A stretch of 64,000 nt of DNA from a virus, in IMG/VR virus record IMGVR_UViG_3300022935_000005, positions 216,914 through 280,913 of that record; one strand, 5' to 3'. Under the pieces are notes generated by a model that was not told where the DNA came from, made no database searches, and saw only the letters and a program-made list of their open reading frames with translations. Positions 1 to 64,000 of this stretch are shown here, piece by piece (within the stretch, counting starts at the first letter, position 1; each line of letters begins with the position of its first letter). The translations under genes and the position numbers were made by a program.

Positions 1-1110
1 ACGGATGTCGTGGGATTCGGGAAAACACAGCAGCCATGGCGGATTTATCACTTCCCAAAAAAAGAGGAAGAAGCTAAAGTACTAATATCTTTCAAGAAGA
101 AAGCGATTCTGATCACTGGGACATTTTATTCGGGAGAGATCAAGAAGAGTATTTTTTCGGTACTAAATTTCGAGTTTCCTCAATCTGGCCACTTGCCGAT
201 GCATTGCTCAGTGAATGTAGACAAAGAGCGAAGGAACCCTGCTGTTTTCTTCGGTCTGTCAGGAACAGGAAAGACAACTCTTTCTTCTGACGAAAATCGC
301 ATTTTGATCGGTGACGACGAGCATGGGTGGACCGATAGCGGCTTGACTAATTTCGAAGGCGGTTGCTATGCGAAGACGATTCGACTATCTAAAGAAGCTG
401 AACCCCAGATCTGGGATGCGTGCAATAAGCCTGGAACAATATTGGAGAATGTTGCCTTTAATGAAGACCTGATGCCGGATTTTGATGACGGCACTCTTAC
501 CGAGAACAGCAGAGCTTCATACGCATGTTCTAGTGTTCCCGGCGCTGATCATAAAGGGTATGTCAATGAACACCCTGAGAACGTTATCATGCTTACCTGT
601 GACGCATTTGGTGTGCTACCTCCAGTGATGAAACTGTCACCTGACGAGGCTGTTACACAATTTTTGCTTGGTTATACCGCGAAAGTAGCCGGTACTGAAG
701 CTGGTGTCGTAGAACCGCAAGCAACATTCTCTGCATGCTTTGGCGCTCCCTTCATGCCTCTGCACCCTCGAGAGTATGCTGCTATCTTAAGGGAAAAGTT
801 GGTAAAACACGGCACCTCGTGTTGGCTGGTGAATACTGGCTGGACGGGAGGCTCTTACGGAGTGGGAAGAAGAATGCCGATATCTACTACGAGAGAGATT
901 ATCCAGAAGATTCATACCGGTGAGTTACGAGACTGCGCTACATTCGTTCATGAACCAACAGGCTTTACAGTACCGGACTGCGATAGTATTGAAGAAACAA
1001 TTCTTTACCCAGAAAAGGGCTGGAGCTCTAGAGAAGATTATGATTCCAAGTCTGCTGAGCTAATGTCTTTGTTCCGGGAACAGATGAAAAACATTGGGAT
1101 CTCTAGTTAA
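1..1110 (+). CDS. pckA: phosphoenolpyruvate carboxykinase (ATP), 5' end cut by window
   Basis: C-terminal two thirds of ATP-dependent PEP carboxykinase, which converts oxaloacetate and ATP to PEP, CO2 and ADP. Visible motifs: LITGTFYSGEIKKS, Walker A GLSGTGKTT, NFEGGCYAKT (metal/ATP loop), DAFGVLPPVMKLS and NTGWTGGSYGVGRRMPI. Together these cover the nucleotide and substrate pockets. The frame is open to the window edge (an in-frame GTG lies at 10), and a full enzyme is about 530 residues, so roughly 170 N-terminal residues should lie upstream. The first 20-30 visible residues match the family poorly. As a phage gene it would be a host-metabolism gene acting at the PEP/oxaloacetate node. Downstream are 145 nt without a gene and then the motor-like pair. 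Family call is firm; intactness cannot be judged. Confidence 0.93.
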   Translation, partial: TDVVGFGKTQQPWRIYHFPKKEEEAKVLISFKKKAILITGTFYSGEIKKSIFSVLNFEFPQSGHLPMHCSVNVDKERRNPAVFFGLSGTGKTTLSSDENRILIGDDEHGWTDSGLTNFEGGCYAKTIRLSKEAEPQIWDACNKPGTILENVAFNEDLMPDFDDGTLTENSRASYACSSVPGADHKGYVNEHPENVIMLTCDAFGVLPPVMKLSPDEAVTQFLLGYTAKVAGTEAGVVEPQATFSACFGAPFMPLHPREYAAILREKLVKHGTSCWLVNTGWTGGSYGVGRRMPISTTREIIQKIHTGELRDCATFVHEPTGFTVPDCDSIEETILYPEKGWSSREDYDSKSAELMSLFREQMKNIGISS

Positions 1111-1208
1111 CTGGCTGTTTTTCACTATTATATTTTCACATAATGAGACAAGTTCAGAGGTGAAAAGAGTTCGCTTCTAGTAACCGTTAATTAGTCTGAA
1201 AAGACATG

Positions 1209-1230
1209 AGAGGGAACCACGGTTCCCTCT
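1209..1230. terminator. 10-bp inverted repeat after pckA
   Basis: AGAGGGAACC, then AC, then GGTTCCCTCT: a perfect inverted repeat that would fold as a 9-bp stem with a CACG tetraloop. It sits between pckA and the next gene. No T-run follows, so it is either a weak or Rho-type terminator/RNA stabiliser or a dyad operator. Confidence 0.4.
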
Positions 1231-1255
1231 TACCATCTACAAAAAGGGTCTAGAC

Positions 1256-1960
1256 TTGAGTAACAGAAATTTGCAAATTCCTTGGGCAAATATCTCTGAT
1301 ATGATGTCTGCCTTGATGATGGTGTTTTTGCTGATCAGCGTTACATACAGCTCTCAAGTGAAAAACAAGTCTGAGCAGCTAGAAGAGAAAAATAAGAAGA
1401 TCCACAAGATTACGGCGGATTTCTCAGACAGCAGGTATGAGATATACGCTAGTTTGAATGAAGCTTTTTCTCATAAGTTTGAAGAGTGGCACGCTACGCT
1501 AGACAGAGAAACTCTGACTTTACGCTTTAACAATCCTGCTATCTTATTCGAGCCGGGTAGCGACAGGTTGACGCCAGCTTTTGAAAAGATACTTGCTGAC
1601 TTGTGGACAAATTACATAGAAGTGCTTCGTAGATACCCAGAAGATGTGGCTGAGGTCAAAATACAAGGTCATACTTCTTCTGAATGGTCTGATTCCACCA
1701 TCGAAGAGTCTTATTTCAACAACATGAAACTGTCTCAAGAAAGGACTCGCTCTACGCTTATCTTCTGCTATAACTTGACCCCTATGGACAAAAGGGATTG
1801 GGTGATAGAGAATGTTACTGCTAACGGTATGTCTTTTGCTAGAACAATTAAGGCACCTGACGGCTCTGAAGACGTGGTGAGGTCAAGAAGAGTAGAGTTT
1901 ACAGTCGTTGTCAATTCACATATCGCTCTAGAAAAGATAGGAGAAGCTTTAGATGATTGA
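1256..1960 (+). CDS. MotB/OmpA-like stator protein, ZorB-like
   Basis: 234 residues, TTG start after AAAAAGGG. One N-terminal membrane helix (about 13-33) begins with the PW...SDMMSALMMVFLL signature of the MotB/ZorB family; Asp15 is the expected proton-carrying residue. A short coiled coil (about 35-60) leads to an OmpA-like peptidoglycan-binding domain (about 90-225) with FEPGSDRLTP, IQGHTS, LSQERTRS and the SRRVEF end motif. It overlaps the MotA/ExbB-like gene by 8 nt, so the two are almost certainly partners: an inner-membrane proton channel anchored to peptidoglycan. The pair resembles Zorya ZorB/ZorA more than flagellar MotAB, but the gene order is reversed and no ZorC/D/E lies nearby. 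Function in a phage is unknown; defence against rival phages is one inference. Confidence 0.8.
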   Translation: MSNRNLQIPWANISDMMSALMMVFLLISVTYSSQVKNKSEQLEEKNKKIHKITADFSDSRYEIYASLNEAFSHKFEEWHATLDRETLTLRFNNPAILFEPGSDRLTPAFEKILADLWTNYIEVLRRYPEDVAEVKIQGHTSSEWSDSTIEESYFNNMKLSQERTRSTLIFCYNLTPMDKRDWVIENVTANGMSFARTIKAPDGSEDVVRSRRVEFTVVVNSHIALEKIGEALDD

Positions 1961-2684
1961 GCACATCACATGGACCACTTTTCTTCCATTGATATTCTTG
2001 GTTCCGCTCATACCACCCTTAAATCGCGTATTTTCTTTCATTGACCCCTCGAAGATGTCATATGGAGCCGCGACTTCTGGGGTTCTTCTGACTTTTTTTG
2101 GCGTTTGGCAGGGTCTAATAGGCTTTGACATTACTAACACTTCTGAGAGTCTTCCTTTTTTGATCGAGGGCTTGAAGATTGCGTTTGGTTCGTCGGTGGT
2201 TGGCCTCGGCACGAGCATGGTCATTAATCTCATTTTCGTTACTAATGATTTATCTGAGGCTGACAGCACCGCTAAAATTGTGGAGCATCTGGAAGAGGTA
2301 AGGGTGAGCTTAGAGAAGTTCTCTGAAACTTCCACACAGTTGCAGACCACAGCGCTTGTATCTGCTATCGAAACTCTTATAACAGATCTAGAGATGGGAA
2401 TTAATACGGAGACAAGGGAAGTGATGTCACGTTTTCGAACATCTGTTGAGTTTTTGAGAGAATGGCAAGAAAAATACGTCGATGAAATCAAAAATGTTAC
2501 TGAAGCTATGGATAAAAACGCGATTGTTACGCAGGCGACATCAGCACAGCTAGATAGGACTAATGAAGTGCTAGCAGAGCTAGCGCCCGTTACAGAAACC
2601 ATAGCGGATAGCATTGGTTGGGTCCGGACAGCGCTTCCAGCGATGAGAAAGAGAAACAACACTGGAGATAAAAGTGAAGAATGA
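1953..2684 (+). CDS. MotA/TolQ/ExbB proton-channel protein, ZorA-like
   Basis: 243 residues. Hydrophobic helices at about 6-27, 37-58 and 80-100. The glycine-rich block GVLLTFFGVWQGLIGF followed by LPFLIEGLKIAFGSSVVG is the MotA/TolQ/ExbB channel signature as seen in ZorA. Residues 110-240 are a hydrophilic, mostly helical cytoplasmic tail, recalling the long ZorA tail but much shorter. It overlaps the OmpA-domain gene upstream (8 nt) and thymidine kinase downstream (11 nt), so all three are on one transcript. Predicted role: multimeric proton-driven motor with the upstream protein. The target of the tail is unknown. Confidence 0.8.
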   Translation: MIEHITWTTFLPLIFLVPLIPPLNRVFSFIDPSKMSYGAATSGVLLTFFGVWQGLIGFDITNTSESLPFLIEGLKIAFGSSVVGLGTSMVINLIFVTNDLSEADSTAKIVEHLEEVRVSLEKFSETSTQLQTTALVSAIETLITDLEMGINTETREVMSRFRTSVEFLREWQEKYVDEIKNVTEAMDKNAIVTQATSAQLDRTNEVLAELAPVTETIADSIGWVRTALPAMRKRNNTGDKSEE

Positions 2685-3234
2685 GTTCGTGATTTTTGTT
2701 GGTCCGATGTTCGGTGGCAAAACAACAAAGCTGTTAAGCGCGATTGACCGATACAAATACCAGGGCAGAGATATCCATGTCTTTAAGCCTATTGTTGACG
2801 AAAGATATTCTGCTTCTGAAGTGGTTACCCATTGGGGTGCAAAAATACCTGCGACCCGGATTAACTCCGAGTCGATGTACGATACATTACAACCCTTTTT
2901 CTATCAGGCGTCTGACAAAGACAGGGCTGTTATCGCTGTTGATGAAGCTTTTATGATAGGTGGCATCGGTGATGCTTTGGTTCAGCTATTTAAGAATGGT
3001 CACACAATATTGGCGTCGTCTTTACAGCTGTCCTCTGACTTCACACCATATAAGGAGCTTGCAGCCATGCTGCCTTACGCCACGAAGGTAGAAGTCTGTC
3101 CAGCTGTCTGTTCTATATGCGGGGCGGATGCATACTACACGGAAAAGATCGGAGGCAGATCTGACCACGGTATCGAGGTCGGCGGTGCAGATATGTATCA
3201 GCCGAGATGTTTTAATCATTTTTTGAAGGAGTAA
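2674..3234 (+). CDS. tdk: thymidine kinase (type II)
   Basis: Phosphorylates thymidine to dTMP with ATP, a salvage step that feeds phage DNA synthesis. 186 residues, normal for type II enzymes. Walker A GPMFGGKTTK lies at the N terminus, VDEAFM is the Walker B/lasso region, and a structural zinc site is expected from CPAVCSICGA and the C-terminal Cys. The GTG start lies inside the preceding gene with GGAG 6 nt upstream, indicating translational coupling. Firm call. Confidence 0.94.
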   Translation: MKNEFVIFVGPMFGGKTTKLLSAIDRYKYQGRDIHVFKPIVDERYSASEVVTHWGAKIPATRINSESMYDTLQPFFYQASDKDRAVIAVDEAFMIGGIGDALVQLFKNGHTILASSLQLSSDFTPYKELAAMLPYATKVEVCPAVCSICGADAYYTEKIGGRSDHGIEVGGADMYQPRCFNHFLKE

Positions 3235-3238
3235 ATAC

Positions 3239-3664
3239 ATGAGGAAAGGGATAATTGCCGGTAATTTTGACGTGATCCATCCGGGGTACGTTCGCTTTTT
3301 CAAAGATGCGAAAGAGAACGCATGCGATTGGCTCATAGTCGCTCTTCACGTTGATCCGACAATCGAACGTCCACTTAAGGCAAAGCCGATACTTTCGGCG
3401 GATGAGCGAACAGAGATCTTACTTTCCCTAAAGTACGTAGATGAAGTCTTATATTACAACACTGAGAAAGAGCTTACACAGGTCTTGTCGAGCGTACCAG
3501 ACCATGTAAGAGTGATAGGATCAGATTACCTCGGGAAAGAATTCACTGGTAAGTCTCTCGCAGGTGATATTTATTACCATAAGCGCGACCACAATTGGTC
3601 AACCACGAGGTTCAAGACTGAAATAGCACAGCAATGTATGAGACAGGGTTACATAGACAGATAG
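3239..3664 (+). CDS. cytidylyltransferase-like nucleotidyltransferase
   Basis: 141 residues of the HIGH-type nucleotidyltransferase fold (glycerol-3-phosphate cytidylyltransferase/FAD synthetase/RfaE group). GNFDVIHPGYVRFF carries the HxGH motif as HPGY, so the last His is replaced by Tyr. The ISSTxxR-type motif appears as NWSTTRFK near the end. It probably transfers a nucleotide from CTP or ATP to a phosphorylated small molecule; the substrate cannot be read from the sequence. Starts 4 nt after thymidine kinase. One of three such domains in the window. Confidence 0.82.
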   Translation: MRKGIIAGNFDVIHPGYVRFFKDAKENACDWLIVALHVDPTIERPLKAKPILSADERTEILLSLKYVDEVLYYNTEKELTQVLSSVPDHVRVIGSDYLGKEFTGKSLAGDIYYHKRDHNWSTTRFKTEIAQQCMRQGYIDR

Positions 3665-3951
3665 GCCACCAAGTCTTTTTTGTTATTTTAAATCTTCTCG
3701 ATTATCTAACAACTCATACCTTGATCTCGACTGACGGGCAAGAGTTGATGCCTGTCGGTAACGCTGTTATAGAAAATTATGGTCTTATCGGGCTCTTGGT
3801 ATTTAAGCTGTCATTGACATTTTTAGTCATTCTACTGGGTAAGGTATTCAGGTTCAAAGATTCACTGTGGGAACTATTGAACGGCTTCCTGACAGCGGTC
3901 GTTGTTTGGAACAGCACAGGGATATTTCTGTCAATGTTCTTCCCCGTCTAG
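3634..3951 (+). CDS. small membrane protein, DUF5658-like
   Basis: 105 residues with three predicted membrane helices (about 14-30, 48-68 and 78-103) and LNLLDYLTTH plus a VGNAVIENYG loop, a pattern like DUF5658 proteins. The ATG lies inside the preceding gene (31-nt overlap); a later start is possible because no clear ribosome site is seen. Its stop codon shares the palindrome CTAG at 3948-3951 with the stop of the convergent tail-fibre gene. Function unknown. Confidence 0.65.
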   Translation: MYETGLHRQIGHQVFFVILNLLDYLTTHTLISTDGQELMPVGNAVIENYGLIGLLVFKLSLTFLVILLGKVFRFKDSLWELLNGFLTAVVVWNSTGIFLSMFFPV

Positions 3952-5846
3952 GCGGTGGGATCTTCGTACCATTCTTCCATGAATGATTCACCGGTGATTT
4001 CTTCTAGTCTTCTGATCATTTTTTCCATATTGATTTTTACAACTTTACCAGTTTTGACATTTCTAGAAAAATACTGCCACTCACCTTCTTCGTTGTGAGG
4101 GGATATTTGCGTAACATTGCCTGCTTCGTCTCTTACAAAAACTTCAGCAGAAGAAGCAACGTCTTTGGAGTAAATGTGAGCGTAATTGGTTACAGTGCTA
4201 GGATCACTTGTTGCTTGCATCGCAATTCTGCCATCAATCTCTAAATCTCCTAAAAACCTAGAATTACCTTTTACATCTAGTTCAGCACTTGGGTTGCTAG
4301 TTCCAATTCCCACACTTCCGGAAGTGTTAAAATGAATAGTACTCGACACATCACTTCCTAGTGTTGCTTCAGACACAATCGATGCATCACCACCTAAAGT
4401 GCCATGATATCCTCCGACATAATCTTTTATTCCATCTTGACCTGTGGTGTCAATGTGGTCTCCCATTTTCCACCAGTGGACTAAATCACTGTATGCAGAG
4501 TACTCTTCCATGTTCTTTACATTTCCGTCGTTGTAAAGTTCTTGAACTTCTGTGGGAGTAAGTACGCGATTAAACCTACACACATCTGCTAATTTACCAG
4601 CGAGCGCATTACTTGTTGAGTCGTTAACATCGATGCCGCCTAAAGTTGTTGGTATTGAGGTTTGAGGCATCCCGGAATAGTTCGTTGAGGTTTGTGTTGT
4701 GAAATATATTAGGTTGGGTACGTTCAAATCATTATTGATTGATGATCCACCGCCTCCCTCATAAATACTTCCATTCCCAACTGGATGTGAGTTCTTATAA
4801 ACTCTTATTCCGGACGTCGCTTTGCTTCCATCGTAAGTAACACAAAGATGAAACCAAGTATTTTCTGCGTGGAAAAATTTACTATTTGCAGAGGTTTGGG
4901 CTACCGCTATCCTGTTTGATGTACTAAAGGTTCCAACACCGTTTTGATCTGGGTCTGCATATAAAATAATTTGTAGCAGACCGCTTCCAACCCCAATATA
5001 AATTTCGCCATCATTAGGTGAAGTAGACCTTTTTGTATATAACCCACCTGCATGCTTCCCGTTTGTTCCATCGTAGTCTATCTCTTCTAGATTGACCCAC
5101 ATAGAAATAGTGAATGCTTTGTCAGTGCCCTGGCCAGAACTAAATGAAGTGTCTGTTGTAGCATCAGAAATAGTTACTTCATCAAACGGAGAGAGTCCGT
5201 CGAGCTGAATTGCCTTCTGGTTTACTAATGAGTCTGATTTTATTTGCACAGACCCAGTGACGCTAAAACTTCCTGTCACAAATGTATTACCTTGAAGTTT
5301 TGAAGTACCTTCTACATGAAGCACGTCAGTTGGCGTTGACGTTCCAATTCCGACTTTATCGTTCGCACCATCAACATAAAGCATATGTGTGTTGTTGTCT
5401 GACTCAACTCGAAAGTTAACTAGCGAGTCTGATGTTTGGTTAACGACAACCTCTGGAACAGCACCATCCAATCGCAATCCTTCACGGGAAGTTCCTGCGT
5501 CACTTGCTTTAAAAACGATATGTTTGTTTGAGTATAGGTTTTCAATTAGGATATTATTTGATGAATTGATCCCAATCAGAGCTCGATCACTATCATCTTC
5601 GGTAAATCTAATGAACGTTTCGTCACTCTGTCCTTCAACTCCGTTTATAGTGAGTTTCTCTGACGGAGTCTCGGTACCGATGCCTACATTCCCATGATCG
5701 TCGATGATAGCTCTTTCCGAACCGTTCGTTGAGAATCTAATTTTATTTTCATTAGGGTTCTGTTCAACTTCTACCTTCGTGTCTCCATCTTTATCTTCTA
5801 GGGTGTCCTCAGTGATGGCACCGGCTCTAATTTTGGTAATTGGCAT
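3948..5846 (-). CDS. tail fibre / virion adhesin with LamG-like lectin domain
   Basis: 632 residues, one of only two clear minus-strand genes. The N-terminal third has repeated GNVGIGTxTPxEKL motifs, typical of phage fibres with beta-structured repeats. A LamG/concanavalin-type jelly roll occupies about 215-460, with FTISMWV, WFHLCVTYDG, GKLADVCRFNRVLTPTE and WWKMGD. Another GIGTSNPSAEL repeat follows, then a C-terminal segment VFVRDEAGNVTQISPHN ending in a charged helix. Likely a trimeric receptor-binding or decoration protein. It is transcribed away from the 5953 gene, and GATATTTAAA lies upstream of its start on the minus strand. Confident as virion fibre, not as to which fibre. Confidence 0.85.
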   Translation of the reverse strand: MPITKIRAGAITEDTLEDKDGDTKVEVEQNPNENKIRFSTNGSERAIIDDHGNVGIGTETPSEKLTINGVEGQSDETFIRFTEDDSDRALIGINSSNNILIENLYSNKHIVFKASDAGTSREGLRLDGAVPEVVVNQTSDSLVNFRVESDNNTHMLYVDGANDKVGIGTSTPTDVLHVEGTSKLQGNTFVTGSFSVTGSVQIKSDSLVNQKAIQLDGLSPFDEVTISDATTDTSFSSGQGTDKAFTISMWVNLEEIDYDGTNGKHAGGLYTKRSTSPNDGEIYIGVGSGLLQIILYADPDQNGVGTFSTSNRIAVAQTSANSKFFHAENTWFHLCVTYDGSKATSGIRVYKNSHPVGNGSIYEGGGGSSINNDLNVPNLIYFTTQTSTNYSGMPQTSIPTTLGGIDVNDSTSNALAGKLADVCRFNRVLTPTEVQELYNDGNVKNMEEYSAYSDLVHWWKMGDHIDTTGQDGIKDYVGGYHGTLGGDASIVSEATLGSDVSSTIHFNTSGSVGIGTSNPSAELDVKGNSRFLGDLEIDGRIAMQATSDPSTVTNYAHIYSKDVASSAEVFVRDEAGNVTQISPHNEEGEWQYFSRNVKTGKVVKINMEKMIRRLEEITGESFMEEWYEDPTA

Positions 5847-5886
5847 CTTAAAATCCTCCTGGCTTTAGTGTTTAAATATCTTCAAC

Positions 5887-5919
5887 AATCGTGCAAAACT
5901 AAACCACGCTTGATATAAT
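5887..5919 (+). promoter_or_regulatory. AATCGTGCAAA-type promoter
   Basis: AATCGTGCAAA at 5887-5897 and extended -10 TGATATAAT (hexamer 5914-5919). It lies between the divergent fibre gene and the ligase/nucleotidyltransferase gene and drives the latter. First of about twelve copies of this promoter type. Confidence 0.75.
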
Positions 5920-5952
5920 ACTTACATCATAGGATTAGAAACAGGAGAAAAA

Positions 5953-7890
5953 ATGGGAGCACTTGGCGGCCACATGGCTCATCTTCATGAGTCATTAGAA
6001 CTTACGTTTGATGAACTTTCGACTATTCTTGATAGTGTAGCAAACGCTGACATATCGGCGACTGAAAAGGTTGATGGTCAAAACCTGTTTTTGACAGTGA
6101 AGAGTGACGGGTCTATCAACACTGCCCGTAATGGCGGGGACCTAAAGAAGGGTGGAATGACTCCTAATGAGTTTGCTGCTAAGTGGAAGGGTCACCCCGC
6201 GGAGAGCGCTTTCACTAAGGGGTTCGAGGCAATCTCTCAAGCTATTAAATCCCTTGACCAGTCGACTTTAAATGACTTGTTTGCCAATGGGACGAGATAC
6301 GTTAATATGGAAGTCATGTACCCAGGCAATCCGAACATGATCGTGTATGATGCCGGCAACGTGGTACTTCATAACTTCCAAACGTTCGATTCTTCTGGCG
6401 CTCCCGTCGATGATCCAGACGCCCGCACCGCATTTCAACAGCTTGTTTCTGCTGTCGATGAAGCTGAGTCTGATGTCGATGGTGAAGCTTGGCTAGTGAA
6501 GGGTCCTGTAATCGCCCAGCTGCAGAGGCTAGCAGATGGGACAGCGCTCAAGGAAGTTCAAGCAGCGATCCAGAGGATTGCTTCGCCAGTGGGGATGTCT
6601 GCGACACTTGGGGATCTCGCAGAGTTGCGCTTGAGAGCCACGGCAATTCAGGCCGGTATACCAGAAAATAAGGTCGACCAGATGATGGACGCTGCGTTCG
6701 AGCGTGAGGGCGCTGCGTCTGTTAGGGACATCAAGAAAGGTTTGACGAAAGAACAGCAGGGCGTTGTTTCGAAGTTGGCAACTAAAGCCAACGCCAGGAA
6801 AGCGGTTGGTGCAGCCATGAAGCCGCTTGAATTAGCGATTACTGACTTTGCGATTGAAGTCCTCAGAGGGATGGAGAGCTACTTTGTTTCTGATACTGAT
6901 AAGGAATTGGCCCGACAACGGAATGAGCTTTCTAGGGCCATTGACTACCTCGAGGGACTAGCTACATCAGGTGACGAGGAGGTCGGTAAGATGGTCGACC
7001 GCCAGCTTGAGAAGTTGACTGACATCGAGAATCAGATTAATAGTACGATGGAGGGTATCGTCTTTGAATATCCACCTGGATCGGGAGAACTTAAGAAGCT
7101 TACCGGATCATTTGCGATGATGAATCAATTGGTTGGGAGAGCAAAGCGAGCAGGTATGCCTTCTGGTAGTGCGGTCGAGGAATCGTATGGTCGAGCTGCG
7201 TTCTCTTCTAGTGAATCAGCTTCGATTTACGACTTGATCTTGAATGAGCAAGCCTTCGTCGATAAGGGAAAGAGGGTCGGGTTGATTCCTGTCTCTGGAA
7301 AGCCGTATCACGCAGGACATCATTATCTTGTAGAGCAGGCAGCTGCCGATAATGACGAAGTTGTGCTTTTCGTTTCTACCTCTGATAGGAAAAGGAAAGG
7401 TGAAATGTCTATCTTGGGTGTAGACATGCTTCAAGTCTGGAAGCAAGAGCTAGAGAAGATTATGCCTACAAATGTCCGGGTAGAGTACGGAGGATCTCCT
7501 GTTCGTAAAGTCTATGACACCATTGGGAAAGCGTGTGAAGCGGGTGACGCTGAGGAAACCTACGTCATCTATTCAGATCCCACAGACACGATGCAGAACT
7601 ACCCGCAAGTGAATAGAGACAAATACATGCAGCCTATGTGTCGAATGGGACAAGTGGTTTTTGCGGCAGAAGAAGACCCGACAAGGTTTGAGAGAGGGGA
7701 GGGTTCACCAGATGTAAGCGGTACGAAAATGCGCGCCGCCATGGCAGCTGGAGATTTTGAAACCTTTGCAGCTGGTATGCCCGCAGGGGTTAACTCAAGA
7801 AATGTCTGGAGCATCTTGACTCACGATGAACCTTCTCCCACGTCGGAATCCAAGAAGTACTCTCTGGTATCAGCCCTTTACGGAAGTTAG
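5953..7890 (+). CDS. ligase-like adenylyltransferase fused to HxGH nucleotidyltransferase
   Basis: 645 residues, two catalytic modules. Residues about 30-390 show the covalent nucleotidyltransferase (DNA/RNA ligase) motifs: motif I EKVDGQN (Lys39 as the adenylated lysine), motif III-like VNMEVMYP (117-124), motif IV EGIVFEYP (367-374) and motif V KKLTGSF (381-387). A long helical insertion lies between III and IV. Residues about 435-625 form an NMNAT/cytidylyltransferase-like domain: GLIPVSGKPYHAGHH (HxGH at 453-456), FVSTSDRKRKG and VSGTKMRAA as the ISSTxxR-like motif. AGGAG precedes the ATG. Possibly a polynucleotide ligase or end-healing enzyme coupled to nucleotide (perhaps NAD) metabolism. 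Both domains are read from motifs only; no OB-fold or helicase domain is seen. Confidence 0.8.
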   Translation: MGALGGHMAHLHESLELTFDELSTILDSVANADISATEKVDGQNLFLTVKSDGSINTARNGGDLKKGGMTPNEFAAKWKGHPAESAFTKGFEAISQAIKSLDQSTLNDLFANGTRYVNMEVMYPGNPNMIVYDAGNVVLHNFQTFDSSGAPVDDPDARTAFQQLVSAVDEAESDVDGEAWLVKGPVIAQLQRLADGTALKEVQAAIQRIASPVGMSATLGDLAELRLRATAIQAGIPENKVDQMMDAAFEREGAASVRDIKKGLTKEQQGVVSKLATKANARKAVGAAMKPLELAITDFAIEVLRGMESYFVSDTDKELARQRNELSRAIDYLEGLATSGDEEVGKMVDRQLEKLTDIENQINSTMEGIVFEYPPGSGELKKLTGSFAMMNQLVGRAKRAGMPSGSAVEESYGRAAFSSSESASIYDLILNEQAFVDKGKRVGLIPVSGKPYHAGHHYLVEQAAADNDEVVLFVSTSDRKRKGEMSILGVDMLQVWKQELEKIMPTNVRVEYGGSPVRKVYDTIGKACEAGDAEETYVIYSDPTDTMQNYPQVNRDKYMQPMCRMGQVVFAAEEDPTRFERGEGSPDVSGTKMRAAMAAGDFETFAAGMPAGVNSRNVWSILTHDEPSPTSESKKYSLVSALYGS

Positions 7891-7954
7891 TGAACAAGCA
7901 CGGTTATTTTCTTATACTTGTTATGGCTTAAGCCGCAAGCAAAAGGAGAAAAAC

Positions 7955-8962
7955 TTGTTCCGTAAAGCCCTATCTTTTGACGACGTCTTACTCGTACCGA
8001 AGTATTCTGGCGTTCACTCACGTTCTGATATCGATCTCACTCTTGAGATTATGACAGACGAATCCATGAAGCTGCCGGTATTTGCAGCTCCAATGGATAC
8101 CATCATGAATGCAGAGATGGCTAGAGTTTTATTCGAAGCTGGAGCTCGCGGTGTTATGCATAGATACTGCAGTATCGAAGAGCAGGTCGCAGTTGTCAAG
8201 GAGGTAACTGATCAGGCTGAAATATTCGCTGCAGTAGGTATAACAGGAGATTATTATGATAGAGCAGGAGCCCTTATCGATGCAGGAGCTGTTGGGATTT
8301 GTGTGGACGTGGCTCATGGACATCACCGATCTGCAATTGATGCTATTCGAAACCTTAGTCGCACTTACAGAAATACTCATATAATGGCAGGCAACGTTGC
8401 CACCCTACGGGCTTTTGATGATTTAGCGGAAGCTGGAGCCAACTCTATCCGTGTTGGTGTCGGAGGTGGTTCCATCTGTAGTACCAGGATTATGACCGGT
8501 CACGGTGTACCGACATTACAGAGTGTTCTGGACTGCGCGTTGTCAGAGTCGGATGCTTTGCTTATCGCTGATGGTGGTATTAAGAACACTGGAGATATGG
8601 TGAAAGCGTTGGCTGCAGGTGCTGATGCAGTAATGGTTGGTAGAATGCTGGCTGGAACCACCGAGACCCCTGGACAGGTTATTGTTAACCCTGGAGAGAG
8701 GCCCACGAAAGTGTACAGGGGTATGGCAAGCCCGGAGGCTCAAGTTGCTTGGAGAGGTCGATATTCATCAAATGAAGGTGTAAGTAGGACTGTACCACTA
8801 AGAGGTTCTGCAAGAGCTGTGCTGTTTGAGATTGATAAGGGAATTCGTAGTGGTATATCTTATTCTGGAGCATTTTCTGTGAGAGAGCTACAGGCAAGGG
8901 CTGAGTTTATTGAGCAGTCTGCTGCTGGAGCTCGCGAGAGTTCGACGCATATTGACAACTAG
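7955..8962 (+). CDS. IMP dehydrogenase / GMP reductase family enzyme
   Basis: 335 residues, TTG start at 7955 with AAGGAG 6 nt upstream. This gives MFRKALSFDDVLLVP, the usual family N terminus; the longer upstream frame overlaps the previous gene and is unlikely. TIM-barrel features: PVFAAPMDT, VDVAHGH, MAGNVAT, catalytic-Cys loop GGGSICSTRIMTGHGVP, ADGGIKNTGD, ALAAGADAVMVGRMLAGT and YRGMASPEAQ. There are no CBS domains, so it is short like GuaC or CBS-less GuaB. It would act in guanine nucleotide synthesis or in GMP-to-IMP reversal; the sequence alone does not settle which. Confidence 0.88.
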   Translation: MFRKALSFDDVLLVPKYSGVHSRSDIDLTLEIMTDESMKLPVFAAPMDTIMNAEMARVLFEAGARGVMHRYCSIEEQVAVVKEVTDQAEIFAAVGITGDYYDRAGALIDAGAVGICVDVAHGHHRSAIDAIRNLSRTYRNTHIMAGNVATLRAFDDLAEAGANSIRVGVGGGSICSTRIMTGHGVPTLQSVLDCALSESDALLIADGGIKNTGDMVKALAAGADAVMVGRMLAGTTETPGQVIVNPGERPTKVYRGMASPEAQVAWRGRYSSNEGVSRTVPLRGSARAVLFEIDKGIRSGISYSGAFSVRELQARAEFIEQSAAGARESSTHIDN

Positions 8963-9025
8963 GGGATAATAAACCTCGTTAACTCAATATTTAGATTTGA
9001 ACACCAACGTGGAGAAGATTGAGAT

Positions 9026-9478
9026 ATGGCGAGCACAATCAGTACAGCTACTCTACAAGTCCAGATACTTGAAGACATTGAGCTTAATGGAGTCAAGAGG
9101 GGGTCTAGGGCGTACCACACATTTGCTAATATTAAGCAAATCGATGAGAGAATTCTAACGGTACCTACATATGAGGTAGATATTCTGCTTCTTAGCTCTT
9201 CAGCTGCTGCTGGTACTTATGCTACCAATAGCTTTAAGTACGCGAGGCTTACCAATCTAGATGATACTAATTATGTTTCGATCACCCTGCTGTCTGGTTC
9301 GCAGGGCTCGAAGTCAGTCCAGAAATTGCTTCCTAAGACGAGTATGATGATAACAGACCTTGCTCTATCAGGGTCATCAGCGGGTGTTTCTTTCGGGTCA
9401 TTCAACGATATCACAGCTGTAAAGGCTAGCGCTAATTCTGCTAATGTTGATTTGTCGCTTTTTGTGGCTACAACTTAG
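9026..9478 (+). CDS. virion-type small structural protein
   Basis: 150 residues, Ser/Ala/Thr-rich and without Cys, beginning MASTISTATLQVQI. Predicted all-beta, with alternating hydrophobics and repeated small-residue loops (LSGSSAGVSF, SANSANVDLSLF). This composition is typical of phage decoration or tail-associated proteins. ATG follows a weak GAGAAGATTGAG. Function inferred only from composition and neighbours. Confidence 0.65.
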   Translation: MASTISTATLQVQILEDIELNGVKRGSRAYHTFANIKQIDERILTVPTYEVDILLLSSSAAAGTYATNSFKYARLTNLDDTNYVSITLLSGSQGSKSVQKLLPKTSMMITDLALSGSSAGVSFGSFNDITAVKASANSANVDLSLFVATT

Positions 9479-9545
9479 TGTCTAACGAATATAATCCAAG
9501 GTGAGATTCATATGAACAGTAACCAAAGAACTGACAGAGGCAAGA

Positions 9546-9833
9546 ATGGTTGATCTTGAATTGAGCTTAAAGGCACTACAAGCGGGTATTTTACCTGCCT
9601 TCTCCGGTGATGAGGTTGCCAAGCTGCTTGAGACATGTGATCCAGAAGAGGCTCATCGTCTTAAGCGGAGGTTTCGTAAGCTGTGGCGGAAAGAAATGAA
9701 AGCTCAACTTCGTGATTGTTCTTCTGATATTGAGATTAAGCGCACTGCCGCTACATTTTCGACGCCTGCTTCGAAAAGAGCAACTGTTAAGTTCAAGCTA
9801 TTAAGCGAGATTTTAGGAAAAAAAGAAGAGTAA
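9546..9833 (+). CDS. basic protein of unknown function
   Basis: 95 residues, rich in Lys/Arg (RLKRRFRKLWRKEMKAQLRD), mostly helical. Not recognised. It lies between the putative virion protein and the 515-residue protein. A 13-codon reading frame (9511-9552, after AAGGTGAG) ends 4 nt inside this gene and could couple its translation. Confidence 0.65.
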   Translation: MVDLELSLKALQAGILPAFSGDEVAKLLETCDPEEAHRLKRRFRKLWRKEMKAQLRDCSSDIEIKRTAATFSTPASKRATVKFKLLSEILGKKEE

Positions 9834-9840
9834 GAAAGCT

Positions 9841-11388
9841 ATGCCTTATAATAAAAGAAAGCAAAAGTGCACACAGTCAGACGGTGACAAAGGAAACTAT
9901 GTCCTTTCTTATACTGACAAGAAAGGGAAAAAGCACCGTGCCTGTCATACCAGTAAGAAGAACATGCAAGGTCAGATCGCTGCGATAGAAGCTGAAGCTG
10001 ACACGTCTGAATCTGACATGCTCGAAGAAATTAGAGCTTTAGTAAGAGAAGAGGTGATGAGGCTTGGGGGATCTTCAGCAGAGGTTGGTCCAATCAAGCA
10101 AGATATGGATCTTATGTCTGTAGCTAAGGATATGTTGGAAGCAGGCGACTCTGAAGGACTTGAGGATCTAGTTGACCTTAACAACGCTATCTATACTTCT
10201 ATCGATAAGCGGGACGCTTGGGAGTCTATTGGCGAACAGCTATTAACCGCTTGGGGCTTTGACGCTCCAGCTCAAGGTAAGAAGGCTGCTGCTGCTTCCG
10301 AGGGTGGTAGCGACGGCTCTGTCGCGACTTTTTGGGACGTGAGAAAAGAAGGTGTGCTATATTCTGTGAAGACGAGTTTTAAGACTCCAACGAAGCCGAC
10401 TAACTACAAGCAAGCAACTCAAAGCTCCAATATAAAGTTGTCAGCACTTTTTTCTGCAATAAAAGAAAATCCGCCAGGAACAAAGCTGGGAAATATTGGC
10501 TGTATTTACTCTGAGGAAGAAAACTCTCGTGTTATTGGGTGGGGAAACGTGACAGCACCAATATCGTCTGACGATCTTAGTCAAAAAATAAGGAGCATCA
10601 TCCAGAAAAATGTTGCCCCTGAAAATGTTGAAATCATTTTAAGCTCGTACGATTCTTTAGTGGGAACTGCTACTGGCAAAAAAATGTCTAAAGACGAGAC
10701 AGTTACAACAAAGCTTATCATTCGTGCACTCTCTTCAGCCGGACTATCGACCTCAGATGGAAGGCTTACAGGTAAGGCTGAACAATTTTTAGGCAGCTAC
10801 TCTGAAGGAACACCGATAGCATCTCTCGCTGTTTATGAACCGTCATATTTCTTTAAGGAGACGATGGGTAAATTAGGTGACGTTGATGATAACCAATTGT
10901 CTCTCTTTGATTTGCCAAAGGCAGATAAAGAATTTGCTTCTGACGGAGAAAGAAATGACGTTGTTAAGAGGCTTGGGACGCTAGCAAGAGGAATGTCTAC
11001 GACACAGCTTGACAAGCTATTGTCAGCAGCCAGAGAAATTATGAATGAGTCATTAATACGTGAGTACATTAGTGAGGCCACACTAATCAATGAAGAGTTA
11101 ACGGGCTCTGATAAGTCTGAAATCAAGCGGATGATAAAGAAAGAGATCGAAGGTGCCACCAACCGTAAAGAGATCGATAAGGCTTTTAAGAAAGCTTTCG
11201 ATTCAGAGCTCAAGAAATCCCTTAGCTCAAAGTCTGTTGTAGACGAGATCCAGAAAGAAGTTGAGAAGAGCATGGGCTCATCTGCGAACCGAGAAGTGGT
11301 GGTCCGGATTTGCAAAGACGTTTTAGTCAAGCTGTACAGAGAGCTTAGTTTCTCGTATAAGCCAGTTATTGACAGAATGAAAGTGTAA
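9841..11388 (+). CDS. large phage protein with KCTQSDG N terminus
   Basis: 515 residues. The N-terminal 45 residues are a compact basic module (KRKQKCTQSDGDKGNYVLSY, then KKHRACHTSKKNMQGQIAAIE), two Cys and several Lys. Residues about 60-76 (MLEEIRALVREEVMRLGG) resemble the amphipathic leader of the MKITK proteins. The middle is mixed alpha/beta. The last 110 residues are charged helices (EIKRMIKKEIEG, FDSELKKSLSS) ending VKLYRELSFSYKP. I do not recognise a catalytic motif. The position next to virion-type genes suggests a structural or head-internal protein; inference only. Confidence 0.75.
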   Translation: MPYNKRKQKCTQSDGDKGNYVLSYTDKKGKKHRACHTSKKNMQGQIAAIEAEADTSESDMLEEIRALVREEVMRLGGSSAEVGPIKQDMDLMSVAKDMLEAGDSEGLEDLVDLNNAIYTSIDKRDAWESIGEQLLTAWGFDAPAQGKKAAAASEGGSDGSVATFWDVRKEGVLYSVKTSFKTPTKPTNYKQATQSSNIKLSALFSAIKENPPGTKLGNIGCIYSEEENSRVIGWGNVTAPISSDDLSQKIRSIIQKNVAPENVEIILSSYDSLVGTATGKKMSKDETVTTKLIIRALSSAGLSTSDGRLTGKAEQFLGSYSEGTPIASLAVYEPSYFFKETMGKLGDVDDNQLSLFDLPKADKEFASDGERNDVVKRLGTLARGMSTTQLDKLLSAAREIMNESLIREYISEATLINEELTGSDKSEIKRMIKKEIEGATNRKEIDKAFKKAFDSELKKSLSSKSVVDEIQKEVEKSMGSSANREVVVRICKDVLVKLYRELSFSYKPVIDRMKV

Positions 11389-11411
11389 ACTATTTCTTCG
11401 TCTGCTATAAT
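11384..11411 (+). promoter_or_regulatory. TGTAAAC-type promoter
   Basis: -35 TGTAAA at 11384-11389, 16-nt spacer, -10 TATAAT at 11406-11411. Belongs to the second promoter class of the window (TTGTAA/TTGTAC at -35). Drives the small-gene operon starting at 11448. Confidence 0.6.
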
Positions 11412-11447
11412 CTCTGTATGTATGGCAGAATCCCAAATGAAGAGAAG

Positions 11448-11636
11448 ATGTTTGAGCCAGGTGATACTTTCTTGTATCAGGGTTCTCAAGTGACAGTAGA
11501 TCGTCTTATACCCCACACGGTATACTACGAACATCGCCCCATCGCTAGCTACCAAGCTTATTATTACGTCGTGACGTTACCTGATGGTTCTTCAAGGTCG
11601 CTGAGCTTGCAAGACATCAAGCCGGAGGAGCAGTGA
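11448..11636 (+). CDS. small protein, GDxx-type SH3-like family
   Basis: 62 residues. ATG 11448 is chosen because the promoter -10 ends at 11411, so the in-frame ATG at 11418 would be at or before the transcript start. Begins MFEPGDTFLYQGSQVTVDRL and ends SLSLQDIKPEEQ. It fits the small beta-barrel (x-P/K-x-GD-x) family that recurs in the window. Function unknown; its stop overlaps the next GTG. Confidence 0.6.
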   Translation: MFEPGDTFLYQGSQVTVDRLIPHTVYYEHRPIASYQAYYYVVTLPDGSSRSLSLQDIKPEEQ

Positions 11637-11863
11637 GTGAATCCTACAAAATTGGCGAAGTTGTGTATGTGACTCAATACTACGACGACATGATAGTCAA
11701 GGAAAGGTCTATCGGCTTGATAACTGACATAGATAGATATTCTTGGCTGAATGTCCACGGGGGTAAGACGGAGTTTGAGATTTACAAAATACTAGACTCT
11801 AGAACTAACACAACCGTGACAGCTGAGAAATTTGCAATTAGCAAGCTCGAGGAGTATGTGTAA
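11633..11863 (+). CDS. small SH3-like protein
   Basis: 76 residues, GTG start overlapping the upstream stop (GTGA), GAGGAG 3-8 nt upstream. YKIGEVVYVTQYYDDM, then GLITDIDRYSWLNV and KFAISKLEEY: the pattern of a short five-stranded barrel with a C-terminal strand. Unknown function; second gene of a four-gene overlapping operon. Confidence 0.65.
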   Translation: MSESYKIGEVVYVTQYYDDMIVKERSIGLITDIDRYSWLNVHGGKTEFEIYKILDSRTNTTVTAEKFAISKLEEYV

Positions 11864-12099
11864 TGAGAGATTTCCTAATAAGCGCAGTTTCTTTTGCAAT
11901 TATCGCAACAATTCTCTGGGGCTCTTTTTTACTGCTTTGTGTGGTGATCGACTTTTTATCTGGAATGGGCATATCTGCTGGCTTTTTGTGGTTTACGTCT
12001 GGTCTAGCTGTGGCTTACTGTAAGCCTGCCGCGGCCCTGCTAAAGTTGTGTGAGTCAGTTTATATTAAGGTTCACGATATATTCTGGAGACTTGATTGA
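11863..12099 (+). CDS. small membrane protein
   Basis: 78 residues with two predicted membrane helices (about 4-30 and 37-62) and a short amphipathic tail. TAATG overlap with the previous gene and TTGA overlap with the next. No family recognised. Confidence 0.65.
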   Translation: MRDFLISAVSFAIIATILWGSFLLLCVVIDFLSGMGISAGFLWFTSGLAVAYCKPAAALLKLCESVYIKVHDIFWRLD

Positions 12100-12359
12100 A
12101 GGTCACACCATCACCAAGCCTGATGAGACACCATCAGAGAGAGTACTATGACCCATCTCGTCTGATTCAGATCATCGACGAGCTGATAATAACATCACCT
12201 GATATTCCAAATTCTTACAGATTTATGACCTCGACAGGACTAATCATACATGAGAAGTGTAGGTCTTTAGAGGAGTTTCTTAAAAATAAGACTGATGCGA
12301 GGAGCTTGCGAGTCAAGAATCTTCTGTCCAGACTTCTAAGGCTTAATCAGGAGGTCTGA
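12096..12359 (+). CDS. hypothetical protein
   Basis: 87 residues, TTG start inside the previous stop region, GGAGA upstream. Helical with a basic end ([19 protein letters not shown]). It directly precedes the DnaJ-like gene with 4 nt between them. No recognised domain. Confidence 0.6.
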
Positions 12360-12363
12360 TAAG

Positions 12364-13119
12364 ATGGACCCGTACGCTGTCTTAGGAGTGCAAAAGTCTG
12401 CATCACAAGATGAGATAAAGAAGTCATATCGAAAGTTAGCCCTTAAGTACCATCCTGACAGAAATACAGCCCCCGAAGCATCAGAACAATTTAAGAAAGT
12501 CTCTGAAGCTTATTCCATGATAGGTGATCCGCAAGCTAGGAAAGACTACGAGTTGAAGTCTGGAAACCCGCGAAGCCGAGACTTTGAAGAGTTCTTCCGC
12601 GGAAGCCAGTGGGGATCATGGGATGAGATGTTCGGGACAAGATATCAAAAGACGCGACCTTACATTATAAAGGTGAAAATAGACTTCTCTCTGGAAGAGC
12701 TGAACAGCAGGCCCATGAAAAGCTTCCACTTGGATGGTCAGAGGATCGACTTTCGAGTCCCTCGTGGCGTTCGTCCAGGAGAAATCTTCAACGTCGAGTT
12801 AGGTGGTGGTCAGGAATTACATATAACTGCGGGAGTACTAAAGAATAAGCTGTTTGAGCTTAAGGGTGATGACCTGCATACACAAGTGAGTGTCCCTATT
12901 GACATTGCGCTGAAGGGTGGCGAGTTAAAGGTCCCGACGTTGTCAGGAACAATTAGTCTAAAGATTCCCGCGAGAACAAGTTCACACACAAAGCTAAGAG
13001 TGAAGTCATCTGGCCTACCTTTGAAAATTGCAGGTTTCGGATCTATAATCTATGAAGTGAGGTTGGATCTGAAGAAAATAAGTCCTGAATTATTATCATG
13101 GTCTTCTTCTTTCAATTAA
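12364..13119 (+). CDS. dnaJ: DnaJ/CbpA-like J-domain co-chaperone
   Basis: 251 residues, shorter than cellular DnaJ (about 375) and lacking the Cys-rich zinc module, so class II (CbpA-like). J domain at 1-65 with [13 protein letters not shown] containing the HPD motif that stimulates Hsp70 ATPase. A short linker follows, then two C-terminal beta domains (about 100-245) with [15 protein letters not shown] and [20 protein letters not shown]. It would recruit host DnaK for virion assembly or replication. One of three chaperone-type genes in the window, with FKBP and Hsp20. Confidence 0.92.
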
Positions 13120-13120
13120 T

Positions 13121-13148
13121 TTGTACTTTACATTTTTGTTCGTATAAT
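13121..13148 (+). promoter_or_regulatory. TTGTAC-type promoter
   Basis: -35 TTGTAC 13121-13126, 16-nt spacer, -10 TATAAT 13143-13148, then AAAGGAG and the ATG at 13179. Same class as 11384. Confidence 0.65.
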
Positions 13149-13178
13149 ATCAATAGTGGAGTTAAAGGAGTTTTAGCC

Positions 13179-13442
13179 ATGGGAGAAGTTGTGGACCTTC
13201 TTGAGTACAAACGGCTCAAGAAGACAGAGGAGGAAGAAGAGATAGAAAAGCTGAAGGCTGAACTACGTTCTCTCATTGGCGAGATAGGCGGGATTCATGT
13301 TGTACCTCTGGCGATGTCACGAGATATGACTGATCTTACGCACTTAGGTTTCGGATATTCTTTCGACCCGGGTGTGTACATGAGCTCTTCCTGTCCGTTC
13401 TACACGGTGAGTACATCAGGGGACAAAAGAGAAGATGAATAG
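13179..13442 (+). CDS. hypothetical protein with acidic coiled coil
   Basis: 87 residues. ATG 13179 is preceded by AAAGGAG and lies after the promoter, so the longer upstream frame is rejected. Begins MGEVVDLLEYKRLKK, then a Glu/Lys-rich helix (about 15-37) and a Gly/Ser-rich end. Unknown; overlaps the next gene by 8 nt. Confidence 0.65.
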   Translation: MGEVVDLLEYKRLKKTEEEEEIEKLKAELRSLIGEIGGIHVVPLAMSRDMTDLTHLGFGYSFDPGVYMSSSCPFYTVSTSGDKREDE

Positions 13443-13650
13443 CGAACATTCTCTAAATACTGGAGATATTCTAGAAGATAGATATGGCAACAAAATGGTG
13501 ATCGTAGATGTTTTGGCGCCTGAGAATACAGGTGCTGATTGTTTAGAATGCTTTGTTTTAGTTAACGGAAGAATCAAGAGGGTGAACGCCAATAGTCCCT
13601 CTATTATCAAGTCTTATAAAAAAGAGAAAAGGAGCTTAAAAAATGGCTAA
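13435..13650 (+). CDS. small SH3-like protein
   Basis: 71 residues. NTGDILEDRYGNKMVIVDVL then GADCLECFVLVNGRIKRV: the GDxL plus beta-strand pattern of the recurring small-barrel family. Overlaps both neighbours by 8 nt. Confidence 0.6.
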   Translation: MNSEHSLNTGDILEDRYGNKMVIVDVLAPENTGADCLECFVLVNGRIKRVNANSPSIIKSYKKEKRSLKNG

Positions 13651-13876
13651 TCAGGAAATTGTTACAGAGTTCGTAGAGAAAGTACTTGCTTTCGAGTCTG
13701 AAAAGCGTGAGCTAGCAGAGGCAGAGAAGGAGCTGTACGCAGATTACAAGGACAAGCTTGACGTAAAGGCTTTCAAGATTGCCCTCCGGATTGCAAAGAT
13801 GCGTGCAAAACTAGACTCCTCAGAAGATGCCGAAGTAGATCAAATTCTTGGTGTCGTTTCCACCCGCGTGCCATAA
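13643..13876 (+). CDS. GapR-like (DUF2312) DNA-binding protein
   Basis: 77 residues, AGGAG 8 nt upstream. Helical with FVEKVLAFESEKRELAEAEK, then YADYKDKLDVKAFKIALRI and a basic KMRAK. This is the same three-helix pattern as GapR/DUF2312 (ERLEEEKKxIxxDIKEVYxxAK...). GapR binds over-twisted DNA as a clamp. A phage version could act on supercoiled DNA during replication or condensation. Similarity judged by eye. Confidence 0.6.
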   Translation: MANQEIVTEFVEKVLAFESEKRELAEAEKELYADYKDKLDVKAFKIALRIAKMRAKLDSSEDAEVDQILGVVSTRVP

Positions 13877-13919
13877 TTAACTGCGACTTATTTATCACAC
13901 TTTTTGGAGTTAATGTCCC

Positions 13920-14261
13920 ATGTTAGATATTAGAAATGATATGTATAAGGTCGGGCTGATTGGTGGAATAGTACTTTTATACGCCGCCTCAGCCTATAGT
14001 TATCTAAGCTCAACCGGTGATCGACAAACGTCTGGTGAATACTTGGCTACGCCTTCGACAGACAAAACGATGATCAGGGTTTTGGAAACAGCGCGAGCTC
14101 ATGGCGATCACAAGATACCTCACAAAAGCCTCCAGTCTGCGAATGTCATTGTACCGGGATCTACTTGCGTTATAACTAGTGAAAATCTAGACTTCAGTGG
14201 CGACTTTGTCGAGGTATCTGCCGACTGTTTTGCCGTGGGAAGCTCACAGGAAGCAGAGTGA
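13920..14261 (+). CDS. membrane-anchored exported protein
   Basis: 113 residues. One N-terminal signal anchor (about 11-30, GLIGGIVLLYAASAYSYL), then a periplasmic domain with two Cys (STCVITSENL, SADCFAV) that could form a disulfide. TTATTTATC lies at 13888-13896, about 24 nt before the start. It overlaps the exported OmpA-vWA gene by 4 nt, so the two are probably functional neighbours. Unknown role. Confidence 0.65.
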   Translation: MLDIRNDMYKVGLIGGIVLLYAASAYSYLSSTGDRQTSGEYLATPSTDKTMIRVLETARAHGDHKIPHKSLQSANVIVPGSTCVITSENLDFSGDFVEVSADCFAVGSSQEAE

Positions 14262-15154
14262 AATTTGCTGCCGGCCTGCTTACGCTATTTCTACTATCCA
14301 GTAGCACCGCTGCTGATGAAAAGGCGTCTGAGTATATACTCTACAAGCATGAGCTACCAGACTGGGATGAAAGGTTTCAGTTAGCAGCTGGTACAGCGAA
14401 GGATAGATGCCAGCTCCATGAATGCTTGTGCTCTGTTTCTCGCCCGGTATCCTCTTCGCAATCGACCTTTGGCACAGGCACAGACCGCAGACATTCTCTC
14501 TATTTTTCAGAGGCAGGTTATGTCCCGAAAGAGAGTCAGAAAAGAAGTCTGGAGAACTGGATCAAGAAGCATTCTTTTAGTACGTCTATCACACTCATCG
14601 GATACACAGATAGTTGCGGTACCCACGATTATAATGAGAAGCTGGTAAGAAACAGAGTCTCTGAAGTACGGCAAACGCTAACGGGCATGGGATACCCGAA
14701 GGCTAGTTCTATCATTTTTAGGGCGGAAGCTAGTTACGGTCATGATCCTTCTTCCCGAAGGGTCGATGTGATAGTTCACCGAACAAGCCGGTTAACAACC
14801 ATGATTGAAAAGGTACAAGCAGATGTCTACTTAATAGATGCCTCTGGTTCGATGTGGGGTAGCTGGAGAAAATGGTCTGATATAGTCGCTGTTTCTTTTA
14901 AACCCGGTTCGAGGATATACCTTTCGAAGTCTGAAGACTGCTATTCTGGACAATCACTTGACAAGGTGTCTCCGTCAGGCGCAACAGAAATATGGTACTC
15001 TTACTGGAAGGTATTGGATAAGATGAAGGCAGGAGAGACTCTAGTGGTGATATCAGACTTTCGATCAACTGTTCCACTTACTCGTAGAGAGGCGGAAATG
15101 ATTGAAGAGAAAGTCAGGTCGAAGGGCATAAAGGTTATAGCTCTGAAGCCTTAA
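14258..15154 (+). CDS. exported OmpA-like plus von Willebrand A protein
   Basis: 298 residues. Signal peptide 1-18 (LLTLFLLSSSTAADE). An OmpA-like domain at about 80-180 contains ITLIGYTDSCGTHDYNEKLV, VRNRVSEVRQ and SRRVDVIVH (peptidoglycan-type GxTDxxG motif). A compact vWA domain at about 188-298 has VYLIDASGSMWG, the DxSxS metal site, and TLVVISDFRS. Four Cys near 50-58 suggest disulfides. This is one of three vWA-like proteins in the window (others at 29407 and 52332). Fusion of a wall-binding and an adhesion fold suggests an envelope-surface role in the infected host. Domains read from motifs. Confidence 0.75.
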   Translation: MKFAAGLLTLFLLSSSTAADEKASEYILYKHELPDWDERFQLAAGTAKDRCQLHECLCSVSRPVSSSQSTFGTGTDRRHSLYFSEAGYVPKESQKRSLENWIKKHSFSTSITLIGYTDSCGTHDYNEKLVRNRVSEVRQTLTGMGYPKASSIIFRAEASYGHDPSSRRVDVIVHRTSRLTTMIEKVQADVYLIDASGSMWGSWRKWSDIVAVSFKPGSRIYLSKSEDCYSGQSLDKVSPSGATEIWYSYWKVLDKMKAGETLVVISDFRSTVPLTRREAEMIEEKVRSKGIKVIALKP

Positions 15155-15216
15155 CGTTACGCTTTTCCTTAATATGATATGAGGGTAAGGGATACAACAT
15201 CAGGAGGGATCCTCAA

Positions 15217-15423
15217 ATGGCAAGAATGCAATCAGAAGACGTACAAGCTCTTCTAAACTTAAGGGCAAATTTAATCAACGATCACATCCGGATGCTCGAC
15301 GGCGCGACTAGCCCTCACACCGCGATGGTGAAGCAGGCCGATGTAGCTCGTTGCTTGTCAACAGCCATTCGAAATTTAGAGGAAATTCTAGCCACCGCCG
15401 GCGGCGTAGAATTTAATAAGTAG
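15217..15423 (+). CDS. hypothetical helical protein
   Basis: 68 residues, AGGAGGGATCCTC before ATG. Helical, with regularly spaced Leu and Ala (ALLNLRANLINDHIRML). No recognised domain. The next gene has its own promoter. Confidence 0.6.
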   Translation: MARMQSEDVQALLNLRANLINDHIRMLDGATSPHTAMVKQADVARCLSTAIRNLEEILATAGGVEFNK

Positions 15424-15425
15424 CT

Positions 15426-15454
15426 TTGTAAACTCCTCTTTCTAGAGTTATTAT
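15426..15454 (+). promoter_or_regulatory. TTGTAA-type promoter
   Basis: -35 TTGTAA 15426-15431, 17-nt spacer, -10 TATTAT 15449-15454, then TAGGAG and the ATG at 15488. A terminator follows that single gene, so this is a one-gene transcription unit. Confidence 0.65.
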
Positions 15455-15487
15455 AGAAATAGTTCTAGCAATCAAATAGGAGAACTT

Positions 15488-15895
15488 ATGAAGCAGTATC
15501 GTAACAACTATAAGAATATGCACCCACAGTCAGCAAGGCACATCGGCCGAGAGATTGTGCTAGCCACTCTTTCTGACTCTAATGCTGAGAATGTTAATCG
15601 ACGTCTAAAGTCTGCCGGAGTTACCAATCCTGACGGTACAGACGTTGTGTTTTCAGAGCCACACTTGGATCAGATGAAGACAGGACTAGCTTCTATTATT
15701 GAGATGGTTCAGGATAGGGCTCCACATCGATTCGAGGAAGCTCTTGACCTTGTAATCAATATGCACACAGGTGGATCTTACGGCCCATGGTATCGTAAGT
15801 GGTACATCCCATACGCTTTAGAGACCGGAGCTCCTCTTTGGGTATCTTCATCTGAAGCTCATGAAGTTGTAGACCGACTACGCAGCGCAGCGTAA
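15488..15895 (+). CDS. hypothetical protein, single-gene unit
   Basis: 135 residues with its own promoter and terminator. N-terminal basic patch (MKQYRNNYKNMHPQSARHIG), helical middle, and a conserved-looking motif GGSYGPWYRKWYIPYALETG. Unknown. The dedicated promoter and strong terminator suggest high, independent expression. Confidence 0.7.
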   Translation: MKQYRNNYKNMHPQSARHIGREIVLATLSDSNAENVNRRLKSAGVTNPDGTDVVFSEPHLDQMKTGLASIIEMVQDRAPHRFEEALDLVINMHTGGSYGPWYRKWYIPYALETGAPLWVSSSEAHEVVDRLRSAA

Positions 15896-15918
15896 CAACA
15901 TTTCTTATATGAGTATAT

Positions 15919-15945
15919 GGGGGGGCTTTGCTCCCCTTTTTACTT
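15919..15945 (+). terminator. intrinsic terminator
   Basis: Seven-pair stem GGGGGGC/GCTCCCC (one G-U pair) with a TTT loop at 15920-15936, followed by TTTTTACTTTTT. Ends the 15488 transcript. Confidence 0.85.
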
Positions 15946-15994
15946 TTTCGCTCTATTTATCTATAGATAACTTTGTTGTAAAGGGTACAACGCC

Positions 15995-16459
15995 GTGAGC
16001 GGAAAAAACAATAAGGAAGAAGAGACTTTATTTGTAAAGGGTAACTATGTTGCCGTAATGAATGGTAAGGTCGACGCTAGCGGTCTTGTATCAACCTCTG
16101 TGACAGTATGTACCATTTTGCACGTAGGCTGTGATGACGTGTTTGTGCAGTCTACATCCAGCCAGTTTTCTAATCCAGTAAGGTATATCGTTTCTAAACA
16201 AGCGTGCGTTCCTCTCTCCATAGATCCCGGGAATGTCGTTGGTTGTGTGCCTGCCCAGCCCTCAATCGGAGATATGGTTTTGTTTCATGATAAGCTGACG
16301 TGGTCGAGTAAAGAGCTTGAACTTATAGTTGGTACTGTATATGAAATATCTTTTATGAAGGGACGTCCGTCAACCGCGACTGTAATGAGAGGCACTGACA
16401 TGATCGAGCTACCGTACGCCAGTTTGCTGGTTTTACAGAAGGCACATTCGGTAGTGTAA
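15995..16459 (+). CDS. hypothetical beta-rich protein
   Basis: 154 residues, GTG start. Two similar halves, each beginning with a hydrophobic strand and a G-N/D turn (FVKGNYVAVMNGKVDASG; SIGDMVLFHDKLTWSSKE). It looks like two SH3-like barrels in tandem. CTATTTATC lies 34 nt upstream. Function unknown. Confidence 0.65.
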   Translation: MSGKNNKEEETLFVKGNYVAVMNGKVDASGLVSTSVTVCTILHVGCDDVFVQSTSSQFSNPVRYIVSKQACVPLSIDPGNVVGCVPAQPSIGDMVLFHDKLTWSSKELELIVGTVYEISFMKGRPSTATVMRGTDMIELPYASLLVLQKAHSVV

Positions 16460-16488
16460 TTGTTCGACCAAACGCTTATAGTATAGCC

Positions 16489-16944
16489 ATGAGCAAAGAA
16501 AGCAGCAAACCAACAAGTAAGAAAGCATCGGCACGGGGCGCACGTAAGTCTCTCGTCGCGGAATATAAGGCGAAAGCAAGGGGCAAAAAAACTTCTAGCG
16601 TTTCCTCAAAGAAAAGTGCCGATAAGAGTAAGCCAGTTCGACGAACGCCCACGAAGATTACATACAACCCTATCACGGAAATGGAAGTGGCCGGAGAAGT
16701 TTATCGCACCGGTGACATCGCACACTTCGTTTTAGAGGGCCGGATGGAGTCCAAGAAGCCTCACACCGGTGAGATCAAGGAATGTTATCCCAACGATCGG
16801 ATGGAGCCGAGCGTGGCAGTTTGGGACCAGACCGACGGCAAATACAGAACAATCAGAGCCAGATTGGTTGGATGGACAGCCACAGAAGCAAAGAAGAAAT
16901 GGCAGGAGTTCCTCGGTGACAACCCGGAAAAAGATTACTACTAA
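16489..16944 (+). CDS. basic N-tail protein, DNA- or head-associated
   Basis: 151 residues. The first 60 are almost only Lys/Arg/Ser/Ala (KKASARGARKSL, KAKARGKKTSS), like a histone tail or DNA-condensing arm. A folded part follows (VAGEVYRTGDIAHFVLEG, DQTDGKYRTIRARLVGW) with SH3-like features. It may bind nucleic acid; no specific family recognised. First gene of the GC-richer block. Confidence 0.65.
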   Translation: MSKESSKPTSKKASARGARKSLVAEYKAKARGKKTSSVSSKKSADKSKPVRRTPTKITYNPITEMEVAGEVYRTGDIAHFVLEGRMESKKPHTGEIKECYPNDRMEPSVAVWDQTDGKYRTIRARLVGWTATEAKKKWQEFLGDNPEKDYY

Positions 16945-16957
16945 TAAAGAGAGTGAT

Positions 16958-17245
16958 GTGATTCAATCGTCACGCCGTAAGCGTGCCTCTAGAATCGACC
17001 CCCTCTCAGAGCACTGGTTCCACCCCAGAACCCCTTTCGCTCCCGGAGACATAGTTGCCATCAAGTGGGCAGATGATGCGCTTTCTCACCTCATGAATGA
17101 GGGTCCTCGGAGAACAGGAGTTGTCCTGACCGTGCTTGACGATACCACACCTGAGGGTGTTGAAGTCATGTGGGACTCGGGGGATATTGATTGGGATTAC
17201 GCCGATGACCTCCGACACGTTGAGGAGAGTCCACGACATGAGTAA
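16958..17245 (+). CDS. small SH3-like protein
   Basis: 95 residues. GTG 16958 is preferred, because the frame further upstream only shadows the previous gene. RTPFAPGDIVAIKWADD then GVVLTVLDD and VEVMWDSGDIDWDYADDLRH: clear member of the GDxV barrel family. Overlaps the sulfotransferase start by 8 nt. Confidence 0.65.
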   Translation: MIQSSRRKRASRIDPLSEHWFHPRTPFAPGDIVAIKWADDALSHLMNEGPRRTGVVLTVLDDTTPEGVEVMWDSGDIDWDYADDLRHVEESPRHE

Positions 17246-18068
17246 AGAGAGAAAACACATACTTCACATTCACGTTCCCAAGACAGGCGGGACTTGGTTC
17301 AACAGAGTCATGCACGAGCACCTGGGTACCGCATTTACTAGTGCCGATCACAACGCTGTCGAGTGGGCCGTCGAGGGCACGATGAAGGTCCCGTTCTGGA
17401 TCACAAGCGGAGCTGAGCACGTCGCTATAACGCTGCAAGGCATCGATGCCGAGGGTAACCGCGTCCCAAACCTCCTCCGCCCGGAGATTTACACGCGAGT
17501 CGGCATCTGCCGGAATCCGTTCGAGCTGCTTGTGAGTCACTGGAGCCACGACCACCCCGCTGACCGCGAGCGTGCCGCTCGCTGGGGCGCGCTGCCAGCC
17601 GGCCCGGTCGGTTGGGACTGCACCAACGCGGTTCACGGCATCTCAAGTTTTGACGGCTTCATCAAACGCCTGACAGATCCTGAGTTTCCCTGGGCTCACG
17701 CAACGTTGCAGCAGTCGCTGCACTACCAGTTACTGACGACAAAACGCCCACCCCGGGTCACTGTTGACTATGTGCTGAGGAACGAGCGGTTGACGGAGGC
17801 AACGCGAGAGCTCTTGGGCTTTCTGGGCATTGAACCCAATGAGACCACGCTCGCGAGCGATCGCGCCAGCAACAGCAGCCGCCACCGAGACTACCGGAGC
17901 TACTATACCGACGAGTTGCGCGAGCTTGTGGAGACCCACTATGCCCGAGACCTGGACACGCTTGGGTACGATTTTGACGGGTCAACGATCGACGCGGCGT
18001 GGTTTGCCATGGACCCTGCTGAAGAGCTGCCCGAGACCGCCATTGACACATATGTGTTAAAGGTGTAA
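17238..18068 (+). CDS. sulfotransferase
   Basis: 276 residues. Transfers a sulfuryl group from PAPS to an acceptor. HVPKTGGTWFNR is the 5'-phosphosulfate loop and ICRNPFELLVSHW the 3'-phosphate motif. The helical C-terminal half ends with a DELRELVETHYARDLDTLGYD signature typical of carbohydrate-sulfotransferase-like proteins. ATG 17238 with GGAGAG upstream is chosen over the frame-extended start. GC content and codon choice (CGC, GCC, CTC) differ from the AT-richer genes around 10-16 kb, suggesting recent acquisition. APS kinase at 41969 could supply PAPS. Acceptor unknown. Confidence 0.88.
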   Translation: MSKERKHILHIHVPKTGGTWFNRVMHEHLGTAFTSADHNAVEWAVEGTMKVPFWITSGAEHVAITLQGIDAEGNRVPNLLRPEIYTRVGICRNPFELLVSHWSHDHPADRERAARWGALPAGPVGWDCTNAVHGISSFDGFIKRLTDPEFPWAHATLQQSLHYQLLTTKRPPRVTVDYVLRNERLTEATRELLGFLGIEPNETTLASDRASNSSRHRDYRSYYTDELRELVETHYARDLDTLGYDFDGSTIDAAWFAMDPAEELPETAIDTYVLKV

Positions 18069-18077
18069 TTGCTCGAC

Positions 18078-18140
18078 AATCGTGCAAAGGTGCACCCACT
18101 TAGTGTATAATATAGATGTTGGTGGGGCTGATCCCCCAAC
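18078..18140 (+). promoter_or_regulatory. AATCGTGCAAA-type promoter with 5' hairpin
   Basis: AATCGTGCAAA 18078-18088, -10 TATAAT 18106-18111. The predicted transcript starts in a hairpin at 18118-18140 (GTTGG/CCAAC plus GGG/CCC). Drives the tiny-gene cluster that starts at 18155. Confidence 0.8.
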
Positions 18141-18154
18141 ACTGGAGAGTGCTC

Positions 18155-18349
18155 ATGGACATCATCGTTACCGACAAGATCACCGCCGTCTGGGGCCGCG
18201 ATGTTACCGGCGTCAAGTACGTCCTCAACATCATTGAGACCGAAAACCTGACTCTGCCCCGCACCGCCGCCACCGGTCTCACCGGTGCCGACCTGGGCTG
18301 GACTGCCTACCCCACGGCGCGGGTGACCCTCGACCGTCGGGCGCGATGA
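18155..18349 (+). CDS. small protein of early-type cluster
   Basis: 64 residues. ATG 18155 lies just after the leader hairpin with GGAGAG upstream. Begins MDIIVTDKITAVWGRDVTG; predicted beta. First gene of a GC-rich run of tiny overlapping genes. Unknown. Confidence 0.65.
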   Translation: MDIIVTDKITAVWGRDVTGVKYVLNIIETENLTLPRTAATGLTGADLGWTAYPTARVTLDRRAR

Positions 18350-18573
18350 CGCGCTATGATGATACCACCGGGCCTGCGCCGGGCACGCTTGTCGCTAACT
18401 GCAACGAGTTCAGCGCTTGTTACGGGAGTGTTGGCCTTGTCATTGAGGAAAACCGGTCGACGCTCGCCGCTCTCGTTTACTTTTTTGTTGACCAGAAAAT
18501 GCGACCTGAACGCTGGGTGTACTGGCGACACTTGTGCGATGTGGAGGATGTAGATGACGCGCAACTCACTTGA
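18346..18573 (+). CDS. small protein, GDxV-like
   Basis: 75 residues. APGTLVANCNEFSACYGSVG then VYFFVDQKMRPERWVYWRHL: looks like the recurring small barrel with GT in place of GD. ATGA overlap upstream and 20-nt overlap downstream. Confidence 0.6.
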   Translation: MTRYDDTTGPAPGTLVANCNEFSACYGSVGLVIEENRSTLAALVYFFVDQKMRPERWVYWRHLCDVEDVDDAQLT

Positions 18574-19015
18574 CTTTTTCTCTGGTCGATCACAGGATGG
18601 GTTTGACCGCTTTGATCCGGATCCCTATGTGACCCAAACCCGGGACCACTTCCTGGCGCTGGTCGGCGGCGAGTTTGATTACTACGGTGCTGACGGTGCC
18701 GAGCATGAGTTCAAGATTGACGGCATTGTCTTCAGGGTCCTTGAGGATCCCCAAGACGGGTACCGAAGCTGCCTGGGCGTGATCGAGTACAGCCCCGACC
18801 AGAGCCGCGGGATCTTCTTCACTCAACCTCTGGCGCGAGTCCGGCTGGAACAGTACGACTTGTACAAGGGCGATGACGTCTACAACGAGGCGTGTCAAGG
18901 GTACCGGTTGGTCGACGTTGATGACGCTCACGTCTGGCTTGAGTTCGGGACTGACAACTACAATGACTACTACCCGATATTCATCTTCCGGCACTGGGCA
19001 AAACCGCCGGCATAG
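18554..19015 (+). CDS. hypothetical acidic protein
   Basis: 153 residues, Asp/Tyr-rich, predicted beta sandwich (VGGEFDYYGADGAEHEFKID, YDLYKGDDVYNEACQGYRL). Last gene of this transcript before the next promoter. Not recognised. Confidence 0.6.
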   Translation: MTRNSLDFFSGRSQDGFDRFDPDPYVTQTRDHFLALVGGEFDYYGADGAEHEFKIDGIVFRVLEDPQDGYRSCLGVIEYSPDQSRGIFFTQPLARVRLEQYDLYKGDDVYNEACQGYRLVDVDDAHVWLEFGTDNYNDYYPIFIFRHWAKPPA

Positions 19016-19022
19016 TTTTGAA

Positions 19023-19084
19023 AATCGTGCAAAACGCACTCGCTCTATGGTATTATAATGATGTTGGTGGGGATTGGACCCCAC
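19023..19084 (+). promoter_or_regulatory. AATCGTGCAAA-type promoter with 5' hairpin
   Basis: AATCGTGCAAA 19023-19033, extended -10 TGGTATTAT (hexamer 19051-19056). Leader hairpin GTGGGG (19067-19072)/CCCCAC (19079-19084). The sequence from the -10 into the hairpin (ATGTTGGTGGGG) is nearly the same as at 18115. Confidence 0.8.
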
Positions 19085-19104
19085 TCACGAAACAAGAGGT
19101 GACA

Positions 19105-19272
19105 ATGCGTTGCAACTACAATTGGGTTCAGGTTCGCCGGCGTGGCGAGTGGGTTGACAACGATGAGGGGTATAACTACCGTTACTGCCCGTGCTGCGCT
19201 CGGACCACCGAGCATGATCTCGACAAGTGCGTTCCCTGTGACGACCGGCGCGCCCGCGCCCGGCGGCGCTAG
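19105..19272 (+). CDS. small Cys-rich zinc-ribbon-like protein
   Basis: 55 residues. CPCCARTT and DKCVPCDDR give two CxxC pairs expected to bind one zinc, followed by a basic tail RRARARRR. ATG 19105 after GAGGTGA. Possibly nucleic-acid or host-protein binding. Confidence 0.6.
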   Translation: MRCNYNWVQVRRRGEWVDNDEGYNYRYCPCCARTTEHDLDKCVPCDDRRARARRR

Positions 19273-19281
19273 GGGGTGGTG

Positions 19282-19536
19282 ATGAAGACTGCTGAGGTTC
19301 ACGTTTCTTTTGACGGCTCTGACTGGCGCAACCGGTTCACGATGCGGAGCCCGACAGGTCGTGTTGTCACTCTGCATTGCAACGGCAAGTGGAGCAAGAT
19401 GAGCCGGGAGCTGCGGCGCCTCGTCAATAAGTACCAGTTCGCAGACGCGGCAGACATTCCCTGGGGTAGTACACGGAAAGAAACTGTTACTTACGACGTG
19501 ATGGCTGAGATCCTGAGCCTCAGCAAGGTGTACTAA
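19282..19536 (+). CDS. hypothetical protein
   Basis: 84 residues from ATG 19282 (GGGGGTGG upstream; GTG 19276 also possible). VHVSFDGSDWRNRF then a basic helix RELRRLVNKYQF. Unknown. Confidence 0.6.
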   Translation: MKTAEVHVSFDGSDWRNRFTMRSPTGRVVTLHCNGKWSKMSRELRRLVNKYQFADAADIPWGSTRKETVTYDVMAEILSLSKVY

Positions 19537-19703
19537 TGGAGCTCAACGTCGGAGACATCGTCACCTGCAACTGCGAGGCGAAGACGTGGTACCAGGGAAT
19601 CCCTGGCATCATTGTCGAGATTGACGCGCTCAAGGACGTTCATGTCCTCTATGACAACGGTCGGGTCATTCGCCTTGCCCGTTCTGGGTTGGTGCTGGCA
19701 TGA
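19536..19703 (+). CDS. tiny SH3-like protein
   Basis: 55 residues. MELNVGDIVTCNCEAKTWYQ, GIIVEIDALKDVHVLYDNG and RLARSGLVLA: compact member of the GDxV barrel family. Starts on the upstream stop (TAATG) and ends on the next start (ATGA). Confidence 0.6.
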   Translation: MELNVGDIVTCNCEAKTWYQGIPGIIVEIDALKDVHVLYDNGRVIRLARSGLVLA

Positions 19704-19894
19704 AGGTCGGTGATGTTGTTCTCATGATCGGTGTTCGGGGCATGGGGGTCGAAGTCACAGCTGTTGTGGGAGTCATCATGGCACCCTGGAAGATTGATGA
19801 CTGGTGGGAGGTCATGACACCGCATCACGGTATCATTCACTGGCCTGAGAGTCAGATGCAGAGAGTGGAGATGGGCGATGATGAAACCCGGTGA
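19700..19894 (+). CDS. tiny SH3-like protein
   Basis: 64 residues. MKVGDVVLMIGVRGMGVEV, VVGVIMAPWKIDDWWEVM and GIIHWPESQMQRVEM: a textbook member of the MKVGDxV family. Overlaps both neighbours. Confidence 0.65.
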   Translation: MKVGDVVLMIGVRGMGVEVTAVVGVIMAPWKIDDWWEVMTPHHGIIHWPESQMQRVEMGDDETR

Positions 19895-20057
19895 TCTTGT
19901 GTACGATCATGACCTGGATATGATGGGCCTTGTGATCAATGAGTGGGCAAAGGGGGAGAAGTCAACACTGTTCCAGGTCATGTTCAGCACCAGCTTCCTC
20001 ACCATCTGCTCAAGTTCGGACCCAAGCACGGAGGTGATTAGTGAAAATCAGAACTAG
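19881..20057 (+). CDS. tiny SH3-like protein
   Basis: 58 residues. MKPGDLVYDHDLDMMGLVIN then STLFQVMFSTSFLTICSSS: MKPGDLV family. Overlaps the protease-like gene by 17 nt. Confidence 0.55.
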   Translation: MKPGDLVYDHDLDMMGLVINEWAKGEKSTLFQVMFSTSFLTICSSSDPSTEVISENQN

Positions 20058-20379
20058 CGCGCTTGACGGCGAGACGCTCGTCATTGAGATCGAAGAGGGA
20101 GACGACAACGAGCTTGTTCGGCTGCTTGACGGACCTCGTCCCAACGGCTTTGCTGTGTTCGGTCCTGAGGTCCCGGCACCTATTGCCGTCATTGACGGTC
20201 GGATCCTCAACACGGGTCTGACACCCGATCATTTGCTTGCCGTCGAGGCTCACGAGCTCGGGCACATCCACGAAAATACGATTGTTGAGCGCGTTGCAGA
20301 ACAGTTCGCTGTCGACTTGCTTGAAGAGCTGGGTTTGGTGGAGGCTCGGCAGATCTTGCTCGCGAGGGGTATTGTCTAG
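20041..20379 (+). CDS. mini zinc metallopeptidase-like protein (HELGH)
   Basis: 112 residues, GTG start. HLLAVEAHELGHIHENTI carries HExxH, with IVERVAEQFAVDLLEELG giving a downstream acidic residue as possible third zinc ligand, as in small gluzincin-type domains. There is no signal peptide. It is close to the minimum for a catalytic domain. It could be an early protease acting on host proteins, or an inactive binder; substrate unknown. It sits at the end of a GDxV cluster. Confidence 0.7.
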   Translation: MKIRTSALDGETLVIEIEEGDDNELVRLLDGPRPNGFAVFGPEVPAPIAVIDGRILNTGLTPDHLLAVEAHELGHIHENTIVERVAEQFAVDLLEELGLVEARQILLARGIV

Positions 20380-20434
20380 AATGCTCTCTGTACACACTTA
20401 CACGATCCGTTAATATTATCCAAGGAGAACAGCA

Positions 20435-20650
20435 ATGCGTATCACAGTACCTTACACAGCCATCTTCCGCAACCCTGATGGGACCTATGAGTTCGAATAC
20501 ATCGAGCTCCCACAAGGGATTCGAGCAGCTCGACAGTGGTTGGACACTGACTTGCACTTGAACCTGCAGGGCGATGTTGAAGTCGCGGCCCTGATCCCTG
20601 GAGTTCACACGACAGATCTTCCAAAGAGAATGGAGAAAAACTGCGCGTAA
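20435..20650 (+). CDS. hypothetical protein
   Basis: 71 residues, AAGGAGAACAGCA before ATG. MRITVPYTAIFRNPDGTYEF then DTDLHLNLQGDVEVAAL: beta-rich. Unknown; probably a separate small unit before the hydroxylase promoter. Confidence 0.6.
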   Translation: MRITVPYTAIFRNPDGTYEFEYIELPQGIRAARQWLDTDLHLNLQGDVEVAALIPGVHTTDLPKRMEKNCA

Positions 20651-20651
20651 C

Positions 20652-20700
20652 CTGTATAAGAGACTGCTGAGAGTGCTATATTAGATATAAGGGCGCGCCC
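20652..20700 (+). promoter_or_regulatory. promoter with palindromic leader
   Basis: CTGTAT 20652-20657, 19-nt spacer, TATATT 20677-20682, then the perfect palindrome GGGCGCGCCC (20691-20700) at the expected transcript start. Upstream of the hydroxylase-like gene and its internal terminator. Confidence 0.5.
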
Positions 20701-20723
20701 TACTCTTCTTAGGACACTCATCA

Positions 20724-21215
20724 ATGATACTCACACTACAGTTACTTCTCTTTGTGGGAGGGCACGCTATTAGCGCCCTCCTTTTTTATTTTTTCCACAG
20801 GGTGATCTTTCACGGACCCTTGGCACGCTATCCAGTTTTCAAACAGTGGGCTGCCATTCACACTCGGCATCACGCTCGTCCCGGCGAACCCGGAGCATTT
20901 TTCTTCACATGGTGGGCGAATGCTGCGATCTGGGCACTCACAGCATCAGCACTTTACGCTGCCCCCGCTTTCGGAGCCGGGATGATCAGCTTCTTCTGTG
21001 TGTATGCCTACAATCACATCTCGGCGCATGCTGGCTCTCCATCACGCCAGTCCCATCACCACCTGAGCCACCACTATGTTGCTCCAAAGGCGAACTTTTC
21101 AGTATCATATCCAGCGCTCGATAAGCTCTTTGGATCATACCACCGCGTAAGCCCGGATGCGTTAGCAGCGAAAATAATAAGAGTTCAGAGAAGTGAAAAG
21201 AAAAAATGTGATTGA
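20724..21215 (+). CDS. fatty acid hydroxylase/sterol desaturase-like membrane di-iron protein
   Basis: 163 residues. His clusters expected to bind two irons: FHRVIFHG, HTRHH, NHISAH and HHHLSHHYV. Membrane segments at about 5-25, 60-80 and 85-103. This fits the fatty acid hydroxylase superfamily (oxidises acyl chains or carotenoids using O2). It may modify host lipids during infection. The start is uncertain: the ATG at 20724 precedes a strong terminator-like hairpin at 20757-20793 that would lie within the first 25 codons. Confidence 0.78.
   Translation: MILTLQLLLFVGGHAISALLFYFFHRVIFHGPLARYPVFKQWAAIHTRHHARPGEPGAFFFTWWANAAIWALTASALYAAPAFGAGMISFFCVYAYNHISAHAGSPSRQSHHHLSHHYVAPKANFSVSYPALDKLFGSYHRVSPDALAAKIIRVQRSEKKKCD
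20757..20793 (+). terminator. intrinsic terminator / attenuator inside gene 5' end
   Basis: GGAGGG (20757-20762) pairs with CCCTCC (20776-20781), with an inner CGCT/AGCG and an ATT loop, followed by TTTTTTATTTTTT. This is a full Rho-independent terminator 33 nt after the ATG of the hydroxylase-like gene. Leader GCGCCCT (20694-20701, part of the palindrome) could pair with AGGGC (20759-20763) as an alternative fold. Suggests transcription attenuation. Confidence 0.75.
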
Positions 21216-21385
21216 AGCCGTGGACTTCCGTTAACTTTGCGCGGAGTCCATTATATTTAAAAGCATGGTGGGATTGCATGGTCTGAGCCCACCGTAAAAT
21301 AAAATGAGACTGGACATAAGCACTTGCCTACGCATCCTGTTGAGCCCAGTCAGATTTTCGATGATTTAGACTTAGGAGTTCCAGA

Positions 21386-21613
21386 ATGAAAATCACAAAG
21401 AACCAACTTAGAAGAATTATCCGGGAAGAGCGCGCTAAGCTTGCACGTGGCAGAGCTGTTAACGAACAGTACTCACCGGGTCCCGAGGAGCGCCGCGCAC
21501 GGTCCGCGATCGACCAGATTGTCACAGACTTTCTAGAGAGCGATGAGGGTGATCCGGCGTTAATTGCAGAGATTCTGAGAGAGATTGCCAACGACGTCGA
21601 CGAAGAAATGTAG
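21386..21613 (+). CDS. MKITK-leader protein 1
   Basis: 75 residues, AGGAG upstream. Leader MKITKNQLRRIIREERAKL, then RGRAVNE before the mature-like part. The rest is a short acidic helical domain (IDQIVTDFLESDEG, IAEILREIANDVDEEM). First of the tandem array. The 170 nt upstream hold two hairpins (near 21223-21252 and 21265-21294) and no clear promoter. Proposed: a small head-internal protein carrying a capsid-targeting leader. Confidence 0.75.
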   Translation: MKITKNQLRRIIREERAKLARGRAVNEQYSPGPEERRARSAIDQIVTDFLESDEGDPALIAEILREIANDVDEEM

Positions 21614-21628
21614 TGGTCTGGGGGCGGC

Positions 21629-22165
21629 ATGAGAATCACAAAGAGACAACTTAGAAGAATTATCCGAGAAGCGATTGATGTTGTTGATAGAGACACTGGC
21701 GAAGTTATGCGCTTTTCTGATGATAGTAGCGACAGCATGGCAGATCTTCCTGAAAAAGCCTGGCCTGACCTGGTAAAGCGGCTTGGGTTGAGCCCTAAAG
21801 ACGTGGGTCTTGATGCTGCCGGTAATCAAGGATTTGAGCTAGACCAGAATGAGTTTATACGCCTTGACAACGAGACTCGTGAAAAAGCCTACAACCGTAA
21901 GATGAAAAAACAGGCAGCTGCCTACAAGGCTGATCGGGAAAGATTGGATATCGACAATCTCCTCGAGAGACTCCGCTATTGGGCACAAGACGCAGCGTCT
22001 GATTACATGGCTGACAATCCAGACACCGACCTGCAGGATATCGCCTATGACCTTGCGGACGCTTGGCAATTCGCGTTCGAAGAAGATGAACGAGAAGAAC
22101 TGTTGTGGCACTTTGACGGTGACCTTAACGACCTTAAGATTTTCGCAGCGGAGAGTATGGGATGA
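21629..22165 (+). CDS. MKITK-leader protein 2
   Basis: 178 residues. Leader MRITKRQLRRIIREA, where the site IRE|A comes early. The body is charged and helical: DLPEKAWPDLVKRLGLSPK, then RERLDIDNLLERLRYWAQ and DLADAWQFAFEEDEREELLW. Overlaps the next gene (ATGA). Body unrelated to its neighbours. Confidence 0.75.
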   Translation: MRITKRQLRRIIREAIDVVDRDTGEVMRFSDDSSDSMADLPEKAWPDLVKRLGLSPKDVGLDAAGNQGFELDQNEFIRLDNETREKAYNRKMKKQAAAYKADRERLDIDNLLERLRYWAQDAASDYMADNPDTDLQDIAYDLADAWQFAFEEDEREELLWHFDGDLNDLKIFAAESMG

Positions 22166-22458
22166 AAATCACAAAACGTCAACTACGAAGAATCATTAAG
22201 GAAGAGAAAGCTCGCATTTTGGCTGAGCAACAACTTGATCCTCAAGTTGCCGCCCAAGCTCTTGCGGAGCTAAAGAACGATGGGTGGTTTAGTATGATAC
22301 AAACAGCGGCTACTGACGCAGCTGGTGACCTTGAGCAGCTCAGTGATCAGGTTGATGTCAAGTTAATGGACGCCGGCCTGAACGAGCTTGCCGTAGATAT
22401 CAGAAGTGTTGTTGAGCTATTGGACAAGATTAGACAAGCAGCGTACGGTCAGAGGTAA
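22162..22458 (+). CDS. MKITK-leader protein 3
   Basis: 98 residues. Leader MKITKRQLRRIIKEEKARIL ending AE before QQLD (L-A-E type site). Helical body (VAAQALAELKNDGWFSMI, VKLMDAGLNELAVDIRSVVE), similar in the DAGxxxLAxxxR motif to protein 6. Confidence 0.75.
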   Translation: MKITKRQLRRIIKEEKARILAEQQLDPQVAAQALAELKNDGWFSMIQTAATDAAGDLEQLSDQVDVKLMDAGLNELAVDIRSVVELLDKIRQAAYGQR

Positions 22459-22459
22459 C

Positions 22460-22567
22460 ATGATGAAAAAAAAGCTAATGGAGCTGCAAAAGCTCGCTAG
22501 AGATATTCGCGTGAATGTCCAACCGACAGCTGAGCAATCAGCAAGCAAACGAGGGAGTTTCGAATGA
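22460..22567 (+). CDS. tiny coupled ORF in leader array
   Basis: 35 residues, MMKKKLMELQKLARDIRVNV onward, stop overlapping the next start (ATGA). A short basic helix with the same Leu/Arg rhythm as the leader. It may only couple translation of the next gene, or be a degenerate array member. Confidence 0.45.
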   Translation: MMKKKLMELQKLARDIRVNVQPTAEQSASKRGSFE

Positions 22568-23019
22568 AAATTACAAAGACGCAACTAAGACAGATTGTTA
22601 GAGAAAGCGCAGCGATGGACGATGCTGTTTATGAGGCTGGCTACAAAGACGCGATGCAAGATCGCCCACATGGTGCTAATGCAGATATGCGTGATATGGA
22701 TCCAAGATCATATGACTACGGTTTCGATAAGGGTACCGCTGACCGCATGGACATGCAGCGACCGCTTGGAACCAGAGGGTTTTACGAAGGTAAGGTGAGA
22801 ATCAAAAAGAGCGACCTTCAAAGAATCGTCAAGGAAGAGCTTATGTCTGAAGTCCGGACCGACGCGGACCTTGAAATGGACGCTATGTGGGACGAACTGT
22901 TTCAGGCACTAAAGAACAAAAGCTTCGGACTTGACCACGGTCTAGAAAGAGATGAAATTTACATCATGACAGGTGCTGCTGAGGGCATCACGGTCAAGAT
23001 AATGCGAAGAGGTCGATAA
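22564..23019 (+). CDS. MKITK-leader protein 4, with a second internal leader
   Basis: 151 residues. Leader MKITKTQLRQIVRESAAMDD. At residues about 77-95 a second leader-like stretch occurs: VRIKKSDLQRIVKEELMSE, with an M-S-E site. The internal GTG at 22795 could also start a separate 74-residue protein. The first part has YEAGYKDAMQDRPHG and YDYGFDKGTADR motifs (also seen at 61158). Either a fusion of two array genes or nested genes. Confidence 0.75.
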   Translation: MKITKTQLRQIVRESAAMDDAVYEAGYKDAMQDRPHGANADMRDMDPRSYDYGFDKGTADRMDMQRPLGTRGFYEGKVRIKKSDLQRIVKEELMSEVRTDADLEMDAMWDELFQALKNKSFGLDHGLERDEIYIMTGAAEGITVKIMRRGR

Positions 23020-23246
23020 TGCGTATTGCAAAGTCAGAGCTTAGAAGAATTATTGCAGAAGAGAGAGCAAAGCTTCAAGAACAGCGCCGCGGCCCAAGCG
23101 AAGCGCAAATAGAAGACGCCGTCTCTGGGATCGAGTTTGAGTTAAACAGACTGTATGACCAAGGGATGGATAACGCTGGCTTGCACAAAGTGCTCGACCA
23201 GATTAAGATTGACATTGACCGTGGATTTGTAGGAGAGCCAAGATGA
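23019..23246 (+). CDS. MKITK-leader protein 5
   Basis: 75 residues. Leader MRIAKSELRRIIAEERAKLQE followed by QRRG (L-Q-E site). Helical body (EDAVSGIEFELNRLYDQGMD, LDQIKIDID). Starts on the stop of protein 4 (TAATG). Confidence 0.75.
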   Translation: MRIAKSELRRIIAEERAKLQEQRRGPSEAQIEDAVSGIEFELNRLYDQGMDNAGLHKVLDQIKIDIDRGFVGEPR

Positions 23247-23503
23247 AAATCACAAAGAACCAATTACGAAGAATCATCAAAGAAGAGCGTGCTAAGCTGC
23301 TCAAAGAAGGTGGATATCGTCACCCGAAAACCGGTGAGGATCTGCTTCTTATGTTAAATGACGTCGTCGACAAACTCATGGACGCTGGTATGGATTTCTA
23401 CGAGCTTGCTGATGAACTTCGAGGTTTGGCTGATGATGTGGAAAACAGCCAGCCTGAAGAGTCTCCGAAATTTATCGACATGACAGATCCAAGGGAGTTG
23501 TAA
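23243..23503 (+). CDS. MKITK-leader protein 6
   Basis: 86 residues. Leader MKITKNQLRRIIKEERAKLL ending KE before GGYRHP (L-K-E site). Body with VDKLMDAGMDFYELADELRG, helical and acidic. ATGA overlap upstream, TAATG downstream. Confidence 0.75.
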   Translation: MKITKNQLRRIIKEERAKLLKEGGYRHPKTGEDLLLMLNDVVDKLMDAGMDFYELADELRGLADDVENSQPEESPKFIDMTDPREL

Positions 23504-23892
23504 TGAAAATCACGAAGAGCCAACTAAGAAGAATCATTAAGGAAGAGAAGGCGAAGCTGCTCAAAGAGTATGGCGCTATGAACATGGAAGCCCTGAGCCC
23601 GCTGGTTCAGTTTGGACAGGCGTATGTTGGTCTCGGCGATGCAGTTCAGTCACAGCTGATTGATCTTGTCAATGCACACATCGAAGGACGCATCGAAGAC
23701 GCAGTATATGAGATGAATCCAAATGCACTTGACATGGCGTTCCAGAGATTACAGCAACCCTTATCTGCTCTAGCAAGAGCAGGTAGCGAAGACGCCGAGG
23801 AAGTGATGGATGCCATGGAGGCAGCTGCTGAAATATTCGCAGAGGGCGACGCAGAAGTGGACGCCGATGCACGAGCTGCAGGAGATATATAA
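23503..23892 (+). CDS. MKITK-leader protein 7
   Basis: 129 residues. Leader MKITKSQLRRIIKEEKAKLL ending KE before YGAM. Acidic, Ala-rich helical body (AFQRLQQPLSALARAGSEDA, EVMDAMEAAAEIFAEGDAEV). Confidence 0.75.
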   Translation: MKITKSQLRRIIKEEKAKLLKEYGAMNMEALSPLVQFGQAYVGLGDAVQSQLIDLVNAHIEGRIEDAVYEMNPNALDMAFQRLQQPLSALARAGSEDAEEVMDAMEAAAEIFAEGDAEVDADARAAGDI

Positions 23893-23893
23893 A

Positions 23894-24211
23894 ATGAAAA
23901 TCACAAAGAACCAACTTAGAAGAATTATCAAAGAAGAGAAGACAAAACTTCTCGTTGAGATGAACGCTGTGGCAGACGCCGAGCGCTCCCTGGGTTTGTA
24001 CGCTAACGCATCCACAGTCGACAAGCTGTCTAGCGCCCTACAAAGTCTTTTGATGGAAGTCGAAACAGGTGCGATTGAAGACGGTCTTGAAGAAGATGAA
24101 GCTGAAGACATGGCAGCGAACGCTGGACTCATGGCAGTCGCTAACGCATTCCAGTCAGTGGGTATGATTGCTGAATACGACGCACTATACAGATTACTAC
24201 AGCGGGGTTAA
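23894..24211 (+). CDS. MKITK-leader protein 8
   Basis: 105 residues from ATG 23894 (the frame extends upstream but overlaps protein 7). Leader MKITKNQLRRIIKEEKTKLL ending VE before MNAV (L-V-E site). Helical body LSSALQSLLMEVETGAIEDG, then EDMAANAGLMAVANAFQ. Confidence 0.75.
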   Translation: MKITKNQLRRIIKEEKTKLLVEMNAVADAERSLGLYANASTVDKLSSALQSLLMEVETGAIEDGLEEDEAEDMAANAGLMAVANAFQSVGMIAEYDALYRLLQRG

Positions 24212-24217
24212 GACAAG

Positions 24218-24511
24218 ATGAAAATCACAAAGAACCAACTGCGAAGAATTATCAAGGAAGAGAAAGCGAAGCTTATGAACGAGCAGTTCAATTTTGCTGC
24301 TGCCGATCAAGAGATGATTAAGTGCGCTACACAGATGGGAGCTCTATTGGCAGGCCGGCCTGACGTTGCCACGGCAGTCCGTGATGCTCTAGCTGCAGGT
24401 CCTTTTAAGAAGGGAGCCGAGGCTCTTTTTAAAGCGTATGAGTCTGCACAAGCTGCTGCCGACACAGAGTACATGAGCTTTGGTGCCGGATACGATGACG
24501 ACGATTTTTAG
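24218..24511 (+). CDS. MKITK-leader protein 9
   Basis: 97 residues. Leader MKITKNQLRRIIKEEKAKLM ending NE before QFNF. Body: Ala-rich helices with one Cys and a C-terminal acidic tail GAGYDDDDF. Confidence 0.75.
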   Translation: MKITKNQLRRIIKEEKAKLMNEQFNFAAADQEMIKCATQMGALLAGRPDVATAVRDALAAGPFKKGAEALFKAYESAQAAADTEYMSFGAGYDDDDF

Positions 24512-24526
24512 GACTAGGAGAACAAA

Positions 24527-24988
24527 ATGAAAATCACAAAAAGACAATTACTTAGAATAATCAGAGAAGAAAAGGCCCGCATCGCTGAGCAGACTGTAGG
24601 TGTTGAAGACGTTTCTCAGTCAGAGGATGCGTTCGGTGGTGGAGACGTCGAGGAGGAGATCTTTGTCGATGCAGATGCCGATTCTTTACTGAACCAGAAC
24701 GATGATCCCGGTGAGGTTACCGACATCGAGGTCATACCTGAGCGTGTACGTTTGAAGAGACACCTCCGCAAGATTGTGTCAGAAGTTGCTGGCGGTGGTG
24801 GAGCGCTTCCTCCCGTTGATGACCTCGCTACTAAGCTTGCTAGTGTTGGATCTGAAGAAGCTCTTGACTTTATCCAGCGTGTTCTTGCCGCTATGTCGCG
24901 TAAAGCTGGCGCCTCGGCGGCTCCCGCTGAAGATGCAGTGGTAGAACCACCGGCTCCAATGCCCCCGGTTCCTGACGAAGAAGTTTAA
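24527..24988 (+). CDS. MKITK-leader protein 10
   Basis: 153 residues, AGGAG upstream. Leader MKITKRQLLRIIREEKARI ending AE before QTVG (I-A-E site, the same tripeptide as in T4 IPIII). Long acidic stretch (GGDVEEEIFVDADADS), a second basic helix VRLKRHLRKIVSEV, and a Pro/Ala-rich tail. Last of the simple leader proteins before the kinase. Confidence 0.75.
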   Translation: MKITKRQLLRIIREEKARIAEQTVGVEDVSQSEDAFGGGDVEEEIFVDADADSLLNQNDDPGEVTDIEVIPERVRLKRHLRKIVSEVAGGGGALPPVDDLATKLASVGSEEALDFIQRVLAAMSRKAGASAAPAEDAVVEPPAPMPPVPDEEV

Positions 24989-25012
24989 TTAGCTAGAAGA
25001 GGAGGATGCCTC

Positions 25013-25777
25013 ATGGAAAGCAAAAGCTTACGTCTTATAAGACAACTTATACGCGAATCTCTCCTCGCTGAAGGTGTCTATGATCCGGGGGTCCTGAAAG
25101 CTGTTTTTATGGCTGGCGGACCAGGAAGTGGAAAAAGCTTCACTGCTAAGAAGATCTTTGGTGTACCGAGAGAAGTTGCAGCATACGCGACAGGTACTGC
25201 TAGCGGCTTGAAGCTTGTCAATTCAGATCCAGCATTTGAACATTTCCTCAAGAAAGCGGGTATCGATCCTGCTAGCCTTGGAAAGATGTCAAAAGAGGAG
25301 TTCGAAGCTGTAACAGTCGGACCCGATAGTCCACGTGGTAAGGCAAAGACTCTCAGGGGCCAAGCTCAAGAACTATATCAGGGCGGCCGACTAGGGCTAG
25401 TCATCGACGGCACTGGAGACGACTTTGAAAAGATTAGTCGGAAGAAAGGTGAGCTTGAAAAGCTTGGGTACGATACCTACATGATTTTCGTCAACACCTC
25501 AGAAGAAGTGGCACTACAAAGAAACAGAGATCGTGAACGCAAGCTTCCTGACGAACTCGTATCTCAGATCTGGGGTGATGTCCAAAAGAACCTCGGCGCG
25601 TTTCAACAACTCTTCGGTTCTGACCGCATCGCGATTATTGACAATACAGAGTACGGTCCAGTTCCAGAAAAAGTCCAGAAAGCCGTTGACAAGTTCATCT
25701 CTCAACCAGTTAAGAATATCATCGGTAAGAAGTGGATTGAGAACGAGCTTCGTATGAAAGACCGCTCTGACAAATAA
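25013..25777 (+). CDS. P-loop kinase (zeta-toxin-like) with leader
   Basis: 254 residues, GAGGAGG upstream. N terminus SLRLIRQLIRESLLAEGVYD mimics the array leader and has an L-A-E|G site. A P-loop kinase follows: Walker A GGPGSGKSFTAKK (about 35-47), VNSDPAFEHF, a central region ending LVIDGTGDDFEKI (Walker B-like), and a lid NRDRERKLPDELV. Closest in style to zeta-toxin/polynucleotide-kinase-like enzymes that phosphorylate small substrates. The leader and position suggest it is packaged in the head and delivered with DNA. Substrate unknown. Confidence 0.8.
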   Translation: MESKSLRLIRQLIRESLLAEGVYDPGVLKAVFMAGGPGSGKSFTAKKIFGVPREVAAYATGTASGLKLVNSDPAFEHFLKKAGIDPASLGKMSKEEFEAVTVGPDSPRGKAKTLRGQAQELYQGGRLGLVIDGTGDDFEKISRKKGELEKLGYDTYMIFVNTSEEVALQRNRDRERKLPDELVSQIWGDVQKNLGAFQQLFGSDRIAIIDNTEYGPVPEKVQKAVDKFISQPVKNIIGKKWIENELRMKDRSDK

Positions 25778-25795
25778 ATAACCAATAATTTTGAA

Positions 25796-25864
25796 AATCG
25801 TGCAATTGACTGCTCCCTGTGGTATAATAAGAATGTAAGAGGGTAGGGGAAATGGTTCCCCACC
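25796..25864 (+). promoter_or_regulatory. AATCGTGCAA-type promoter with 5' hairpin
   Basis: AATCGTGCAAT 25796-25806, extended -10 TGGTATAAT (hexamer 25823-25828), then hairpin GGT-GGGGAA (25842-25851)/TTCCCC-ACC (25856-25864). Drives 25882. Confidence 0.8.
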
Positions 25865-25881
25865 TAACCATAGGAGTCAAC

Positions 25882-26697
25882 ATGCCCCGTAAGTCCCGCA
25901 CTCTTCGTCTTCAGCAGGCTCAAGCCCTCGAGGCTGCGTGGGCAAAGTCTCCCTTCATCAACGACTACCGCCACCGGTTCATCCGTGATATGATCGCTCG
26001 GCTCGAGCGTGATCGCGGTACATCCACCAAGCAGCGAAACTGGCTGGACACTCTCATCGAGGAGGGCGTCCCGGTTGTCGAGAACAAGAACCCCGAGCTC
26101 ACGGCGCAGATTGATGCTGCCATTGCGGCTTTCGCCGCAGCTGGCACTTCCTACGACTGGGAGCACAACGTCCTCGTCGACATGCGACCTCGAGTTCTTC
26201 TCGGTAAGTCGATGTCGGAAAAGCAGATGGGCCTTCTTACTCGGCTCTGCTTTGACGGCGAGCAGCTCGCGAAGGGTAACGTCTGGACACCAGACGAAGA
26301 AACAATCGAACAACTCAAGAACGCCGTACGCCTCTACAAGGGTTACGCCGTGCAGTGGCGGGCAGAGCGCCCAGCGGTTTTCCGAGCTGTCACCGATGTC
26401 GAAAACTTCCTAAACCTGGGTGATCAGCTCAAAGCAGCCGCGGCCGATAAGCTCCTCAATGCTGTTTCTGGCAAGCTCAAGAAGGTCAATAAGCCTCGCT
26501 TCAAGACTGGAGACGTTGGCAAGAAAACCGTGACCAAATGGAACCCGTCCACCCACCGCCACGAAGCTGTTGAAACCCAGCGCCTTGTCTGCGTGAGTGA
26601 TGTGTATGTCACTAAAGACGGGTTGATCGTCAATGACTGGCTACTCCCCACTGGTGAGTTCAAGACTATTGCTGCTGAGCAGGTGGCAAAGCGATGA
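25882..26697 (+). CDS. hypothetical protein of early-type cluster
   Basis: 271 residues from ATG 25882 (TAGGAG 6 nt upstream; the ATG at 25852 would be inside the leader hairpin). Helical N-terminal two thirds (LEAAWAKSPFINDYRHRFIR, MSEKQMGLLTRLCFDGEQL). The C-terminal 75 residues look beta (FKTGDVGKKTVTKW, RLVCVSDVYVTKDGLIVNDW). The largest gene of the AATCGTGC-driven clusters, with GC-rich codons. No family recognised. Confidence 0.75.
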   Translation: MPRKSRTLRLQQAQALEAAWAKSPFINDYRHRFIRDMIARLERDRGTSTKQRNWLDTLIEEGVPVVENKNPELTAQIDAAIAAFAAAGTSYDWEHNVLVDMRPRVLLGKSMSEKQMGLLTRLCFDGEQLAKGNVWTPDEETIEQLKNAVRLYKGYAVQWRAERPAVFRAVTDVENFLNLGDQLKAAAADKLLNAVSGKLKKVNKPRFKTGDVGKKTVTKWNPSTHRHEAVETQRLVCVSDVYVTKDGLIVNDWLLPTGEFKTIAAEQVAKR

Positions 26698-26909
26698 ATA
26701 AAAGCCAGCTCAATTGGTATGTCGGCAAAGTTGTCTATGATCACGCGTACTTCAAGACTGGTCTTGTGATTCGTACTCCCGCTAGCTGGACAGATACTGA
26801 TGGTCAAGACCATGCTTGGGATTTCGATATCTTGTACGAAGATGGTGAACTCGGGCAAGCTGATCTAGATGAGCTAGAGGTGGTAAATGCCGAAACTCAA
26901 GAAGGGTGA
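26694..26909 (+). CDS. small SH3-like protein
   Basis: 71 residues. WYVGKVVYDHAYFKTGLVI, then WDFDILYEDGELGQADLDEL. Barrel family with GKVV in place of GDLV. Overlaps both neighbours. Confidence 0.6.
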   Translation: MNKSQLNWYVGKVVYDHAYFKTGLVIRTPASWTDTDGQDHAWDFDILYEDGELGQADLDELEVVNAETQEG

Positions 26910-27087
26910 TCTGGTCCGGCTTAAAGGCGATTGGACACCTGAAGATGAATACTACAAACCAATGCTCGTTGTTGGTACATTCACTCGAAACAAGAGAGAA
27001 GGACAATGGGTTGTGTGCTTACGAGGCGAAGAAACCATATCGTATACTGCGCTGATGCTGGATAAAGTAGGAGATGACAATGACTGA
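26887..27087 (+). CDS. small SH3-like protein
   Basis: 66 residues. MPKLKKGDLVRLKGDWTPED then MLVVGTFTRNKREGQWVVCL. KKGDLVRLK is the family motif. Starts 20 nt inside the upstream gene with GAGGTGG upstream. Confidence 0.65.
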   Translation: MPKLKKGDLVRLKGDWTPEDEYYKPMLVVGTFTRNKREGQWVVCLRGEETISYTALMLDKVGDDND

Positions 27088-27289
27088 CAAGTGGCCACAA
27101 TGCTGGGACTGCGGCGACGAGTTCAATCCGAAGAGAAAAGCTCTTGGATACGAGCACTGCCTTAGCTGTGGAGACGATTACGCTCAGAAAGAGGCGATCA
27201 GAAAAAGTAAGTGCACGGCCCCAGCTTATAATAAAGGTAACTATGTGTACATCAGTTCTAAAGCTGACGCTAGAGATATTGGGAGGTAG
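27080..27289 (+). CDS. small zinc-ribbon phage protein
   Basis: 69 residues; ATG 27080 is preferred over 27074 because AGGAG is then 6 nt away. CWDCGDEFNPKRKALGYEHC and LSCGDDYAQ give two CxxC pairs for zinc, followed by APAYNKGNYVYIS. I recall this arrangement from small proteins of marine myophages; role unknown. Confidence 0.7.
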   Translation: MTDKWPQCWDCGDEFNPKRKALGYEHCLSCGDDYAQKEAIRKSKCTAPAYNKGNYVYISSKADARDIGR

Positions 27290-27291
27290 AA

Positions 27292-27501
27292 ATGGGATTT
27301 GAAGTCGGTGATACAGTCATGTGGACAGACACAGAGTCACCCTACTCTAAGTGGTTCTATAGCCAGATAGGTGTAATTAAGAACATCACCAACGGTCACT
27401 GTAGGGTAAACTGGCTCTTTCCAGTGAAGTATTACAACACATACGTAAAGTCTAGCGATTTTGGGTTAGTGCACTTTTCAAAGCCGCAGATGAAAAGCTA
27501 G
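27292..27501 (+). CDS. small SH3-like protein
   Basis: 69 residues. MGFEVGDTVMWTDTESPYSK, QIGVIKNITNGHCRVNWLFP and VKSSDFGLVHF. GDTV variant of the family. Confidence 0.65.
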   Translation: MGFEVGDTVMWTDTESPYSKWFYSQIGVIKNITNGHCRVNWLFPVKYYNTYVKSSDFGLVHFSKPQMKS

Positions 27502-27532
27502 TACTTCGAAACTATTATTTTAAGGGGGCGTC

Positions 27533-27682
27533 ATGAAAACAAAGAACCAGAAAAAGTTGTTTAAGACACGGAACTGGCTTGCTGTCACCGCGCACTTTAA
27601 GACCGGTGCTGGTCATCATGGCGACAAGAACAAGTACAGCCGTAAGAAGAAGCATAAGAAATCACTAGCAGGAGATGAATAA
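27533..27682 (+). CDS. small basic protein
   Basis: 49 residues, MKTKNQKKLFKTRNWLAVTA then HFKTGAGHHGDKNKYSRKKK. Lys/His-rich, likely nucleic-acid binding. AGGGGGCGTC upstream. The H/KFxxGAG..KxK pattern is familiar from small phage proteins. Confidence 0.65.
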   Translation: MKTKNQKKLFKTRNWLAVTAHFKTGAGHHGDKNKYSRKKKHKKSLAGDE

Positions 27683-27874
27683 ATGTACGTTACTGAAATC
27701 ATACGTATTGAGTCTTGTCGGTCCATTGGACCTATTTTTTTCTCTGGAGAACTTGCGTCATCGCAGTTTAGGGAAGTAAGTGATGCTCGAAAAGCCGCTA
27801 GAGACTGGTGCGAAAAGAATAGTGTTGATATGGATACGATCAAGATCGTCAGTAGCATCGTGGGGTGCTTATGA
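27683..27874 (+). CDS. hypothetical protein
   Basis: 63 residues. MYVTEIIRIESCRSIGPIFF then REVSDARKAARDWCEKNSV. Begins immediately after the upstream stop; AGGAG upstream. Mixed alpha/beta, unknown. Confidence 0.6.
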   Translation: MYVTEIIRIESCRSIGPIFFSGELASSQFREVSDARKAARDWCEKNSVDMDTIKIVSSIVGCL

Positions 27875-28023
27875 TCGAACTGATACCTGTCGTAGCAATC
27901 ACCGCTCTCGTTTACATCATAGCTCGTACTGTTAGTTACGCTGAAGCAAGTCACAAAGCTGCGCAAAAAGAAAAGCTGGAACAAGAGCGAAAAAAGCGAA
28001 TCGCTGAGCTTTACGGAAGATAA
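27871..28023 (+). CDS. small single-pass membrane protein
   Basis: 50 residues: one membrane helix (about 4-21), then a highly charged helix KAAQKEKLEQERKKRIAELY. ATGA overlap upstream. Its stop codon overlaps the AATCGTGC box of the next promoter. Confidence 0.6.
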   Translation: MIELIPVVAITALVYIIARTVSYAEASHKAAQKEKLEQERKKRIAELYGR

Positions 28024-28055
28024 TCGTGCAAGCACAGGTCAAACTGTTGTATAAT
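28022..28055 (+). promoter_or_regulatory. AATCGTGCAAG-type promoter
   Basis: AATCGTGCAAG 28022-28032, -10 TATAAT 28050-28055 preceded by TGT TG. Begins within the TAA of the upstream gene. A weak leader stem GTCAA/TTGAC follows at about 28073-28091. Confidence 0.75.
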
Positions 28056-28078
28056 ATAAATGTTGGTAAGGAGGTCAA

Positions 28079-28219
28079 TTGGAAAACTTGACGAACATTG
28101 AGAACTGGATTATCGTTGGAAAAGCAATGATTCAGATCACTTACAACTTTTGGCCCTGTGTTGCTCTGTTCATGGGGTATTGTGTGTACGAAACTTTTTT
28201 TATGAAGGAAGAGCGATAA
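28079..28219 (+). CDS. tiny membrane protein
   Basis: 46 residues, TTG start after AAGGAGG (28068-28074). MENLTNIENWIIVG then a membrane helix ITYNFWPCVALFMGYCVY. Stop overlaps the next ATG (TAATG). Unknown. Confidence 0.55.
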   Translation: MENLTNIENWIIVGKAMIQITYNFWPCVALFMGYCVYETFFMKEER

Positions 28220-28674
28220 TGAAGTACGAGACTTTGGTAAAGAAACTTAAGAAACGACTTGGTGAAGACATCGATATTCAAGTTGGTGAATACAAGGATT
28301 TCCTTGTCTACGGGGGTAGAGTCCTCTCTTGGCGGAAGGACATCGATGGTCAAGTCCGAGGGTTTCACACAAAAGGCGTCGGCCAGGAGTCTTGTCCACA
28401 CACTGATTATTATCCGGGAACGTGGTGGGATAACGCAACACAGATGATCGACAGCGTCTGCCCACCACCTCCGAAGTTTGTTCCAGGACAGTACGTCCGA
28501 TTCAAAGACAACAAGCGAAATCAACGCGCAGGTCTAGTCGGTAAGTCAGACTTGGTGGTTGAAGCTAAAAGTAAGTATTCAGTCACTTTGATGAATATGT
28601 CTACTAGCACCCATCCAGTCTGGGGTCAGCAAACAATCGTTTTCAATGAAAGAGATCTAGAGCTAGTAAGCTAG
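28219..28674 (+). CDS. hypothetical protein
   Basis: 151 residues from ATG 28219. N-terminal basic helix (MKYETLVKKLKKRLGEDIDI), a middle beta part, then a second module PPPKFVPGQYVRFKDNKRNQ, like the PGDxV barrel. May be a fusion of a unique domain to the recurring small barrel. Confidence 0.65.
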   Translation: MKYETLVKKLKKRLGEDIDIQVGEYKDFLVYGGRVLSWRKDIDGQVRGFHTKGVGQESCPHTDYYPGTWWDNATQMIDSVCPPPPKFVPGQYVRFKDNKRNQRAGLVGKSDLVVEAKSKYSVTLMNMSTSTHPVWGQQTIVFNERDLELVS

Positions 28675-28685
28675 AAGGGAAAATA

Positions 28686-29051
28686 ATGGCCTTCGCGGTT
28701 AAGAACAACAAGGGTGATATCGACAAACGGAAGACAAACACTCTTGCGAAACAACTAGAAAAGTCTTGCAAGAATATTAATAAGACAGTCTTGAAAGAGG
28801 TTACTACATTCAAGAAGATGGCCGAAGAGTTCGAGGTTGATGATTCTTTCTGGCGTGCGGCAGCTCACCGAGCGATGCTTACGCTACACAAAGACAATAT
28901 GGATGTCTGGCTGTCTGCCGAGTTTGGTGATCTCTTTGGTAATGCAGATTTGCATAATCCAACCAACATTAACAGCTGGGTCGACATCGAGAGGCTAGAA
29001 AGCGCTCGACAGAAATGGGAAGAAAAACAAAAGAAGAAGGAGAACAAATGA
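28686..29051 (+). CDS. hypothetical helical protein
   Basis: 121 residues. Basic N terminus (KNNKGDIDKRKTN), helical middle with VDDSFWRAAAHRAMLTLHKD, and a Lys/Glu C-terminal tail. Overlaps the HAD gene by 4 nt. No known domain. Confidence 0.65.
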   Translation: MAFAVKNNKGDIDKRKTNTLAKQLEKSCKNINKTVLKEVTTFKKMAEEFEVDDSFWRAAAHRAMLTLHKDNMDVWLSAEFGDLFGNADLHNPTNINSWVDIERLESARQKWEEKQKKKENK

Positions 29052-29410
29052 AGAAGTATCACACGTATTTTTTTGATATCGATGGAACGATTTTCGTATA
29101 TCGAAAGTTTGAGACATACGGAGATTCGCCTGCGGTGCTGACCCCAGGAGCCCTTGAGAAGCTTCGAGAGATCAAGGATGCTGGTCACACCATCATTCTT
29201 ACTACAGCCCGGCCAGAAGAGCTCCGCGACCTTACAGTGGTAGAGTTGAGAGGTGCCGGAGTTCCTTACGACCAGCTGGTAATGGGACTAGCTCGAGGGC
29301 CCCGCCATCTTGTGAATGATATGTCGCCGAATGAACCGGGTGAGAGGGCCACTGGCTGGAACCTAACCAGAGATGAAGGTCTTGAAAAAATTGAAGTTGT
29401 TAGAGTCTAA
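29048..29410 (+). CDS. HAD-superfamily phosphatase-like protein
   Basis: 120 residues from ATG 29048. Motif I YFFDIDGTIF (catalytic Asp pair), motif II TTARPEELRD, conserved Lys region and a late NDMSP acidic motif. Short cap-less HAD, comparable to polynucleotide 3'-phosphatase-like or capsule-biosynthesis phosphatases. Its stop overlaps that of the convergent vWA lipoprotein gene (CTAA). Confidence 0.8.
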   Translation: MKKYHTYFFDIDGTIFVYRKFETYGDSPAVLTPGALEKLREIKDAGHTIILTTARPEELRDLTVVELRGAGVPYDQLVMGLARGPRHLVNDMSPNEPGERATGWNLTRDEGLEKIEVVRV

Positions 29411-30369
29411 CTGCTGACCACGTAGCCGACTTCAACTAGAGCACCGCCACTGGGTATGACTGTGAAAAGCACAGTGTTAGTTGCGACGTCGAACGTCCAA
29501 TCAAGATATTCTGACCCGTCGACAAATACTCTTATTGTCTGTTCTATCGGAGTGTATGACAACGTGATGGATTCATAGGGTTCTATTTGATCGGTCGCCG
29601 CACTGACTCCGGGGGTCCAGTCTTCAGAACATATATCAACGATCGTACCGAACATCAGGTTAGTTGCATCCATGTATCGTACACCAACGTCTGAGCTCCC
29701 TACGGGAACCTCACACACTGACTGGTCTTCTTCTTGCATAACAATGCTTGCAAGAAAAACGTTCCCGAACCGTCTAGAGGTATACCACATCACAAACTCA
29801 TTAGCTGTAGCGAATGTAGTGCTTTGATCATCTTCATCGCTAACGAAAACAACGAGAAGCGCAGCATCATGTCTCATCCAAGACGCAGCGTATGGATTAT
29901 ATTGCATATAGTGATATAACGCGTCAAAACCCTCTTCGTCAGCTCCCGTGCCCATCGCCGCGTACATGTCCTCTGCGTCAGTTATTGTATCACCCGGTAC
30001 CAGAGGGAACTGCTGTTCCACCTCTGCTTCTTCCGGGTCTGTTGGTATCATTATCAACCGCCAACCAGTTGGGGGTAAAGATAGCATCATTTGCTCAATG
30101 CCTACCAACAATCGATCTTGGAATTGCTGCATTGATCCGCTAGTATCAATAACCCATATGATATCGACACCATCGACAGCAGAAACCTGTACAAATGAAT
30201 CAATCCAAATGTCTGCTTCCTCGATCGGTGTCTCGACTTCGACTGGCACTTCGACGACGACTTCGACTTCGACTGGTACTTCAACAACTTTTTCGTATAC
30301 TAGAGTCTGATCAGAGCCACAGCCGGCGAGCAGTGATATTGATAGGATGATGTGTGGGAAGAGCTTCAT
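29407..30369 (-). CDS. von Willebrand A lipoprotein
   Basis: 320 residues on the minus strand. Lipobox LLAGC at 14-18 gives a lipid-anchored exported protein. It continues with the Val/Glu/Pro repeat VEVPVEVEVVVEVPVEVE (stalk). A vWA domain follows (about 65-240), IIWVIDTSGSMQQ carrying DxSGS, and LLVVFVSDEDDQSTTF, an acidic stretch that closely matches VFTDEEDQS in the 52332 protein. C-terminal beta module. It has its own minus-strand promoter. Host-type surface protein carried by the phage; may coat or block the host envelope (inference). Confidence 0.8.
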   Translation of the reverse strand: MKLFPHIILSISLLAGCGSDQTLVYEKVVEVPVEVEVVVEVPVEVETPIEEADIWIDSFVQVSAVDGVDIIWVIDTSGSMQQFQDRLLVGIEQMMLSLPPTGWRLIMIPTDPEEAEVEQQFPLVPGDTITDAEDMYAAMGTGADEEGFDALYHYMQYNPYAASWMRHDAALLVVFVSDEDDQSTTFATANEFVMWYTSRRFGNVFLASIVMQEEDQSVCEVPVGSSDVGVRYMDATNLMFGTIVDICSEDWTPGVSAATDQIEPYESITLSYTPIEQTIRVFVDGSEYLDWTFDVATNTVLFTVIPSGGALVEVGYVVSS

Positions 30370-30387
30370 TGTGGTCCCTTATTTGTA

Positions 30388-30417
30388 ACTATACAGAAGA
30401 GAGCTATTTGTGTTTAC
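30388..30417 (-). promoter_or_regulatory. minus-strand promoter of the vWA lipoprotein
   Basis: On the minus strand: GTAAAC (30417-30412), 18-nt spacer, TATAGT (30393-30388). A T4-late-like TATAAATA also lies further upstream on the same strand (30443-30436). Confidence 0.5.
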
Positions 30418-30461
30418 CTAACACTCAAAGGCGTATATTTATATCTGCAAGGAGTTTGACT

Positions 30462-30851
30462 ATGAAAATAACAGAAAGCAACATCAGAAAGATAATCAGA
30501 GAAGAGCTCTCCTCACTTATGGAGCAGGACGAGGCGAAGCCAAAGAAGCTCGATGATCTTGACTTTAAGTCTGATGACCGAATGGAGTATGAGAGATGGG
30601 CTCGTTCTGCTGGTCACGTTTCTCCTGAAGTCCAATCAACTCTAGTTTCGTATTTCTTAAACCAAAATCTACAGAATGCTCATGACTTGCACCAGAGGCT
30701 CTGTGACGAACTCGGTTTAGACCATGATGCAGTGATGGCGGCTATGGAAAACCGACTAGAAAAAGAAGAAGATCCAGCTGCAGAGGAATCTGCTCGAGAG
30801 CTCGATCTAGCACGCGTCGCAGAAGCAGTATCTGCAATCTCTAAGCTGTAA
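30462..30851 (+). CDS. MKITE-leader protein
   Basis: 129 residues, AAGGAG upstream. Leader MKITESNIRKIIREELSSLM with L-M-E before QDEAKPKK, the same leader family as the 21-25 kb array but placed alone. Helical acidic body (SPEVQSTLVSYFLNQNLQNA, ESARELDLARVAEAV). A TATTTATA element lies 19-26 nt before the start. Confidence 0.75.
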   Translation: MKITESNIRKIIREELSSLMEQDEAKPKKLDDLDFKSDDRMEYERWARSAGHVSPEVQSTLVSYFLNQNLQNAHDLHQRLCDELGLDHDAVMAAMENRLEKEEDPAAEESARELDLARVAEAVSAISKL

Positions 30852-30908
30852 CATCTCATCAGGTTCCTGAAGAAAGAATACTTATAGAGTAAGGAACTGG
30901 AGATAGCG

Positions 30909-31205
30909 ATGAAAATTGAAGAGCTTGCGCCCGGAATGCTACTCAAGCCGATCCCGGGTTATGTCTGGGTAGAAATACCGTGGAAGGGCAGCTCTGGTAA
31001 AGTGGTCGGGTCGTACATCAAGGTTTGTACCGATAGGTATAACCCTGCTCCAGAAGAGATGGTTCGTTGCGAAAGAGTCTTGTACCTCGGAGATTCAAGC
31101 TTAACAGGTGTTATGCCCACTCCCGGTAAGCAGGTAGTCCTTGCATGGGGATCAAAAATGACGATCGATCCGACGAGCTGGCGTTTCATCTGTCAAGTTA
31201 CCTAA
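30909..31205 (+). CDS. hypothetical beta-barrel protein
   Basis: 98 residues, GGAG upstream. MKIEELAPGMLLKPIPGYVW then KVVGSYIKVC and MVRCERVLYLGDSS. Larger relative of the small-barrel family (APGMLL in place of KVGDLV). Unknown. Confidence 0.65.
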   Translation: MKIEELAPGMLLKPIPGYVWVEIPWKGSSGKVVGSYIKVCTDRYNPAPEEMVRCERVLYLGDSSLTGVMPTPGKQVVLAWGSKMTIDPTSWRFICQVT

Positions 31206-31287
31206 AATTGTACATTGATTGTACAGAAGCATATTTCCCTATAGAATAAATGGTGTACAGTATTACTCGGTGGGAAATATTACTCAG

Positions 31288-31560
31288 ATGAAGAATATAG
31301 ACATTAAACTTAGCTCTGGTGAAGGCGCGATAGTGTTTCGCGGTGAAGGAGTGGAGTTCTATTATCCAGATGGCGGGCCCATCGATCTTCGAGAAACGTT
31401 TGAGTTTTTAACTTTCGCGCTTATGAAGCACGAGTGGTTAGCTGAGTGGTACGAGTATCTCGCATCTGCCGAAGCGCTTAGAGACCTTGCTGGTGAAAAT
31501 GATAAGCCGCATCTTAGGTTGATAGTTGGAGGAAAATCAGACGATGAAATTGAGTCATAG
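31288..31560 (+). CDS. hypothetical protein, start uncertain
   Basis: 90 residues from ATG 31288 (MKNIDIKLSSGEG). The frame is open back to a TTG at 31219, but that lies on a TTGTAC/TAGAAT promoter-like sequence (31219-31247), so a later start is likelier. Beta N-terminal part, helical C-terminal part (FALMKHEWLAEWYEYLASAE). Confidence 0.55.
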   Translation: MKNIDIKLSSGEGAIVFRGEGVEFYYPDGGPIDLRETFEFLTFALMKHEWLAEWYEYLASAEALRDLAGENDKPHLRLIVGGKSDDEIES

Positions 31561-31762
31561 CACACAGAGAGCTATCGTTCTTGCTACTTTTGTAGCTGGA
31601 CTTTTAGTTATACTATACCCATTCTTAGAAGGTGTCGTCCTCGCTCCTTCTTCACAAGAGTTTCTTGCAAAACCAACGCAAGCTCCTGAAGAAAACCCAG
31701 CCTTCACCCCATTATATCCTGAGGGCTCTGGAGAGAGGGTTCCAGCAATTGGAAAACAGTAA
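31544..31762 (+). CDS. small membrane-anchored protein
   Basis: 72 residues from ATG 31544, TTGGAGG upstream. One membrane helix (about 9-28, AIVLATFVAGLLVILYPFL), then a Pro-rich periplasmic tail. Overlaps both neighbours; possibly a lysis accessory, unproven. Confidence 0.6.
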   Translation: MKLSHSTQRAIVLATFVAGLLVILYPFLEGVVLAPSSQEFLAKPTQAPEENPAFTPLYPEGSGERVPAIGKQ

Positions 31763-32261
31763 CATCAAGATTGCTTTTTATAAAGGGAGCCACGACAGTC
31801 GTCTTCATCAGTTCATAAAGTGGTACACGAAAAGCAAATACAGCCACGCTGAGTTGGTACTACCTGATGGGAAAACGTGGGTCAGTATTAGTCCTTTCCT
31901 TTCATCTACGGTAGAGACCAGGATCGTCGATCATCCAAACCCAGAAAATTGGGACTACCTGACTCTTAAGTTACACTGGCGCGAGCCTGTGAGGAAATAC
32001 CAGCTTGAACAATTAGGGAAGTTCATAGGAATGACCGAAGGTTCTGGGTATGACTGGGTTGGAATGATTCTTTCTCAGCTTTGTCCGTTTGTAATAAAGC
32101 ACAAAAAGAAGTGGTATTGCTCAGAGTGGATTGCATATGCATTGGTACATTCTAGGATCGTGATGTGGGACGATATAAAGCTATATAGGACACCTGATCT
32201 TCACCCTGGAAAGCTGTATAACATCCTGAGTAGTATTGACGAAAATGCGATGTACAAATAG
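31749..32261 (+). CDS. permuted NlpC/P60-like (YiiX/YebB-type) papain-fold protein
   Basis: 170 residues, TTG start at 31749 with GGAGAGAGGG upstream. IAFYKGSHDSRLHQFIKWYT, YSHAELVLPDGKTW with the catalytic-type His, and KKWYCSEWIAYAL with the Cys. This His-then-Cys order is that of permuted NlpC/P60 proteins (amidase, acyltransferase or peptidase activity on wall or lipid substrates). No signal peptide. May help host wall remodelling or virion entry. Confidence 0.75.
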   Translation: MENSNIKIAFYKGSHDSRLHQFIKWYTKSKYSHAELVLPDGKTWVSISPFLSSTVETRIVDHPNPENWDYLTLKLHWREPVRKYQLEQLGKFIGMTEGSGYDWVGMILSQLCPFVIKHKKKWYCSEWIAYALVHSRIVMWDDIKLYRTPDLHPGKLYNILSSIDENAMYK

Positions 32262-32337
32262 ACAGCTTTTCTTATATTGACACATCAAATAATTTAGCGA
32301 CTCAGGAACACGCTAACGAAGTCAAGGAGATGAAATA

Positions 32338-32775
32338 ATGAGTCAAGTTGTAGAGAATGGTAACACGATTGCCGTAAATTATGTTGGTACCCTCGAGGAC
32401 GGTTCAGAGTTTGATAACTCATATGAGCGTGGAGAGCCGATCGGCTTTGAAGTCGGGGGAGCGCAGGTGATCAAAGGTTTCAGCAATGCCGTCTTGGGTA
32501 TGCAGGTCGGTGAGAAGAAATCTGTTACCATTGCACCTGAAGACGCCTACGGTGAACGTCAACTTGAGGCAGTACAAGTATTTCCTCGTGAAGCTTTTCC
32601 TGAAGATATGGAGCTAGCTCCAGGGATGCAAGTTACCGGGGCTGGACCCGAGGGGCAAGAGTTCCCTGCAATTGTTACAGCTATCGCATTCAATGGTGTT
32701 ATTCTTGATATGAACCACCCTCTTGCTGGTAGAACCTTAAACTTCGATATCGAAGTTGTAAGTATTGAGCAGTAA
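32338..32775 (+). CDS. FKBP-type peptidyl-prolyl isomerase (SlyD-like)
   Basis: 145 residues. VNYVGTLEDGSEFDNSYERG, GGAQVIKGFSNAVLGMQVGE, then an inserted flap-type domain (about 70-120) and DMNHPLAGRTLNFDIEVV. This matches SlyD-type FKBPs with the IF chaperone insertion, without the His-rich metal tail. Cytoplasmic folding helper. AAGGAG upstream. Confidence 0.92.
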   Translation: MSQVVENGNTIAVNYVGTLEDGSEFDNSYERGEPIGFEVGGAQVIKGFSNAVLGMQVGEKKSVTIAPEDAYGERQLEAVQVFPREAFPEDMELAPGMQVTGAGPEGQEFPAIVTAIAFNGVILDMNHPLAGRTLNFDIEVVSIEQ

Positions 32776-32777
32776 AC

Positions 32778-32806
32778 TTGTACAATCAGAAGTGCTCTGA
32801 TAATAT
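32778..32806 (+). promoter_or_regulatory. TTGTAC-type promoter
   Basis: -35 TTGTAC 32778-32783, 17-nt spacer, -10 TAATAT 32801-32806. Drives the acidic-repeat lipoprotein. Confidence 0.5.
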
Positions 32807-32864
32807 CTGATGGATTCACAGGTTGTGAACATCTTTATTGTTTAAAAAGAAAGGAGGAAAATCA

Positions 32865-33218
32865 ATGAAGAACATTATTTTGACGCTGCTCGCCGGAGTT
32901 GCTATCTATGGTTTTGGTGGATTCATGGTCGGTTGCGGTGATGGTGAAGATGAGACTGTAGAGACTGGAACTGAAGCAGAGACTGATGCTGGAACTGAAG
33001 CAGAAGCAGAAGCAGAAGCTGGAACTGAAGCAGAAGCTGGAACTGAAGCAGAAGCTGGAACTGAAGCAGAAGCTGGAACTGAAGCAGAAGCTGGAACTGA
33101 AGCAGAAGCTGGATCTGAGACTGAGACTGATGCTGGAGCGGAAGCTGGGGCTGGGGCAGACGCCGGCGTTGAAGAAGACGAAGATGCAGGCGCCGACCCT
33201 GAAGAATCTCAGGACTAA
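32865..33218 (+). CDS. acidic repeat lipoprotein
   Basis: 117 residues, AAAGGAGGAAAATCA before ATG. Signal peptide with lipobox FMVGC (about 22-26), so lipid-anchored. The mature part is almost only Glu, Ala, Thr, Gly and Asp in GTEAEA repeats, strongly acidic and probably unfolded. It may act as an anionic brush on the host outer surface (inference). Coded by 18-bp tandem repeats that can change copy number. Confidence 0.7.
   Translation: MKNIILTLLAGVAIYGFGGFMVGCGDGEDETVETGTEAETDAGTEAEAEAEAGTEAEAGTEAEAGTEAEAGTEAEAGTEAEAGSETETDAGAEAGAGADAGVEEDEDAGADPEESQD
33018..33107 (+). repeat. 18-bp tandem repeat, five perfect copies
   Basis: Unit GCTGGAACTGAAGCAGAA repeated five times without change, with degenerate copies on both sides (from about 32966). 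Each unit adds six residues in frame, so slippage would change length without a frameshift. Confidence 0.95.
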
Positions 33219-33303
33219 TAAAACAAGCCGCAGGAAGGCACGGGCTGAAATGGTTTCGATAGGTGCCTAAACCCATTAACACACACACACAAAGGAGAAA
33301 AAA

Positions 33304-33507
33304 ATGGGTAAAGAAAATAAGAGTGGTTACGAACTACGCACTGAATTGCTTGGTATGGCAATTGGAATTGTTGACCAGAAGACACAACGTCTTTTTGAAA
33401 ATGAGCATCTCAAGCCAGAAGGTACGAGATCTCCGGTTTCACCATTCACAACTGAGGACGTAATTGCTGAGGCTGAGAAGCTTTACAATTTTGTTCAGCA
33501 GAAGTAG
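33304..33507 (+). CDS. small conserved-type phage protein
   Basis: 67 residues, AAAGGAGAAAAAA before ATG. MGKENKSGYELRTELLGMAI, then FTTEDVIAEAEKLYNFVQQ. Helical. It looks like a small protein I associate with T4-like marine phages; function unknown. Followed by a strong terminator. Confidence 0.65.
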   Translation: MGKENKSGYELRTELLGMAIGIVDQKTQRLFENEHLKPEGTRSPVSPFTTEDVIAEAEKLYNFVQQK

Positions 33508-33529
33508 CCGTGAATAGCTAGTTCTACTT

Positions 33530-33562
33530 GAGGGGGAAGTTAATTCTTCCCCCTCTTTTTTT
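33530..33562 (+). terminator. intrinsic terminator
   Basis: Perfect 10-bp stem GAGGGGGAAG (33530-33539)/CTTCCCCCTC (33546-33555), loop TTAATT, then seven T. Ends the 33304 transcript. Confidence 0.92.
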
Positions 33563-33576
33563 GTTCGGAGGTTCAC

Positions 33577-33825
33577 ATGATAACTTTTCTGTTATTCTGT
33601 TTCGGTTTCACCGTCGGAACACTATTTGGCATGGCACTAGCCAAAGTCAGGTTTAGTATGATGTCATGGGAACTCTTAAAGTGGCATCCTGAATCCCTTG
33701 GTTATAGGATCGTCCCAGGTCCCAAGCCCAAAATTAAGAGGGGCGAAAGAGCTTATCTTGCTCTTCCTCTCGATACGTCAGGCCTCAGTCCGGGAGAAGA
33801 AATCGTCGTAAAGAGGCCTGAGTAA
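33577..33825 (+). CDS. small membrane-anchored protein
   Basis: 82 residues; one membrane helix (about 3-24), then a basic Pro-rich domain (GYRIVPGPKPKIKRGERAYL). CGGAGG upstream. Unknown. Confidence 0.6.
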   Translation: MITFLLFCFGFTVGTLFGMALAKVRFSMMSWELLKWHPESLGYRIVPGPKPKIKRGERAYLALPLDTSGLSPGEEIVVKRPE

Positions 33826-33937
33826 ATTTCTTTGTACAAACTGATTTTTATGATTATTTATTATACAGATGGCAGGAACGCCATAACGGGTTCTTGACAT
33901 CTAGCAGTAACTCGCTTGAATAAAAAGGAGGTAAGCA

Positions 33938-34378
33938 ATGAACACTGCACTTACTCGACGTACAAACGTCTCATTCCCAAGTCTTCTTGGACGTTCCGTA
34001 TTTGATGATGTATTTGATACATTCTTCAATGATATGCCGACCCATGTAAAACAATCTACGCAGGGTTACCCGGTAGCTGATATCTACAGCGACGCGGATG
34101 GAAATACGGTCATGGAGTTTGCGCTGGCTGGATTCTCTAAGGAGAACCTCACCATTGAAGTGAAGCCAGAAGAACGCACTCTGACTGTTGCCGCTAACAC
34201 CGACGAAGGTGGTGTAAGTGAGCGCCGCATCGCTCGTCGTAGTTTCAGTAAGACGTATGTCAATTATGACGACAACCTCGACCTCGCACAGGCGAAGGCC
34301 CGATTTGAGAATGGACTTCTCTCTATCACAGTGCCGCGCCGACCTGAGGTAGCGCCTGTCGCAATTGATATCGCTTGA
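33938..34378 (+). CDS. Hsp20 / alpha-crystallin small heat-shock protein
   Basis: 146 residues, AAAGGAGG upstream. Alpha-crystallin domain about 45-135: YPVADIYSDADGNTVMEFAL, GFSKENLTIEVKPEERTLTV, then AKARFENGLLSITVP with the final I-x-I/V (AIDI). ATP-independent holdase; similar genes are common in T4-like marine phages and may protect virion or replication proteins. Single-gene unit ended by a terminator. Confidence 0.93.
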   Translation: MNTALTRRTNVSFPSLLGRSVFDDVFDTFFNDMPTHVKQSTQGYPVADIYSDADGNTVMEFALAGFSKENLTIEVKPEERTLTVAANTDEGGVSERRIARRSFSKTYVNYDDNLDLAQAKARFENGLLSITVPRRPEVAPVAIDIA

Positions 34379-34400
34379 TCCGACGGTCAGCTATTCGGGT

Positions 34401-34433
34401 GGGGGAGAAGGTTTCGGCCTTCTCCCCCTTTTT
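34401..34433 (+). terminator. intrinsic terminator
   Basis: 11-bp stem GGGGGAGAAGG (34401-34411)/CCTTCTCCCCC (34418-34428) and TTTTT. Ends the Hsp20 transcript. Confidence 0.92.
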
Positions 34434-34436
34434 CAT

Positions 34437-34464
34437 TTGTAAACTTAGATTCGTCCGTTAGAAT
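34437..34464 (+). promoter_or_regulatory. TTGTAA-type promoter
   Basis: -35 TTGTAA 34437-34442, 16-nt spacer, -10 TAGAAT 34459-34464, directly after the terminator. Drives the GIY-YIG gene (ATG 34482, AGGAG upstream). Confidence 0.65.
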
Positions 34465-34481
34465 CATCTTAGGAGAGTAGT

Positions 34482-34793
34482 ATGTCACAGGACACTATCT
34501 GGTGGGTTTATGTTGTAGAATGCAGTGATAATAGTCTCTACACAGGGACGACCACAGATGTACAACGGAGGGTAAAAGAACACAACTCTCGAAGCCAGGG
34601 AGCAAAGTACACACGTTCTAGACGCCCGGTGAGGCTGAAAGTCTGTTTTCCTTGTGCTGATAGATCACAAGCACTGAAGGAAGAGTATAAGTTCAAGCAG
34701 CTCTCTAGAGAAAAGAAACTCCGATTTATTGAAGAGTACTGTGGCACGTGCCGACAGATGCCGTGTGACTGTAACGTTATGTTTGGGTTTTAA
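34482..34793 (+). CDS. GIY-YIG nuclease-domain protein
   Basis: 103 residues. YVVECSDNSLYTGTTTDVQR is the GIY-YIG core (here VYV...LYTG) with the conserved Arg, followed by EHNSRSQGAKYTRSRRPVRL as in YhbQ/UPF0213. An extra Cys-rich end CGTCRQMPCDCN could bind zinc. A structure-specific or homing-type endonuclease without a long DNA-binding tail. Confidence 0.88.
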   Translation: MSQDTIWWVYVVECSDNSLYTGTTTDVQRRVKEHNSRSQGAKYTRSRRPVRLKVCFPCADRSQALKEEYKFKQLSREKKLRFIEEYCGTCRQMPCDCNVMFGF

Positions 34794-34794
34794 G

Positions 34795-35250
34795 ATGGAA
34801 ATATCGAAGAGTTTAAGGATACGTATTCCGAATGTTATAACACACCAAGAAGCGAATCATTTGGTATCAACAGCTCGAAGAGACTGGAACATCACCTTCT
34901 TAGAGTCGACTCCGCCCGTCGTCAACCGGGTGTTAGATAGCTTGAGAGAACACTTTGAGTTTGAGCTAACTGACAATTCATACTGGCGTTTACAGGACAC
35001 TCCAGAAGCTGGAGTGTGGTGGCATAAGGATGTTGGAAGTCATGGGCACATGTCATGGTGTAAGTTCGGTGTTAGCGTTCTTCTCACCGAAGAATGTGGA
35101 GGTCGATTTAAGTACCGAAAAGACGGGATCGAGGAAACTATAAATGATCGCGAAACTTTTGATGCTCTTGTCCACTCGAGTGACTGGGAACACATGGTAG
35201 AAGCTCCTGACCCAGGCGCAACCAGAACGGTGTTACTATTTTTCATCTAG
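34795..35250 (+). CDS. 2-oxoglutarate/Fe(II) oxygenase-like protein
   Basis: 151 residues from ATG 34795. VWWHKDVGSHGHMSWCKFGV gives the HxD iron pair. VHSSDWEHMVEAPDPG and TRTVLLFFI give a distal His and the 2-oxoglutarate-binding Arg. Small oxygenases of this type are common in marine phages; substrate unknown. The frame just before its stop could slip to extend into the next ORF. Confidence 0.7.
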   Translation: MEISKSLRIRIPNVITHQEANHLVSTARRDWNITFLESTPPVVNRVLDSLREHFEFELTDNSYWRLQDTPEAGVWWHKDVGSHGHMSWCKFGVSVLLTEECGGRFKYRKDGIEETINDRETFDALVHSSDWEHMVEAPDPGATRTVLLFFI

Positions 35251-35420
35251 AGCCTGGCGATCTCGTATTAAGCCTCACTCATGACGAGGCTGGAGTTGTT
35301 GTGTCACCGCCACGTAAGAGGTTCATGGTCGGCTATGTTGTAGAAGTGCTAATCTCTGGTCAGATCGAAACTCTCGTGCTAGAGAGAGTTGAGCTTCTTG
35401 AAAAAAATGCAACGAAATAA
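35238..35420 (+). CDS. SH3-like ORF without a normal start codon
   Basis: The -1 frame relative to the oxygenase encodes HLEPGDLVLSLTHDEAG, then YVVEVLISGQIETLVLERVE, clearly the GDLV family (about 58 residues). No ATG, GTG or TTG lies before the motif, only ATT at 35238. Either an ATT start, or a -1 frameshift at ATTTTTC before the oxygenase stop, or a truncated copy. Confidence 0.45.
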   Translation: MFHLEPGDLVLSLTHDEAGVVVSPPRKRFMVGYVVEVLISGQIETLVLERVELLEKNATK

Positions 35421-35464
35421 TACAAAGACTTACATCATGCGGCGTGATCTATTTGCTGGTTGAC

Positions 35465-35531
35465 AATCGTGCAAAAGAGGTGCTTACTTTGTTATAATGG
35501 TAACATAGGAAATGAGGGAATCAACTCTCAT
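35465..35531 (+). promoter_or_regulatory. AATCGTGCAAA-type promoter with 5' hairpin
   Basis: AATCGTGCAAA 35465-35475 (preceded by TTGAC), extended -10 TGTTATAAT (hexamer 35493-35498). Leader stem ATGAG (35512-35516)/CTCAT (35527-35531). Confidence 0.8.
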
Positions 35532-35549
35532 GTAGACAAGGAAGACCGC

Positions 35550-35828
35550 ATGTCTGATAACCGTCCAATACTGCAGATGCCACCAGCAATCTTTAAAAGC
35601 ACCGTAAGTGGAAAGACGTATATCGTCGGTGGCCGCTGGGTCGAAGTTCCTGAGGGCACTCGCTTGGAAGATGCTCACAAGTACGTAAACTACGTAAAGC
35701 CTGTGTATGAAACAAAGACGTGGCAGGTCCGCCAGTATACAGTCAGAAAGACTAGCCACGGTCTAACATGCAGCTGTCCTGGATTCAGGTGGCACAGAAA
35801 GTGTAAGCACCTCAAGGAAGCAGCATAA
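35550..35828 (+). CDS. SWIM zinc-finger protein
   Basis: 92 residues from ATG 35550. The end contains GLTCSCPGFRWHRKCKH, i.e. CxCx7CxH, the SWIM zinc-binding motif. N-terminal part: KSTVSGKTYIVGGRWVEVPE and VNYVKPVYETKTWQVRQYTV, beta. SWIM domains bind DNA or proteins. Only gene of its transcript before the next promoter. Confidence 0.8.
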   Translation: MSDNRPILQMPPAIFKSTVSGKTYIVGGRWVEVPEGTRLEDAHKYVNYVKPVYETKTWQVRQYTVRKTSHGLTCSCPGFRWHRKCKHLKEAA

Positions 35829-35850
35829 AAAAATGTCGTCAGAGCTTGAC

Positions 35851-35919
35851 AATCGTGCAAAAGCTGGTTTGACTGTGGTATTATATAAATGAAGGTGGGG
35901 AAGGAATAAAGACCCCCAC
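35851..35919 (+). promoter_or_regulatory. AATCGTGCAAA-type promoter with 5' hairpin
   Basis: AATCGTGCAAA 35851-35861 (preceded by TTGAC), extended -10 TGGTATTAT (hexamer 35879-35884), leader stem GTGGGG (35895-35900)/CCCCAC (35914-35919). Drives the cluster to 38482. Confidence 0.8.
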
Positions 35920-35933
35920 TAAGGAGAGACACC

Positions 35934-36215
35934 ATGCTAGCAAAGCCCAAACTTTTCGGACCCCTCATTGGCGACCGCGTTCGGTCCTTTGACTTCCACG
36001 GCAACAAGGATCTTGATGGCGAACGAGCCTGCTACATGGAAGGCCAGATCACTGGGCTCGAGCAGATTGAGGGTTGCTGGCGGTACAAAATTGAGGTCCG
36101 CAAGTCGATTTTTGGGGGAATGGAAGTGAGTGACTTTCCATCGGTCATCTTTCCACCGGTCAACGGAACTCCTCGATTGTTCGGTGGAGAATGCAACGGC
36201 GTGGAGGTCATCTAA
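35934..36215 (+). CDS. hypothetical beta-rich protein
   Basis: 93 residues, AAGGAGAGACACC before ATG. LIGDRVRSFDFHGNKDLDGE then YMEGQITGLEQIEGCWRYKI. The IGDRV...GxI pattern places it in the wider SH3-like family, with a longer insertion. First gene of a ten-gene GC-rich cluster. Confidence 0.65.
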   Translation: MLAKPKLFGPLIGDRVRSFDFHGNKDLDGERACYMEGQITGLEQIEGCWRYKIEVRKSIFGGMEVSDFPSVIFPPVNGTPRLFGGECNGVEVI

Positions 36216-36616
36216 TGAATGCTGTAACAGTTCCAGCCACAAAGAGGAATCTTCCTTCTTGGCGTACGATTGCCAACGCCTATCGCGATGGCCTGAAACA
36301 GGTCTTCGGATGCGGTTGTGATGACGTCGATGACTATCTCATCAAGGCGCTGAAGAGTGATGTCCACAAGGCAGACAGAGCCCCGGGACAGTGGTCGCCC
36401 AACTCGATCCTCGAAATCTACTGCGAGAACGGAATCCCTAACGCGACTGACATTAACGAGTTCCGTTGGGAAGGGAAGTGGCACTGCTCTTACAACAGTG
36501 AGAAGTGGTGCAAAGTCGATGATTATGTTAATCAGACACTAGCGCTCAAAGGGTATCGTGAGCGTGTTTATCACGAACCCTACAACAGCGCAGTTGTCAA
36601 CATTGGGTGGAGCTGA
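36215..36616 (+). CDS. hypothetical protein
   Basis: 133 residues from ATG 36215 (TAATG on the upstream stop). Helical N terminus (SWRTIANAYRDGLKQVFGCG with CGC), DDYLIKALKSDVHKADRAPG, then a Trp-rich stretch. Unknown. Confidence 0.65.
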   Translation: MNAVTVPATKRNLPSWRTIANAYRDGLKQVFGCGCDDVDDYLIKALKSDVHKADRAPGQWSPNSILEIYCENGIPNATDINEFRWEGKWHCSYNSEKWCKVDDYVNQTLALKGYRERVYHEPYNSAVVNIGWS

Positions 36617-36618
36617 AA

Positions 36619-36819
36619 ATGCTGGTACAACGTCGTTCAATCCTTACTGGTGTGGTCCGGGCTCGCGAGCTGGACATTACAGAAGAGCAGCTCAACGCTT
36701 GGCAGAATGGTGCTCTGATTCAGGATGTCATGCCGAATCTCTCGGTTTCTGACCGGGAGTTTCTCATCAACGGCGTCACTGATGAAGAGTGGGCTGCAAC
36801 CTTCGGAGATGATGCATGA
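36619..36819 (+). CDS. hypothetical small protein
   Basis: 66 residues from ATG 36619, GGAGCTGAAA upstream. Helical: ARELDITEEQLNAWQNGALI then LSVSDREFLINGVTDEEWAA. The ITEEQLxxWQxG pattern is common in small phage proteins. Unknown. Confidence 0.65.
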   Translation: MLVQRRSILTGVVRARELDITEEQLNAWQNGALIQDVMPNLSVSDREFLINGVTDEEWAATFGDDA

Positions 36820-37001
36820 AGATTGGTGATCTGGTGAAGATGTCTGGAGGGGATGATCCAGGCGTGGGCTTGATACTAGAAGAACCGGTGCCTTGTGGGC
36901 CTCATGGCAACCGTGAACGTGTCAAGCTTCTGTGGCTCGACTGTGATGAAGTTTGTTTTGAACGCGTAGACTGGCTGGAGATCGTTAATGAAAGTCGGTG
37001 A
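36816..37001 (+). CDS. tiny SH3-like protein
   Basis: 61 residues. MKIGDLVKMSGGDDPGVGLI then RVKLLWLDCDEVCFERVDWL. Canonical MKIGDLV member; overlaps both neighbours. First of three tandem paralogues. Confidence 0.65.
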   Translation: MKIGDLVKMSGGDDPGVGLILEEPVPCGPHGNRERVKLLWLDCDEVCFERVDWLEIVNESR

Positions 37002-37161
37002 TGTGATAAAGCTCAAAGGGTCTTTCAAAGAAACCCGGGTTGGTGTGTTGGTTAGTGAGACAAAGGGAAACTGGAACGGCTGGTGGAATATTCTGGACTC
37101 TGACGGCTTGATGGTGATGTGGCCCGAGACGATGATCGAGGTGCTTAATGCAGATCGGTGA
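36988..37161 (+). CDS. tiny SH3-like protein
   Basis: 57 residues. MKVGDVIKLKGSFKETRVGV then WWNILDSDGLMVMWPETMIE. Second tandem MKVGD paralogue. Confidence 0.6.
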   Translation: MKVGDVIKLKGSFKETRVGVLVSETKGNWNGWWNILDSDGLMVMWPETMIEVLNADR

Positions 37162-37330
37162 CTTGGTGACGGTGGAAAAGAAGGTTGGGATTGTAGATGA
37201 AGGTATTATCGTCGGCATCGAGAACTCCGGTAACTGCTTCAAGGCTTTTGAAGTGCTCTGTTTTGGAACAGGAAAGGTCTGTTCCGCCCACCCCCTTGAC
37301 GTAAAGAAGATGACAGGAGAAAAAAAATGA
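37148..37330 (+). CDS. tiny SH3-like protein
   Basis: 60 residues. MQIGDLVTVEKKVGIVDEGI then FEVLCFGTGKVCSAHPLDVK. Third tandem paralogue; stop overlaps the next ATG. Confidence 0.65.
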   Translation: MQIGDLVTVEKKVGIVDEGIIVGIENSGNCFKAFEVLCFGTGKVCSAHPLDVKKMTGEKK

Positions 37331-37644
37331 CTCGTAAAGATTTTGCAGATGCGCTCCGGCGACACGACTGGTATTACGCTTACAGCGATGACCACCGCTA
37401 CTGGACCCGCGGACGAGATGAGGCCGCAGCTCTTAACGCAAGCCACTCTGCGCTTGAGTGCCCTTTTGACATGGCTACTCTACGTAAGTGGGCTCATGAT
37501 ATGGTCGTTGACCACTTCGCTGAGGAGGAACCCGGCAATTGGTATCGCCAACCACGATTGTACAAGTGCGTTGCCCCAACTCCCCGCGCCGATTTGATCA
37601 CGAACGAAGAACACAACAACATTTCACGATGGATGGAAGAATAA
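37327..37644 (+). CDS. hypothetical protein
   Basis: 105 residues, AGGAGAAAAAA before ATG. Begins MTRKDFADALRRHDWYYAYS, Tyr/Trp/His-rich, helical. Similar openings occur in small phage proteins; role unknown. Confidence 0.65.
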   Translation: MTRKDFADALRRHDWYYAYSDDHRYWTRGRDEAAALNASHSALECPFDMATLRKWAHDMVVDHFAEEEPGNWYRQPRLYKCVAPTPRADLITNEEHNNISRWMEE

Positions 37645-37830
37645 ATGACTGAGAATGAACTTGATCGTCTACTAGCGATGCTGAACCCCGCATGTGATGA
37701 TACCACAGTAGAGTTCGTAAAAGAGCGATTGATCAATGCAGGAGCTGTTAGGCGCCCACGCTCGATGAGTGAAGCGCAGACAATCAATCCTTTTGAAAGA
37801 CCGCCTGCAAACGATCCAGTGGAGTGGTAA
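37645..37830 (+). CDS. hypothetical small protein
   Basis: 61 residues, begins directly after the previous stop. Helical N-terminal half (ENELDRLLAMLNPACDDTTV), Pro-rich tail. Stop overlaps the next ATG. Confidence 0.6.
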   Translation: MTENELDRLLAMLNPACDDTTVEFVKERLINAGAVRRPRSMSEAQTINPFERPPANDPVEW

Positions 37831-38270
37831 TGGCCCGTACGATTCGAATGTCTGCTCAAGACCGAGCAGATCTGCAAAAGATCTTGGATGAAGGGAAGAA
37901 CCCAGTTGGTGGAGGATCGTGCAGGATCTCCGCCACGAAGCTTGTCAGGAACAACGGCATTCTGTTCGTCGATGGCGAACGCCAAGAGTCCGTGGGACTA
38001 CGAGAAGCAAAGTACGCTGTCGACAAGATGCTAATTGACCAAAATCACCCATCAGCACCAAGAGAATCTCCGCCTACGCAAGTGAGTATTTTCCCGATGC
38101 TGCAGATCAAAAGCATCACTGTCGATACCGGAGCTGGTTGCGTCGAGCTAGATATTGACGGCTTGCAACTTAAGCTACTCGAGGGGATGGATACTATCCC
38201 GCTTGATATTCTTGCACCATCTACTCAGCTGATTCAATACATTCGAGATTGGCATGAGGGTAAAGTGTAA
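37830..38270 (+). CDS. hypothetical protein
   Basis: 146 residues from ATG 37830. RMSAQDRADLQKILDEGKNP, CRISATKLVRNNG and VGLREAKYAVDKML. The last two recall the VKxVR...GLxEAK motif of ribosomal bL12, which some pelagic phages carry, but the rest does not fit, so this is only a hint. A beta-rich second half (SITVDTGAGCVELDIDGLQL). Confidence 0.6.
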   Translation: MARTIRMSAQDRADLQKILDEGKNPVGGGSCRISATKLVRNNGILFVDGERQESVGLREAKYAVDKMLIDQNHPSAPRESPPTQVSIFPMLQIKSITVDTGAGCVELDIDGLQLKLLEGMDTIPLDILAPSTQLIQYIRDWHEGKV

Positions 38271-38281
38271 AAGGAGTTGTA

Positions 38282-38482
38282 ATGCGTAACATGAGGTCAG
38301 AGTACTATGAAGGTCTAGCAGCCGTTGTTTTCATGGTTGCAGCTTGTATTGTCTGGTATTTCGCATATGTCAAACCGAACGATGAAGCGCGCGGAGAGAT
38401 TGTAAAGTGTATGCGTGCAACGGACGACATGAGCTTCGAGAACTGGCAAAAGTGTAGTAAAGAGCTTGATGCTCTTAGATAA
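38282..38482 (+). CDS. small single-pass membrane protein
   Basis: 66 residues, AAAGGAG upstream. Membrane helix about 10-30 (GLAAVVFMVAACIVWYFAYV), then a cytoplasmic or periplasmic helix with two Cys. Its stop region overlaps the next AATCGTGC box. Confidence 0.6.
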   Translation: MRNMRSEYYEGLAAVVFMVAACIVWYFAYVKPNDEARGEIVKCMRATDDMSFENWQKCSKELDALR

Positions 38483-38514
38483 TCGTGCAAGAGGCCTCCC
38501 TCCTTTGATATAAT
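38481..38514 (+). promoter_or_regulatory. AATCGTGCAAG-type promoter
   Basis: AATCGTGCAAG 38481-38491, extended -10 TGATATAAT (hexamer 38509-38514). Overlaps the stop of the upstream gene by 2 nt. Confidence 0.75.
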
Positions 38515-38538
38515 AGTAATATAGAGAGGAGGTCGCTA

Positions 38539-38709
38539 GTGTTAGAGTTCTTATTCTTTTTCTTCCTTATAGCCTGGCTTTTCGGTGCCAAGTTTTGGGA
38601 TCTCTTTAAGCTCTTTCTTTTCGGGTCAGCAGCGTATATGCTTATTTGTCTGCTGTGGCTTCTTTTCTTGTATTTGTTTTCTTCGTGGGTCTTCCACTTA
38701 ATTTTCTAA
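38539..38709 (+). CDS. tiny membrane protein
   Basis: 56 residues, GTG start after GAGGAGG. Almost wholly hydrophobic (LEFLFFFFLIAWLFGAKFW; MLICLLWLLFLYLFSSW), two membrane helices. First gene after an early-type promoter. Small hydrophobic proteins in such positions can be toxic or act on host membranes; no direct evidence. Confidence 0.6.
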   Translation: MLEFLFFFFLIAWLFGAKFWDLFKLFLFGSAAYMLICLLWLLFLYLFSSWVFHLIF

Positions 38710-38720
38710 AGGAGCGACAA

Positions 38721-38837
38721 TTGCTATACAATAATCCAATCTACAGAGATACAGTAACCAAGTTGGCGTTCGCCAGTGCGTTCACGACCATGCTAGTTTT
38801 GTGTACACACTTAGTGCTATACCTCGGTAATCTGTAA
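38721..38837 (+). CDS. tiny membrane protein
   Basis: 38 residues from TTG 38721 with AAAGGAG upstream (the frame is open further up inside the previous gene). One membrane helix (FASAFTTMLVLCTHLVLYL). Confidence 0.5.
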   Translation: MLYNNPIYRDTVTKLAFASAFTTMLVLCTHLVLYLGNL

Positions 38838-38875
38838 ACCCCGCGAAAACAAATAAAATAAATCAGGAGGTTCAT

Positions 38876-39814
38876 ATGTCATCAGTCAACCTTGGATATG
38901 CGTGTATCAACATGACGCTCCAGAAATCTCGCAAAGTTCAGTGCAATCGTGGCATGATCAAACGCACGTTTGCAGCAAAAGGCATCTCGTATGCTAGCGA
39001 GCTAGCTCTGAAGAATGTTACAGATCTTCGTGAAGTCATAAAGTGGAACAACGAAAACGGTGTCAGCGTTTATCGTATGACATCGTGCTTGTTTCCGTGG
39101 TTCTCAGAATATGACATGTTCGATCTTCCAGACATTGATAAGATCGCAGAGGTTATGGCAGACGCTGGTAAGATCGCTATGGATGCCGGACAGCGGCTAA
39201 GCTTCCATCCTGGCCCCTTCAACTGTCTGGCTTCACCAAGCGAAAGTGTAGTTCTTAAGACCATCAAAGAGCTTAATGATCATGCCGCGCAGATGGACCT
39301 CATGGGTCTACCAGCCTCCCCCATGGCTAAGATTAATATCCATGTTGGTGGAGCATATGGTGAGCATGACAAAGCACTGGAGAGGTTCTGTAAGAACTTC
39401 GAACGTCTTGGTGAAACTACTCGAGCTCGGCTGACTGTGGAAAATGACGACAAGCCCGCCTTATATTCTACCAAGATGCTGGTTGAAGGTGTCTCGAATC
39501 GAGTTGGGGCTCCAGTAGTCTTCGACTCTCATCACCATGAGCTAGGCCCGCAGGATTTGGATTACCACGATGCGTTCCATCTTGCTCGTGAAACTTGGGA
39601 AAAGCGCAGTGCCAAGCAGCAGTGTCACCATTCAAACTCTCGTAAGAACTACGAAGACCCTACCGCGAACGCAGTAGCGCACTCTGACTGGTACTATACT
39701 CCTTTCGAGAGCTTTGGTAAGCAGGTAGATGTTGTTCTAGAATGTAAGAAGAAAGAAGTTGCTCTATTCAAATACAGGAATGATTTCGTCGACAGTCTTC
39801 AAAAGGTGGCATAA
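38876..39814 (+). CDS. uvdE: UV damage endonuclease
   Basis: 312 residues, usual length for UvdE/UVDE TIM-barrel enzymes. They nick DNA 5' of UV photoproducts and some abasic sites. NLGYACINMTL is the family start. Metal-binding residues are in RLSFHPGPFNCLASPSE, INIHVGGAYGEHD, RLTVENDD, VVFDSHHHELGP and HSDWYY. AGGAGG upstream. Protects phage DNA from UV, as expected of surface-water phages. Confidence 0.92.
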   Translation: MSSVNLGYACINMTLQKSRKVQCNRGMIKRTFAAKGISYASELALKNVTDLREVIKWNNENGVSVYRMTSCLFPWFSEYDMFDLPDIDKIAEVMADAGKIAMDAGQRLSFHPGPFNCLASPSESVVLKTIKELNDHAAQMDLMGLPASPMAKINIHVGGAYGEHDKALERFCKNFERLGETTRARLTVENDDKPALYSTKMLVEGVSNRVGAPVVFDSHHHELGPQDLDYHDAFHLARETWEKRSAKQQCHHSNSRKNYEDPTANAVAHSDWYYTPFESFGKQVDVVLECKKKEVALFKYRNDFVDSLQKVA

Positions 39815-39994
39815 ATGAAAGATGTAAGGATAACAGATAAGTTTAGCGAGCTCAATATCAGAATGTGTGAAAAACATTTTCGGTCCTATAGAGTCCATAT
39901 GATGAATGCAGCAGCTGGTGGTACTAGCTACAGTTTCCAATCCACATCTGGTAGGGGCTGTGATATCTGTAAAAAGGAGAGAAGTAATGAATAG
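39815..39994 (+). CDS. tiny zinc-binding-like protein
   Basis: 59 residues. MCEKHFRSYRVH...GRGCDICKKE supplies CxxxH and CxxC, a possible zinc site. Starts on the uvdE stop (TAAATG) and overlaps the next gene. Confidence 0.55.
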   Translation: MKDVRITDKFSELNIRMCEKHFRSYRVHMMNAAAGGTSYSFQSTSGRGCDICKKERSNE

Positions 39995-40226
39995 TAGAAC
40001 GCTTAAGCGAAATAAAGAGCGAGCACAAAAGAAACTGGCAAAGAAAGCCATGAAGAATGTATCGAAAGCTCTAGAACGGATGCCTCAGAGGTGTGATGAG
40101 TGCTCGACTGTCTTCGACCGCGAAAATAAAGAATCCCTTGAGTGGCGCATCGCTGTATACGACGATGGAAGGGTTCACCTTGTATGCCCAAGCTGTGTAC
40201 CTGATGATGTAAAGAACCAACAGTGA
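39987..40226 (+). CDS. small zinc-ribbon phage protein
   Basis: 79 residues from ATG 39987. Basic helix (SRTLKRNKERAQKKLAKKAM), then PQRCDECSTVFDRENKESLE and VHLVCPSCVPDDV, two CxxC pairs. The layout matches a small conserved protein I know from T4-like cyanophages. Unknown role. Confidence 0.7.
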   Translation: MNSRTLKRNKERAQKKLAKKAMKNVSKALERMPQRCDECSTVFDRENKESLEWRIAVYDDGRVHLVCPSCVPDDVKNQQ

Positions 40227-40275
40227 TCTAGCGCTCCTCACCATATATTTAATTGTATGCGCCAAGGAGAAGCAA

Positions 40276-40581
40276 ATGGTTACAGCTGTTATCATACTGA
40301 TCATCGGTACGCTATTTTGCATCTTGGCTCTTGTACTATATGGAGCCCGACAAGATTCAGAAGCTAGTCTTGACGTCAGGTTGAGGAAAGCTTTAGGGAA
40401 CCATGAGATCATAGGTCTTGTGATGAGACTGTCTGACGCGAGGGTCCGAATGAGGTCCCATGAAAAAAGAGACATAGCGAGATATAATCTTTTGAGAGCA
40501 CGTCTAAAAGAGAAAGTATCAGATCAAGATGTGCTAGATGTGTTACACAAGATTGTTGAAAGAATAAGCAACAAGAAATGA
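40276..40581 (+). CDS. single-pass membrane protein with basic helix
   Basis: 101 residues. N-terminal membrane helix (about 3-24), then long charged helices (RMRSHEKRDIARYNLLRARL). Topology like an inner-membrane spanin or holin partner, close to the transglycosylase gene, but no proof. Overlaps the next gene by 4 nt. Confidence 0.6.
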   Translation: MVTAVIILIIGTLFCILALVLYGARQDSEASLDVRLRKALGNHEIIGLVMRLSDARVRMRSHEKRDIARYNLLRARLKEKVSDQDVLDVLHKIVERISNKK

Positions 40582-40892
40582 GTGATGACAAAAAAATAGA
40601 GGCAGGATACTTCTCCAAAGACCCATGGATGTTAGGGTTTATCAGCGACTGTCTCGACATATATGGTTGTCCTACAGACGAATCTGTATGCGTTAGCAGA
40701 GAGGAAGAGATCTGGTTCATGTATTCTTCCATGTTTCTCATGGGTGCAATAGAGAACATGCCAGAAGAACGGCTGGAAGAGTTAAGGCAGCTCAGTACCA
40801 GGGATGCTGCGTACCTGTATGCAAAGTTCTATGAAACTATGTACAGTGAACCGCTTGTGATGCCTTTCGCAGGCAAGGAGGAACCACAATGA
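40578..40892 (+). CDS. hypothetical protein
   Basis: 104 residues. Acidic, helical, with IGYFSKDPWMLGF-like start and MPEERLEELRQLSTRDAAYL. Overlaps the lytic transglycosylase gene by 4 nt. Unknown. Confidence 0.6.
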   Translation: MSDDKKIEAGYFSKDPWMLGFISDCLDIYGCPTDESVCVSREEEIWFMYSSMFLMGAIENMPEERLEELRQLSTRDAAYLYAKFYETMYSEPLVMPFAGKEEPQ

Positions 40893-41401
40893 CTACCAGT
40901 CTGCTACTAGCGACTCTGTGTACGGTCTTTTCAGACCCAAGCTTCTACATGAGTAACACTCGCCAGAAACAGGTATGTGATATTATGCCAGAAGTGCTCA
41001 ATGAAGCTACGAAAAATAATCTCGATCCATTTCTCTTAATGGGACTGATAACTGTAGAGTCTAATTGGAAGACTACGGCAGTCAGTCACGCCGGCGCGTG
41101 CGGACTAACTCAAGTCATGCCGAAATATACTGGAGGCTCTGCTACATCGAGAGTCAAATATACCTGCAAACAGCTTCAAGTACCTCGAACGGGAGTCCGC
41201 GTGGGAGCTAAGGTACTAGCTTGGTGGATCTATAGATACGGAAAGGGAGATGTACAGACAGGACTGTGCGGATATTTCTCAGGGTTTAGATGTCGGCCAC
41301 CAACAAAAGCAGGTAAGAACTACAGCATGAAGGTGCTTAAATATCGTGATAAAATTAAGCGGTTATACGAGGCAAAGGCTTCGGGAGGAAACGGTGGTTA
41401 A
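40889..41401 (+). CDS. lytic transglycosylase (SLT family), exported
   Basis: 170 residues. Short signal-like N terminus, then an SLT/lysozyme-like domain: LMGLITVESNWKTTAVSHAG (catalytic Glu in ITVESNW) and CGLTQVMPKYTGG, then RVGAKVLAWWIYRYG and YFSGFRC. Cleaves peptidoglycan between MurNAc and GlcNAc. Likely endolysin or entry enzyme. Four Cys suggest periplasmic folding. Flanked by small membrane proteins. Confidence 0.88.
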   Translation: MTTSLLLATLCTVFSDPSFYMSNTRQKQVCDIMPEVLNEATKNNLDPFLLMGLITVESNWKTTAVSHAGACGLTQVMPKYTGGSATSRVKYTCKQLQVPRTGVRVGAKVLAWWIYRYGKGDVQTGLCGYFSGFRCRPPTKAGKNYSMKVLKYRDKIKRLYEAKASGGNGG

Positions 41402-41403
41402 TC

Positions 41404-41502
41404 GTGTGGCAAGTCGCTGGAGATCTTGTACTAGCAGGTTTGATAATAGCTAGCGGAATACTTTTCGTAGTTGTCAATGTGAATTATGAGGGTGATGATT
41501 GA
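41404..41502 (+). CDS. tiny membrane peptide
   Basis: 32 residues, GTG start 2 nt after the transglycosylase stop with GGAGG upstream. One hydrophobic helix (LVLAGLIIASGILFVVV). Could be a lysis peptide; tentative. Confidence 0.5.
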   Translation: MWQVAGDLVLAGLIIASGILFVVVNVNYEGDD

Positions 41503-41746
41503 AAACACCAGAGCCCACATGACTGGGTCGTGTGTACTTCATCTATCAGGCACCTTGCAACAGAGTGTGATTGAAGATCTACATACTCAAGCTAATTGTT
41601 CACAGTCTAACTTCTATCATGATCCCTTTATAAACAAACTGGTACTTACCAGTTATTATTTATCAAATCGAGGCCACTGTTGCGGAAGCGGATGCAGACA
41701 CTGTCCGTACCAAGGTGACCTGTTAGGGGATAACAGTGGTATCTAG
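41486..41746 (+). CDS. DUF5522-like Cys-rich protein
   Basis: 86 residues. LTSYYLSNRGHCCGSGCRHC then PY is the signature of DUF5522 (small proteins with a CCGxGCRxCPY motif). Start could be 41486 or the ATG at 41495. Presumably metal- or cluster-binding. Overlaps the DUF2061 gene by 11 nt, so part of the cysC operon. Confidence 0.75.
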   Translation: MRVMIENTRAHMTGSCVLHLSGTLQQSVIEDLHTQANCSQSNFYHDPFINKLVLTSYYLSNRGHCCGSGCRHCPYQGDLLGDNSGI

Positions 41747-41972
41747 AAAGCGCCATATGGCTAAGGCTTTAAGCTGGCGGGCTGTCGGTACACTAGACAC
41801 AATGCTTGTGAGCTGGATAGTGACCGGCGATGCGTTGGTGGGATTATCAATAGGCCTCTTCGAAATAGTTTCAAAAACAGCTCTTTATTATTTTCACGAA
41901 AGAGTGTGGTATAGACTGTCTGACTTCGGTCTAGACAAAGAAAACACAGGGAAGGAAAACCAAACTAAATGA
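41736..41972 (+). CDS. DUF2061 membrane protein
   Basis: 78 residues. HMAKALSWRAVGTLDTMLVS, VTGDALVGLSIGLFEIVSK and YYFHERVWYRL match DUF2061: two membrane helices with a conserved K-xxxW start and HERxW end. In bacteria this domain often sits beside or is fused to APS kinase, and here cysC overlaps it by 4 nt. May help sulfate or sulfur-compound handling at the membrane. Confidence 0.85.
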   Translation: MVSRKRHMAKALSWRAVGTLDTMLVSWIVTGDALVGLSIGLFEIVSKTALYYFHERVWYRLSDFGLDKENTGKENQTK

Positions 41973-42577
41973 AAGCAACGAACTTGCACTATCACTCAGA
42001 AACTGTGACGACAGAAGCGAAAGCTGCGAGAAATGGGCATAACCCATGCGTGATTTGGCTTACTGGACTGTCTGGTTCAGGAAAATCAACCATAGCCAAC
42101 GCCTTAGAGTCCACTTTATTTGGGATGGGTTTACAAACTCATCTTCTGGACGGTGATAACGTGAGGATGGGTCTAAACTCAGATCTGGGGTTTTCGCCTG
42201 AAGATAGGGCTGAAAACATCAGGCGGATCGGTGAAGTCGCAAACCTCTTCGCTCAAGCAGGTACAATCGTGATAACAGCATTTATATCTCCATATGAAAG
42301 CGACCGTTCGATTGCCAGAAGTGCAAGTAAACAAGACTTCCTTGAAGTGCACGTCCATGCAGATCTAGAAACTTGCGAATCTAGAGACCCAAAAGGATTG
42401 TATAAAAAAGCTCGGGCCGGGGTGATTAAAGGTTTTACAGGTATTGACGCTCCCTATGAAGCGCCGGACCTGGAGAGAGAGAACACTACTGTTGTTGACA
42501 CAAGTGTGTTGACAGTTCAAGAGTGTGTAGATTTAATAATCAAAGAATTAAGAGAGATGAAAGTGATTGGAGCATAA
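41969..42577 (+). CDS. cysC: adenylylsulfate kinase
   Basis: 202 residues. Makes PAPS from APS and ATP. WLTGLSGSGKSTIANALE (Walker A), LLDGDNVRMGLNSDLGFSPE (the DGDNVR substrate motif), RAENIRRIGEVANLFAQAG, and the later KGFTGIDAPYEAP. Full length and no missing motif. With the sulfotransferase at 17238 it provides a route from APS to sulfated products. No ATP sulfurylase is seen here. Confidence 0.95.
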   Translation: MKATNLHYHSETVTTEAKAARNGHNPCVIWLTGLSGSGKSTIANALESTLFGMGLQTHLLDGDNVRMGLNSDLGFSPEDRAENIRRIGEVANLFAQAGTIVITAFISPYESDRSIARSASKQDFLEVHVHADLETCESRDPKGLYKKARAGVIKGFTGIDAPYEAPDLERENTTVVDTSVLTVQECVDLIIKELREMKVIGA

Positions 42578-42578
42578 G

Positions 42579-42971
42579 ATGAGAAGAGCAATGTTCGTAG
42601 GAAGATGGCAACCACTACATAATGGTCATAAGTGGTTAATAGGTCAAAAGTTGGATGAGGGAGTTCCAGTCCTAATATGTGTAAGAGACATTCCTCCTGA
42701 TGAAAAGAACCCATTCACAACAGAGCAAACAGTCGAGATGCTTGAGACTGCATATGCTGATCAGGATGTTGTTGTGATGGCTATCCCCGACATTGAGAGC
42801 GTGAATTACGGACGTGGGGTAGGATATGGCATCGTTGAACACGTGCCACCGCAGGATATTGGGTTCATTTCAGCGACTGATATCCGTGCAAAGATCTCAA
42901 CGGGAGATGATTCTTGGAGAGAGAAAGTTGACCCCAAAATCCACGATCTGGTGATCCAGGGACTAAGCTGA
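42579..42971 (+). CDS. NMNAT/cytidylyltransferase-like nucleotidyltransferase
   Basis: 130 residues from ATG 42579. FVGRWQPLHNGHKWLIGQ has HNGH (HxGH) after GRxQP, typical of NadM-type adenylyltransferases. The tail ISATDIRAKISTGD is the ISSTxxR motif. Directly follows cysC. It may make NAD or another dinucleotide, or activate a sulfur compound; an ATP-sulfurylase role is unlikely. Confidence 0.82.
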   Translation: MRRAMFVGRWQPLHNGHKWLIGQKLDEGVPVLICVRDIPPDEKNPFTTEQTVEMLETAYADQDVVVMAIPDIESVNYGRGVGYGIVEHVPPQDIGFISATDIRAKISTGDDSWREKVDPKIHDLVIQGLS

Positions 42972-42994
42972 TAGTTATTTTTGATATACCTGCA

Positions 42995-43026
42995 AACTCG
43001 TGCAGAATTGTATATAATAGTACTAT
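42995..43026 (+). promoter_or_regulatory. variant of the AATCGTGC promoter
   Basis: AACTCGTGCAG (42995-43005) and TACTAT (43021-43026), 26 nt apart; a TATAAT (43013-43018) lies between. A degenerate copy of the main promoter type ahead of 43053. Confidence 0.4.
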
Positions 43027-43052
43027 AAGAAAGGGTTGACTTAGGAGTTAAC

Positions 43053-43535
43053 ATGAAAGTACTTTTTCTGCATGGACTTGAATCGAAGCCGGGTGGAACG
43101 AAAGCCAGGTTTTTAAAAGAAAATGGGTGTGAGGTTCTCAACCCGGGGCTCCCCAGAGAGAGCTTCGAAGAGTCTGTCCAAATTGCGCAAGATGTTATTG
43201 ACAAAGAGAGTCCTGATGTTGTAGTTGGGTCGTCGAGAGGCGGAGCAGTTGCTATGAGTGTTAATACTTGTGGTGCTGCTGTCGTCTTGATCGCTCCAGC
43301 TTGGCGCCGATTCATGAATGAAAATCAGCGTAAAGCTTGGGACATTAGATGTGAGCAGCAGAAAACGATTGTCCTACACTCGAAAAATGATGCTATAGTT
43401 CCCTATGCAGATAGTGAGTATCTAAACGAAGAGTGGGGAGTGAAAGTCATGGATGTCGGTGATAACCACCGGATGAGTGATGAAGACGCACTAGCAGCGC
43501 TTCTGGATGTTGTCCAGTGGCTCGGAAGACGATGA
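43053..43535 (+). CDS. alpha/beta-hydrolase esterase-like protein
   Basis: 160 residues. MKVLFLHGLESKPGGTKARF, nucleophile elbow VVGSSRGGAVAM (Ser), acid LHSKNDAIVPY (Asp) and DVGDNHRMSD (His): a complete catalytic triad in a short YqiA/UPF0227-like hydrolase. Cytoplasmic. Substrate unknown. Overlaps the VOC gene by 4 nt. Confidence 0.82.
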   Translation: MKVLFLHGLESKPGGTKARFLKENGCEVLNPGLPRESFEESVQIAQDVIDKESPDVVVGSSRGGAVAMSVNTCGAAVVLIAPAWRRFMNENQRKAWDIRCEQQKTIVLHSKNDAIVPYADSEYLNEEWGVKVMDVGDNHRMSDEDALAALLDVVQWLGRR

Positions 43536-43813
43536 AGGTTGACCACATAGCGCTACAAGTTGAAGACCCTAGAGCGGCAGCTGAGTGGTACATAGAAAAC
43601 TTCTCTGCAGAACCGTTATATGTCGACGATACCTGGGGAATCGTTCAGTTTGAAAATATCAAATTAGCGTTCGTCGTCAAAAACCAACATCCGCCTCATT
43701 TTGCGTTTGATGTGCCAGACCTCGAGAGTGGGACCCTACACAGAGATGGGTCAATATCCCAATATAAGAAAGACCCATGGGGTAACATCTACGAGCTGAT
43801 CAAATACGAGTAG
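43532..43813 (+). CDS. VOC / glyoxalase-fold protein
   Basis: 93 residues from ATG 43532. MKVDHIALQVEDPRAAAEWY, QHPPHFAFDVPDL and KDPWGNIYELIKYE: VOC-superfamily fold with the His and Glu metal positions. Could be a lyase, dioxygenase-like or binding protein. Confidence 0.8.
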   Translation: MKVDHIALQVEDPRAAAEWYIENFSAEPLYVDDTWGIVQFENIKLAFVVKNQHPPHFAFDVPDLESGTLHRDGSISQYKKDPWGNIYELIKYE

Positions 43814-43823
43814 GGGCGTAAAA

Positions 43824-44171
43824 GTGATCTACACCAACAGATACCTCGTAACACAACCTGACCTTAATGCTCACGGTACTCTGCACGGTGGCGTTTTGAT
43901 GAAGTGGGTAGATGAGGCGTGCGGAATGCAAGCTCGCATGCTTACGAAGGGTGTTTGTGCAACTAGATTTATTGGTGAGATAGAGTTCGTCTCCACTGCA
44001 AAAGCTGGTGACATTTTAGAAGTCTCATTCCACATCGTGAGAGGTGGCAAAACAAGTATTACCTTCAAGGCAGAAGTTATTAACATCACTTCCTTTAATT
44101 CTCTTGTGGCGCTATTCGATAAAGTAGTATTTGTTGCGATCGACAAAGACCATAAGCCAAGAACGTATTAA
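43824..44171 (+). CDS. acyl-CoA thioesterase, hotdog fold
   Basis: 115 residues, GTG start. NAHGTLHGGVLMKWVDEACG is the YciA/BFIT-type hotdog signature with the catalytic acid, followed by EFVSTAKAGDILEVSFHIVR. Hydrolyses acyl-CoA thioesters. With the hydroxylase-like gene it hints at changes in host lipid metabolism. Confidence 0.87.
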   Translation: MIYTNRYLVTQPDLNAHGTLHGGVLMKWVDEACGMQARMLTKGVCATRFIGEIEFVSTAKAGDILEVSFHIVRGGKTSITFKAEVINITSFNSLVALFDKVVFVAIDKDHKPRTY

Positions 44172-44175
44172 ATGT

Positions 44176-44204
44176 CTGTAAAGCCCGACCTGCAAGACTA
44201 TTAT
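44176..44204 (+). promoter_or_regulatory. TGTAA-type promoter inside an inverted repeat
   Basis: CTGTAA 44176-44181, 17-nt spacer, TATTAT 44199-44204. AAAGCCCG just after the -35 is repeated inverted as CGGGCTTT downstream (about 44216-44223), so the transcript or DNA could fold across the promoter. Confidence 0.5.
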
Positions 44205-44246
44205 TGAAATGCCTTTCGGGCTTTGGTGTAAAAGGAGAAAAAACAC

Positions 44247-44726
44247 ATGACATCATTCGCAGATAAGATCAAGAACCTCAACGTCGCTACTGACACTTTC
44301 GTAACTCTCACCTACGAAGAGGGTGCTGACGTTTTCCACTTTAACGAGACAGAAATTGAGACAGCGCTATCAGAGACTAACGTCGTTGAAACTCTCTGTT
44401 CCCTTCTTCTAACAAAGGGGCTCGATGTCCGAGACTCGTGGCAGGGCGAAAGTATTATTCAGAATTTGCGTGATCAAGACCTGTTAGAGGATTATGAGCG
44501 GGGCTCATTTGATTTCGAGTCTTACCTTGTAGAGACGATCAAGGAAAACTTCTACGATGTAGAGCTTGTAGATTACTCTACTGAGAAATACGATCACAAG
44601 CGTGGGTTTACGACGCTGACTGCAACTGTCAAGGTTCCAGTTGAGAACTTTTTAGCAATTGACCCTGCATGTTCAGAGTGGACGGTTTCTGTAGAAACTG
44701 ACGCTGGTACTCTTACACTTTCTTGA
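44247..44726 (+). CDS. hypothetical phage protein (DYERG/YDHKRG family), copy 1
   Basis: 159 residues, AAAGGAGAAAAAACAC before ATG. Shares LEDYERGSFDFESYL and YSTEKYDHKRGFTTLTATV with the 50151 protein, so the two are paralogues. Alpha/beta, acidic. The family is familiar from T4-like marine phages; function unknown. Confidence 0.75.
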   Translation: MTSFADKIKNLNVATDTFVTLTYEEGADVFHFNETEIETALSETNVVETLCSLLLTKGLDVRDSWQGESIIQNLRDQDLLEDYERGSFDFESYLVETIKENFYDVELVDYSTEKYDHKRGFTTLTATVKVPVENFLAIDPACSEWTVSVETDAGTLTLS

Positions 44727-44739
44727 TTCATAAACAACT

Positions 44740-44782
44740 CACCCCTTGCCTTTACTATTCAAAAGAAGAAAGGCAAGGGGTG
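44740..44782 (+). promoter_or_regulatory. 14-bp hairpin masking a ribosome-binding site
   Basis: CACCCCTTGCCTTT (44740-44753) pairs perfectly with AAAGGCAAGGGGTG (44769-44782), loop 15 nt. No T-run follows. The 3' arm holds the AAGGGG ribosome site of the ATG at 44790, so the hairpin would block its translation; it could also act as a Rho-type or 3'-stabilising stem. Confidence 0.75.
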
Positions 44783-44789
44783 ATGTCGT

Positions 44790-44969
44790 ATGACCAATAC
44801 AGAGTTCCATAAAGAGATTAGAAAGATTATTAAAGCCGCGCTGGATGACTTCTCTGGAAACCAGTTAAATCTGGATTCAGACTCCTGCAAAGAGGCTGTC
44901 TCCTACCGAGTGGCGACTGACATCATAGAAAACTTCGAGTTCTTATACGAGGATAAAAAGAAAGGATAG
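44790..44969 (+). CDS. small helical protein behind SD-masking hairpin
   Basis: 59 residues. MTNTEFHKEIRKIIKAALDD: the basic-amphipathic start faintly resembles the MKITK leader but lacks the L-x-E site. Acidic helical end. Ribosome site sequestered in the 44740-44782 hairpin. Confidence 0.6.
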   Translation: MTNTEFHKEIRKIIKAALDDFSGNQLNLDSDSCKEAVSYRVATDIIENFEFLYEDKKKG

Positions 44970-44972
44970 GAC

Positions 44973-45257
44973 GTGTCGCGAGCGATTCTAGATCTTATAC
45001 AGCAACGGTACAAGTCAAAAGTCAAGCGTGAGATGCAATTGATCGAAAACAGCTTAGGTGCCGAGCTAAGAGAAGTCCCGGTAAAATTTAGGTACCGTCC
45101 AGCAGGAAGCAAAGAGAGCCATGTTGTGGAAGGAACAGTTTCTAGGGCGACATGGGATATTCATAGCGATGATGTAACTCTTGTGATAGACTTCCTGTGC
45201 CCAGAAAGAAAGAGTCCTAATACAACAGTCAGAAAAATTTCAGAGCTTTATGAGTGA
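44973..45257 (+). CDS. hypothetical protein
   Basis: 94 residues, GTG start after AAAGGATAGG. Basic helix (RAILDLIQQRYKSKVKREM) then beta strands (KFRYRPAGSKESHVVEG). Unknown; 6 nt before the MazG-like gene. Confidence 0.6.
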   Translation: MSRAILDLIQQRYKSKVKREMQLIENSLGAELREVPVKFRYRPAGSKESHVVEGTVSRATWDIHSDDVTLVIDFLCPERKSPNTTVRKISELYE

Positions 45258-45263
45258 GGTGAA

Positions 45264-45581
45264 GTGGAAAAGTTAGTCCGTGATTTCATTCCAGCTGTTA
45301 TTCAAGAATCAGGTAACTCCTGTAAATGGCGGTATGTCGATAGCAAGACAGAGCATGTAAGCTTTCTAATAAAGAAGCTGACTGAAGAAGCGAAAGAGCT
45401 AACTGATGCGATCGCTTTTTCAGATGTGAAGCAGGAAGCGGGTGATCTGTACGAAGTGTTTCAAACCCTTCTCAACATTACAGGCGTCTCATTAGAAGAA
45501 GCGCAAGCTGCCGCTAAGAAAAAAGCGTTGAGGCGTGGCGGCTTCAAAGAAGGTATTATCCTAGAAATGAAAGAGCGATGA
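45264..45581 (+). CDS. MazG-like / PRA-PH-type nucleotide pyrophosphohydrolase
   Basis: 105 residues, GTG start. KLVRDFIPAVIQESG, LTEEAKELTDA (EExxE-type metal site), KQEAGDLYEVFQTLL (ExxD) and KALRRGGFKEGI: the compact helical pyrophosphohydrolase found in many phages, which hydrolyses (d)NTPs or signalling nucleotides. All metal ligands are present. Confidence 0.85.
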   Translation: MEKLVRDFIPAVIQESGNSCKWRYVDSKTEHVSFLIKKLTEEAKELTDAIAFSDVKQEAGDLYEVFQTLLNITGVSLEEAQAAAKKKALRRGGFKEGIILEMKER

Positions 45582-45883
45582 CCGCGTCGCTGGTGTTGTT
45601 GTTGGCCAGCTTACCTGCCGTTGAATGCCCTCGCTGGTTACCAGGAACAGATCAGGTTCTTCCTCCGCAAGTCCACCTGACGCCAGACCAACAGTTATCT
45701 AATAACCTTCGATGCTATTGCGAATTCGTAAAGCCCGCCGAGAGGGAGTGCGCACGAAATAATCCTCTAGACCAGTGTAAGCAGCGGACTCTAGAATGGA
45801 TAAATCGAAACCTTAGATTGAATACTTCTGGCAATGTTCCCGGCGTCCCACGACGGCTAAGGATGATATCTGTTGAGCCGTAA
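45578..45883 (+). CDS. exported Cys-containing protein
   Basis: 101 residues. Signal peptide TASLVLLLASLPAVE, then a Pro-rich segment and a Cys-rich helix (LRCYCEFVKPAERECARNNP, then DQC). Overlaps the pilin-like gene by 11 nt, so probably its partner at the envelope. Not recognised. Confidence 0.6.
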   Translation: MTASLVLLLASLPAVECPRWLPGTDQVLPPQVHLTPDQQLSNNLRCYCEFVKPAERECARNNPLDQCKQRTLEWINRNLRLNTSGNVPGVPRRLRMISVEP

Positions 45884-46238
45884 AGGGTTTGCGCTAGTGA
45901 CCGTATTATTTCTAGCGGCAGTGATTGTGTCTGGTGCATATCTAGTTTGGTCGATGGTGAACACAGATCAACAGATTGTACTCAACACCCGCAAAATATC
46001 TTTAGCAAGGGCAGCAGCGCAATCAGGCCTCAACCATTTTGTTGCTCTCGGCCTGTCTGACTCTGACGTGTCTGATCGGTTCGTGATACCAGAGACTAGC
46101 CTATCAAATAACACTACCTATGAAGTCATCGCGACTTGGATCGATCAACAAACACTCTTGGTAGTCAGCACGGGAAAATACAAAAAGAATGGTATGACTT
46201 TATTCTCATATCCCATGAGAGCAGTCTTTGGAAGATAG
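45873..46238 (+). CDS. PilX/pseudopilin-like protein, copy 1
   Basis: 121 residues, TTG start. RKGFALVTVLFLAAVIVSGA is a type IV prepilin-like leader (Gly before Phe) and membrane helix, though the +5 Glu is replaced. ARAAAQSGLNHFVAL follows, as in PilX/GspK-type minor pilins, then a small beta domain ending SYPMRAVFG. The 54451 protein shares VIPETSL, TYEV, STGKYK and YPMRAV-like motifs, so they are paralogues. A phage-borne minor pilin could alter host pilus assembly or superinfection. Confidence 0.7.
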   Translation: MSRKGFALVTVLFLAAVIVSGAYLVWSMVNTDQQIVLNTRKISLARAAAQSGLNHFVALGLSDSDVSDRFVIPETSLSNNTTYEVIATWIDQQTLLVVSTGKYKKNGMTLFSYPMRAVFGR

Positions 46239-46239
46239 T

Positions 46240-46268
46240 TTGTAATCTGCTACTATTTCTTTTATATT
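46240..46268 (+). promoter_or_regulatory. TTGTAA-type promoter
   Basis: -35 TTGTAA 46240-46245, 17-nt spacer, -10 TATATT 46263-46268. Drives 46302. Confidence 0.6.
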
Positions 46269-46301
46269 TTATATTATAGGGCAAATCACTAAGGAGGCCA
46301 C

Positions 46302-46490
46302 ATGAGACACGATACGATTGTTGAAATTACTCCCGACGGCAGACCAGCTTTGCGGCTGGTAATCGTTCCAGACAGCTACTCTAGACCTCCAGAGAATGAC
46401 CACCCAGAACCAGAAAGTGTAGTAATCATTTCCTACGAAGAAGATGACCCTTACGTCGTGAAGGAAAATACCGTCACTTGGGAAGTCTAA
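46302..46490 (+). CDS. hypothetical small acidic protein
   Basis: 62 residues, AAGGAGGCCAC before ATG. MRHDTIVEITPDGRPALRLV then acidic VVIISYEEDDPYVV. Unknown; stop overlaps the next start (TAATG). Confidence 0.6.
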   Translation: MRHDTIVEITPDGRPALRLVIVPDSYSRPPENDHPEPESVVIISYEEDDPYVVKENTVTWEV

Positions 46491-46717
46491 TGAAGCCCGG
46501 CGACTTAGTGAGGTTTCACCAGTGGGGTGATTTAGCTGATGTTAACGACTGGTCAACTACCCCGAAGTCTAAAGTCGGTGTTCTGATAGAGCACAATAAG
46601 CTCTTCGGTCACGTCGACATCTTGTATGAAGGTAATGTCATAAGAGAGCGCTCTGCTTTCGTAGAAAAAGCTGGAAAACGAGATTTAGCCAGAGAAGAAG
46701 ATGAATTGCCAAACTGA
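46490..46717 (+). CDS. small SH3-like protein
   Basis: 75 residues. MKPGDLVRFHQWGDLADVND, KVGVLIEHNKLFGHVDILYE and RSAFVEKAG: clear GDLV family member. Overlaps both neighbours. Confidence 0.65.
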   Translation: MKPGDLVRFHQWGDLADVNDWSTTPKSKVGVLIEHNKLFGHVDILYEGNVIRERSAFVEKAGKRDLAREEDELPN

Positions 46718-46892
46718 GCCTTTTTGTAGTTTCTGCGGTGAAGAGATGCCCCAGGGCTCACGTACGTTGGGCCAGATTTTTTGTAACTTGCTTTGTCAGC
46801 TTAAAGCTGATCCTATAGAACCGGTGACGCATGAAGAAAGAAAAGGTAGACCACCCTTCCCACTACAACAAGGGGAAGATAGAAGTAATTGA
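46701..46892 (+). CDS. tiny Cys-rich protein
   Basis: 63 residues. FCSFCGEEMPQGSRTLGQIF then CNLLCQ: two CxxC/CxxxC pairs for zinc. Its 3' end overlaps the DUF3310 gene by 62 nt, so the C-terminal part may not be conserved. Confidence 0.5.
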   Translation: MNCQTEPFCSFCGEEMPQGSRTLGQIFCNLLCQLKADPIEPVTHEERKGRPPFPLQQGEDRSN

Positions 46893-47076
46893 CGCTATCG
46901 AAGATTGGGATCTCAATTTCTCTGAAGGCAACGTCATAAAGTATGTCGCAAGACATCGTTTCAAAGGCGAACCGCTTGAAGACCTAAGGAAAGCAGAGTG
47001 GTATATTCAGCGCCTTATTAGAAATTTAGAAAAAAAACGTGAACAAGAGTTGTCAAATCGCTATACTCAATTATGA
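46831..47076 (+). CDS. DUF3310 phage protein
   Basis: 81 residues. VDHPSHYNKGKIEVIDAIED, FSEGNVIKYVARHRFKGE and EDLRKAEWYIQRLI match DUF3310, a small phage protein sometimes annotated as a nucleotide kinase-associated domain. ATGA overlap with the cytochrome gene. Confidence 0.88.
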   Translation: MKKEKVDHPSHYNKGKIEVIDAIEDWDLNFSEGNVIKYVARHRFKGEPLEDLRKAEWYIQRLIRNLEKKREQELSNRYTQL

Positions 47077-47489
47077 AGAGAGGAATAGCATTTTTGATAG
47101 TAGCGCTGTGTGCAGGCGCCGAAGTTGCACATGCAGATGTGATAAACACTGTAGACGATAATTGGAATAAGCATTGTAAGAAATGCCATGGCGTCGACGG
47201 AGAAGCGACAAAGATTGGGCTAAAGCTCAAGGCTCCCCCCGACTTATTCTCGGCTGTTGGGGCAAAATCAAGAGATGTCATAACTGACTATATTGAAAAC
47301 GGCAAAAACAAAATGCCGAAATATAGAAAGAAGCTCTCAACCGAAGAAATAGCAGCGCTGGTAGAGTTTGTTGAGTACGCGTCTCTTACGAAGAGAATGC
47401 GTGAAAATGAAGACAGGATAGATTCGACTCTGGAGCAGATTAAAAAAGATTATAAAAATTTGCCCGAGTGTGACTCTGTTACTCAATAA
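47073..47489 (+). CDS. exported c-type cytochrome
   Basis: 138 residues. Signal peptide (about 1-21, ending AEVAHAD), heme-binding CKKCHGVDGEATK (CxxCH) and a distal Met ligand in NKMPKYRKKLSTEEIAALVE: a class I cytochrome c domain, then a charged helical tail with one Cys. Acts in the periplasm and needs the host heme-attachment system. c-type cytochromes are very unusual in phages. It could sustain or divert host respiration. Next to an exported DUF3108 protein. Confidence 0.85.
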   Translation: MKRGIAFLIVALCAGAEVAHADVINTVDDNWNKHCKKCHGVDGEATKIGLKLKAPPDLFSAVGAKSRDVITDYIENGKNKMPKYRKKLSTEEIAALVEFVEYASLTKRMRENEDRIDSTLEQIKKDYKNLPECDSVTQ

Positions 47490-47498
47490 GGGGGACTC

Positions 47499-48209
47499 AT
47501 GAATAAATTGTCTATGATCGTAGGCGGTTTGGTACTACTGTTTTCTTCTCTTGCTAACGGTGCTGAAAAACTAGAGTATCAAATAAAAGTTCTCAACGTC
47601 GACTTTGGAGATGCTACACTATACACTTCTGAGGAACGCTTGTATGGTGAGATGAAGACTAATGATAAGTGGGGTAGCTTATACGCTGTTGATAACAAGA
47701 TGGCAACGTGGTTATCTCCTGAGGATTCACCGAAGAAGACAGAAATAGTATATAGAAAGCCCAGCAGAGTCATTAAATTTGAGCTCTTTTTTACCGCTGT
47801 GAACAATGTAAAAGTGAAGCTTTCAAGGCCTCATAAAAATCCCAAGTCCTATGTGACAAAGTCAAAGAGTGAAGTCTATGACTTTCTTACAATGCTCGCG
47901 ATTATGAGAAAAAAAGTGGGAGCCGATGAGACTGTTTTCTCAGTGATCACAGGTAAGAAGATTTATGACGTCGTGTTTACAAAGCAGAAGGATCAGAGTA
48001 TTACGACTTTATTGGGGCCCAAGGAAGCGGCGGTATATGATATCGTTGTGACGAGACCTGGAAAATTCCGACAAGAAATGAGAGTTTGGTTTGAGAAGAA
48101 TCCCGAGGCAACCCCCTTGAAGTTGGCTGGTAAAACCAAGCTCGGCGCTTTTGATGTGTCGATCCTAAAGCGCTCCCTCAACACGAATCAAGAAAGTTAT
48201 CAAAAATGA
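47499..48209 (+). CDS. exported DUF3108-like protein
   Basis: 236 residues, GGGGG upstream. Signal peptide (LSMIVGGLVLLFSSLANGAE), then a beta-barrel-like domain: YQIKVLNVDFGDATLYTSEE, YDFLTMLAIMRKK and the end segment YDIVVTRPGKFRQEMRVWFE, matching DUF3108 (periplasmic lipocalin-like proteins of diderm bacteria). Probably derived from the host lineage. Role unknown. Confidence 0.75.
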   Translation: MNKLSMIVGGLVLLFSSLANGAEKLEYQIKVLNVDFGDATLYTSEERLYGEMKTNDKWGSLYAVDNKMATWLSPEDSPKKTEIVYRKPSRVIKFELFFTAVNNVKVKLSRPHKNPKSYVTKSKSEVYDFLTMLAIMRKKVGADETVFSVITGKKIYDVVFTKQKDQSITTLLGPKEAAVYDIVVTRPGKFRQEMRVWFEKNPEATPLKLAGKTKLGAFDVSILKRSLNTNQESYQK

Positions 48210-48391
48210 AGATTACGCTTACAAAGGATGAAGTTGAAAAACTTATAAGGACGCTCGACTGGGTCAACTTTGCAACTCAAGATACTGAGGAGTCAAGAGA
48301 GCAAATTAAGACCATAATCGCAAAGCTAGCGGTTGGACTAAAGAATGCGAGACAAACAACAGAGCTGAAGATTGATATTGTAGATGTCTAG
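48206..48391 (+). CDS. hypothetical small protein
   Basis: 61 residues. MKITLTKDEVEKLIRTLDWV, helical. The opening resembles the MKITK leader only in the first four residues; there is no basic Arg pair. ATGA overlap upstream. Confidence 0.6.
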   Translation: MKITLTKDEVEKLIRTLDWVNFATQDTEESREQIKTIIAKLAVGLKNARQTTELKIDIVDV

Positions 48392-48496
48392 TGAATAATT
48401 AAACACAGTTCCCGGAACCCCTAAGTTTGTAATCGGGTGGAGGGCAGACATCAACACGGCTTGAGCTTAACAGCTTGCCGTTATAAAGGACAGACG

Positions 48497-49843
48497 ATGA
48501 GGTTCATTTTTCTTAGTGTTATTGCACTTAGTTCTCTTACGTTCCCCGCATATTCACAGGATATCAGCGACAGTGAGACGTCATATTCTGGAGCTACAAT
48601 ATTAGAGGGAGACACCGACGTCTTCTTTTTTGATTTTGAGCCTATCAATGATCCGGACGGAGAAACAGATCCCTACGCATTTTTTGAGGGTAACACTCTG
48701 TATGCGGGAAATTCAGACCAGTACGGAAATACAGTAGATGCTATCATCGAATTCTTCTGGTTCGAATCCTCAATTGATCGTGGTTCTGATTTCTATGTTG
48801 CCGTTATCAAGACGAGAGTCACTCCTGGCGATGATTGCCAATGGGCTCCGTTTTCGTGGGCGGATGGAGTCAAGTGTAGGTTATGGACAGACCAGTGGCA
48901 GGACTGGGGGGAACATCCGGTGATGTCGGTCGAAGCCCATACTGATATATCCCTTGAACAAGGTGCGTTCAGGTGGGACTGGTCCATCCCTTTTGAAACG
49001 TATGGTATCGATGCTTATGGGCAAGTCACACTTAAGAATGAGTATGGGTTGGGTATTGAGTCTGAAGGCGCCGCAGTCGCCCACGGTGAATATCAGCTTG
49101 ACGAAGAGGGTAATGTAGAAGCAGAGGGTGAAGTACAAATCAAAGGGTTCGCTAATGAAGAGTACAGTGTTAAGACCCAGTACAACATTACGCTCTGGGA
49201 GTGGGAGATCTTTGTTGATGGACGAGCTGATCTGATGGCTTGGGACATGTACCTAAACCTTTCTGCTCGAGATGAACAGTCGGCTTACCATGAGTATTTC
49301 CTCAGCATTCAAGTTGCAGAAGGAGAGATGTTTACACTCAACGAAATCAAGATTCTTTCAAATTTCGATACGGGATGGTACAACCCAATTCACCATGAAG
49401 TGGGTTTAAGCATCGGACCCATCATGATAAATCGACCCTTCTACGAAATCGTAACGCCTGAAGAGCCAGAGGAAGAGCCAGAGCAGAACCCAGGAAAGAG
49501 ATACGAATTTCCCGTCTTGCCAGTTCCAGATGAGCAATCTGAGCCTGATCAGGTCGACATTGACGCTCCTTCGATGATGTCTGAAACACGAGGAGAGAGC
49601 GATCCCGTAGCCTCTGAGGCTTCAAAGGAAGCTCAAGAGACGCAGCAGGATGAGTTTAGCGGGCTTAGAGATATGTCATGGGATTATTTTGATGGGGGCC
49701 AGAGCGTAGAGTCTCCAGAAGCGCCGCCGCCCACTGAAACTATATACTCTAATGGATCTGGCTGCACCACCGCTAGTTCTGCTCCTTCACTTTTCATGTT
49801 CCTATTCATGATTCTGCCTCTAGTTGCCCGAAGCAAACATTAA
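48497..49843 (+). CDS. exported protein with MYXO-CTERM-like sorting tail
   Basis: 448 residues from ATG 48497. Signal peptide (FIFLSVIALSSLTFPAYSQ), a large beta-rich domain (about 20-330; repeated YGNTV, EYGLGIESEG and GEYQLDEEGNVEAEG motifs), a Pro/Glu/Ser-rich linker (about 340-420), then GSGCTTASSAPSLFMFLFM and a basic tail ARSKH. Cys before a hydrophobic helix and a basic end is the layout of MYXO-CTERM sorting signals in Myxococcota. So it is probably a surface-anchored protein matched to such a host. The domain itself is not recognised. Confidence 0.7.
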   Translation: MRFIFLSVIALSSLTFPAYSQDISDSETSYSGATILEGDTDVFFFDFEPINDPDGETDPYAFFEGNTLYAGNSDQYGNTVDAIIEFFWFESSIDRGSDFYVAVIKTRVTPGDDCQWAPFSWADGVKCRLWTDQWQDWGEHPVMSVEAHTDISLEQGAFRWDWSIPFETYGIDAYGQVTLKNEYGLGIESEGAAVAHGEYQLDEEGNVEAEGEVQIKGFANEEYSVKTQYNITLWEWEIFVDGRADLMAWDMYLNLSARDEQSAYHEYFLSIQVAEGEMFTLNEIKILSNFDTGWYNPIHHEVGLSIGPIMINRPFYEIVTPEEPEEEPEQNPGKRYEFPVLPVPDEQSEPDQVDIDAPSMMSETRGESDPVASEASKEAQETQQDEFSGLRDMSWDYFDGGQSVESPEAPPPTETIYSNGSGCTTASSAPSLFMFLFMILPLVARSKH

Positions 49844-49844
49844 T

Positions 49845-49873
49845 CTGTAAACTCTCATTCCCGCCTCTATAAT
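49845..49873 (+). promoter_or_regulatory. TGTAAAC-type promoter
   Basis: -35 CTGTAA 49845-49850 (then AC), 17-nt spacer, -10 TATAAT 49868-49873. Drives 49936. Confidence 0.65.
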
Positions 49874-49935
49874 AAAACAGCAACTATAAAACGATTCCGT
49901 AAATACAGAAAGTGAACTGATTGAAAGGTCATGTA

Positions 49936-50151
49936 ATGGCTTGGACAAAAGAAACGCTGCTCGACAGCTTTTATCGCAAGAAGGGCAAAGCGCTGAAACA
50001 AGAAAAGAGCTTGCTAAAAATTAGAATGAACAGGGGGGACATCACACACGCTGAATACCTTGAGATCTTAGAAGAAACTAAAGAATACTATGCACAGTGG
50101 AAAGACCACAAAGAACCAAAGACACGTCAACGACGACAAGGGTTAAGATAA
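49936..50151 (+). CDS. small basic helical protein
   Basis: 71 residues from ATG 49936 (a TTG at 49921 is possible). WTKETLLDSFYRKKGKALKQ then MNRGDITHAEYLEILEETKE and a basic end. Possibly nucleic-acid binding. Stop overlaps the next start. Confidence 0.6.
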   Translation: MAWTKETLLDSFYRKKGKALKQEKSLLKIRMNRGDITHAEYLEILEETKEYYAQWKDHKEPKTRQRRQGLR

Positions 50152-50867
50152 TGAGTACAGATTTCGCAGCAAGAATGGCAAAGATCAAAGCAGCAGAACC
50201 TTTTAAGGTTGGTGCAAAAGTAACACATAACGGAGATATCGGCACAGATGCGGAAGGTACTGTGTACGAGATATCAGTTCAGCAAGGGGTAGGTGCGCGC
50301 ATCTGGCTGGATCCGTATCGAAGCGGCACTCCATGTAGTTTTGAGGAGCTAGCTCTAGTCTCGACTGCAGTTAGTCGACGAGAGAAACTGAACAATACCT
50401 TCGACAAAACAGAGGTATCGGGTGATACCCGAGTCGAACTCTTCATGGAGGATGGCGCGGATGTTATTCACTACAACGACACTCAAGACGAAACCGTAAT
50501 GGAGGAGACAACTGTGATCGAGAGCTTGGTGGAGGCATCTCGTTCCGGTATTAAGTTTGAAGAAGACCTGATTCAGACACTTCGGGACTGGGACATGCTG
50601 GAAGACTACGAGCGCGGTTCGTACGAATTTGACAGCTACTGTTTAGAAAAGATTAAGGAGAATGCATATGACTTCTGCGACTTTATCGATTTCAGCACAG
50701 AACAGTACGATCACAAACGAGGTTATACAACTTTGACAGCACGTCTTTATACTACAGTAGATAACTTGAGGTCGGCTAACGAAGGACAAGTCAATGCGTT
50801 GTCAGGTTGGTCAGCAAAGTTTGAGTCGAAGGCTGTCGGTAACAGCACGATCACGATTGAAATTTAA
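50151..50867 (+). CDS. DYERG/YDHKRG-family protein with N-terminal SH3-like domain, copy 2
   Basis: 238 residues. Residues about 15-70 form a small-barrel module (FKVGAKVTHNGDIGTDAEGT, ARIWLDPYRSGTP). Residues about 90-235 are paralogous to 44247 (LEDYERGSYEFDSYC, STEQYDHKRGYTTLTARL). Thus one paralogue has gained, or the other lost, a barrel domain. Function unknown. Confidence 0.75.
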   Translation: MSTDFAARMAKIKAAEPFKVGAKVTHNGDIGTDAEGTVYEISVQQGVGARIWLDPYRSGTPCSFEELALVSTAVSRREKLNNTFDKTEVSGDTRVELFMEDGADVIHYNDTQDETVMEETTVIESLVEASRSGIKFEEDLIQTLRDWDMLEDYERGSYEFDSYCLEKIKENAYDFCDFIDFSTEQYDHKRGYTTLTARLYTTVDNLRSANEGQVNALSGWSAKFESKAVGNSTITIEI

Positions 50868-50884
50868 TTTAACAAAAATTACAC

Positions 50885-50917
50885 AATCGTGCAAACGACT
50901 CCCTGGCGTGGTACTAT
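50885..50917 (+). promoter_or_regulatory. AATCGTGCAAA-type promoter
   Basis: AATCGTGCAAA 50885-50895, extended -10 TGGTACTAT (hexamer 50912-50917). Drives 50959. No clear leader hairpin. Confidence 0.75.
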
Positions 50918-50958
50918 AAAAATATAAAGGATAGCAACCACAAGGAAGGAGGTCAAAG

Positions 50959-51153
50959 ATGACCAAGAAGATCAAAGTTGGAGATAGAGTTTACTACAGA
51001 GCTCCCCGGTTGGCAGATCGTAAGAAGGGCTCAAAGCCAGAATTCACAGTGGTAGAACTTTACGACGGTGGTACGATGGCTAATGTCAAACATGACGACG
51101 GTTATATCTTCACTGGCTACATCGTAGACCGAATGACTAAATACGAAGGATAG
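50959..51153 (+). CDS. small SH3-like protein
   Basis: 64 residues, AAGGAGG upstream. KKIKVGDRVYYRAPRLADRK, FTVVELYDGGTMANVKHDDG: KVGDRV family member, first gene after an early-type promoter. Confidence 0.65.
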   Translation: MTKKIKVGDRVYYRAPRLADRKKGSKPEFTVVELYDGGTMANVKHDDGYIFTGYIVDRMTKYEG

Positions 51154-51161
51154 GTGTCAGT

Positions 51162-51755
51162 ATGAAAAACTATCTATTGCTCACTTCTATTATTCTTGCT
51201 GCATGCGGAGAAAACCCTGATATTACAGTTAGCGAAGAATCTTTGATTGAAGATCATGATGTAGCAACTCAGAATCTTCCTTATGTAGATTTTCTTCTTG
51301 ATATAGGGAACCTTAAAGCGAACGGAGATTTTCATTTCATGAATTCTTCTCTTAAAACCAGCGAAGACATTCATACGATATACGCTCAAGTCGGAGCGTT
51401 CATGGTGGATGTTGGGGATCATAATCCCGAACTGCTTCGAGTGCACTTTCGGAGTGACTATGAAGAGTGGGTAAGCTTTGATGACATCCTTTCTCCTGTT
51501 CATGCCACACAAGAAGAATGTGAAGAAAGTTCTTCTTACTGCGAAAGGGTTGACATCGTCCACGGCGAGAGCGGTTTGGTGGATTCTCAAGAGGGTCTGG
51601 TAGGCCTCAAGAATGTATACTGTCGTCACCTTGAAGAATCATATGAGTATGAGGTAGAAGCATGGGTAACAACCTTAGAGACTTACCCACCAACGATTGT
51701 AAGTGAAATAGAAGTTCTGACAGTTCAGTGCGAAAATGTAGATAGAGGAGAGTAA
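51162..51755 (+). CDS. lipoprotein
   Basis: 197 residues. Lipobox ILAAC (about 11-15). Mature part beta-rich and acidic with four Cys (EECEESSSYCE, VYCRHLEE, VQCENV). No recognised family. Belongs to the run of envelope genes up to 54837. Confidence 0.7.
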   Translation: MKNYLLLTSIILAACGENPDITVSEESLIEDHDVATQNLPYVDFLLDIGNLKANGDFHFMNSSLKTSEDIHTIYAQVGAFMVDVGDHNPELLRVHFRSDYEEWVSFDDILSPVHATQEECEESSSYCERVDIVHGESGLVDSQEGLVGLKNVYCRHLEESYEYEVEAWVTTLETYPPTIVSEIEVLTVQCENVDRGE

Positions 51756-51756
51756 G

Positions 51757-51846
51757 ATGAGTTTAAATTATAAAGAGTTCGGTATTGCTAGTGTTGTAAC
51801 TGTAGCTTACTTGTTGGTAGTTTTTGGTAGTTTGTTTGCCCAATAA
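51757..51846 (+). CDS. tiny membrane peptide
   Basis: 29 residues, AGAGGAG upstream. One hydrophobic helix (IASVVTVAYLLVVFGSLFA). Unknown. Confidence 0.5.
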   Translation: MSLNYKEFGIASVVTVAYLLVVFGSLFAQ

Positions 51847-51855
51847 AGGAGAAGC

Positions 51856-52074
51856 TTGAAAGTTGGAGAATTAGTCAATGTTCGGGTTCGCCTTGGTTGT
51901 GTTGATCCTCCTGTCTTCCAGGAACGTGGGATTGGATTAGTACTGGATATTAAGCGGACTGTGCCTCTCACTCTAAAGGGAGAAACTTTCTGTTTAGGAA
52001 ACGACATCGTGGTTTGTCTTGACGGTCGGGTTGAGAAATTCCACGAAAGTGATGTGCAAGAGGTACCTCACTAA
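51856..52074 (+). CDS. small SH3-like protein
   Basis: 72 residues, TTG start after AAAGGAG. MKVGELVNVRVRLGCVDPPV, GIGLVLDIKRTVPL and DIVVCLDGRVEKFHESDVQE. GELV variant of the family. Confidence 0.65.
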   Translation: MKVGELVNVRVRLGCVDPPVFQERGIGLVLDIKRTVPLTLKGETFCLGNDIVVCLDGRVEKFHESDVQEVPH

Positions 52075-52092
52075 CTTGAGAGAAGGAAAGTT

Positions 52093-52317
52093 ATGAAAAA
52101 ACTATGGTTTCTTAGCGTTACCGCGATCATCTCAACCTCGGCGATCTTCTTTCTTTTGAAAGAAAATATCGAGATCAAAGAAGGCTTGGGCAGTTGCATA
52201 GAGAACGTACAGAAGCAGTGCGGACCAATAATAAACTACGGAGTAGCTTTAGAGAATGAAAACGCGCGGCTGAACAGAAAGCTAGCCGCCTGTATCTGTC
52301 CAGAAAAGCTGGACTGA
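52093..52317 (+). CDS. membrane-anchored small protein
   Basis: 74 residues, GAAGGAAAG upstream. Signal anchor helix (about 4-22), then a helical periplasmic part ending LNRKLAACICPEKLD, four Cys in all. Spanin-like topology but no firm match. Confidence 0.55.
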   Translation: MKKLWFLSVTAIISTSAIFFLLKENIEIKEGLGSCIENVQKQCGPIINYGVALENENARLNRKLAACICPEKLD

Positions 52318-52331
52318 AAGATTCGGGGGAG

Positions 52332-54440
52332 ATGACCAACAGAAGACTAGCAGCTTCATTTTTCTTTCTTGCTGCTATCGGGTGCTCAGAAGATCAAGTC
52401 TCTCAGATGACCGTCGACTCTGGTGTAAGGACTATCACTCAAGATGACAGCAGTGCTGCAGATGTAATGATAGTCACAGTTCAAGACGCCTCTATAGATA
52501 TGTTCATTGATCCATGTCTCGACATCCAGAACACCGATGATATGTACTGTGAGTGTCACCCCAGATGCTGTCAAAATCAAACATGGTACTGCCCTCCTAG
52601 AGGTACTGAAGTTTTGGCAAAAGATGCTGTCTTAGACATCTGCGATACTGACTATGTACCGTGTGATAGAAACATTGATGAATCATGTCCTCCGGCAGAA
52701 ATTATCTACGAAAGTTCTTGTAACCATATGTTTGACTGTCCACCGGGCATAGACGAAGACTTTACAGTTTTCTATGATTGTGAGGTGGATGGTAACCCGG
52801 GCACTCAGAGGGTGCGTTGTGACAAGGGAAGGTTAGACTATGGACAGTGCGTCGTTTGTGTCTTGGCGGACGAGATCTGTGACGGCCAAGATAATGACTG
52901 CGATGGCGAAATAGACGAACACCAATTGAATGAATGTGGTCAATGTGGATTGTTACCCCAAGATGCTTGTGATGGGCTCGATAACGACTGCGATGGTCTT
53001 GTTGATGAAGATCTGGTTCAAGCATGTGTCACTACATGTGAGCGTGGTGTAGAGGTTTGTGAAAACGGAGCCTGGGTGGGTTGTACAGCAAGACAGCCAT
53101 CCGAAGAAATCTGCGACGGCTTCGATAATGACTGCGACGGTTTGATTGATGAAGAGCTTAATTGCGGATGCCCACCTGAGATGGTCGGCGCGTTGCTACC
53201 CTGTATGGAACCACCACTAACTTGTGGGATGGGATTCAAGACGTGCGAGTGTGAAGATGAAGACTGCTTGACAACTCGAATGTCTGACTGCTTCGCTTTG
53301 TGCGCTTGGTTACCGGCAGAGATAGTCCAGCATGATGAGCCAGACACTTGTGACAGATACGCAGGAATGCCTGTTAATCCAGAAGTTTGTAATAACTTCG
53401 ACGAAGACTGTGACGGTTTAATCGATGAGAGACTAAACAAGCCTTGCTATTCTGGTCCTCAAGATACTATAGGGGTAGGTGTGTGTCGAGGTGGTAGTCA
53501 AGTCTGCGAACAAGGTCGCTGGTACGGAGAAACAACAGCCGGCAGTTTTGTTCACGATTTTTGTGCAGGTGAGATCGTACCCAGCAGAGAGATTTGCGAC
53601 GGTAGTGATAATGACTGCGATGGTGTTACCGACTTTGGTCGAGAGATTCCAGACACAGACATTCTTTTCATTCTTGATTGGTCTGGATCTATGGCATACC
53701 AGATCAACGCTGTAAAGATGGCGATGAATAGATTTGCAAACCATTTCGCTGCAGAGGGTAAGTTAAAATGGGGATTAATAACCGGACCTCGGATTTTTCC
53801 AAGAGAAGGTCAAGATCCTTCACAGGCTAAACAATACCTGAGGTTAGAAACTGACATAACATCATTCTCAGATTTTATCGCTGCATTCTCTGCAGCTGGT
53901 GCTTTTGAGACTGGAGCAACCCATGAAATGTTAATTGACGCGCTGCTGCTTTCTGTCGCGACTATTTCATCTAACATGACTTATGACCTGTCAACCGCAC
54001 AGTGGTTCAATGGTTTCTCTGACGCCGGATCGATTCCGAGTCTACAAGACTTTCGAATAAACTGGCGACATAACGCTGACAGGGTTATCGTAGTGTTTAC
54101 AGACGAGGAGGATCAGTCTTTCCTCGTACCGAAAGTGACTAGCGAACAAGCTATAGCAGCCCTCGAGGGATCACCAGATACTACACTTTATGTGTTCACA
54201 CAAAGATACTTTTTTTCGAGGTGGGACGATTATGTAGACCCGACAGGTGGAAGACTGTTCCCATTATCTTCTAACTCTGAGCAGATGTATGATGATCTCA
54301 TGTCTATACTCGATGAGATCTGCCTTAACGCAGGCTCTTCTGTACAGATGGAAGAAGCTTCGTATAATGGTAATATGTCAAGCCAGCTATACAATCCAGT
54401 GATTTCAAGATATAATTTTTCTGGTGGCTATTGCTACTAA
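52332..54440 (+). CDS. lipoprotein with five CDGxDNDCDG (MopE-type) repeats and a vWA domain
   Basis: 702 residues. Signal peptide with lipobox LAAIGC. Five repeats of the EICDGxDNDCDGxxDE motif between about 185 and 440, spaced by Cys-rich modules; Asp/Asn-rich loops expected to bind calcium, with disulfides. A vWA domain (about 440-690) begins ILFILDWSGSMAYQINAVK (DxSGS metal site) and includes IVVFTDEEDQSF. These repeats are typical of large surface proteins in Myxococcota and relatives. A pilin-like gene lies 11 nt downstream, as vWA PilY1 adhesins sit beside minor pilins. Possibly an adhesion or tip-like protein displayed on the infected cell. Confidence 0.82.
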   Translation: MTNRRLAASFFFLAAIGCSEDQVSQMTVDSGVRTITQDDSSAADVMIVTVQDASIDMFIDPCLDIQNTDDMYCECHPRCCQNQTWYCPPRGTEVLAKDAVLDICDTDYVPCDRNIDESCPPAEIIYESSCNHMFDCPPGIDEDFTVFYDCEVDGNPGTQRVRCDKGRLDYGQCVVCVLADEICDGQDNDCDGEIDEHQLNECGQCGLLPQDACDGLDNDCDGLVDEDLVQACVTTCERGVEVCENGAWVGCTARQPSEEICDGFDNDCDGLIDEELNCGCPPEMVGALLPCMEPPLTCGMGFKTCECEDEDCLTTRMSDCFALCAWLPAEIVQHDEPDTCDRYAGMPVNPEVCNNFDEDCDGLIDERLNKPCYSGPQDTIGVGVCRGGSQVCEQGRWYGETTAGSFVHDFCAGEIVPSREICDGSDNDCDGVTDFGREIPDTDILFILDWSGSMAYQINAVKMAMNRFANHFAAEGKLKWGLITGPRIFPREGQDPSQAKQYLRLETDITSFSDFIAAFSAAGAFETGATHEMLIDALLLSVATISSNMTYDLSTAQWFNGFSDAGSIPSLQDFRINWRHNADRVIVVFTDEEDQSFLVPKVTSEQAIAALEGSPDTTLYVFTQRYFFSRWDDYVDPTGGRLFPLSSNSEQMYDDLMSILDEICLNAGSSVQMEEASYNGNMSSQLYNPVISRYNFSGGYCY

Positions 54441-54450
54441 TGGGGAAGCC

Positions 54451-54837
54451 ATGAGCTTTAATCTAAGAGAAACTAAGATATTTGTTGCGCTCGCTTCAGT
54501 ATTTATGTTATGCTACGCGGCTTTACTTATAAAGGGCGCCAACAGGTTCGAGGCTCATTCTGCGACGTCACAATCTGCTGCTGAGGTTGAGTATGCAAGG
54601 ACAGCGGCCCAAGAAGGAATGAGCGAGTTTATCTCTATCCACCTCTCCAATGAACCAATAGAAAGCGGTGTTTTGATTCCAGAAACGCAGTTGAGACATG
54701 GCTCGTCTTATGAAGTAGAAATCCAGCATAATGAGGCTGGTAACATCGTTGTCACGAGTAGAGGGAAATACAAGAGTTCGAATGATATAATCTATGAGTA
54801 TCCTATACGGGCAGTCCTCAGCCCCAAAAGTGACTAA
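54451..54837 (+). CDS. PilX/pseudopilin-like protein, copy 2
   Basis: 128 residues from ATG 54451. N-terminal membrane helix (about 8-27), EYARTAAQEGMSEFISIHLS, VLIPETQLRHGSSYEVEI, SRGKYKSS and YPIRAVLS: paralogue of the 45873 protein. The prepilin Gly-Phe site is not obvious here (IFVALASVFML), so cleavage is uncertain. Directly follows the vWA/MopE-like gene. Confidence 0.65.
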   Translation: MSFNLRETKIFVALASVFMLCYAALLIKGANRFEAHSATSQSAAEVEYARTAAQEGMSEFISIHLSNEPIESGVLIPETQLRHGSSYEVEIQHNEAGNIVVTSRGKYKSSNDIIYEYPIRAVLSPKSD

Positions 54838-55190
54838 TGATGCGAGTACCGTCAAGTCGTATACCGAAAGGGTGGGAACAAGTGCTGTCTGGTCACTCTT
54901 TATTAGAAGGGGATTATTTCTGGTGTGCGATAGAAGGGAATTGGAAGCCTATTTCTTTACGAAACGTAGGCCTGATTATTAGTGAAAAAGCGGGGGTTTT
55001 ATATATCAGACAGAAAGGTCCACCCCTAGCTGAAGCAAGTCTGCAAGTTATACGTAGACATCTCGGTGGTGTTTTTGAAGACCTACTTCGGGCTGGGTAT
55101 AGAGGCGAACATTTCGGAGCTGCCTATGATGATGTGCTGCTCTGGGAGATTGCGTCTGCATGCGTCGAATGGGACAAGAGGAGTAAGTAG
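54837..55190 (+). CDS. hypothetical protein
   Basis: 117 residues (ATG 54837 or 54840). SRIPKGWEQVLSGHSLLEGD then FWCAIEGNWKPISLRNVG. Beta first half, helical second half (LQVIRRHLGGVFEDLLRAGY). Unknown. Confidence 0.6.
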   Translation: MMRVPSSRIPKGWEQVLSGHSLLEGDYFWCAIEGNWKPISLRNVGLIISEKAGVLYIRQKGPPLAEASLQVIRRHLGGVFEDLLRAGYRGEHFGAAYDDVLLWEIASACVEWDKRSK

Positions 55191-55192
55191 AC

Positions 55193-55498
55193 TTGCTTAA
55201 AAGTGATTACATAAGAAAAGAACATGAGAACACGCTATTGTACCAAGGATATATCTGCGTAAAGACAGACACAACAGGCACCCAGACATGGGCTGACATG
55301 ACTGAAGGCGGACCAGACATCTATCATCACACTGAAGAGTATGATATGTATGTGGAAGAGTTAGGACATTTCGCGCCGACAAAGGCAGAAGCCGCCGGAG
55401 CGCGCTACTTCACAATCCACCACGAGAACATAAAAGAGACATATCAGACAGCGATCGTCAGCAAGGCGATAGCGTACGCCAGAACCAAAATTTATTAA
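55193..55498 (+). CDS. GYICVxxxxxGxQTW family protein, copy 1
   Basis: 101 residues, TTG start. LLYQGYICVKTDTTGTQTWA then a helical end. Two paralogues follow (55970 and 59044) sharing the motif GYIxVE...GxQTWVDL. Function unknown. Confidence 0.65.
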   Translation: MLKSDYIRKEHENTLLYQGYICVKTDTTGTQTWADMTEGGPDIYHHTEEYDMYVEELGHFAPTKAEAAGARYFTIHHENIKETYQTAIVSKAIAYARTKIY

Positions 55499-55517
55499 GT
55501 AAACCATATTTAATACC

Positions 55518-55919
55518 ATGGCTCGCCGAAAGAAAAAAAAGTCGAAGCTCTGGAAGTCGATAAAGAAGGTCAACTACACTCGAGTTAGCGATGGGAAAGT
55601 TATCCAGATGGATAGCAGTTGGGAAGTTAAGTGTGCTGAAAAACTAGACGAGCTGAATGTCGAGTGGGAACGAACCGAAGACATAAAGCTACAATACATT
55701 GATAAGAAAGCGCAGACTAGAAACTACATCCCTGACTTTTACCTCCCAGAGTATGACATTTATTTAGAAGTGAAAGGATACTGGACGACACCAGCCAGAT
55801 GGAAAATGAGATCCGTTATGGATAGGAATCCTGGGAAAATTCGTCTGCTCCAGAGTCTAGATGAAATATCAGAGTTAGAGCTTCCCGTTCTGGCAACGAC
55901 CAGTAGCGTTCCGCTATGA
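55518..55919 (+). CDS. PD-(D/E)XK endonuclease-like protein
   Basis: 133 residues. Basic start (ARRKKKKSKLWKSIKKV), DSSWEVKCAEKLDELNVEWE, then YIPDFYLPEYDIYLEVKGYW with the PD...ExK catalytic triad. Resembles phage-type resolvase or homing-like nucleases. May cut branched or host DNA. Confidence 0.8.
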   Translation: MARRKKKKSKLWKSIKKVNYTRVSDGKVIQMDSSWEVKCAEKLDELNVEWERTEDIKLQYIDKKAQTRNYIPDFYLPEYDIYLEVKGYWTTPARWKMRSVMDRNPGKIRLLQSLDEISELELPVLATTSSVPL

Positions 55920-55922
55920 TGT

Positions 55923-55951
55923 CTGTACAAGCCGATGTCTTTCTCTATAAT
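55923..55951 (+). promoter_or_regulatory. TGTACA-type promoter
   Basis: TGTACA 55923-55928, 17-nt spacer, TATAAT 55946-55951. The next gene starts at GTG 55970. Confidence 0.65.
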
Positions 55952-55969
55952 CTAACTGGATAGAACAGA

Positions 55970-56212
55970 GTGCTAAAAACCACACATCCCTTGAATGCAT
56001 TTGAAAAAACGCTTCTGGCTAGTGGTTATATCTGTGTTGAAAGGGTAGCAGGGGTTCAGACTTGGGTTGACTTACTTTTTGATGGTAAACCTATCACTTA
56101 CAGAAAGACTCGAGGCTCAAAGAAAGCTTTCTTTACCGGAGGCACGAAATATAAGAGTCTTGAAGCTGTGATAATAGCGTCACGATCAGATGGATTCACG
56201 GAGCTTCCATGA
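55970..56212 (+). CDS. GYICVxxxxxGxQTW family protein, copy 2
   Basis: 80 residues, GTG start. LLASGYICVERVAGVQTWVD then FFTGGTKYKSLEAVIIAS. Shares FxTGG with copy 3 as well as the QTWVDL motif. Confidence 0.65.
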   Translation: MLKTTHPLNAFEKTLLASGYICVERVAGVQTWVDLLFDGKPITYRKTRGSKKAFFTGGTKYKSLEAVIIASRSDGFTELP

Positions 56213-56241
56213 ACAGCTCGTATAATAGTGGGTAAAAGAAC

Positions 56242-56439
56242 TTGAAGATTGGTGATTATGTCGGTCTATACGCGAGCTCGCCTTCCTCTGATACCGAGGA
56301 TTCGCCTCTTGGTGTCGTCATCGGATTTAACGAAACTGGAGAGGGCGGGAGACACTTCGTACACGTCTTGACAGATGCGGGCATCGAGATATTTTCAGCT
56401 TGGAACCTTTACGTTATCACAGACCATGAAGAAGATTGA
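56242..56439 (+). CDS. small SH3-like protein
   Basis: 65 residues, TTG start. MKIGDYVGLYASSPSSDTED, PLGVVIGFNETGEG and FVHVLTDAGIEIFSAWNLYV: family member. TATAAT at 56221-56226 lies just upstream. Confidence 0.65.
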   Translation: MKIGDYVGLYASSPSSDTEDSPLGVVIGFNETGEGGRHFVHVLTDAGIEIFSAWNLYVITDHEED

Positions 56440-56647
56440 AAGTGAAGATAAGATGGAAGACGATTGGGAAGATAAAGAGCTTGAGGTGTCCGACGAAGAG
56501 TGGTATCCTGTGACCCTACAATTTGAGATCCCGGGTACCGGTGAATTTCACCGCATTGACATTCTAGACAAAGATGAAGAAGAGGCTGCGTTAGCTTGGA
56601 TGTATGAACAGTGCGGAGAAGACTTTGAAGACTACGAATGGCGATGA
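56426..56647 (+). CDS. hypothetical acidic protein
   Basis: 73 residues from ATG 56426. Very acidic (KMEDDWEDKELEVSDEEWYP; DEEEAALAWMYEQCGEDFED). DNA-mimic-like charge, but no homologue recognised. Overlaps both neighbours. Confidence 0.6.
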   Translation: MKKIESEDKMEDDWEDKELEVSDEEWYPVTLQFEIPGTGEFHRIDILDKDEEEAALAWMYEQCGEDFEDYEWR

Positions 56648-56867
56648 GATCAAGCTCGGAAGCATCGTTAAAGCCAATGGTCATGTATCTGGCTCTACGA
56701 AAGTGTGGGACATAAAGTACCGGTCTGGTATCGTTATTGAACTACACACTCCGAAATGGGACTCGGTATATACATCGCTTCCTTCTGCTACTGTATTGTG
56801 GGAAGACGGAAAGACAAATGTTCTGTGGGTTCAAGACCTTGAACTAGTTGAAGAAGCTGACAACTAG
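56625..56867 (+). CDS. small SH3-like protein
   Basis: 80 residues from TTG 56625 with GGAG 6 nt upstream (ATG 56604 also in frame). GDEIKLGSIVKANGHVSGST, SGIVIELHTPKWDSV and TVLWEDGKTNVLWVQDLELV. LGSIV variant of the barrel family. Confidence 0.6.
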   Translation: MKTTNGDEIKLGSIVKANGHVSGSTKVWDIKYRSGIVIELHTPKWDSVYTSLPSATVLWEDGKTNVLWVQDLELVEEADN

Positions 56868-56883
56868 TAACAAAAAAATTTAA

Positions 56884-56917
56884 AATCGTGCAAACCTACC
56901 AACAAGTATGGTACTAT
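56884..56917 (+). promoter_or_regulatory. AATCGTGCAAA-type promoter
   Basis: AATCGTGCAAA 56884-56894, extended -10 TGGTACTAT (hexamer 56912-56917). Drives 56972 and the lipoprotein 57133. Confidence 0.75.
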
Positions 56918-56971
56918 GAATCATAAAGAAACAAAGGACTTGGAGGTAAAAATAAGTGAGGAGTACTGATT

Positions 56972-57136
56972 ATGTCTAACATACCTGCATTCATTTTGTT
57001 ATGTCTCTTTTCTGTTGGAGCCAACCTATATGTTGTCTATAAGTTGTTCGAGATAGAAGATTATCTCAAAAGGCGAGACAGGGATGACCCTCAAAATGCA
57101 CCAACAGAGAAAGTTGCGATTAGGAGAGCCCGATGA
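56972..57136 (+). CDS. small single-pass membrane protein
   Basis: 54 residues. One membrane helix (AFILLCLFSVGANLYVVYKL), then a charged tail. ATGA overlap with the lipoprotein gene. Confidence 0.6.
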   Translation: MSNIPAFILLCLFSVGANLYVVYKLFEIEDYLKRRDRDDPQNAPTEKVAIRRAR

Positions 57137-57408
57137 AATCCAGCACCTTGATTCTGGTTCTGGGTTTTCTCGCTGGGTGTGGCGATCATATGGAGCTATC
57201 TGTAGATGAAGACTGTTCACCGCAGCATGAAGAGTATACGCATTCTGTACTGTACTGTAACAACCAGCTGAGCACTATCGCTGTCGTCTGCGATCCATCT
57301 GAAGAACTTCCACAAGAGCAGTGCTCGACCTCAGAAGACTTGCTTACTGATAATTGCGAGCTGGTGTCTGTCTGCTGCATCGATTATGAGTGTAGGACGA
57401 ATTACTGA
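57133..57408 (+). CDS. small Cys-rich lipoprotein
   Basis: 91 residues. Lipobox FLAGC (about 12-16), then eight further Cys (DEDCSPQH, LYCNNQL, VVCDPSE, EQCSTSE, NCELVSVCC, YEC), so a disulfide-rich surface domain. No family recognised. Confidence 0.65.
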   Translation: MKSSTLILVLGFLAGCGDHMELSVDEDCSPQHEEYTHSVLYCNNQLSTIAVVCDPSEELPQEQCSTSEDLLTDNCELVSVCCIDYECRTNY

Positions 57409-57409
57409 T

Positions 57410-57461
57410 AATCGTGTAACCAGAACATTGACTGTTGTATAATAGTAATACTCCCGGGAGT
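57410..57461 (+). promoter_or_regulatory. AATCGTGTAAC-type promoter with palindromic leader
   Basis: AATCGTGTAAC 57410-57420, -10 TATAAT 57438-57443, then the perfect palindrome ACTCCCGGGAGT (57450-57461) at the transcript start. Overlaps the stop of the lipoprotein gene. Confidence 0.7.
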
Positions 57462-57464
57462 GGA

Positions 57465-57647
57465 ATGGAAACAGTATCATTCACGATCAAGTTCGGAGAC
57501 ACTTCCGACCCCCACCAGCTTGCACGGCAGATCGCTGAGGAGCTAGACCTTCGAAGTTGGAGGGTCAAGGAATCTGACTCATCCTCTGAGGATGAGGGTA
57601 TCGCTGCCACAAAATACATTATCCAAGGATGGAGCACCGAATGGTGA
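57465..57647 (+). CDS. hypothetical small protein
   Basis: 60 residues from ATG 57465. METVSFTIKFGDTSDPHQLA then RQIAEELDLRSWRVKESDSS. Alpha/beta, unknown. First gene after the promoter. Confidence 0.6.
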   Translation: METVSFTIKFGDTSDPHQLARQIAEELDLRSWRVKESDSSSEDEGIAATKYIIQGWSTEW

Positions 57648-57760
57648 AAGAAGAGGTAAGGGACATCGTTATCGCTACCACCGTTAACGCTATCACCGTT
57701 GGCGCAGGTATCTTACTCGGGTACACCATGTATCCTATTATCGTCGAGTTTATGAAGTGA
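57641..57760 (+). CDS. tiny membrane protein
   Basis: 39 residues. One hydrophobic helix (VIATTVNAITVGAGILLGYT). Overlaps both neighbours by 4-7 nt, so translated by coupling. Confidence 0.5.
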   Translation: MVKEEVRDIVIATTVNAITVGAGILLGYTMYPIIVEFMK

Positions 57761-57951
57761 TACATCTCATTGGTGACATCGTCCGGTTTGTGGGGTCTAG
57801 TGCTGATGAGATGTACATGATTATCGACAGAGCATATCCCGGCGATGATGAGGAGTGGGAGTGGGAGTGGGTCTTGATGAACTTTCACGGTGGACATATC
57901 ATTTATTGTGCTGATGAAGAGATCACCCTCGTCTCAGAGGGTGAAGAGTGA
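57757..57951 (+). CDS. small SH3-like protein
   Basis: 64 residues, GTG start. HLIGDIVRFVGSSADEMYMI, RAYPGDDEEWEWEWVLMNFH. IGDIV member of the family, very acidic. Confidence 0.6.
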   Translation: MIHLIGDIVRFVGSSADEMYMIIDRAYPGDDEEWEWEWVLMNFHGGHIIYCADEEITLVSEGEE

Positions 57952-58133
57952 AAGTGGGTGACTTGGTAAGAGTTCAGTATCCGGATGATGATACTTGGTA
58001 TTCGGGTTTTCTAGTCGAGGTTGCTCACGACGACGATCCGATGTCAACCTATCAGATGTATTGTGTTGAGCGTGAAGCTCTTCATATTCTAAGTCCGGGC
58101 CGCGATCTAATCGAGGTGATTAGTGAAGAATAG
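57948..58133 (+). CDS. small SH3-like protein
   Basis: 61 residues, GTG start overlapping the previous stop. MKVGDLVRVQYPDDDTWYSG, FLVEVAHDDDPMSTYQMY. Canonical MKVGDLV member. Confidence 0.65.
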   Translation: MKVGDLVRVQYPDDDTWYSGFLVEVAHDDDPMSTYQMYCVEREALHILSPGRDLIEVISEE

Positions 58134-58146
58134 ATGCCACCAGCAG

Positions 58147-58174
58147 TGTAAAACAGCATACTTAAGATTAGAAT
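58147..58174 (+). promoter_or_regulatory. TGTAAA-type promoter
   Basis: TGTAAA 58147-58152, 16-nt spacer, TAGAAT 58169-58174, very close to the ATG at 58180, so the leader would be nearly absent. Confidence 0.4.
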
Positions 58175-58179
58175 AGAAT

Positions 58180-58626
58180 ATGAGTGATTACCGTCTTGAA
58201 ATTGTTACCAACCGTCCTGAGCTTTGGAAAGACGGTGATCCAGTCCGCCCTGAACTGGGCGTATCCTACAAGACATACCCGGGAAGAGAAGTATACGGTC
58301 TAAGAAATCCTGCCGGTGGATATGATGCTTTCTGCTGCATCGCTAGAACGTTTAGCGTACCTCAAGATATTATGTCATTGAGCAACCTGACTAGCCTAGA
58401 CGGCTCTGTATGGGTACCCTATACAGTCTGGTCTAGCCGCCGCGGCGCAGGAAGAGAGATCATAAAGAAGATCTTGGAGTACTCTCAAATAGTGAGTCCT
58501 CGAGCGGACAGGATCGTAACACTCTCTCCAAACAATGACATGGCTAGAAAGTTCCACCTCAGGAACGGTGCCACAGAGATAGCGACATTCGCGTCGACTG
58601 CAAACTTCGAGTATACTATCAAGTAA
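58180..58626 (+). CDS. GNAT-like acetyltransferase
   Basis: 148 residues. VWVPYTVWSSRRGAGREIIK carries the acetyl-CoA loop (R-R-G-A-G-R), followed by VTLSPNNDMARKFHLRNGAT, the typical GNAT C-terminal N...A..F....G pattern. Similar proteins occur in marine T4-like phages. Acceptor unknown. Confidence 0.78.
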   Translation: MSDYRLEIVTNRPELWKDGDPVRPELGVSYKTYPGREVYGLRNPAGGYDAFCCIARTFSVPQDIMSLSNLTSLDGSVWVPYTVWSSRRGAGREIIKKILEYSQIVSPRADRIVTLSPNNDMARKFHLRNGATEIATFASTANFEYTIK

Positions 58627-58674
58627 GCTCCCAACCCACTTCACAAACAACAACTACATTTTTCAAGGAGTCTT

Positions 58675-58722
58675 ATGACTAGATTTTTTGCTCTCATCGG
58701 AATTATAAGACGCCGGTCATAG
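58675..58722 (+). CDS. putative 15-codon peptide
   Basis: AAGGAG (58665-58670) precedes ATG for MTRFFALIGIIRRRS, a hydrophobic-then-basic peptide. The surrounding 58627-58815 has no other gene. Could be a leader peptide or a membrane-active peptide; weak support. Confidence 0.3.
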   Translation: MTRFFALIGIIRRRS

Positions 58723-58815
58723 TGCTGTGACCTTCCTTTTGGGGACTCTTTGCAGAAGTCTATTCATTTACATATCGTGGTACTTGTTTAGCGCTATAGC
58801 TTGGATGGTTTTACA

Positions 58816-59013
58816 ATGAAAGTTGGTGATCTGGTCGAGGTTTACGACGTCTGTAACGGTTGGTCTCTCGGCGTAATCGTTGAGATCAACGCACGACCCA
58901 CCGGGTCAGACTTTATCAAGGTGTTTAGGGACGGTGCAGTTGAAGCAACGACTTCGCTGTGGTGTCGAGATCCCATAACGCAAAAGCGACACCGTTACGG
59001 AACTGAGACTTGA
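58816..59013 (+). CDS. small SH3-like protein
   Basis: 65 residues from ATG 58816 (TTG 58801 possible). MKVGDLVEVYDVCNGWSLGV, IVEINARPTGSDFIKVFRDG. Canonical family member. Confidence 0.65.
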   Translation: MKVGDLVEVYDVCNGWSLGVIVEINARPTGSDFIKVFRDGAVEATTSLWCRDPITQKRHRYGTET

Positions 59014-59043
59014 AAAGAGACTTCATAACAGCGGGAGGTGCTG

Positions 59044-59283
59044 ATGTTGACAGAAGAAGAAGTCCAGCTTTTTGAAGCTGGATACATAAGGATAGAAACG
59101 AACGAAGAGACGGGTGAGCAAACTTGGGTCGACCTTCAGCAGGGCGGCCTTGATATCATTCATAGTCCTCTAGACTTTTTTCGAAGGTTTAGGGTCGAGA
59201 ATGGCACCAAGAGCTTTTCTACTGGAGGTGTCGACAATGCAATTAGAGGAAGCAGAGGGGACGCAAAACTAGACTCATGGTAA
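59044..59283 (+). CDS. GYIxVExxxGxQTW family protein, copy 3
   Basis: 79 residues from ATG 59044 (GGGAGG upstream). LTEEEVQLFEAGYIRIETNE, EQTWVDLQQGG and KSFSTGGVDNA. Third paralogue after 55193 and 55970. Confidence 0.65.
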   Translation: MLTEEEVQLFEAGYIRIETNEETGEQTWVDLQQGGLDIIHSPLDFFRRFRVENGTKSFSTGGVDNAIRGSRGDAKLDSW

Positions 59284-59357
59284 ATTTTCTTCCGAATGAA
59301 GAGTTCTGGAATCTCGACTCAATCCCGGGTGAGTACTTGAACAACCTCCTCACCTGA
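59277..59357 (+). CDS. 26-residue peptide ending LNNLLT
   Basis: MVNFLPNEEFWNLDSIPGEY then LNNLLT. Overlaps the previous stop. Its end (STLNN/LLT coding sequence) is repeated at 60661 and in both places contains the -35 of a TTGAAC promoter. Possibly a remnant gene end. Confidence 0.4.
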   Translation: MVNFLPNEEFWNLDSIPGEYLNNLLT

Positions 59358-59365
59358 GTTATGAT
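59337..59365 (+). promoter_or_regulatory. TTGAAC promoter, duplicated copy 1
   Basis: TTGAAC 59337-59342, 17-nt spacer, TATGAT 59360-59365. Almost identical to the promoter at 60662-60690 (TTGAACAAC..CTCACCTGAGTTA). Upstream of the 59465 gene. Confidence 0.6.
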
Positions 59366-59464
59366 TTGATGAACAAAGATTGAAATCTTCTAGAAAGACG
59401 GGATATTTTATATTAAAGAACCAGAGCTATAAGATAATTAAATTAGATAGAGGATGGAAACACT

Positions 59465-60616
59465 ATGACTTATGCACAAGAGCTTCTCATAAAGGAGCAC
59501 ATAGAATTATTTGAAACCCGTGTTCAGTTGAGAAAACCCATGCATCATATCCCTATGGTGTACACTGTCCAGGAAGGAGTTGTTGACGACGCGCTTGAAG
59601 CTCTGGCAACGGCAGGTGAAGGTGCGATTCTAAATATCGTCCAATGGGCAGTAGCAGGCGCCGCTGAATACGGATTGGTCGCAACTGGTGCCGGAGCTCC
59701 AGCTGCACCCTTCGCAGAAACCTTAATTGATGTAGGGTTCACTGCGGGTGACCTTGCTAGTGCAACCTCTTCAATGGCATCTATTCAAACGAATTTCTCA
59801 GAATTCTCGAAAATGATAGGTGACGCAATAGAAAGTTATGGTGAAAGCTGGTCTGCTTTCTACAAAAAGGTTCGAAAAATCATCCGTGAAGGCTTGAGAG
59901 CTCTTGGTAAAGGCGCGACAGGAAAAGTAGATGAGCTAGCGGAGAAACTAAAAAAGGGACTCAAGAATATCCTCAAGAAGTTGAACCGTACAATTGGCAA
60001 CCTCATTCAGGCTATTATACCAGATGCGACTATAGGGGCAACAGTTGCTACCGCGATTGAAACCTTACTGACTGGATTGACACAAAGTCCTTTCAGCGCT
60101 GTCACAAGTACCATGGGTAAAATACCAGTAGTCAAAGATCTCATTCTTGAACCTGCTAAGTTTGTACAATTCTTCAAAGACGGGTTTCAGTCACTTATCA
60201 AAGGCATCATTGCATTAGGTAAGAAAATTGATGCAGGCGGTTTCATGGAAAAAGCTGCACTGGCTACCGTGAGTCCAATCCTTGGAGCTCTCGCCGCTGC
60301 CGGCGCTGTGGGCAAAGGACTCGAGTGGATTGCTAAGAATGTCATCGAGCCAGTTATTGAACCGGCGACGAAAGTGATCACACAAATCCTCGAAGTTGTA
60401 ATGCCTACCGTGATGTCACTCCTCGCAGTATATCAGATACTAGTAAAAGGTGAATACAAAGAGCAAAAAGTTACAAGCGAAAGCAGAAAGCTGCGCGCCT
60501 CTGACATTGAGTTTGCTTACGTTGACAACCTGATAGAGCAAAGGGTCAAATTGTATGAGCAGGCAAAAATCGATTTGTCGCTAAACACAAAAAGTCTCTC
60601 TGCTTTTATTGCGTAA
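59465..60616 (+). CDS. large amphipathic helical protein, possible membrane-active or internal virion protein
   Basis: 383 residues, GAGGATGG upstream. Gly/Ala-rich hydrophobic stretches (VQWAVAGAAEYGLVATGAGA; LATVSPILGALAAAGAVG; VMPTVMSLLAVYQILV) alternate with Lys-rich amphipathic helices (KLKKGLKNILKKLN; VRKIIREGLRALGKG). No signal peptide. The VRKIIREGLRALGKG segment echoes the MKITK leader helix. Could be an ejection or pore-forming virion protein, or a toxin-like effector. No family recognised. Not preceded by an AATCGTGC promoter, so probably late. Confidence 0.7.
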   Translation: MTYAQELLIKEHIELFETRVQLRKPMHHIPMVYTVQEGVVDDALEALATAGEGAILNIVQWAVAGAAEYGLVATGAGAPAAPFAETLIDVGFTAGDLASATSSMASIQTNFSEFSKMIGDAIESYGESWSAFYKKVRKIIREGLRALGKGATGKVDELAEKLKKGLKNILKKLNRTIGNLIQAIIPDATIGATVATAIETLLTGLTQSPFSAVTSTMGKIPVVKDLILEPAKFVQFFKDGFQSLIKGIIALGKKIDAGGFMEKAALATVSPILGALAAAGAVGKGLEWIAKNVIEPVIEPATKVITQILEVVMPTVMSLLAVYQILVKGEYKEQKVTSESRKLRASDIEFAYVDNLIEQRVKLYEQAKIDLSLNTKSLSAFIA

Positions 60617-60619
60617 AGA

Positions 60620-60682
60620 GTGAAAGTCGGTGAAACCTCACAAAGCACCGCACAAAGCACCTTGAACAACGCTCTCACCTGA
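60620..60682 (+). pseudogene. decayed MKVGD gene remnant
   Basis: GTG AAA GTC GGT GAA encodes MKVGE like the SH3-like family, then only SQSTAQSTLNNALT and a stop (20 residues). A truncated copy; its end also forms the -35 of the RNA promoter. Confidence 0.45.
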
Positions 60683-60690
60683 GTTACAAT
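60662..60690 (+). promoter_or_regulatory. TTGAAC promoter, duplicated copy 2
   Basis: TTGAAC 60662-60667, 17-nt spacer, TACAAT 60685-60690. The predicted start (+1) falls at the first base pair of the structured RNA at 60699. Confidence 0.65.
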
Positions 60691-60698
60691 AATTCAAC

Positions 60699-60822
60699 AG
60701 GAGTGAGGCGGTATTACGCAGGGTTCTACTGAGACAATAAACGACCCGGGCCGAGGAATAAGAGTCTAACAAAGGAATACTCGGTCACTTGCAGGTGAGA
60801 ACCCTGCCACTCCTTCTTTTTT
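60699..60822 (+). ncRNA. structured RNA, module A, copy 1
   Basis: Closing stem AGGAGTG (60699-60705)/CACTCCT (60808-60814). Internal stems: GGGTT (721-725)/GACCC (743-747), GGCCGAG (749-755)/CTCGGTC (780-786) and GCAGG (791-795)/CCTGC (803-807), all +60000. A TTCTTTTTT run follows. An alternative 10-bp pairing GCAGGGTTCT (60718-60727)/AGAACCCTGC (60798-60807) would compete. Copy 2 at 63189 keeps the stems through paired changes. Roughly tRNA-like cloverleaf layout, but with no TTC loop and a 17-nt middle loop. Confidence 0.8.
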
Positions 60823-60877
60823 GGTATATCTATATGCTGCGCTCGATATATTTATCTTTACGATCTGGAGGACAATA

Positions 60878-61156
60878 ATGAAAATCACAAAAAGACAGCT
60901 TAGAGGGATTATCAGAGAAGCTATGCAGCCCGGCGGAATGGCTGTACGTTTGCAAACAAATAAGCTGGTGAAAGCGGGTCTTGCAGATTTTTCAGGACCT
61001 ATCGAGTACAAGAGTCCACAAAATTTTGTCATTAGAGACGTAGAGAAATCCAAAGTGCCTGAATTCATTAGCTGGATCGAGGAAATCGATTCAATGATGC
61101 GCCATGAAGAACCAGGATCCGCGCCTCACTTGGTAGACTTGCATTACGGAGTGTAG
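60878..61156 (+). CDS. MKITK-leader protein
   Basis: 92 residues from ATG 60878 (GGAGG upstream; the frame extends back to 60821). Leader MKITKRQLRGIIREAMQPGG with an I-R-E|A site. Body YKSPQNFVIRDVEKSKVPEF. TATATTTATC lies 22-31 nt before the start. Lies between RNA modules A and B. Confidence 0.75.
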   Translation: MKITKRQLRGIIREAMQPGGMAVRLQTNKLVKAGLADFSGPIEYKSPQNFVIRDVEKSKVPEFISWIEEIDSMMRHEEPGSAPHLVDLHYGV

Positions 61157-61157
61157 A

Positions 61158-61382
61158 ATGAAAATCACAAAGCGACAACTAAGAAGAATTATTAGAGAAG
61201 CTACTGTATCCCCTAAGTTACCCAATCCAGATCCTCACTATGAAGATGGATGGAATGACGCTATTGTGTACGGTGAACCTAGACAAACTCCCACTCATCC
61301 ACCCAAAGCCGTTGATGCGTATTGGGACGGTTATCAAGATGGTGAAGATCATGCACGAAGGTCCGAAGAGCCTCTTCATTAA
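61158..61382 (+). CDS. MKITK-leader protein
   Basis: 74 residues, starts 2 nt after the previous stop. Leader MKITKRQLRRIIREATVSPK (I-R-E|A). Body EDGWNDAIVYGEPRQTP and YWDGYQDGEDHA: the YxxGYxDG-type motif also seen in leader protein 4 (22564). Confidence 0.75.
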   Translation: MKITKRQLRRIIREATVSPKLPNPDPHYEDGWNDAIVYGEPRQTPTHPPKAVDAYWDGYQDGEDHARRSEEPLH

Positions 61383-61409
61383 ACAAACCTCTCCAAAAAC
61401 ACTCCTCTC

Positions 61410-61439
61410 TTGTAAATACATCTACTCCCATAATACAAT
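61410..61439 (+). promoter_or_regulatory. TTGTAA-type promoter of RNA module B
   Basis: TTGTAA 61410-61415, 18-nt spacer, TACAAT 61434-61439. The expected start is at the first bases of module B (61447). Confidence 0.55.
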
Positions 61440-61446
61440 TCTATAA

Positions 61447-61518
61447 ATGAAGTTACCCCGATCGTAGCGGGTGGGACTGGAAACAGTCAGTTAGGTGGTC
61501 TGGTTGCCTAACATTTTT
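61447..61518 (+). ncRNA. structured RNA, module B, copy 1
   Basis: Starts ATGAAGTTACCCCGAT. CCCG/CGGG-type stem, then GACTG (61475-61479)-GAAA-CAGTC (61484-61488), a GNRA-capped hairpin, then GTTAGG (61490-61495)/CCTAAC (61507-61512) and ATTTTT as terminator. The same sequence recurs at 63314. No start codon with a ribosome site is used, so non-coding. 61519-61597 holds no gene. Confidence 0.7.
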
Positions 61519-61597
61519 AATTTAGTTGCTTTTTATGAGCAAAACGCCCACTCGGAGTAGGCACTATGACACATAAAAGTAACTTGCGGAGAAGAGA

Positions 61598-61912
61598 ATG
61601 ACTGACGAAATCAAAGAACTCAAAAAGCAAGTAGAAGAACTCAAAAAAGAGAATACAGAGCTACAACGAGAGTTATCAGTTCATAATTTTCTTGATACTG
61701 GCGTTCCACAGGAGCGACTTGATTATCAGCGAGAGTTAAAAAAAGAACTAAACGAATTTCGTTATCTCTACGGAAGTGTTCTTTCTCGCATAAACAAGTT
61801 GGAAGACGACACAAGAGCAGCGATAGAGTTTGCCGACCTCGCAGAAGACGATAGGGGAACTGAAATGATCTTGAAGTTCTGCGACGACATTACAAAGTTG
61901 GTTGGAGAATAA
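61598..61912 (+). CDS. coiled-coil protein
   Basis: 104 residues. The first 35 residues are a heptad coiled coil (EIKELKKQVEELKKENTELQ); then ERLDYQRELKKELNEFRYLY. GGAGAAGAGA before ATG. Unknown. Confidence 0.65.
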   Translation: MTDEIKELKKQVEELKKENTELQRELSVHNFLDTGVPQERLDYQRELKKELNEFRYLYGSVLSRINKLEDDTRAAIEFADLAEDDRGTEMILKFCDDITKLVGE

Positions 61913-61915
61913 AGA

Positions 61916-62182
61916 ATGAAAAGCAACCACTCTTATAATGCTGGTTATCACAGAGGACTAAACACAGAATACCACGATGTTCCTATTGAAGAACTCTTTG
62001 CTAAATGGATTGCCGATGTTCGCAGACCAGCATCAGCAGAAGCATTTGACCCTGTTGCTTTTGAGAAAGGTTATAACGACGGCAAAGACGACTATCTATG
62101 CGGTGGCAACACACCAGAAAGAGTTGAAGAACAGATAGAGTGGTTGAAGAAACTTGCGGAGAAAGAAAATGAACAACATTGA
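61916..62182 (+). CDS. hypothetical protein
   Basis: 88 residues. Two YxxGY/G-type motifs (SYNAGYHRGLNTEYHD; FEKGYNDGKDDYLCGG), resembling the motif in leader proteins 22564 and 61158 but without the leader. Overlaps the next gene. Confidence 0.65.
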   Translation: MKSNHSYNAGYHRGLNTEYHDVPIEELFAKWIADVRRPASAEAFDPVAFEKGYNDGKDDYLCGGNTPERVEEQIEWLKKLAEKENEQH

Positions 62183-62747
62183 GGACATTAAAAACAAATG
62201 GGAGAACACAAGGCTCCTAGAAGAACTACCAGAAGACGAGCAATATTCTATGAGTCAATTGTTAGAAAATGAAGCAAGACATATTCTATCTACTTACCAA
62301 GATGTAAATGAAAGTCAATTAGCATACATTTGTTTTCCTTTAATTCGCAGGATATTCCAATCATCAGGTTTTTTTGAAGAAGGTGATTGCCCACTCACTT
62401 TCACATACGAAACAAGTGTTCTTCCCGCATTTACCTACTTCAAGCCAGACGAAGAAGAAGCAAGTGTTGCAATAACTCAGGTTTATGATTTTGAATCCTC
62501 GCCAAACAAAGAAGTGGTTGAGGAAATTTGCTCCAATAGGTATTATGCTCTGGATGCGGAAGTTGGACTAACAGCAGAACTCGCTGAAAGATTCAGAAAC
62601 GAACTTAACGAGAAACACAAAGGAAAACATCTTATTTTTGGAGATCCAATTATGATGAGAGAAGAAGACGGCGAAAGGATTTATTCTTATCGTTGTGCGG
62701 TTTTACCGGGAGGTTCAAGATTACACGAAGGAGGATATAAAGAATGA
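62169..62747 (+). CDS. hypothetical protein
   Basis: 192 residues from ATG 62169 (GGAGAAAG upstream). Acidic; helical N-terminal half (YSMSQLLENEARHILSTYQD), beta C-terminal half. Codon use is more AT-rich than upstream clusters. Unknown. Confidence 0.65.
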   Translation: MNNIEDIKNKWENTRLLEELPEDEQYSMSQLLENEARHILSTYQDVNESQLAYICFPLIRRIFQSSGFFEEGDCPLTFTYETSVLPAFTYFKPDEEEASVAITQVYDFESSPNKEVVEEICSNRYYALDAEVGLTAELAERFRNELNEKHKGKHLIFGDPIMMREEDGERIYSYRCAVLPGGSRLHEGGYKE

Positions 62748-62956
62748 ACAACATTGAGATTCTATATCAAGAATGCAAAGTGTGTGGAAAAACATTCAAA
62801 CTTCCAACTCGTAAAGAACTGGAAAAATCAATTTTATTCAAGGCTGCCGAGGCTCTCGGAATTGATATGGGAAATGGTTATACAGGCGGGAATAGTTTAT
62901 TGGCGATGTTGAACTGTTCTGTTGAGTGTGCGAGAAAACTGGAGAGCGAAGAGTGA
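62744..62956 (+). CDS. small Cys-pair protein
   Basis: 70 residues, GGAGG upstream. LYQECKVCGKTFKLPTRKEL, then NCSVECARKLES: two Cys pairs, possible zinc finger. ATGA and GTGA overlaps on both sides. Confidence 0.65.
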   Translation: MNNIEILYQECKVCGKTFKLPTRKELEKSILFKAAEALGIDMGNGYTGGNSLLAMLNCSVECARKLESEE

Positions 62957-63180
62957 AAGTCGGTGATCTGGTAAAAGCAAAGCACAAATACTCTAAAAAC
63001 GAAGTAGGGATTGGGATAGTACTCAAAGTAGAAGAAAACTTCTACAAAACCTATAATGATTACTTTGAAGACCGATTGACTATTCACTGGGCACACGGGG
63101 AGACAACTTTGGAACCAGATAGTTATGTTGAGAAAATAAGTGGAACAAAATGTCAACATTTGCTCCCAGATGGAGTATAA
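62953..63180 (+). CDS. small SH3-like protein
   Basis: 75 residues, GTG start. MKVGDLVKAKHKYSKNEVGI, GIVLKVEENFYKTYND and IHWAHGETTLEPDSYVEKIS. Canonical member; its 5' end is duplicated at 63430-63480. Confidence 0.7.
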   Translation: MKVGDLVKAKHKYSKNEVGIGIVLKVEENFYKTYNDYFEDRLTIHWAHGETTLEPDSYVEKISGTKCQHLLPDGV

Positions 63181-63181
63181 T
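63153..63181 (+). promoter_or_regulatory. promoter of RNA copy 2
   Basis: TATAAT 63176-63181, overlapping the stop of the upstream gene and 8 nt before the RNA stem; -35 would be TCAACA 63153-63158 with a 17-nt spacer. Confidence 0.5.
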
Positions 63182-63188
63182 TGTAACA

Positions 63189-63429
63189 AATAGAGTGAGG
63201 CGGTATTACGCAGGGTTCTACTGAGATGATATACGACCCGGACCAAGGAATAAGAGTCTTAAAAGGGAATACTTGGTCGCTTGCAGGTAAAAATCCTGCC
63301 ACTCTATTATAAAATGAAGTTACCCCGATTGTAAGGATGAAGCGGGAGAGGGATAAACTCCATGATTGCTAATCTGCGGGTGGGACTGGAAACAGTCAGT
63401 TAGGTGGTCTGGTTGCCTAACACCTTTTT
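63189..63429 (+). ncRNA. structured RNA, modules A and B joined, copy 2
   Basis: Module A: AATAGAGTG (63189-63197)/CACTCTATT (63300-63308), GACCAAG (63241-63247)/CTTGGTC (63272-63278), GCAGG (63283-63287)/CCTGC (63295-63299). Compared with copy 1, two pairs of the closing stem and one of the variable stem changed on both sides, and a G-U became A-U. Module B follows at 63314 with an extra internal segment of about 50 nt, the GACTG-GAAA-CAGTC hairpin (63384-63397), GTTAGG (63399-63404)/CCTAAC (63416-63421) and TTTTT. Confidence 0.8.
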
Positions 63430-63443
63430 AGGGAGAGCGAAGA

Positions 63444-63533
63444 ATGAAAGTCGGTGATCTGGTAAAAGCAAATCACAAAATCGGCGCGGCTAATATCAAA
63501 AAACGCTACAAGATGACGAGCGGTCAAGCTTAA
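63444..63533 (+). pseudogene. truncated MKVGDLV gene
   Basis: 29 residues: MKVGDLVKANHKIGAANIKK then RYKMTSGQA. The first 12 codons and 13 nt upstream are copied almost exactly from 62953, after which the sequence diverges. A broken duplicate or a very short peptide. Confidence 0.5.
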
Positions 63534-64000
63534 AGGAAGAGACAGCGCCACTATAACGAGAGACGCATCATCTACTATAAGAACATACACCTCAGCTCAC
63601 ACTCACGATCACGCTTCTGTTATACAAGAATAGAGTAGTATATCAGCGCTCTCTGCTCTCTGTCTCCCAGCTCTCTGCCCACTCTAACACCAAAAAACAC
63701 TCACTAACACCCATTAACACCCATTTACACTCGGGTATCCCTCTTGGGTCGTGACAGGTGGCTATTCCTCCATGTGTCCTGGCTCGTAGGGGGCAGTTTT
63801 TCTGTTGCTCCCTCTGGTCACATTCCACGAGGAGTTATTTCTGTGTTGAGATTTTTTCTCTCGGCTAAGTACATATACGAGCCGATGTACACAAGTAAAT
63901 GAGTTTAATAGAAAAAAAGTAGATTTACACGAATTTCATGTGCGAATACAAAACTTTTACAATTCTCTTCGAGAACCCGCGTTTCCAACTGTTCTCGCGT
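63534..64000. other. gene-free region with repeats and hairpins
   Basis: No credible gene: a minus-strand 61-codon frame at 63643-63828 has no ribosome site and skewed composition. Contents: TAACACCCAT-like repeats near 63686-63735, CT-rich tracts, interleaved pairs TCGGC/GCCGA (63861-63885) and GTACAT/ATGTAC (63869-63890) that could form a pseudoknot, and a 7-bp stem CGAGAAC/GTTCTCG (63970-63997). AT-rich near the end. Could be an origin, packaging or regulatory region. Confidence 0.6.

Follow-up and report, generated by a model that had tools for sequence, protein, structure and literature searches.

A short N-terminal leader on many otherwise unrelated proteins of a marine jumbo phage: a probable capsid-targeting signal removed by a T4-type prohead protease

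Leader genes in the window, the genome and the clade

The window analysed here is the 3′-most 64 kb (bases 216,914-280,913) of a 280,913-bp phage record from IMG/VR. Between positions 21386 and 24988 it contains a tandem array of ten leader genes with unrelated bodies, and a zeta-toxin/PNK-like kinase follows immediately downstream (Table 1). The ten array ORFs share the N-terminal pattern M[KR]I[TA]Kx[QE]L[RL].I[IV].E and are spaced as in an operon, with intergenic gaps of -4 to +24 nt and a single exception of 105 nt. From residue 23 onwards, the bodies have no mutual similarity at E ≤ 1e-3, the closest pair reaching E = 0.004 over 28 residues. A preliminary description of this DNA had reported ten genes plus a P-loop kinase with a common leader and unrelated bodies, and both the ORF starts and the body comparison bear this out. 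Its coordinates were correct, but it understated the system, which has three further leader genes in the window outside the array and many more genome-wide. The same description placed L/I/M-x-E at most leader ends; past the leader core the motif is present in seven of the ten array genes (LAE, LQE, LKE, LKE, LVE, MNE, IAE) and in the kinase (LAE), while the array genes at 21386, 21629 and 22564 have I/V-x-E at residue 14 only.

Table 1. Leader genes and related features of the window (an arrow marks the leader/body junction)
Feature	Position	Strand	Description
Leader gene 1	21386..21613	+	75 aa; MKITKNQLRRIIREE...; acidic body, pI about 4.1
Leader gene 2	21629..22165	+	178 aa; MRITKRQLRRIIRE↓AIDVV; identical junction in G001 and G005 homologues
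Leader gene 3	22162..22458	+	98 aa; ILAE at leader end
Leader gene 4	22564..23019	+	151 aa; second leader within; possible two-unit fusion
Internal leader of gene 4	22795..22854	+	VRIKKSDLQRIVKEELMSE; downstream part matches separate leader gene G002|185149 over 21 residues only
Leader gene 5	23019..23246	+	75 aa; MRIAKSELRRIIAEERAKLQE
Leader gene 6	23243..23503	+	86 aa; LLKE↓GGY at leader end
Leader gene 7	23503..23892	+	129 aa; LLKE↓YGA at leader end
Leader gene 8	23894..24211	+	105 aa; LLVE↓MNA at leader end
Leader gene 9	24218..24511	+	97 aa; LMNE↓QFN at leader end
Leader gene 10	24527..24988	+	153 aa; IAE↓QTV at leader end
Weak leader-like stretch within gene 10	24755..24784	+	KRHLRKIVSE; 8.2 bits
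P-loop kinase (zeta-toxin/polynucleotide-kinase fold)	25013..25777	+	variant leader MESKSLRLIRQLIRESLLAE↓GVYDPG; predicted cut E20/G21
Additional leader gene	30456..30851	+	MTMKITESNIRKIIREELSSLME
Additional leader gene	60878..61156	+	MKITKRQLRGIIREAM
Additional leader gene	61158..61382	+	MKITKRQLRRIIREAT

Two leader classes can be distinguished, class A (MKITKxQLRRIIxEE) and class B (MxLLREYIRELLxE). Counting leader proteins across the whole genome by HMM, as the preliminary description had proposed, gives 31 genes in the source phage (19 class A, 12 class B), and five related jumbo-phage records (202-293 kb) have 28-52 each, all counts being based on simple ORF calling and a near-identical record (G009) being left out of the clade count. 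On the source record the genes lie in arrays at 12.6-14 kb, at 199-205.6 kb (ten class B genes) and at 238-242 kb (the window array), plus singles. Together the six phages have 235 leader genes in about 131 body clusters, with 89 singletons; the cluster counts are approximate because one 26-member cluster is probably the product of single-linkage chaining. The class A HMM gives 131 N-terminal and 37 internal matches and the class B HMM 42 and 10, part of the ‘internal’ matches being merely upstream in-frame starts, and on shuffled ORF sets there are zero decoy matches at 9 bits or more.

Among the A leaders, 102 of 179 have [LIM]xE in residues 15-27, compared with 34.9 ± 5.0 in 2000 shuffles, none of which exceeded 55, although L..E spacing is favoured in amphipathic helices too and part of the L-x-E excess could therefore be helix grammar. 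Most A leaders that lack [LIM]xE past the core have I-x-E at residue 14, and 55 of 56 B leaders end in L/I-x-E. Outside the clade, a cognate leader, M[KR][IL][TS]E..LR.I[IV][KR]EE...x-E, is found on about 25 genes of the distant 484-kb phage record LR756508, and seven of these genes (152.4-156.4 kb) stand immediately ahead of S77 protease matches at 156.5-158.1 kb. The class B profile had no match in this record, in Microcystis phage Mel-JY01 or in Flavobacterium phage immuto, and tblastn of the 22-aa leader against 50,697 phage records gave no match, the query being too short.

Most cargo bodies are small and acidic, with a median pI of 4.55 in class A and 5.12 in class B compared with 5.80 for all ORFs; speculatively, some of the acidic bodies might be DNA mimics. 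A Pfam scan of 135 leader proteins left most without a match, the matches being to GNAT, DUF192, NUDIX, zeta toxin, HD_4, HAD and SprT, and an NCBIfam scan of leader proteins added a RelA/SpoT match. Recognised cargo across the clade includes GNAT, NUDIX, HD/SpoT-like, HAD, DUF192, CCA-adding, PAP2 and zeta/PNK-like kinase proteins. PADLOC, run on 135 leader proteins, returned one weak match. Cargo with a YRG motif was suspected of being an ADP-ribosyltransferase, an assignment to which neither Pfam nor PDB sequence searches lent support.

Leader/body junctions in the kinase family and in fused proteins

The kinase gave the strongest test of the cleavage site. Homologues of the window kinase, drawn from viral contigs and named phages (n = 45 distinct), have leaders that differ in sequence and in length, from a few residues to more than 50, or occur as fusions. 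The leader/body junction nevertheless reads [L/I/V]-x-E↓[G/A] in all 45, in keeping with the cleavage rule of T4 gp21. The residue ahead of the conserved G[VIL].D (P1) is Glu in every homologue, P3 is Leu in 34, Ile in 8 and Val in 3, with P2 showing no conservation (0.91 bits); written as [LIM]xE the motif is found in 42 of 45, and in 45 of 45 once Val is included. Since the Leu and Glu abut a conserved domain, they could serve its fold instead, judging from sequence. The kinase of Methylophilales phage Melnitz begins MKTFAELQE↓GVYDP, a leader that by eye resembles in its pattern the MKTYQEFIAE↓A with which T4 IPII and IPIII start.

In the AlphaFold2 model of the kinase, the core resembles zeta toxin and polynucleotide kinase in fold. 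The model has a separate leader helix (residues 4-17) at low confidence and a confident domain from about residue 21, with L18-A19-E20 falling in the break between helix and core. An S77 protease is present in 14 of the 17 kinase-bearing records tested, the remaining three being records of 62-75 kb. Cellular homologues of the kinase amount to five matches, all on MAG contigs of 3-28 kb that are possibly phage. The same kind of junction test was attempted on three other bodies, for which too few relatives were found.

Leaders and bodies also combine differently among the sister phages. The body ..E↓QVVGYTPP.. stands behind leader A in G002, whereas in G001 and G005 its leader is of class B. Leaderless homologues exist for the NUDIX, HAD, DUF192 and HD cargo. 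Some proteins are fusions with internal leaders, and their segments exist in sister phages as leader genes of their own. A 923-aa ORF in G001 is arranged as DUF192 - leader - CCA-adding - leader - GNAT-like segment - leader - PAP2, its GNAT-like segment being homologous to separate B-leader genes. Likewise, a 1114-aa ORF in G006 holds homologues of partly separate G002 genes, with junctions that end in [L/I]-x-E, and the body of leader gene 7 has a G001 homologue placed after the internal leader of a 303-aa fusion.

At slightly less than even odds, we suggest that these chains are cargo polyproteins, in which several enzymes, with a capsid leader and L-x-E at each junction, would be packaged whole and cut inside the prohead. 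Leaders kept after gene fusion would give a similar appearance. The internal leaders have lost the start Met but kept the helix and L-x-E, a pattern of conservation that favours a function. None of the papers found describes phages as putting the head protease to assembly-line work on cargo polyproteins.

Head genes and the function of the leader

The preliminary description had proposed searching the genome for a gp21-like prohead protease and had counted its absence as a refutation. Such a protease is encoded at 102-113 kb, in a head cluster with T4 gene order that also holds terminase, gp20-type portal (PF07230) and gp23-type capsid protein (PF07068) genes. The protease matches Peptidase_S77 (PF03420) at E = 8.8e-26, and its catalytic His/Ser motifs (GE.[ND]HP, G[IV]SSRG) align with T4 gp21. 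The capsid proteins of relatives conserve L[RK]E around residue 60, mostly as LLENQAxQ[VIL]L[RK]E, at a location similar to that of FLTE↓A, the site in T4 gp23. Between the protease and scaffold genes, two small proteins are encoded that are present in 57-59 distinct relatives and start MAKxxRxxLKxLVKECLxEIL and MAKxxKLTPxLLRKIVLEEK. The leader-A profile matches these two in hhalign at E = 9.5e-8 and 1.2e-4, whereas in the controls the other eight head-cluster N-termini gave E values of at least 0.019 and the reversed profile gave at least 0.05 against head proteins. For one head-cluster leader protein (107690), no homologue was found in named phages.

The head-gene profile matches and the 45 of 45 kinase junctions support the proposal that the leader is a T4-like capsid-targeting signal, cut off by the prohead protease and expanded into a large packaged arsenal, to which we give a probability of about 0.82. 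They also weaken the objection, anticipated in the preliminary description, that the leader is some other domain, as the profile fits two protease-adjacent proteins and no other head protein tested. As an amphipathic helix, the leader would dock the cargo on the prohead core, and the gp21-type protease would cut after the terminal L/I-x-E, a step suggested by the conserved kinase junctions. The released body would remain in the head, be ejected together with the DNA and act early in the host. The array and the kinase behind it would make up part of an arsenal that in the source phage would number at least 31 cargo proteins. Analogy with T4 suggests that each particle would deliver a big set of ready-made proteins into the bacterium, where, as with Ip1-3 and Alt, the cargo probably counters host defences or reprogrammes the host ahead of phage transcription. 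Counting against the T4-type reading are the acidic bodies, the three array genes with I/V-x-E at residue 14 only, and the leader sequence, which by eye agrees with the T4 targeting sequence in pattern only and less closely than the Melnitz leader does.

The position of the two small head-cluster proteins, which is like that of T4 gp67/gp68, raises another explanation. As these are the best matches of the leader profile, the leader proteins could be parts of the prohead core or scaffold that dock, are cut up by the protease and exit before DNA packaging, undelivered. T4 core proteins are cleaved at L/I-x-E and largely removed (PMC9026906), and many of the bodies here are small and acidic. However, unlike core parts, the bodies differ widely from one sister phage to the next, 235 genes falling into about 131 clusters, and the cargo includes enzymes that act on cellular substrates, the same enzymes having leaderless homologues in the clade. 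We therefore regard a core or scaffold role as unlikely.

Even less probable is a role away from the capsid, in which the leader helix would serve localisation or interaction, its target being for example RNA polymerase, a partner protein or some phage compartment, and L-x-E would be no more than helix grammar. The combination of P1 = E, P3 = L/I/V and a free P2 in 45 of 45 kinases with differing leaders is a protease logo and not a helix pattern; moreover, the same helix starts two protease-adjacent genes, the S77 protease and the kinase co-occur, and junction motifs are retained within fusions. This explanation draws instead on the generic nature of short basic amphipathic helices, on the difference in sequence between the leader and the T4 targeting sequence, and on the indirect way in which a capsid location is deduced. 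Finally, a recent repeat or mobile DNA segment that put the same, functionless start on many genes would explain a tandem array with near-identical first 15 residues but is very improbable, because the leader codons are under purifying selection, with pS near saturation (0.62-0.78) and low pN (0.14-0.22), so that protein sequence was selected rather than DNA recently copied and recent duplication is rejected as the source, and because the leader is kept in phages with unrelated bodies and as a second sequence class.

In the open-licence literature, we found neither the leader sequences nor a description of a comparable leader-gene expansion; Tad1 has been termed the sole anti-defence protein described in jumbo phages (PMC13282480). 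If the leader is indeed a capsid-targeting signal, the genomes of a large marine group of jumbo phages would each encode 28-52 proteins that are tagged and made in advance. The leader would then be a bioinformatic handle, any leader-starting ORF being a candidate first-minute effector, and about 131 body clusters, most of them without annotation, would be nominated as effector candidates. It would also provide a second, distinct short tag for putting foreign proteins in phage heads.

Comparison with known packaged proteins

The internal proteins of T4 are basic. This property of the mature bodies, which is descriptive rather than defining, is absent here (median pI 4.55 in class A and 5.12 in class B). 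Features in common with T4 Ip1-3 are unrelated bodies joined by nothing but a short N-terminal leader, the L/I-x-E with which that leader ends (IAE in IPII and IPIII; PMC9026906, PMC12373910), a gp21-type protease, clustered accessory genes and variability among relatives. T4 gp21 cleaves after L/I-x-E and ten residues of IPIII are enough for packaging (PMC9026906). In Ip1-3, the leader is the sole common part and each protein blocks a different type IV restriction enzyme (PMC12373910). The system described here differs in the sequence of its leader (14-24 aa), in its acidic bodies, two leader classes and internal leaders in fusions, and in number, with 28-52 leader genes per phage where T4 has three Ips and its relatives together have at least ten. 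T4 Alt is an enzyme with a short cleaved leader that is carried in the head and injected (PMC9026906); leader-bearing enzymes are found here as well, although no ADP-ribosyltransferase is established among the recognised cargo.

phiKZ and SPN3US are likewise jumbo phages; they package many cleaved inner-body and ejection proteins, as the present phages would, and SPN3US gp53 and gp54 have an identical 15-residue start (PMC5694885). Those phages use an S80 protease with other cleavage logos, and several of their propeptides exceed 100 residues, as opposed to the S77 protease and short leader here (PMC5694885). With an S77 protease and a gp23-type capsid protein, the system falls outside the phiKZ-type inner body. 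The injected anti-restriction protein DarB of P1 bears its capsid signal at the N-terminus, but there the signal is on one large protein and is not a short tag common to dozens of proteins (PMC9024508). On the T4-type reading, the leader system is of a kind already known from the T4 internal proteins, and what is new is its scale, its acidic cargo and its possible cargo polyproteins.

Leader paralogues and the distant phage LR756508

In three class B leader paralogues of the phage's own record, all outside the window, the leader is followed by a common SVDPKIMSM[IV]DR, beyond which the sequences differ; local duplication is therefore a contributor as well. In LR756508, a distant 484-kb uncultured phage (loci L284-L300), a leader family of its own adjoins the protease, and about ten additional genes combine an MKxKxLLxE start with YRG/FRG motifs; these resemble, without support from Pfam, ADP-ribosyltransferases.

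Further L/I-x-E motifs

A second kinase type, found within long proteins (L191, L193, L201, L220), is preceded by PLKE|[AGS]V.DKY, another L-x-E junction. In a conserved protein of the clade (alignment A5), [LI]-x-E-Q is kept midway through a variable stretch and is possibly an internal protease site.

Prohead protease and capsid genes

The match to the S77 protease is split into two pieces within one 576-aa frame in LR756508, and in record G023 the protease is part of a 718-aa frame. Both may therefore carry an insertion, for example an intein, or be fusions. Several relatives (L057, L058, L060, L075, L095) have a second gp23-type capsid gene in tandem, possibly a gp23/gp24-like vertex pair.

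Positions of the features discussed
Feature	Record or locus	Position
Class B leader paralogues	G000 (own record)	199947; 201070; 203508
Leader family (example)	LR756508	152404-156383
S77 protease	LR756508	156507-158102
S77 protease	G023	46243-46608
A5 protein	L148	2219-3499
A5 protein	L139	15636-16832
A5 protein	L125	11007-12224
A5 protein	L163	13743-14990
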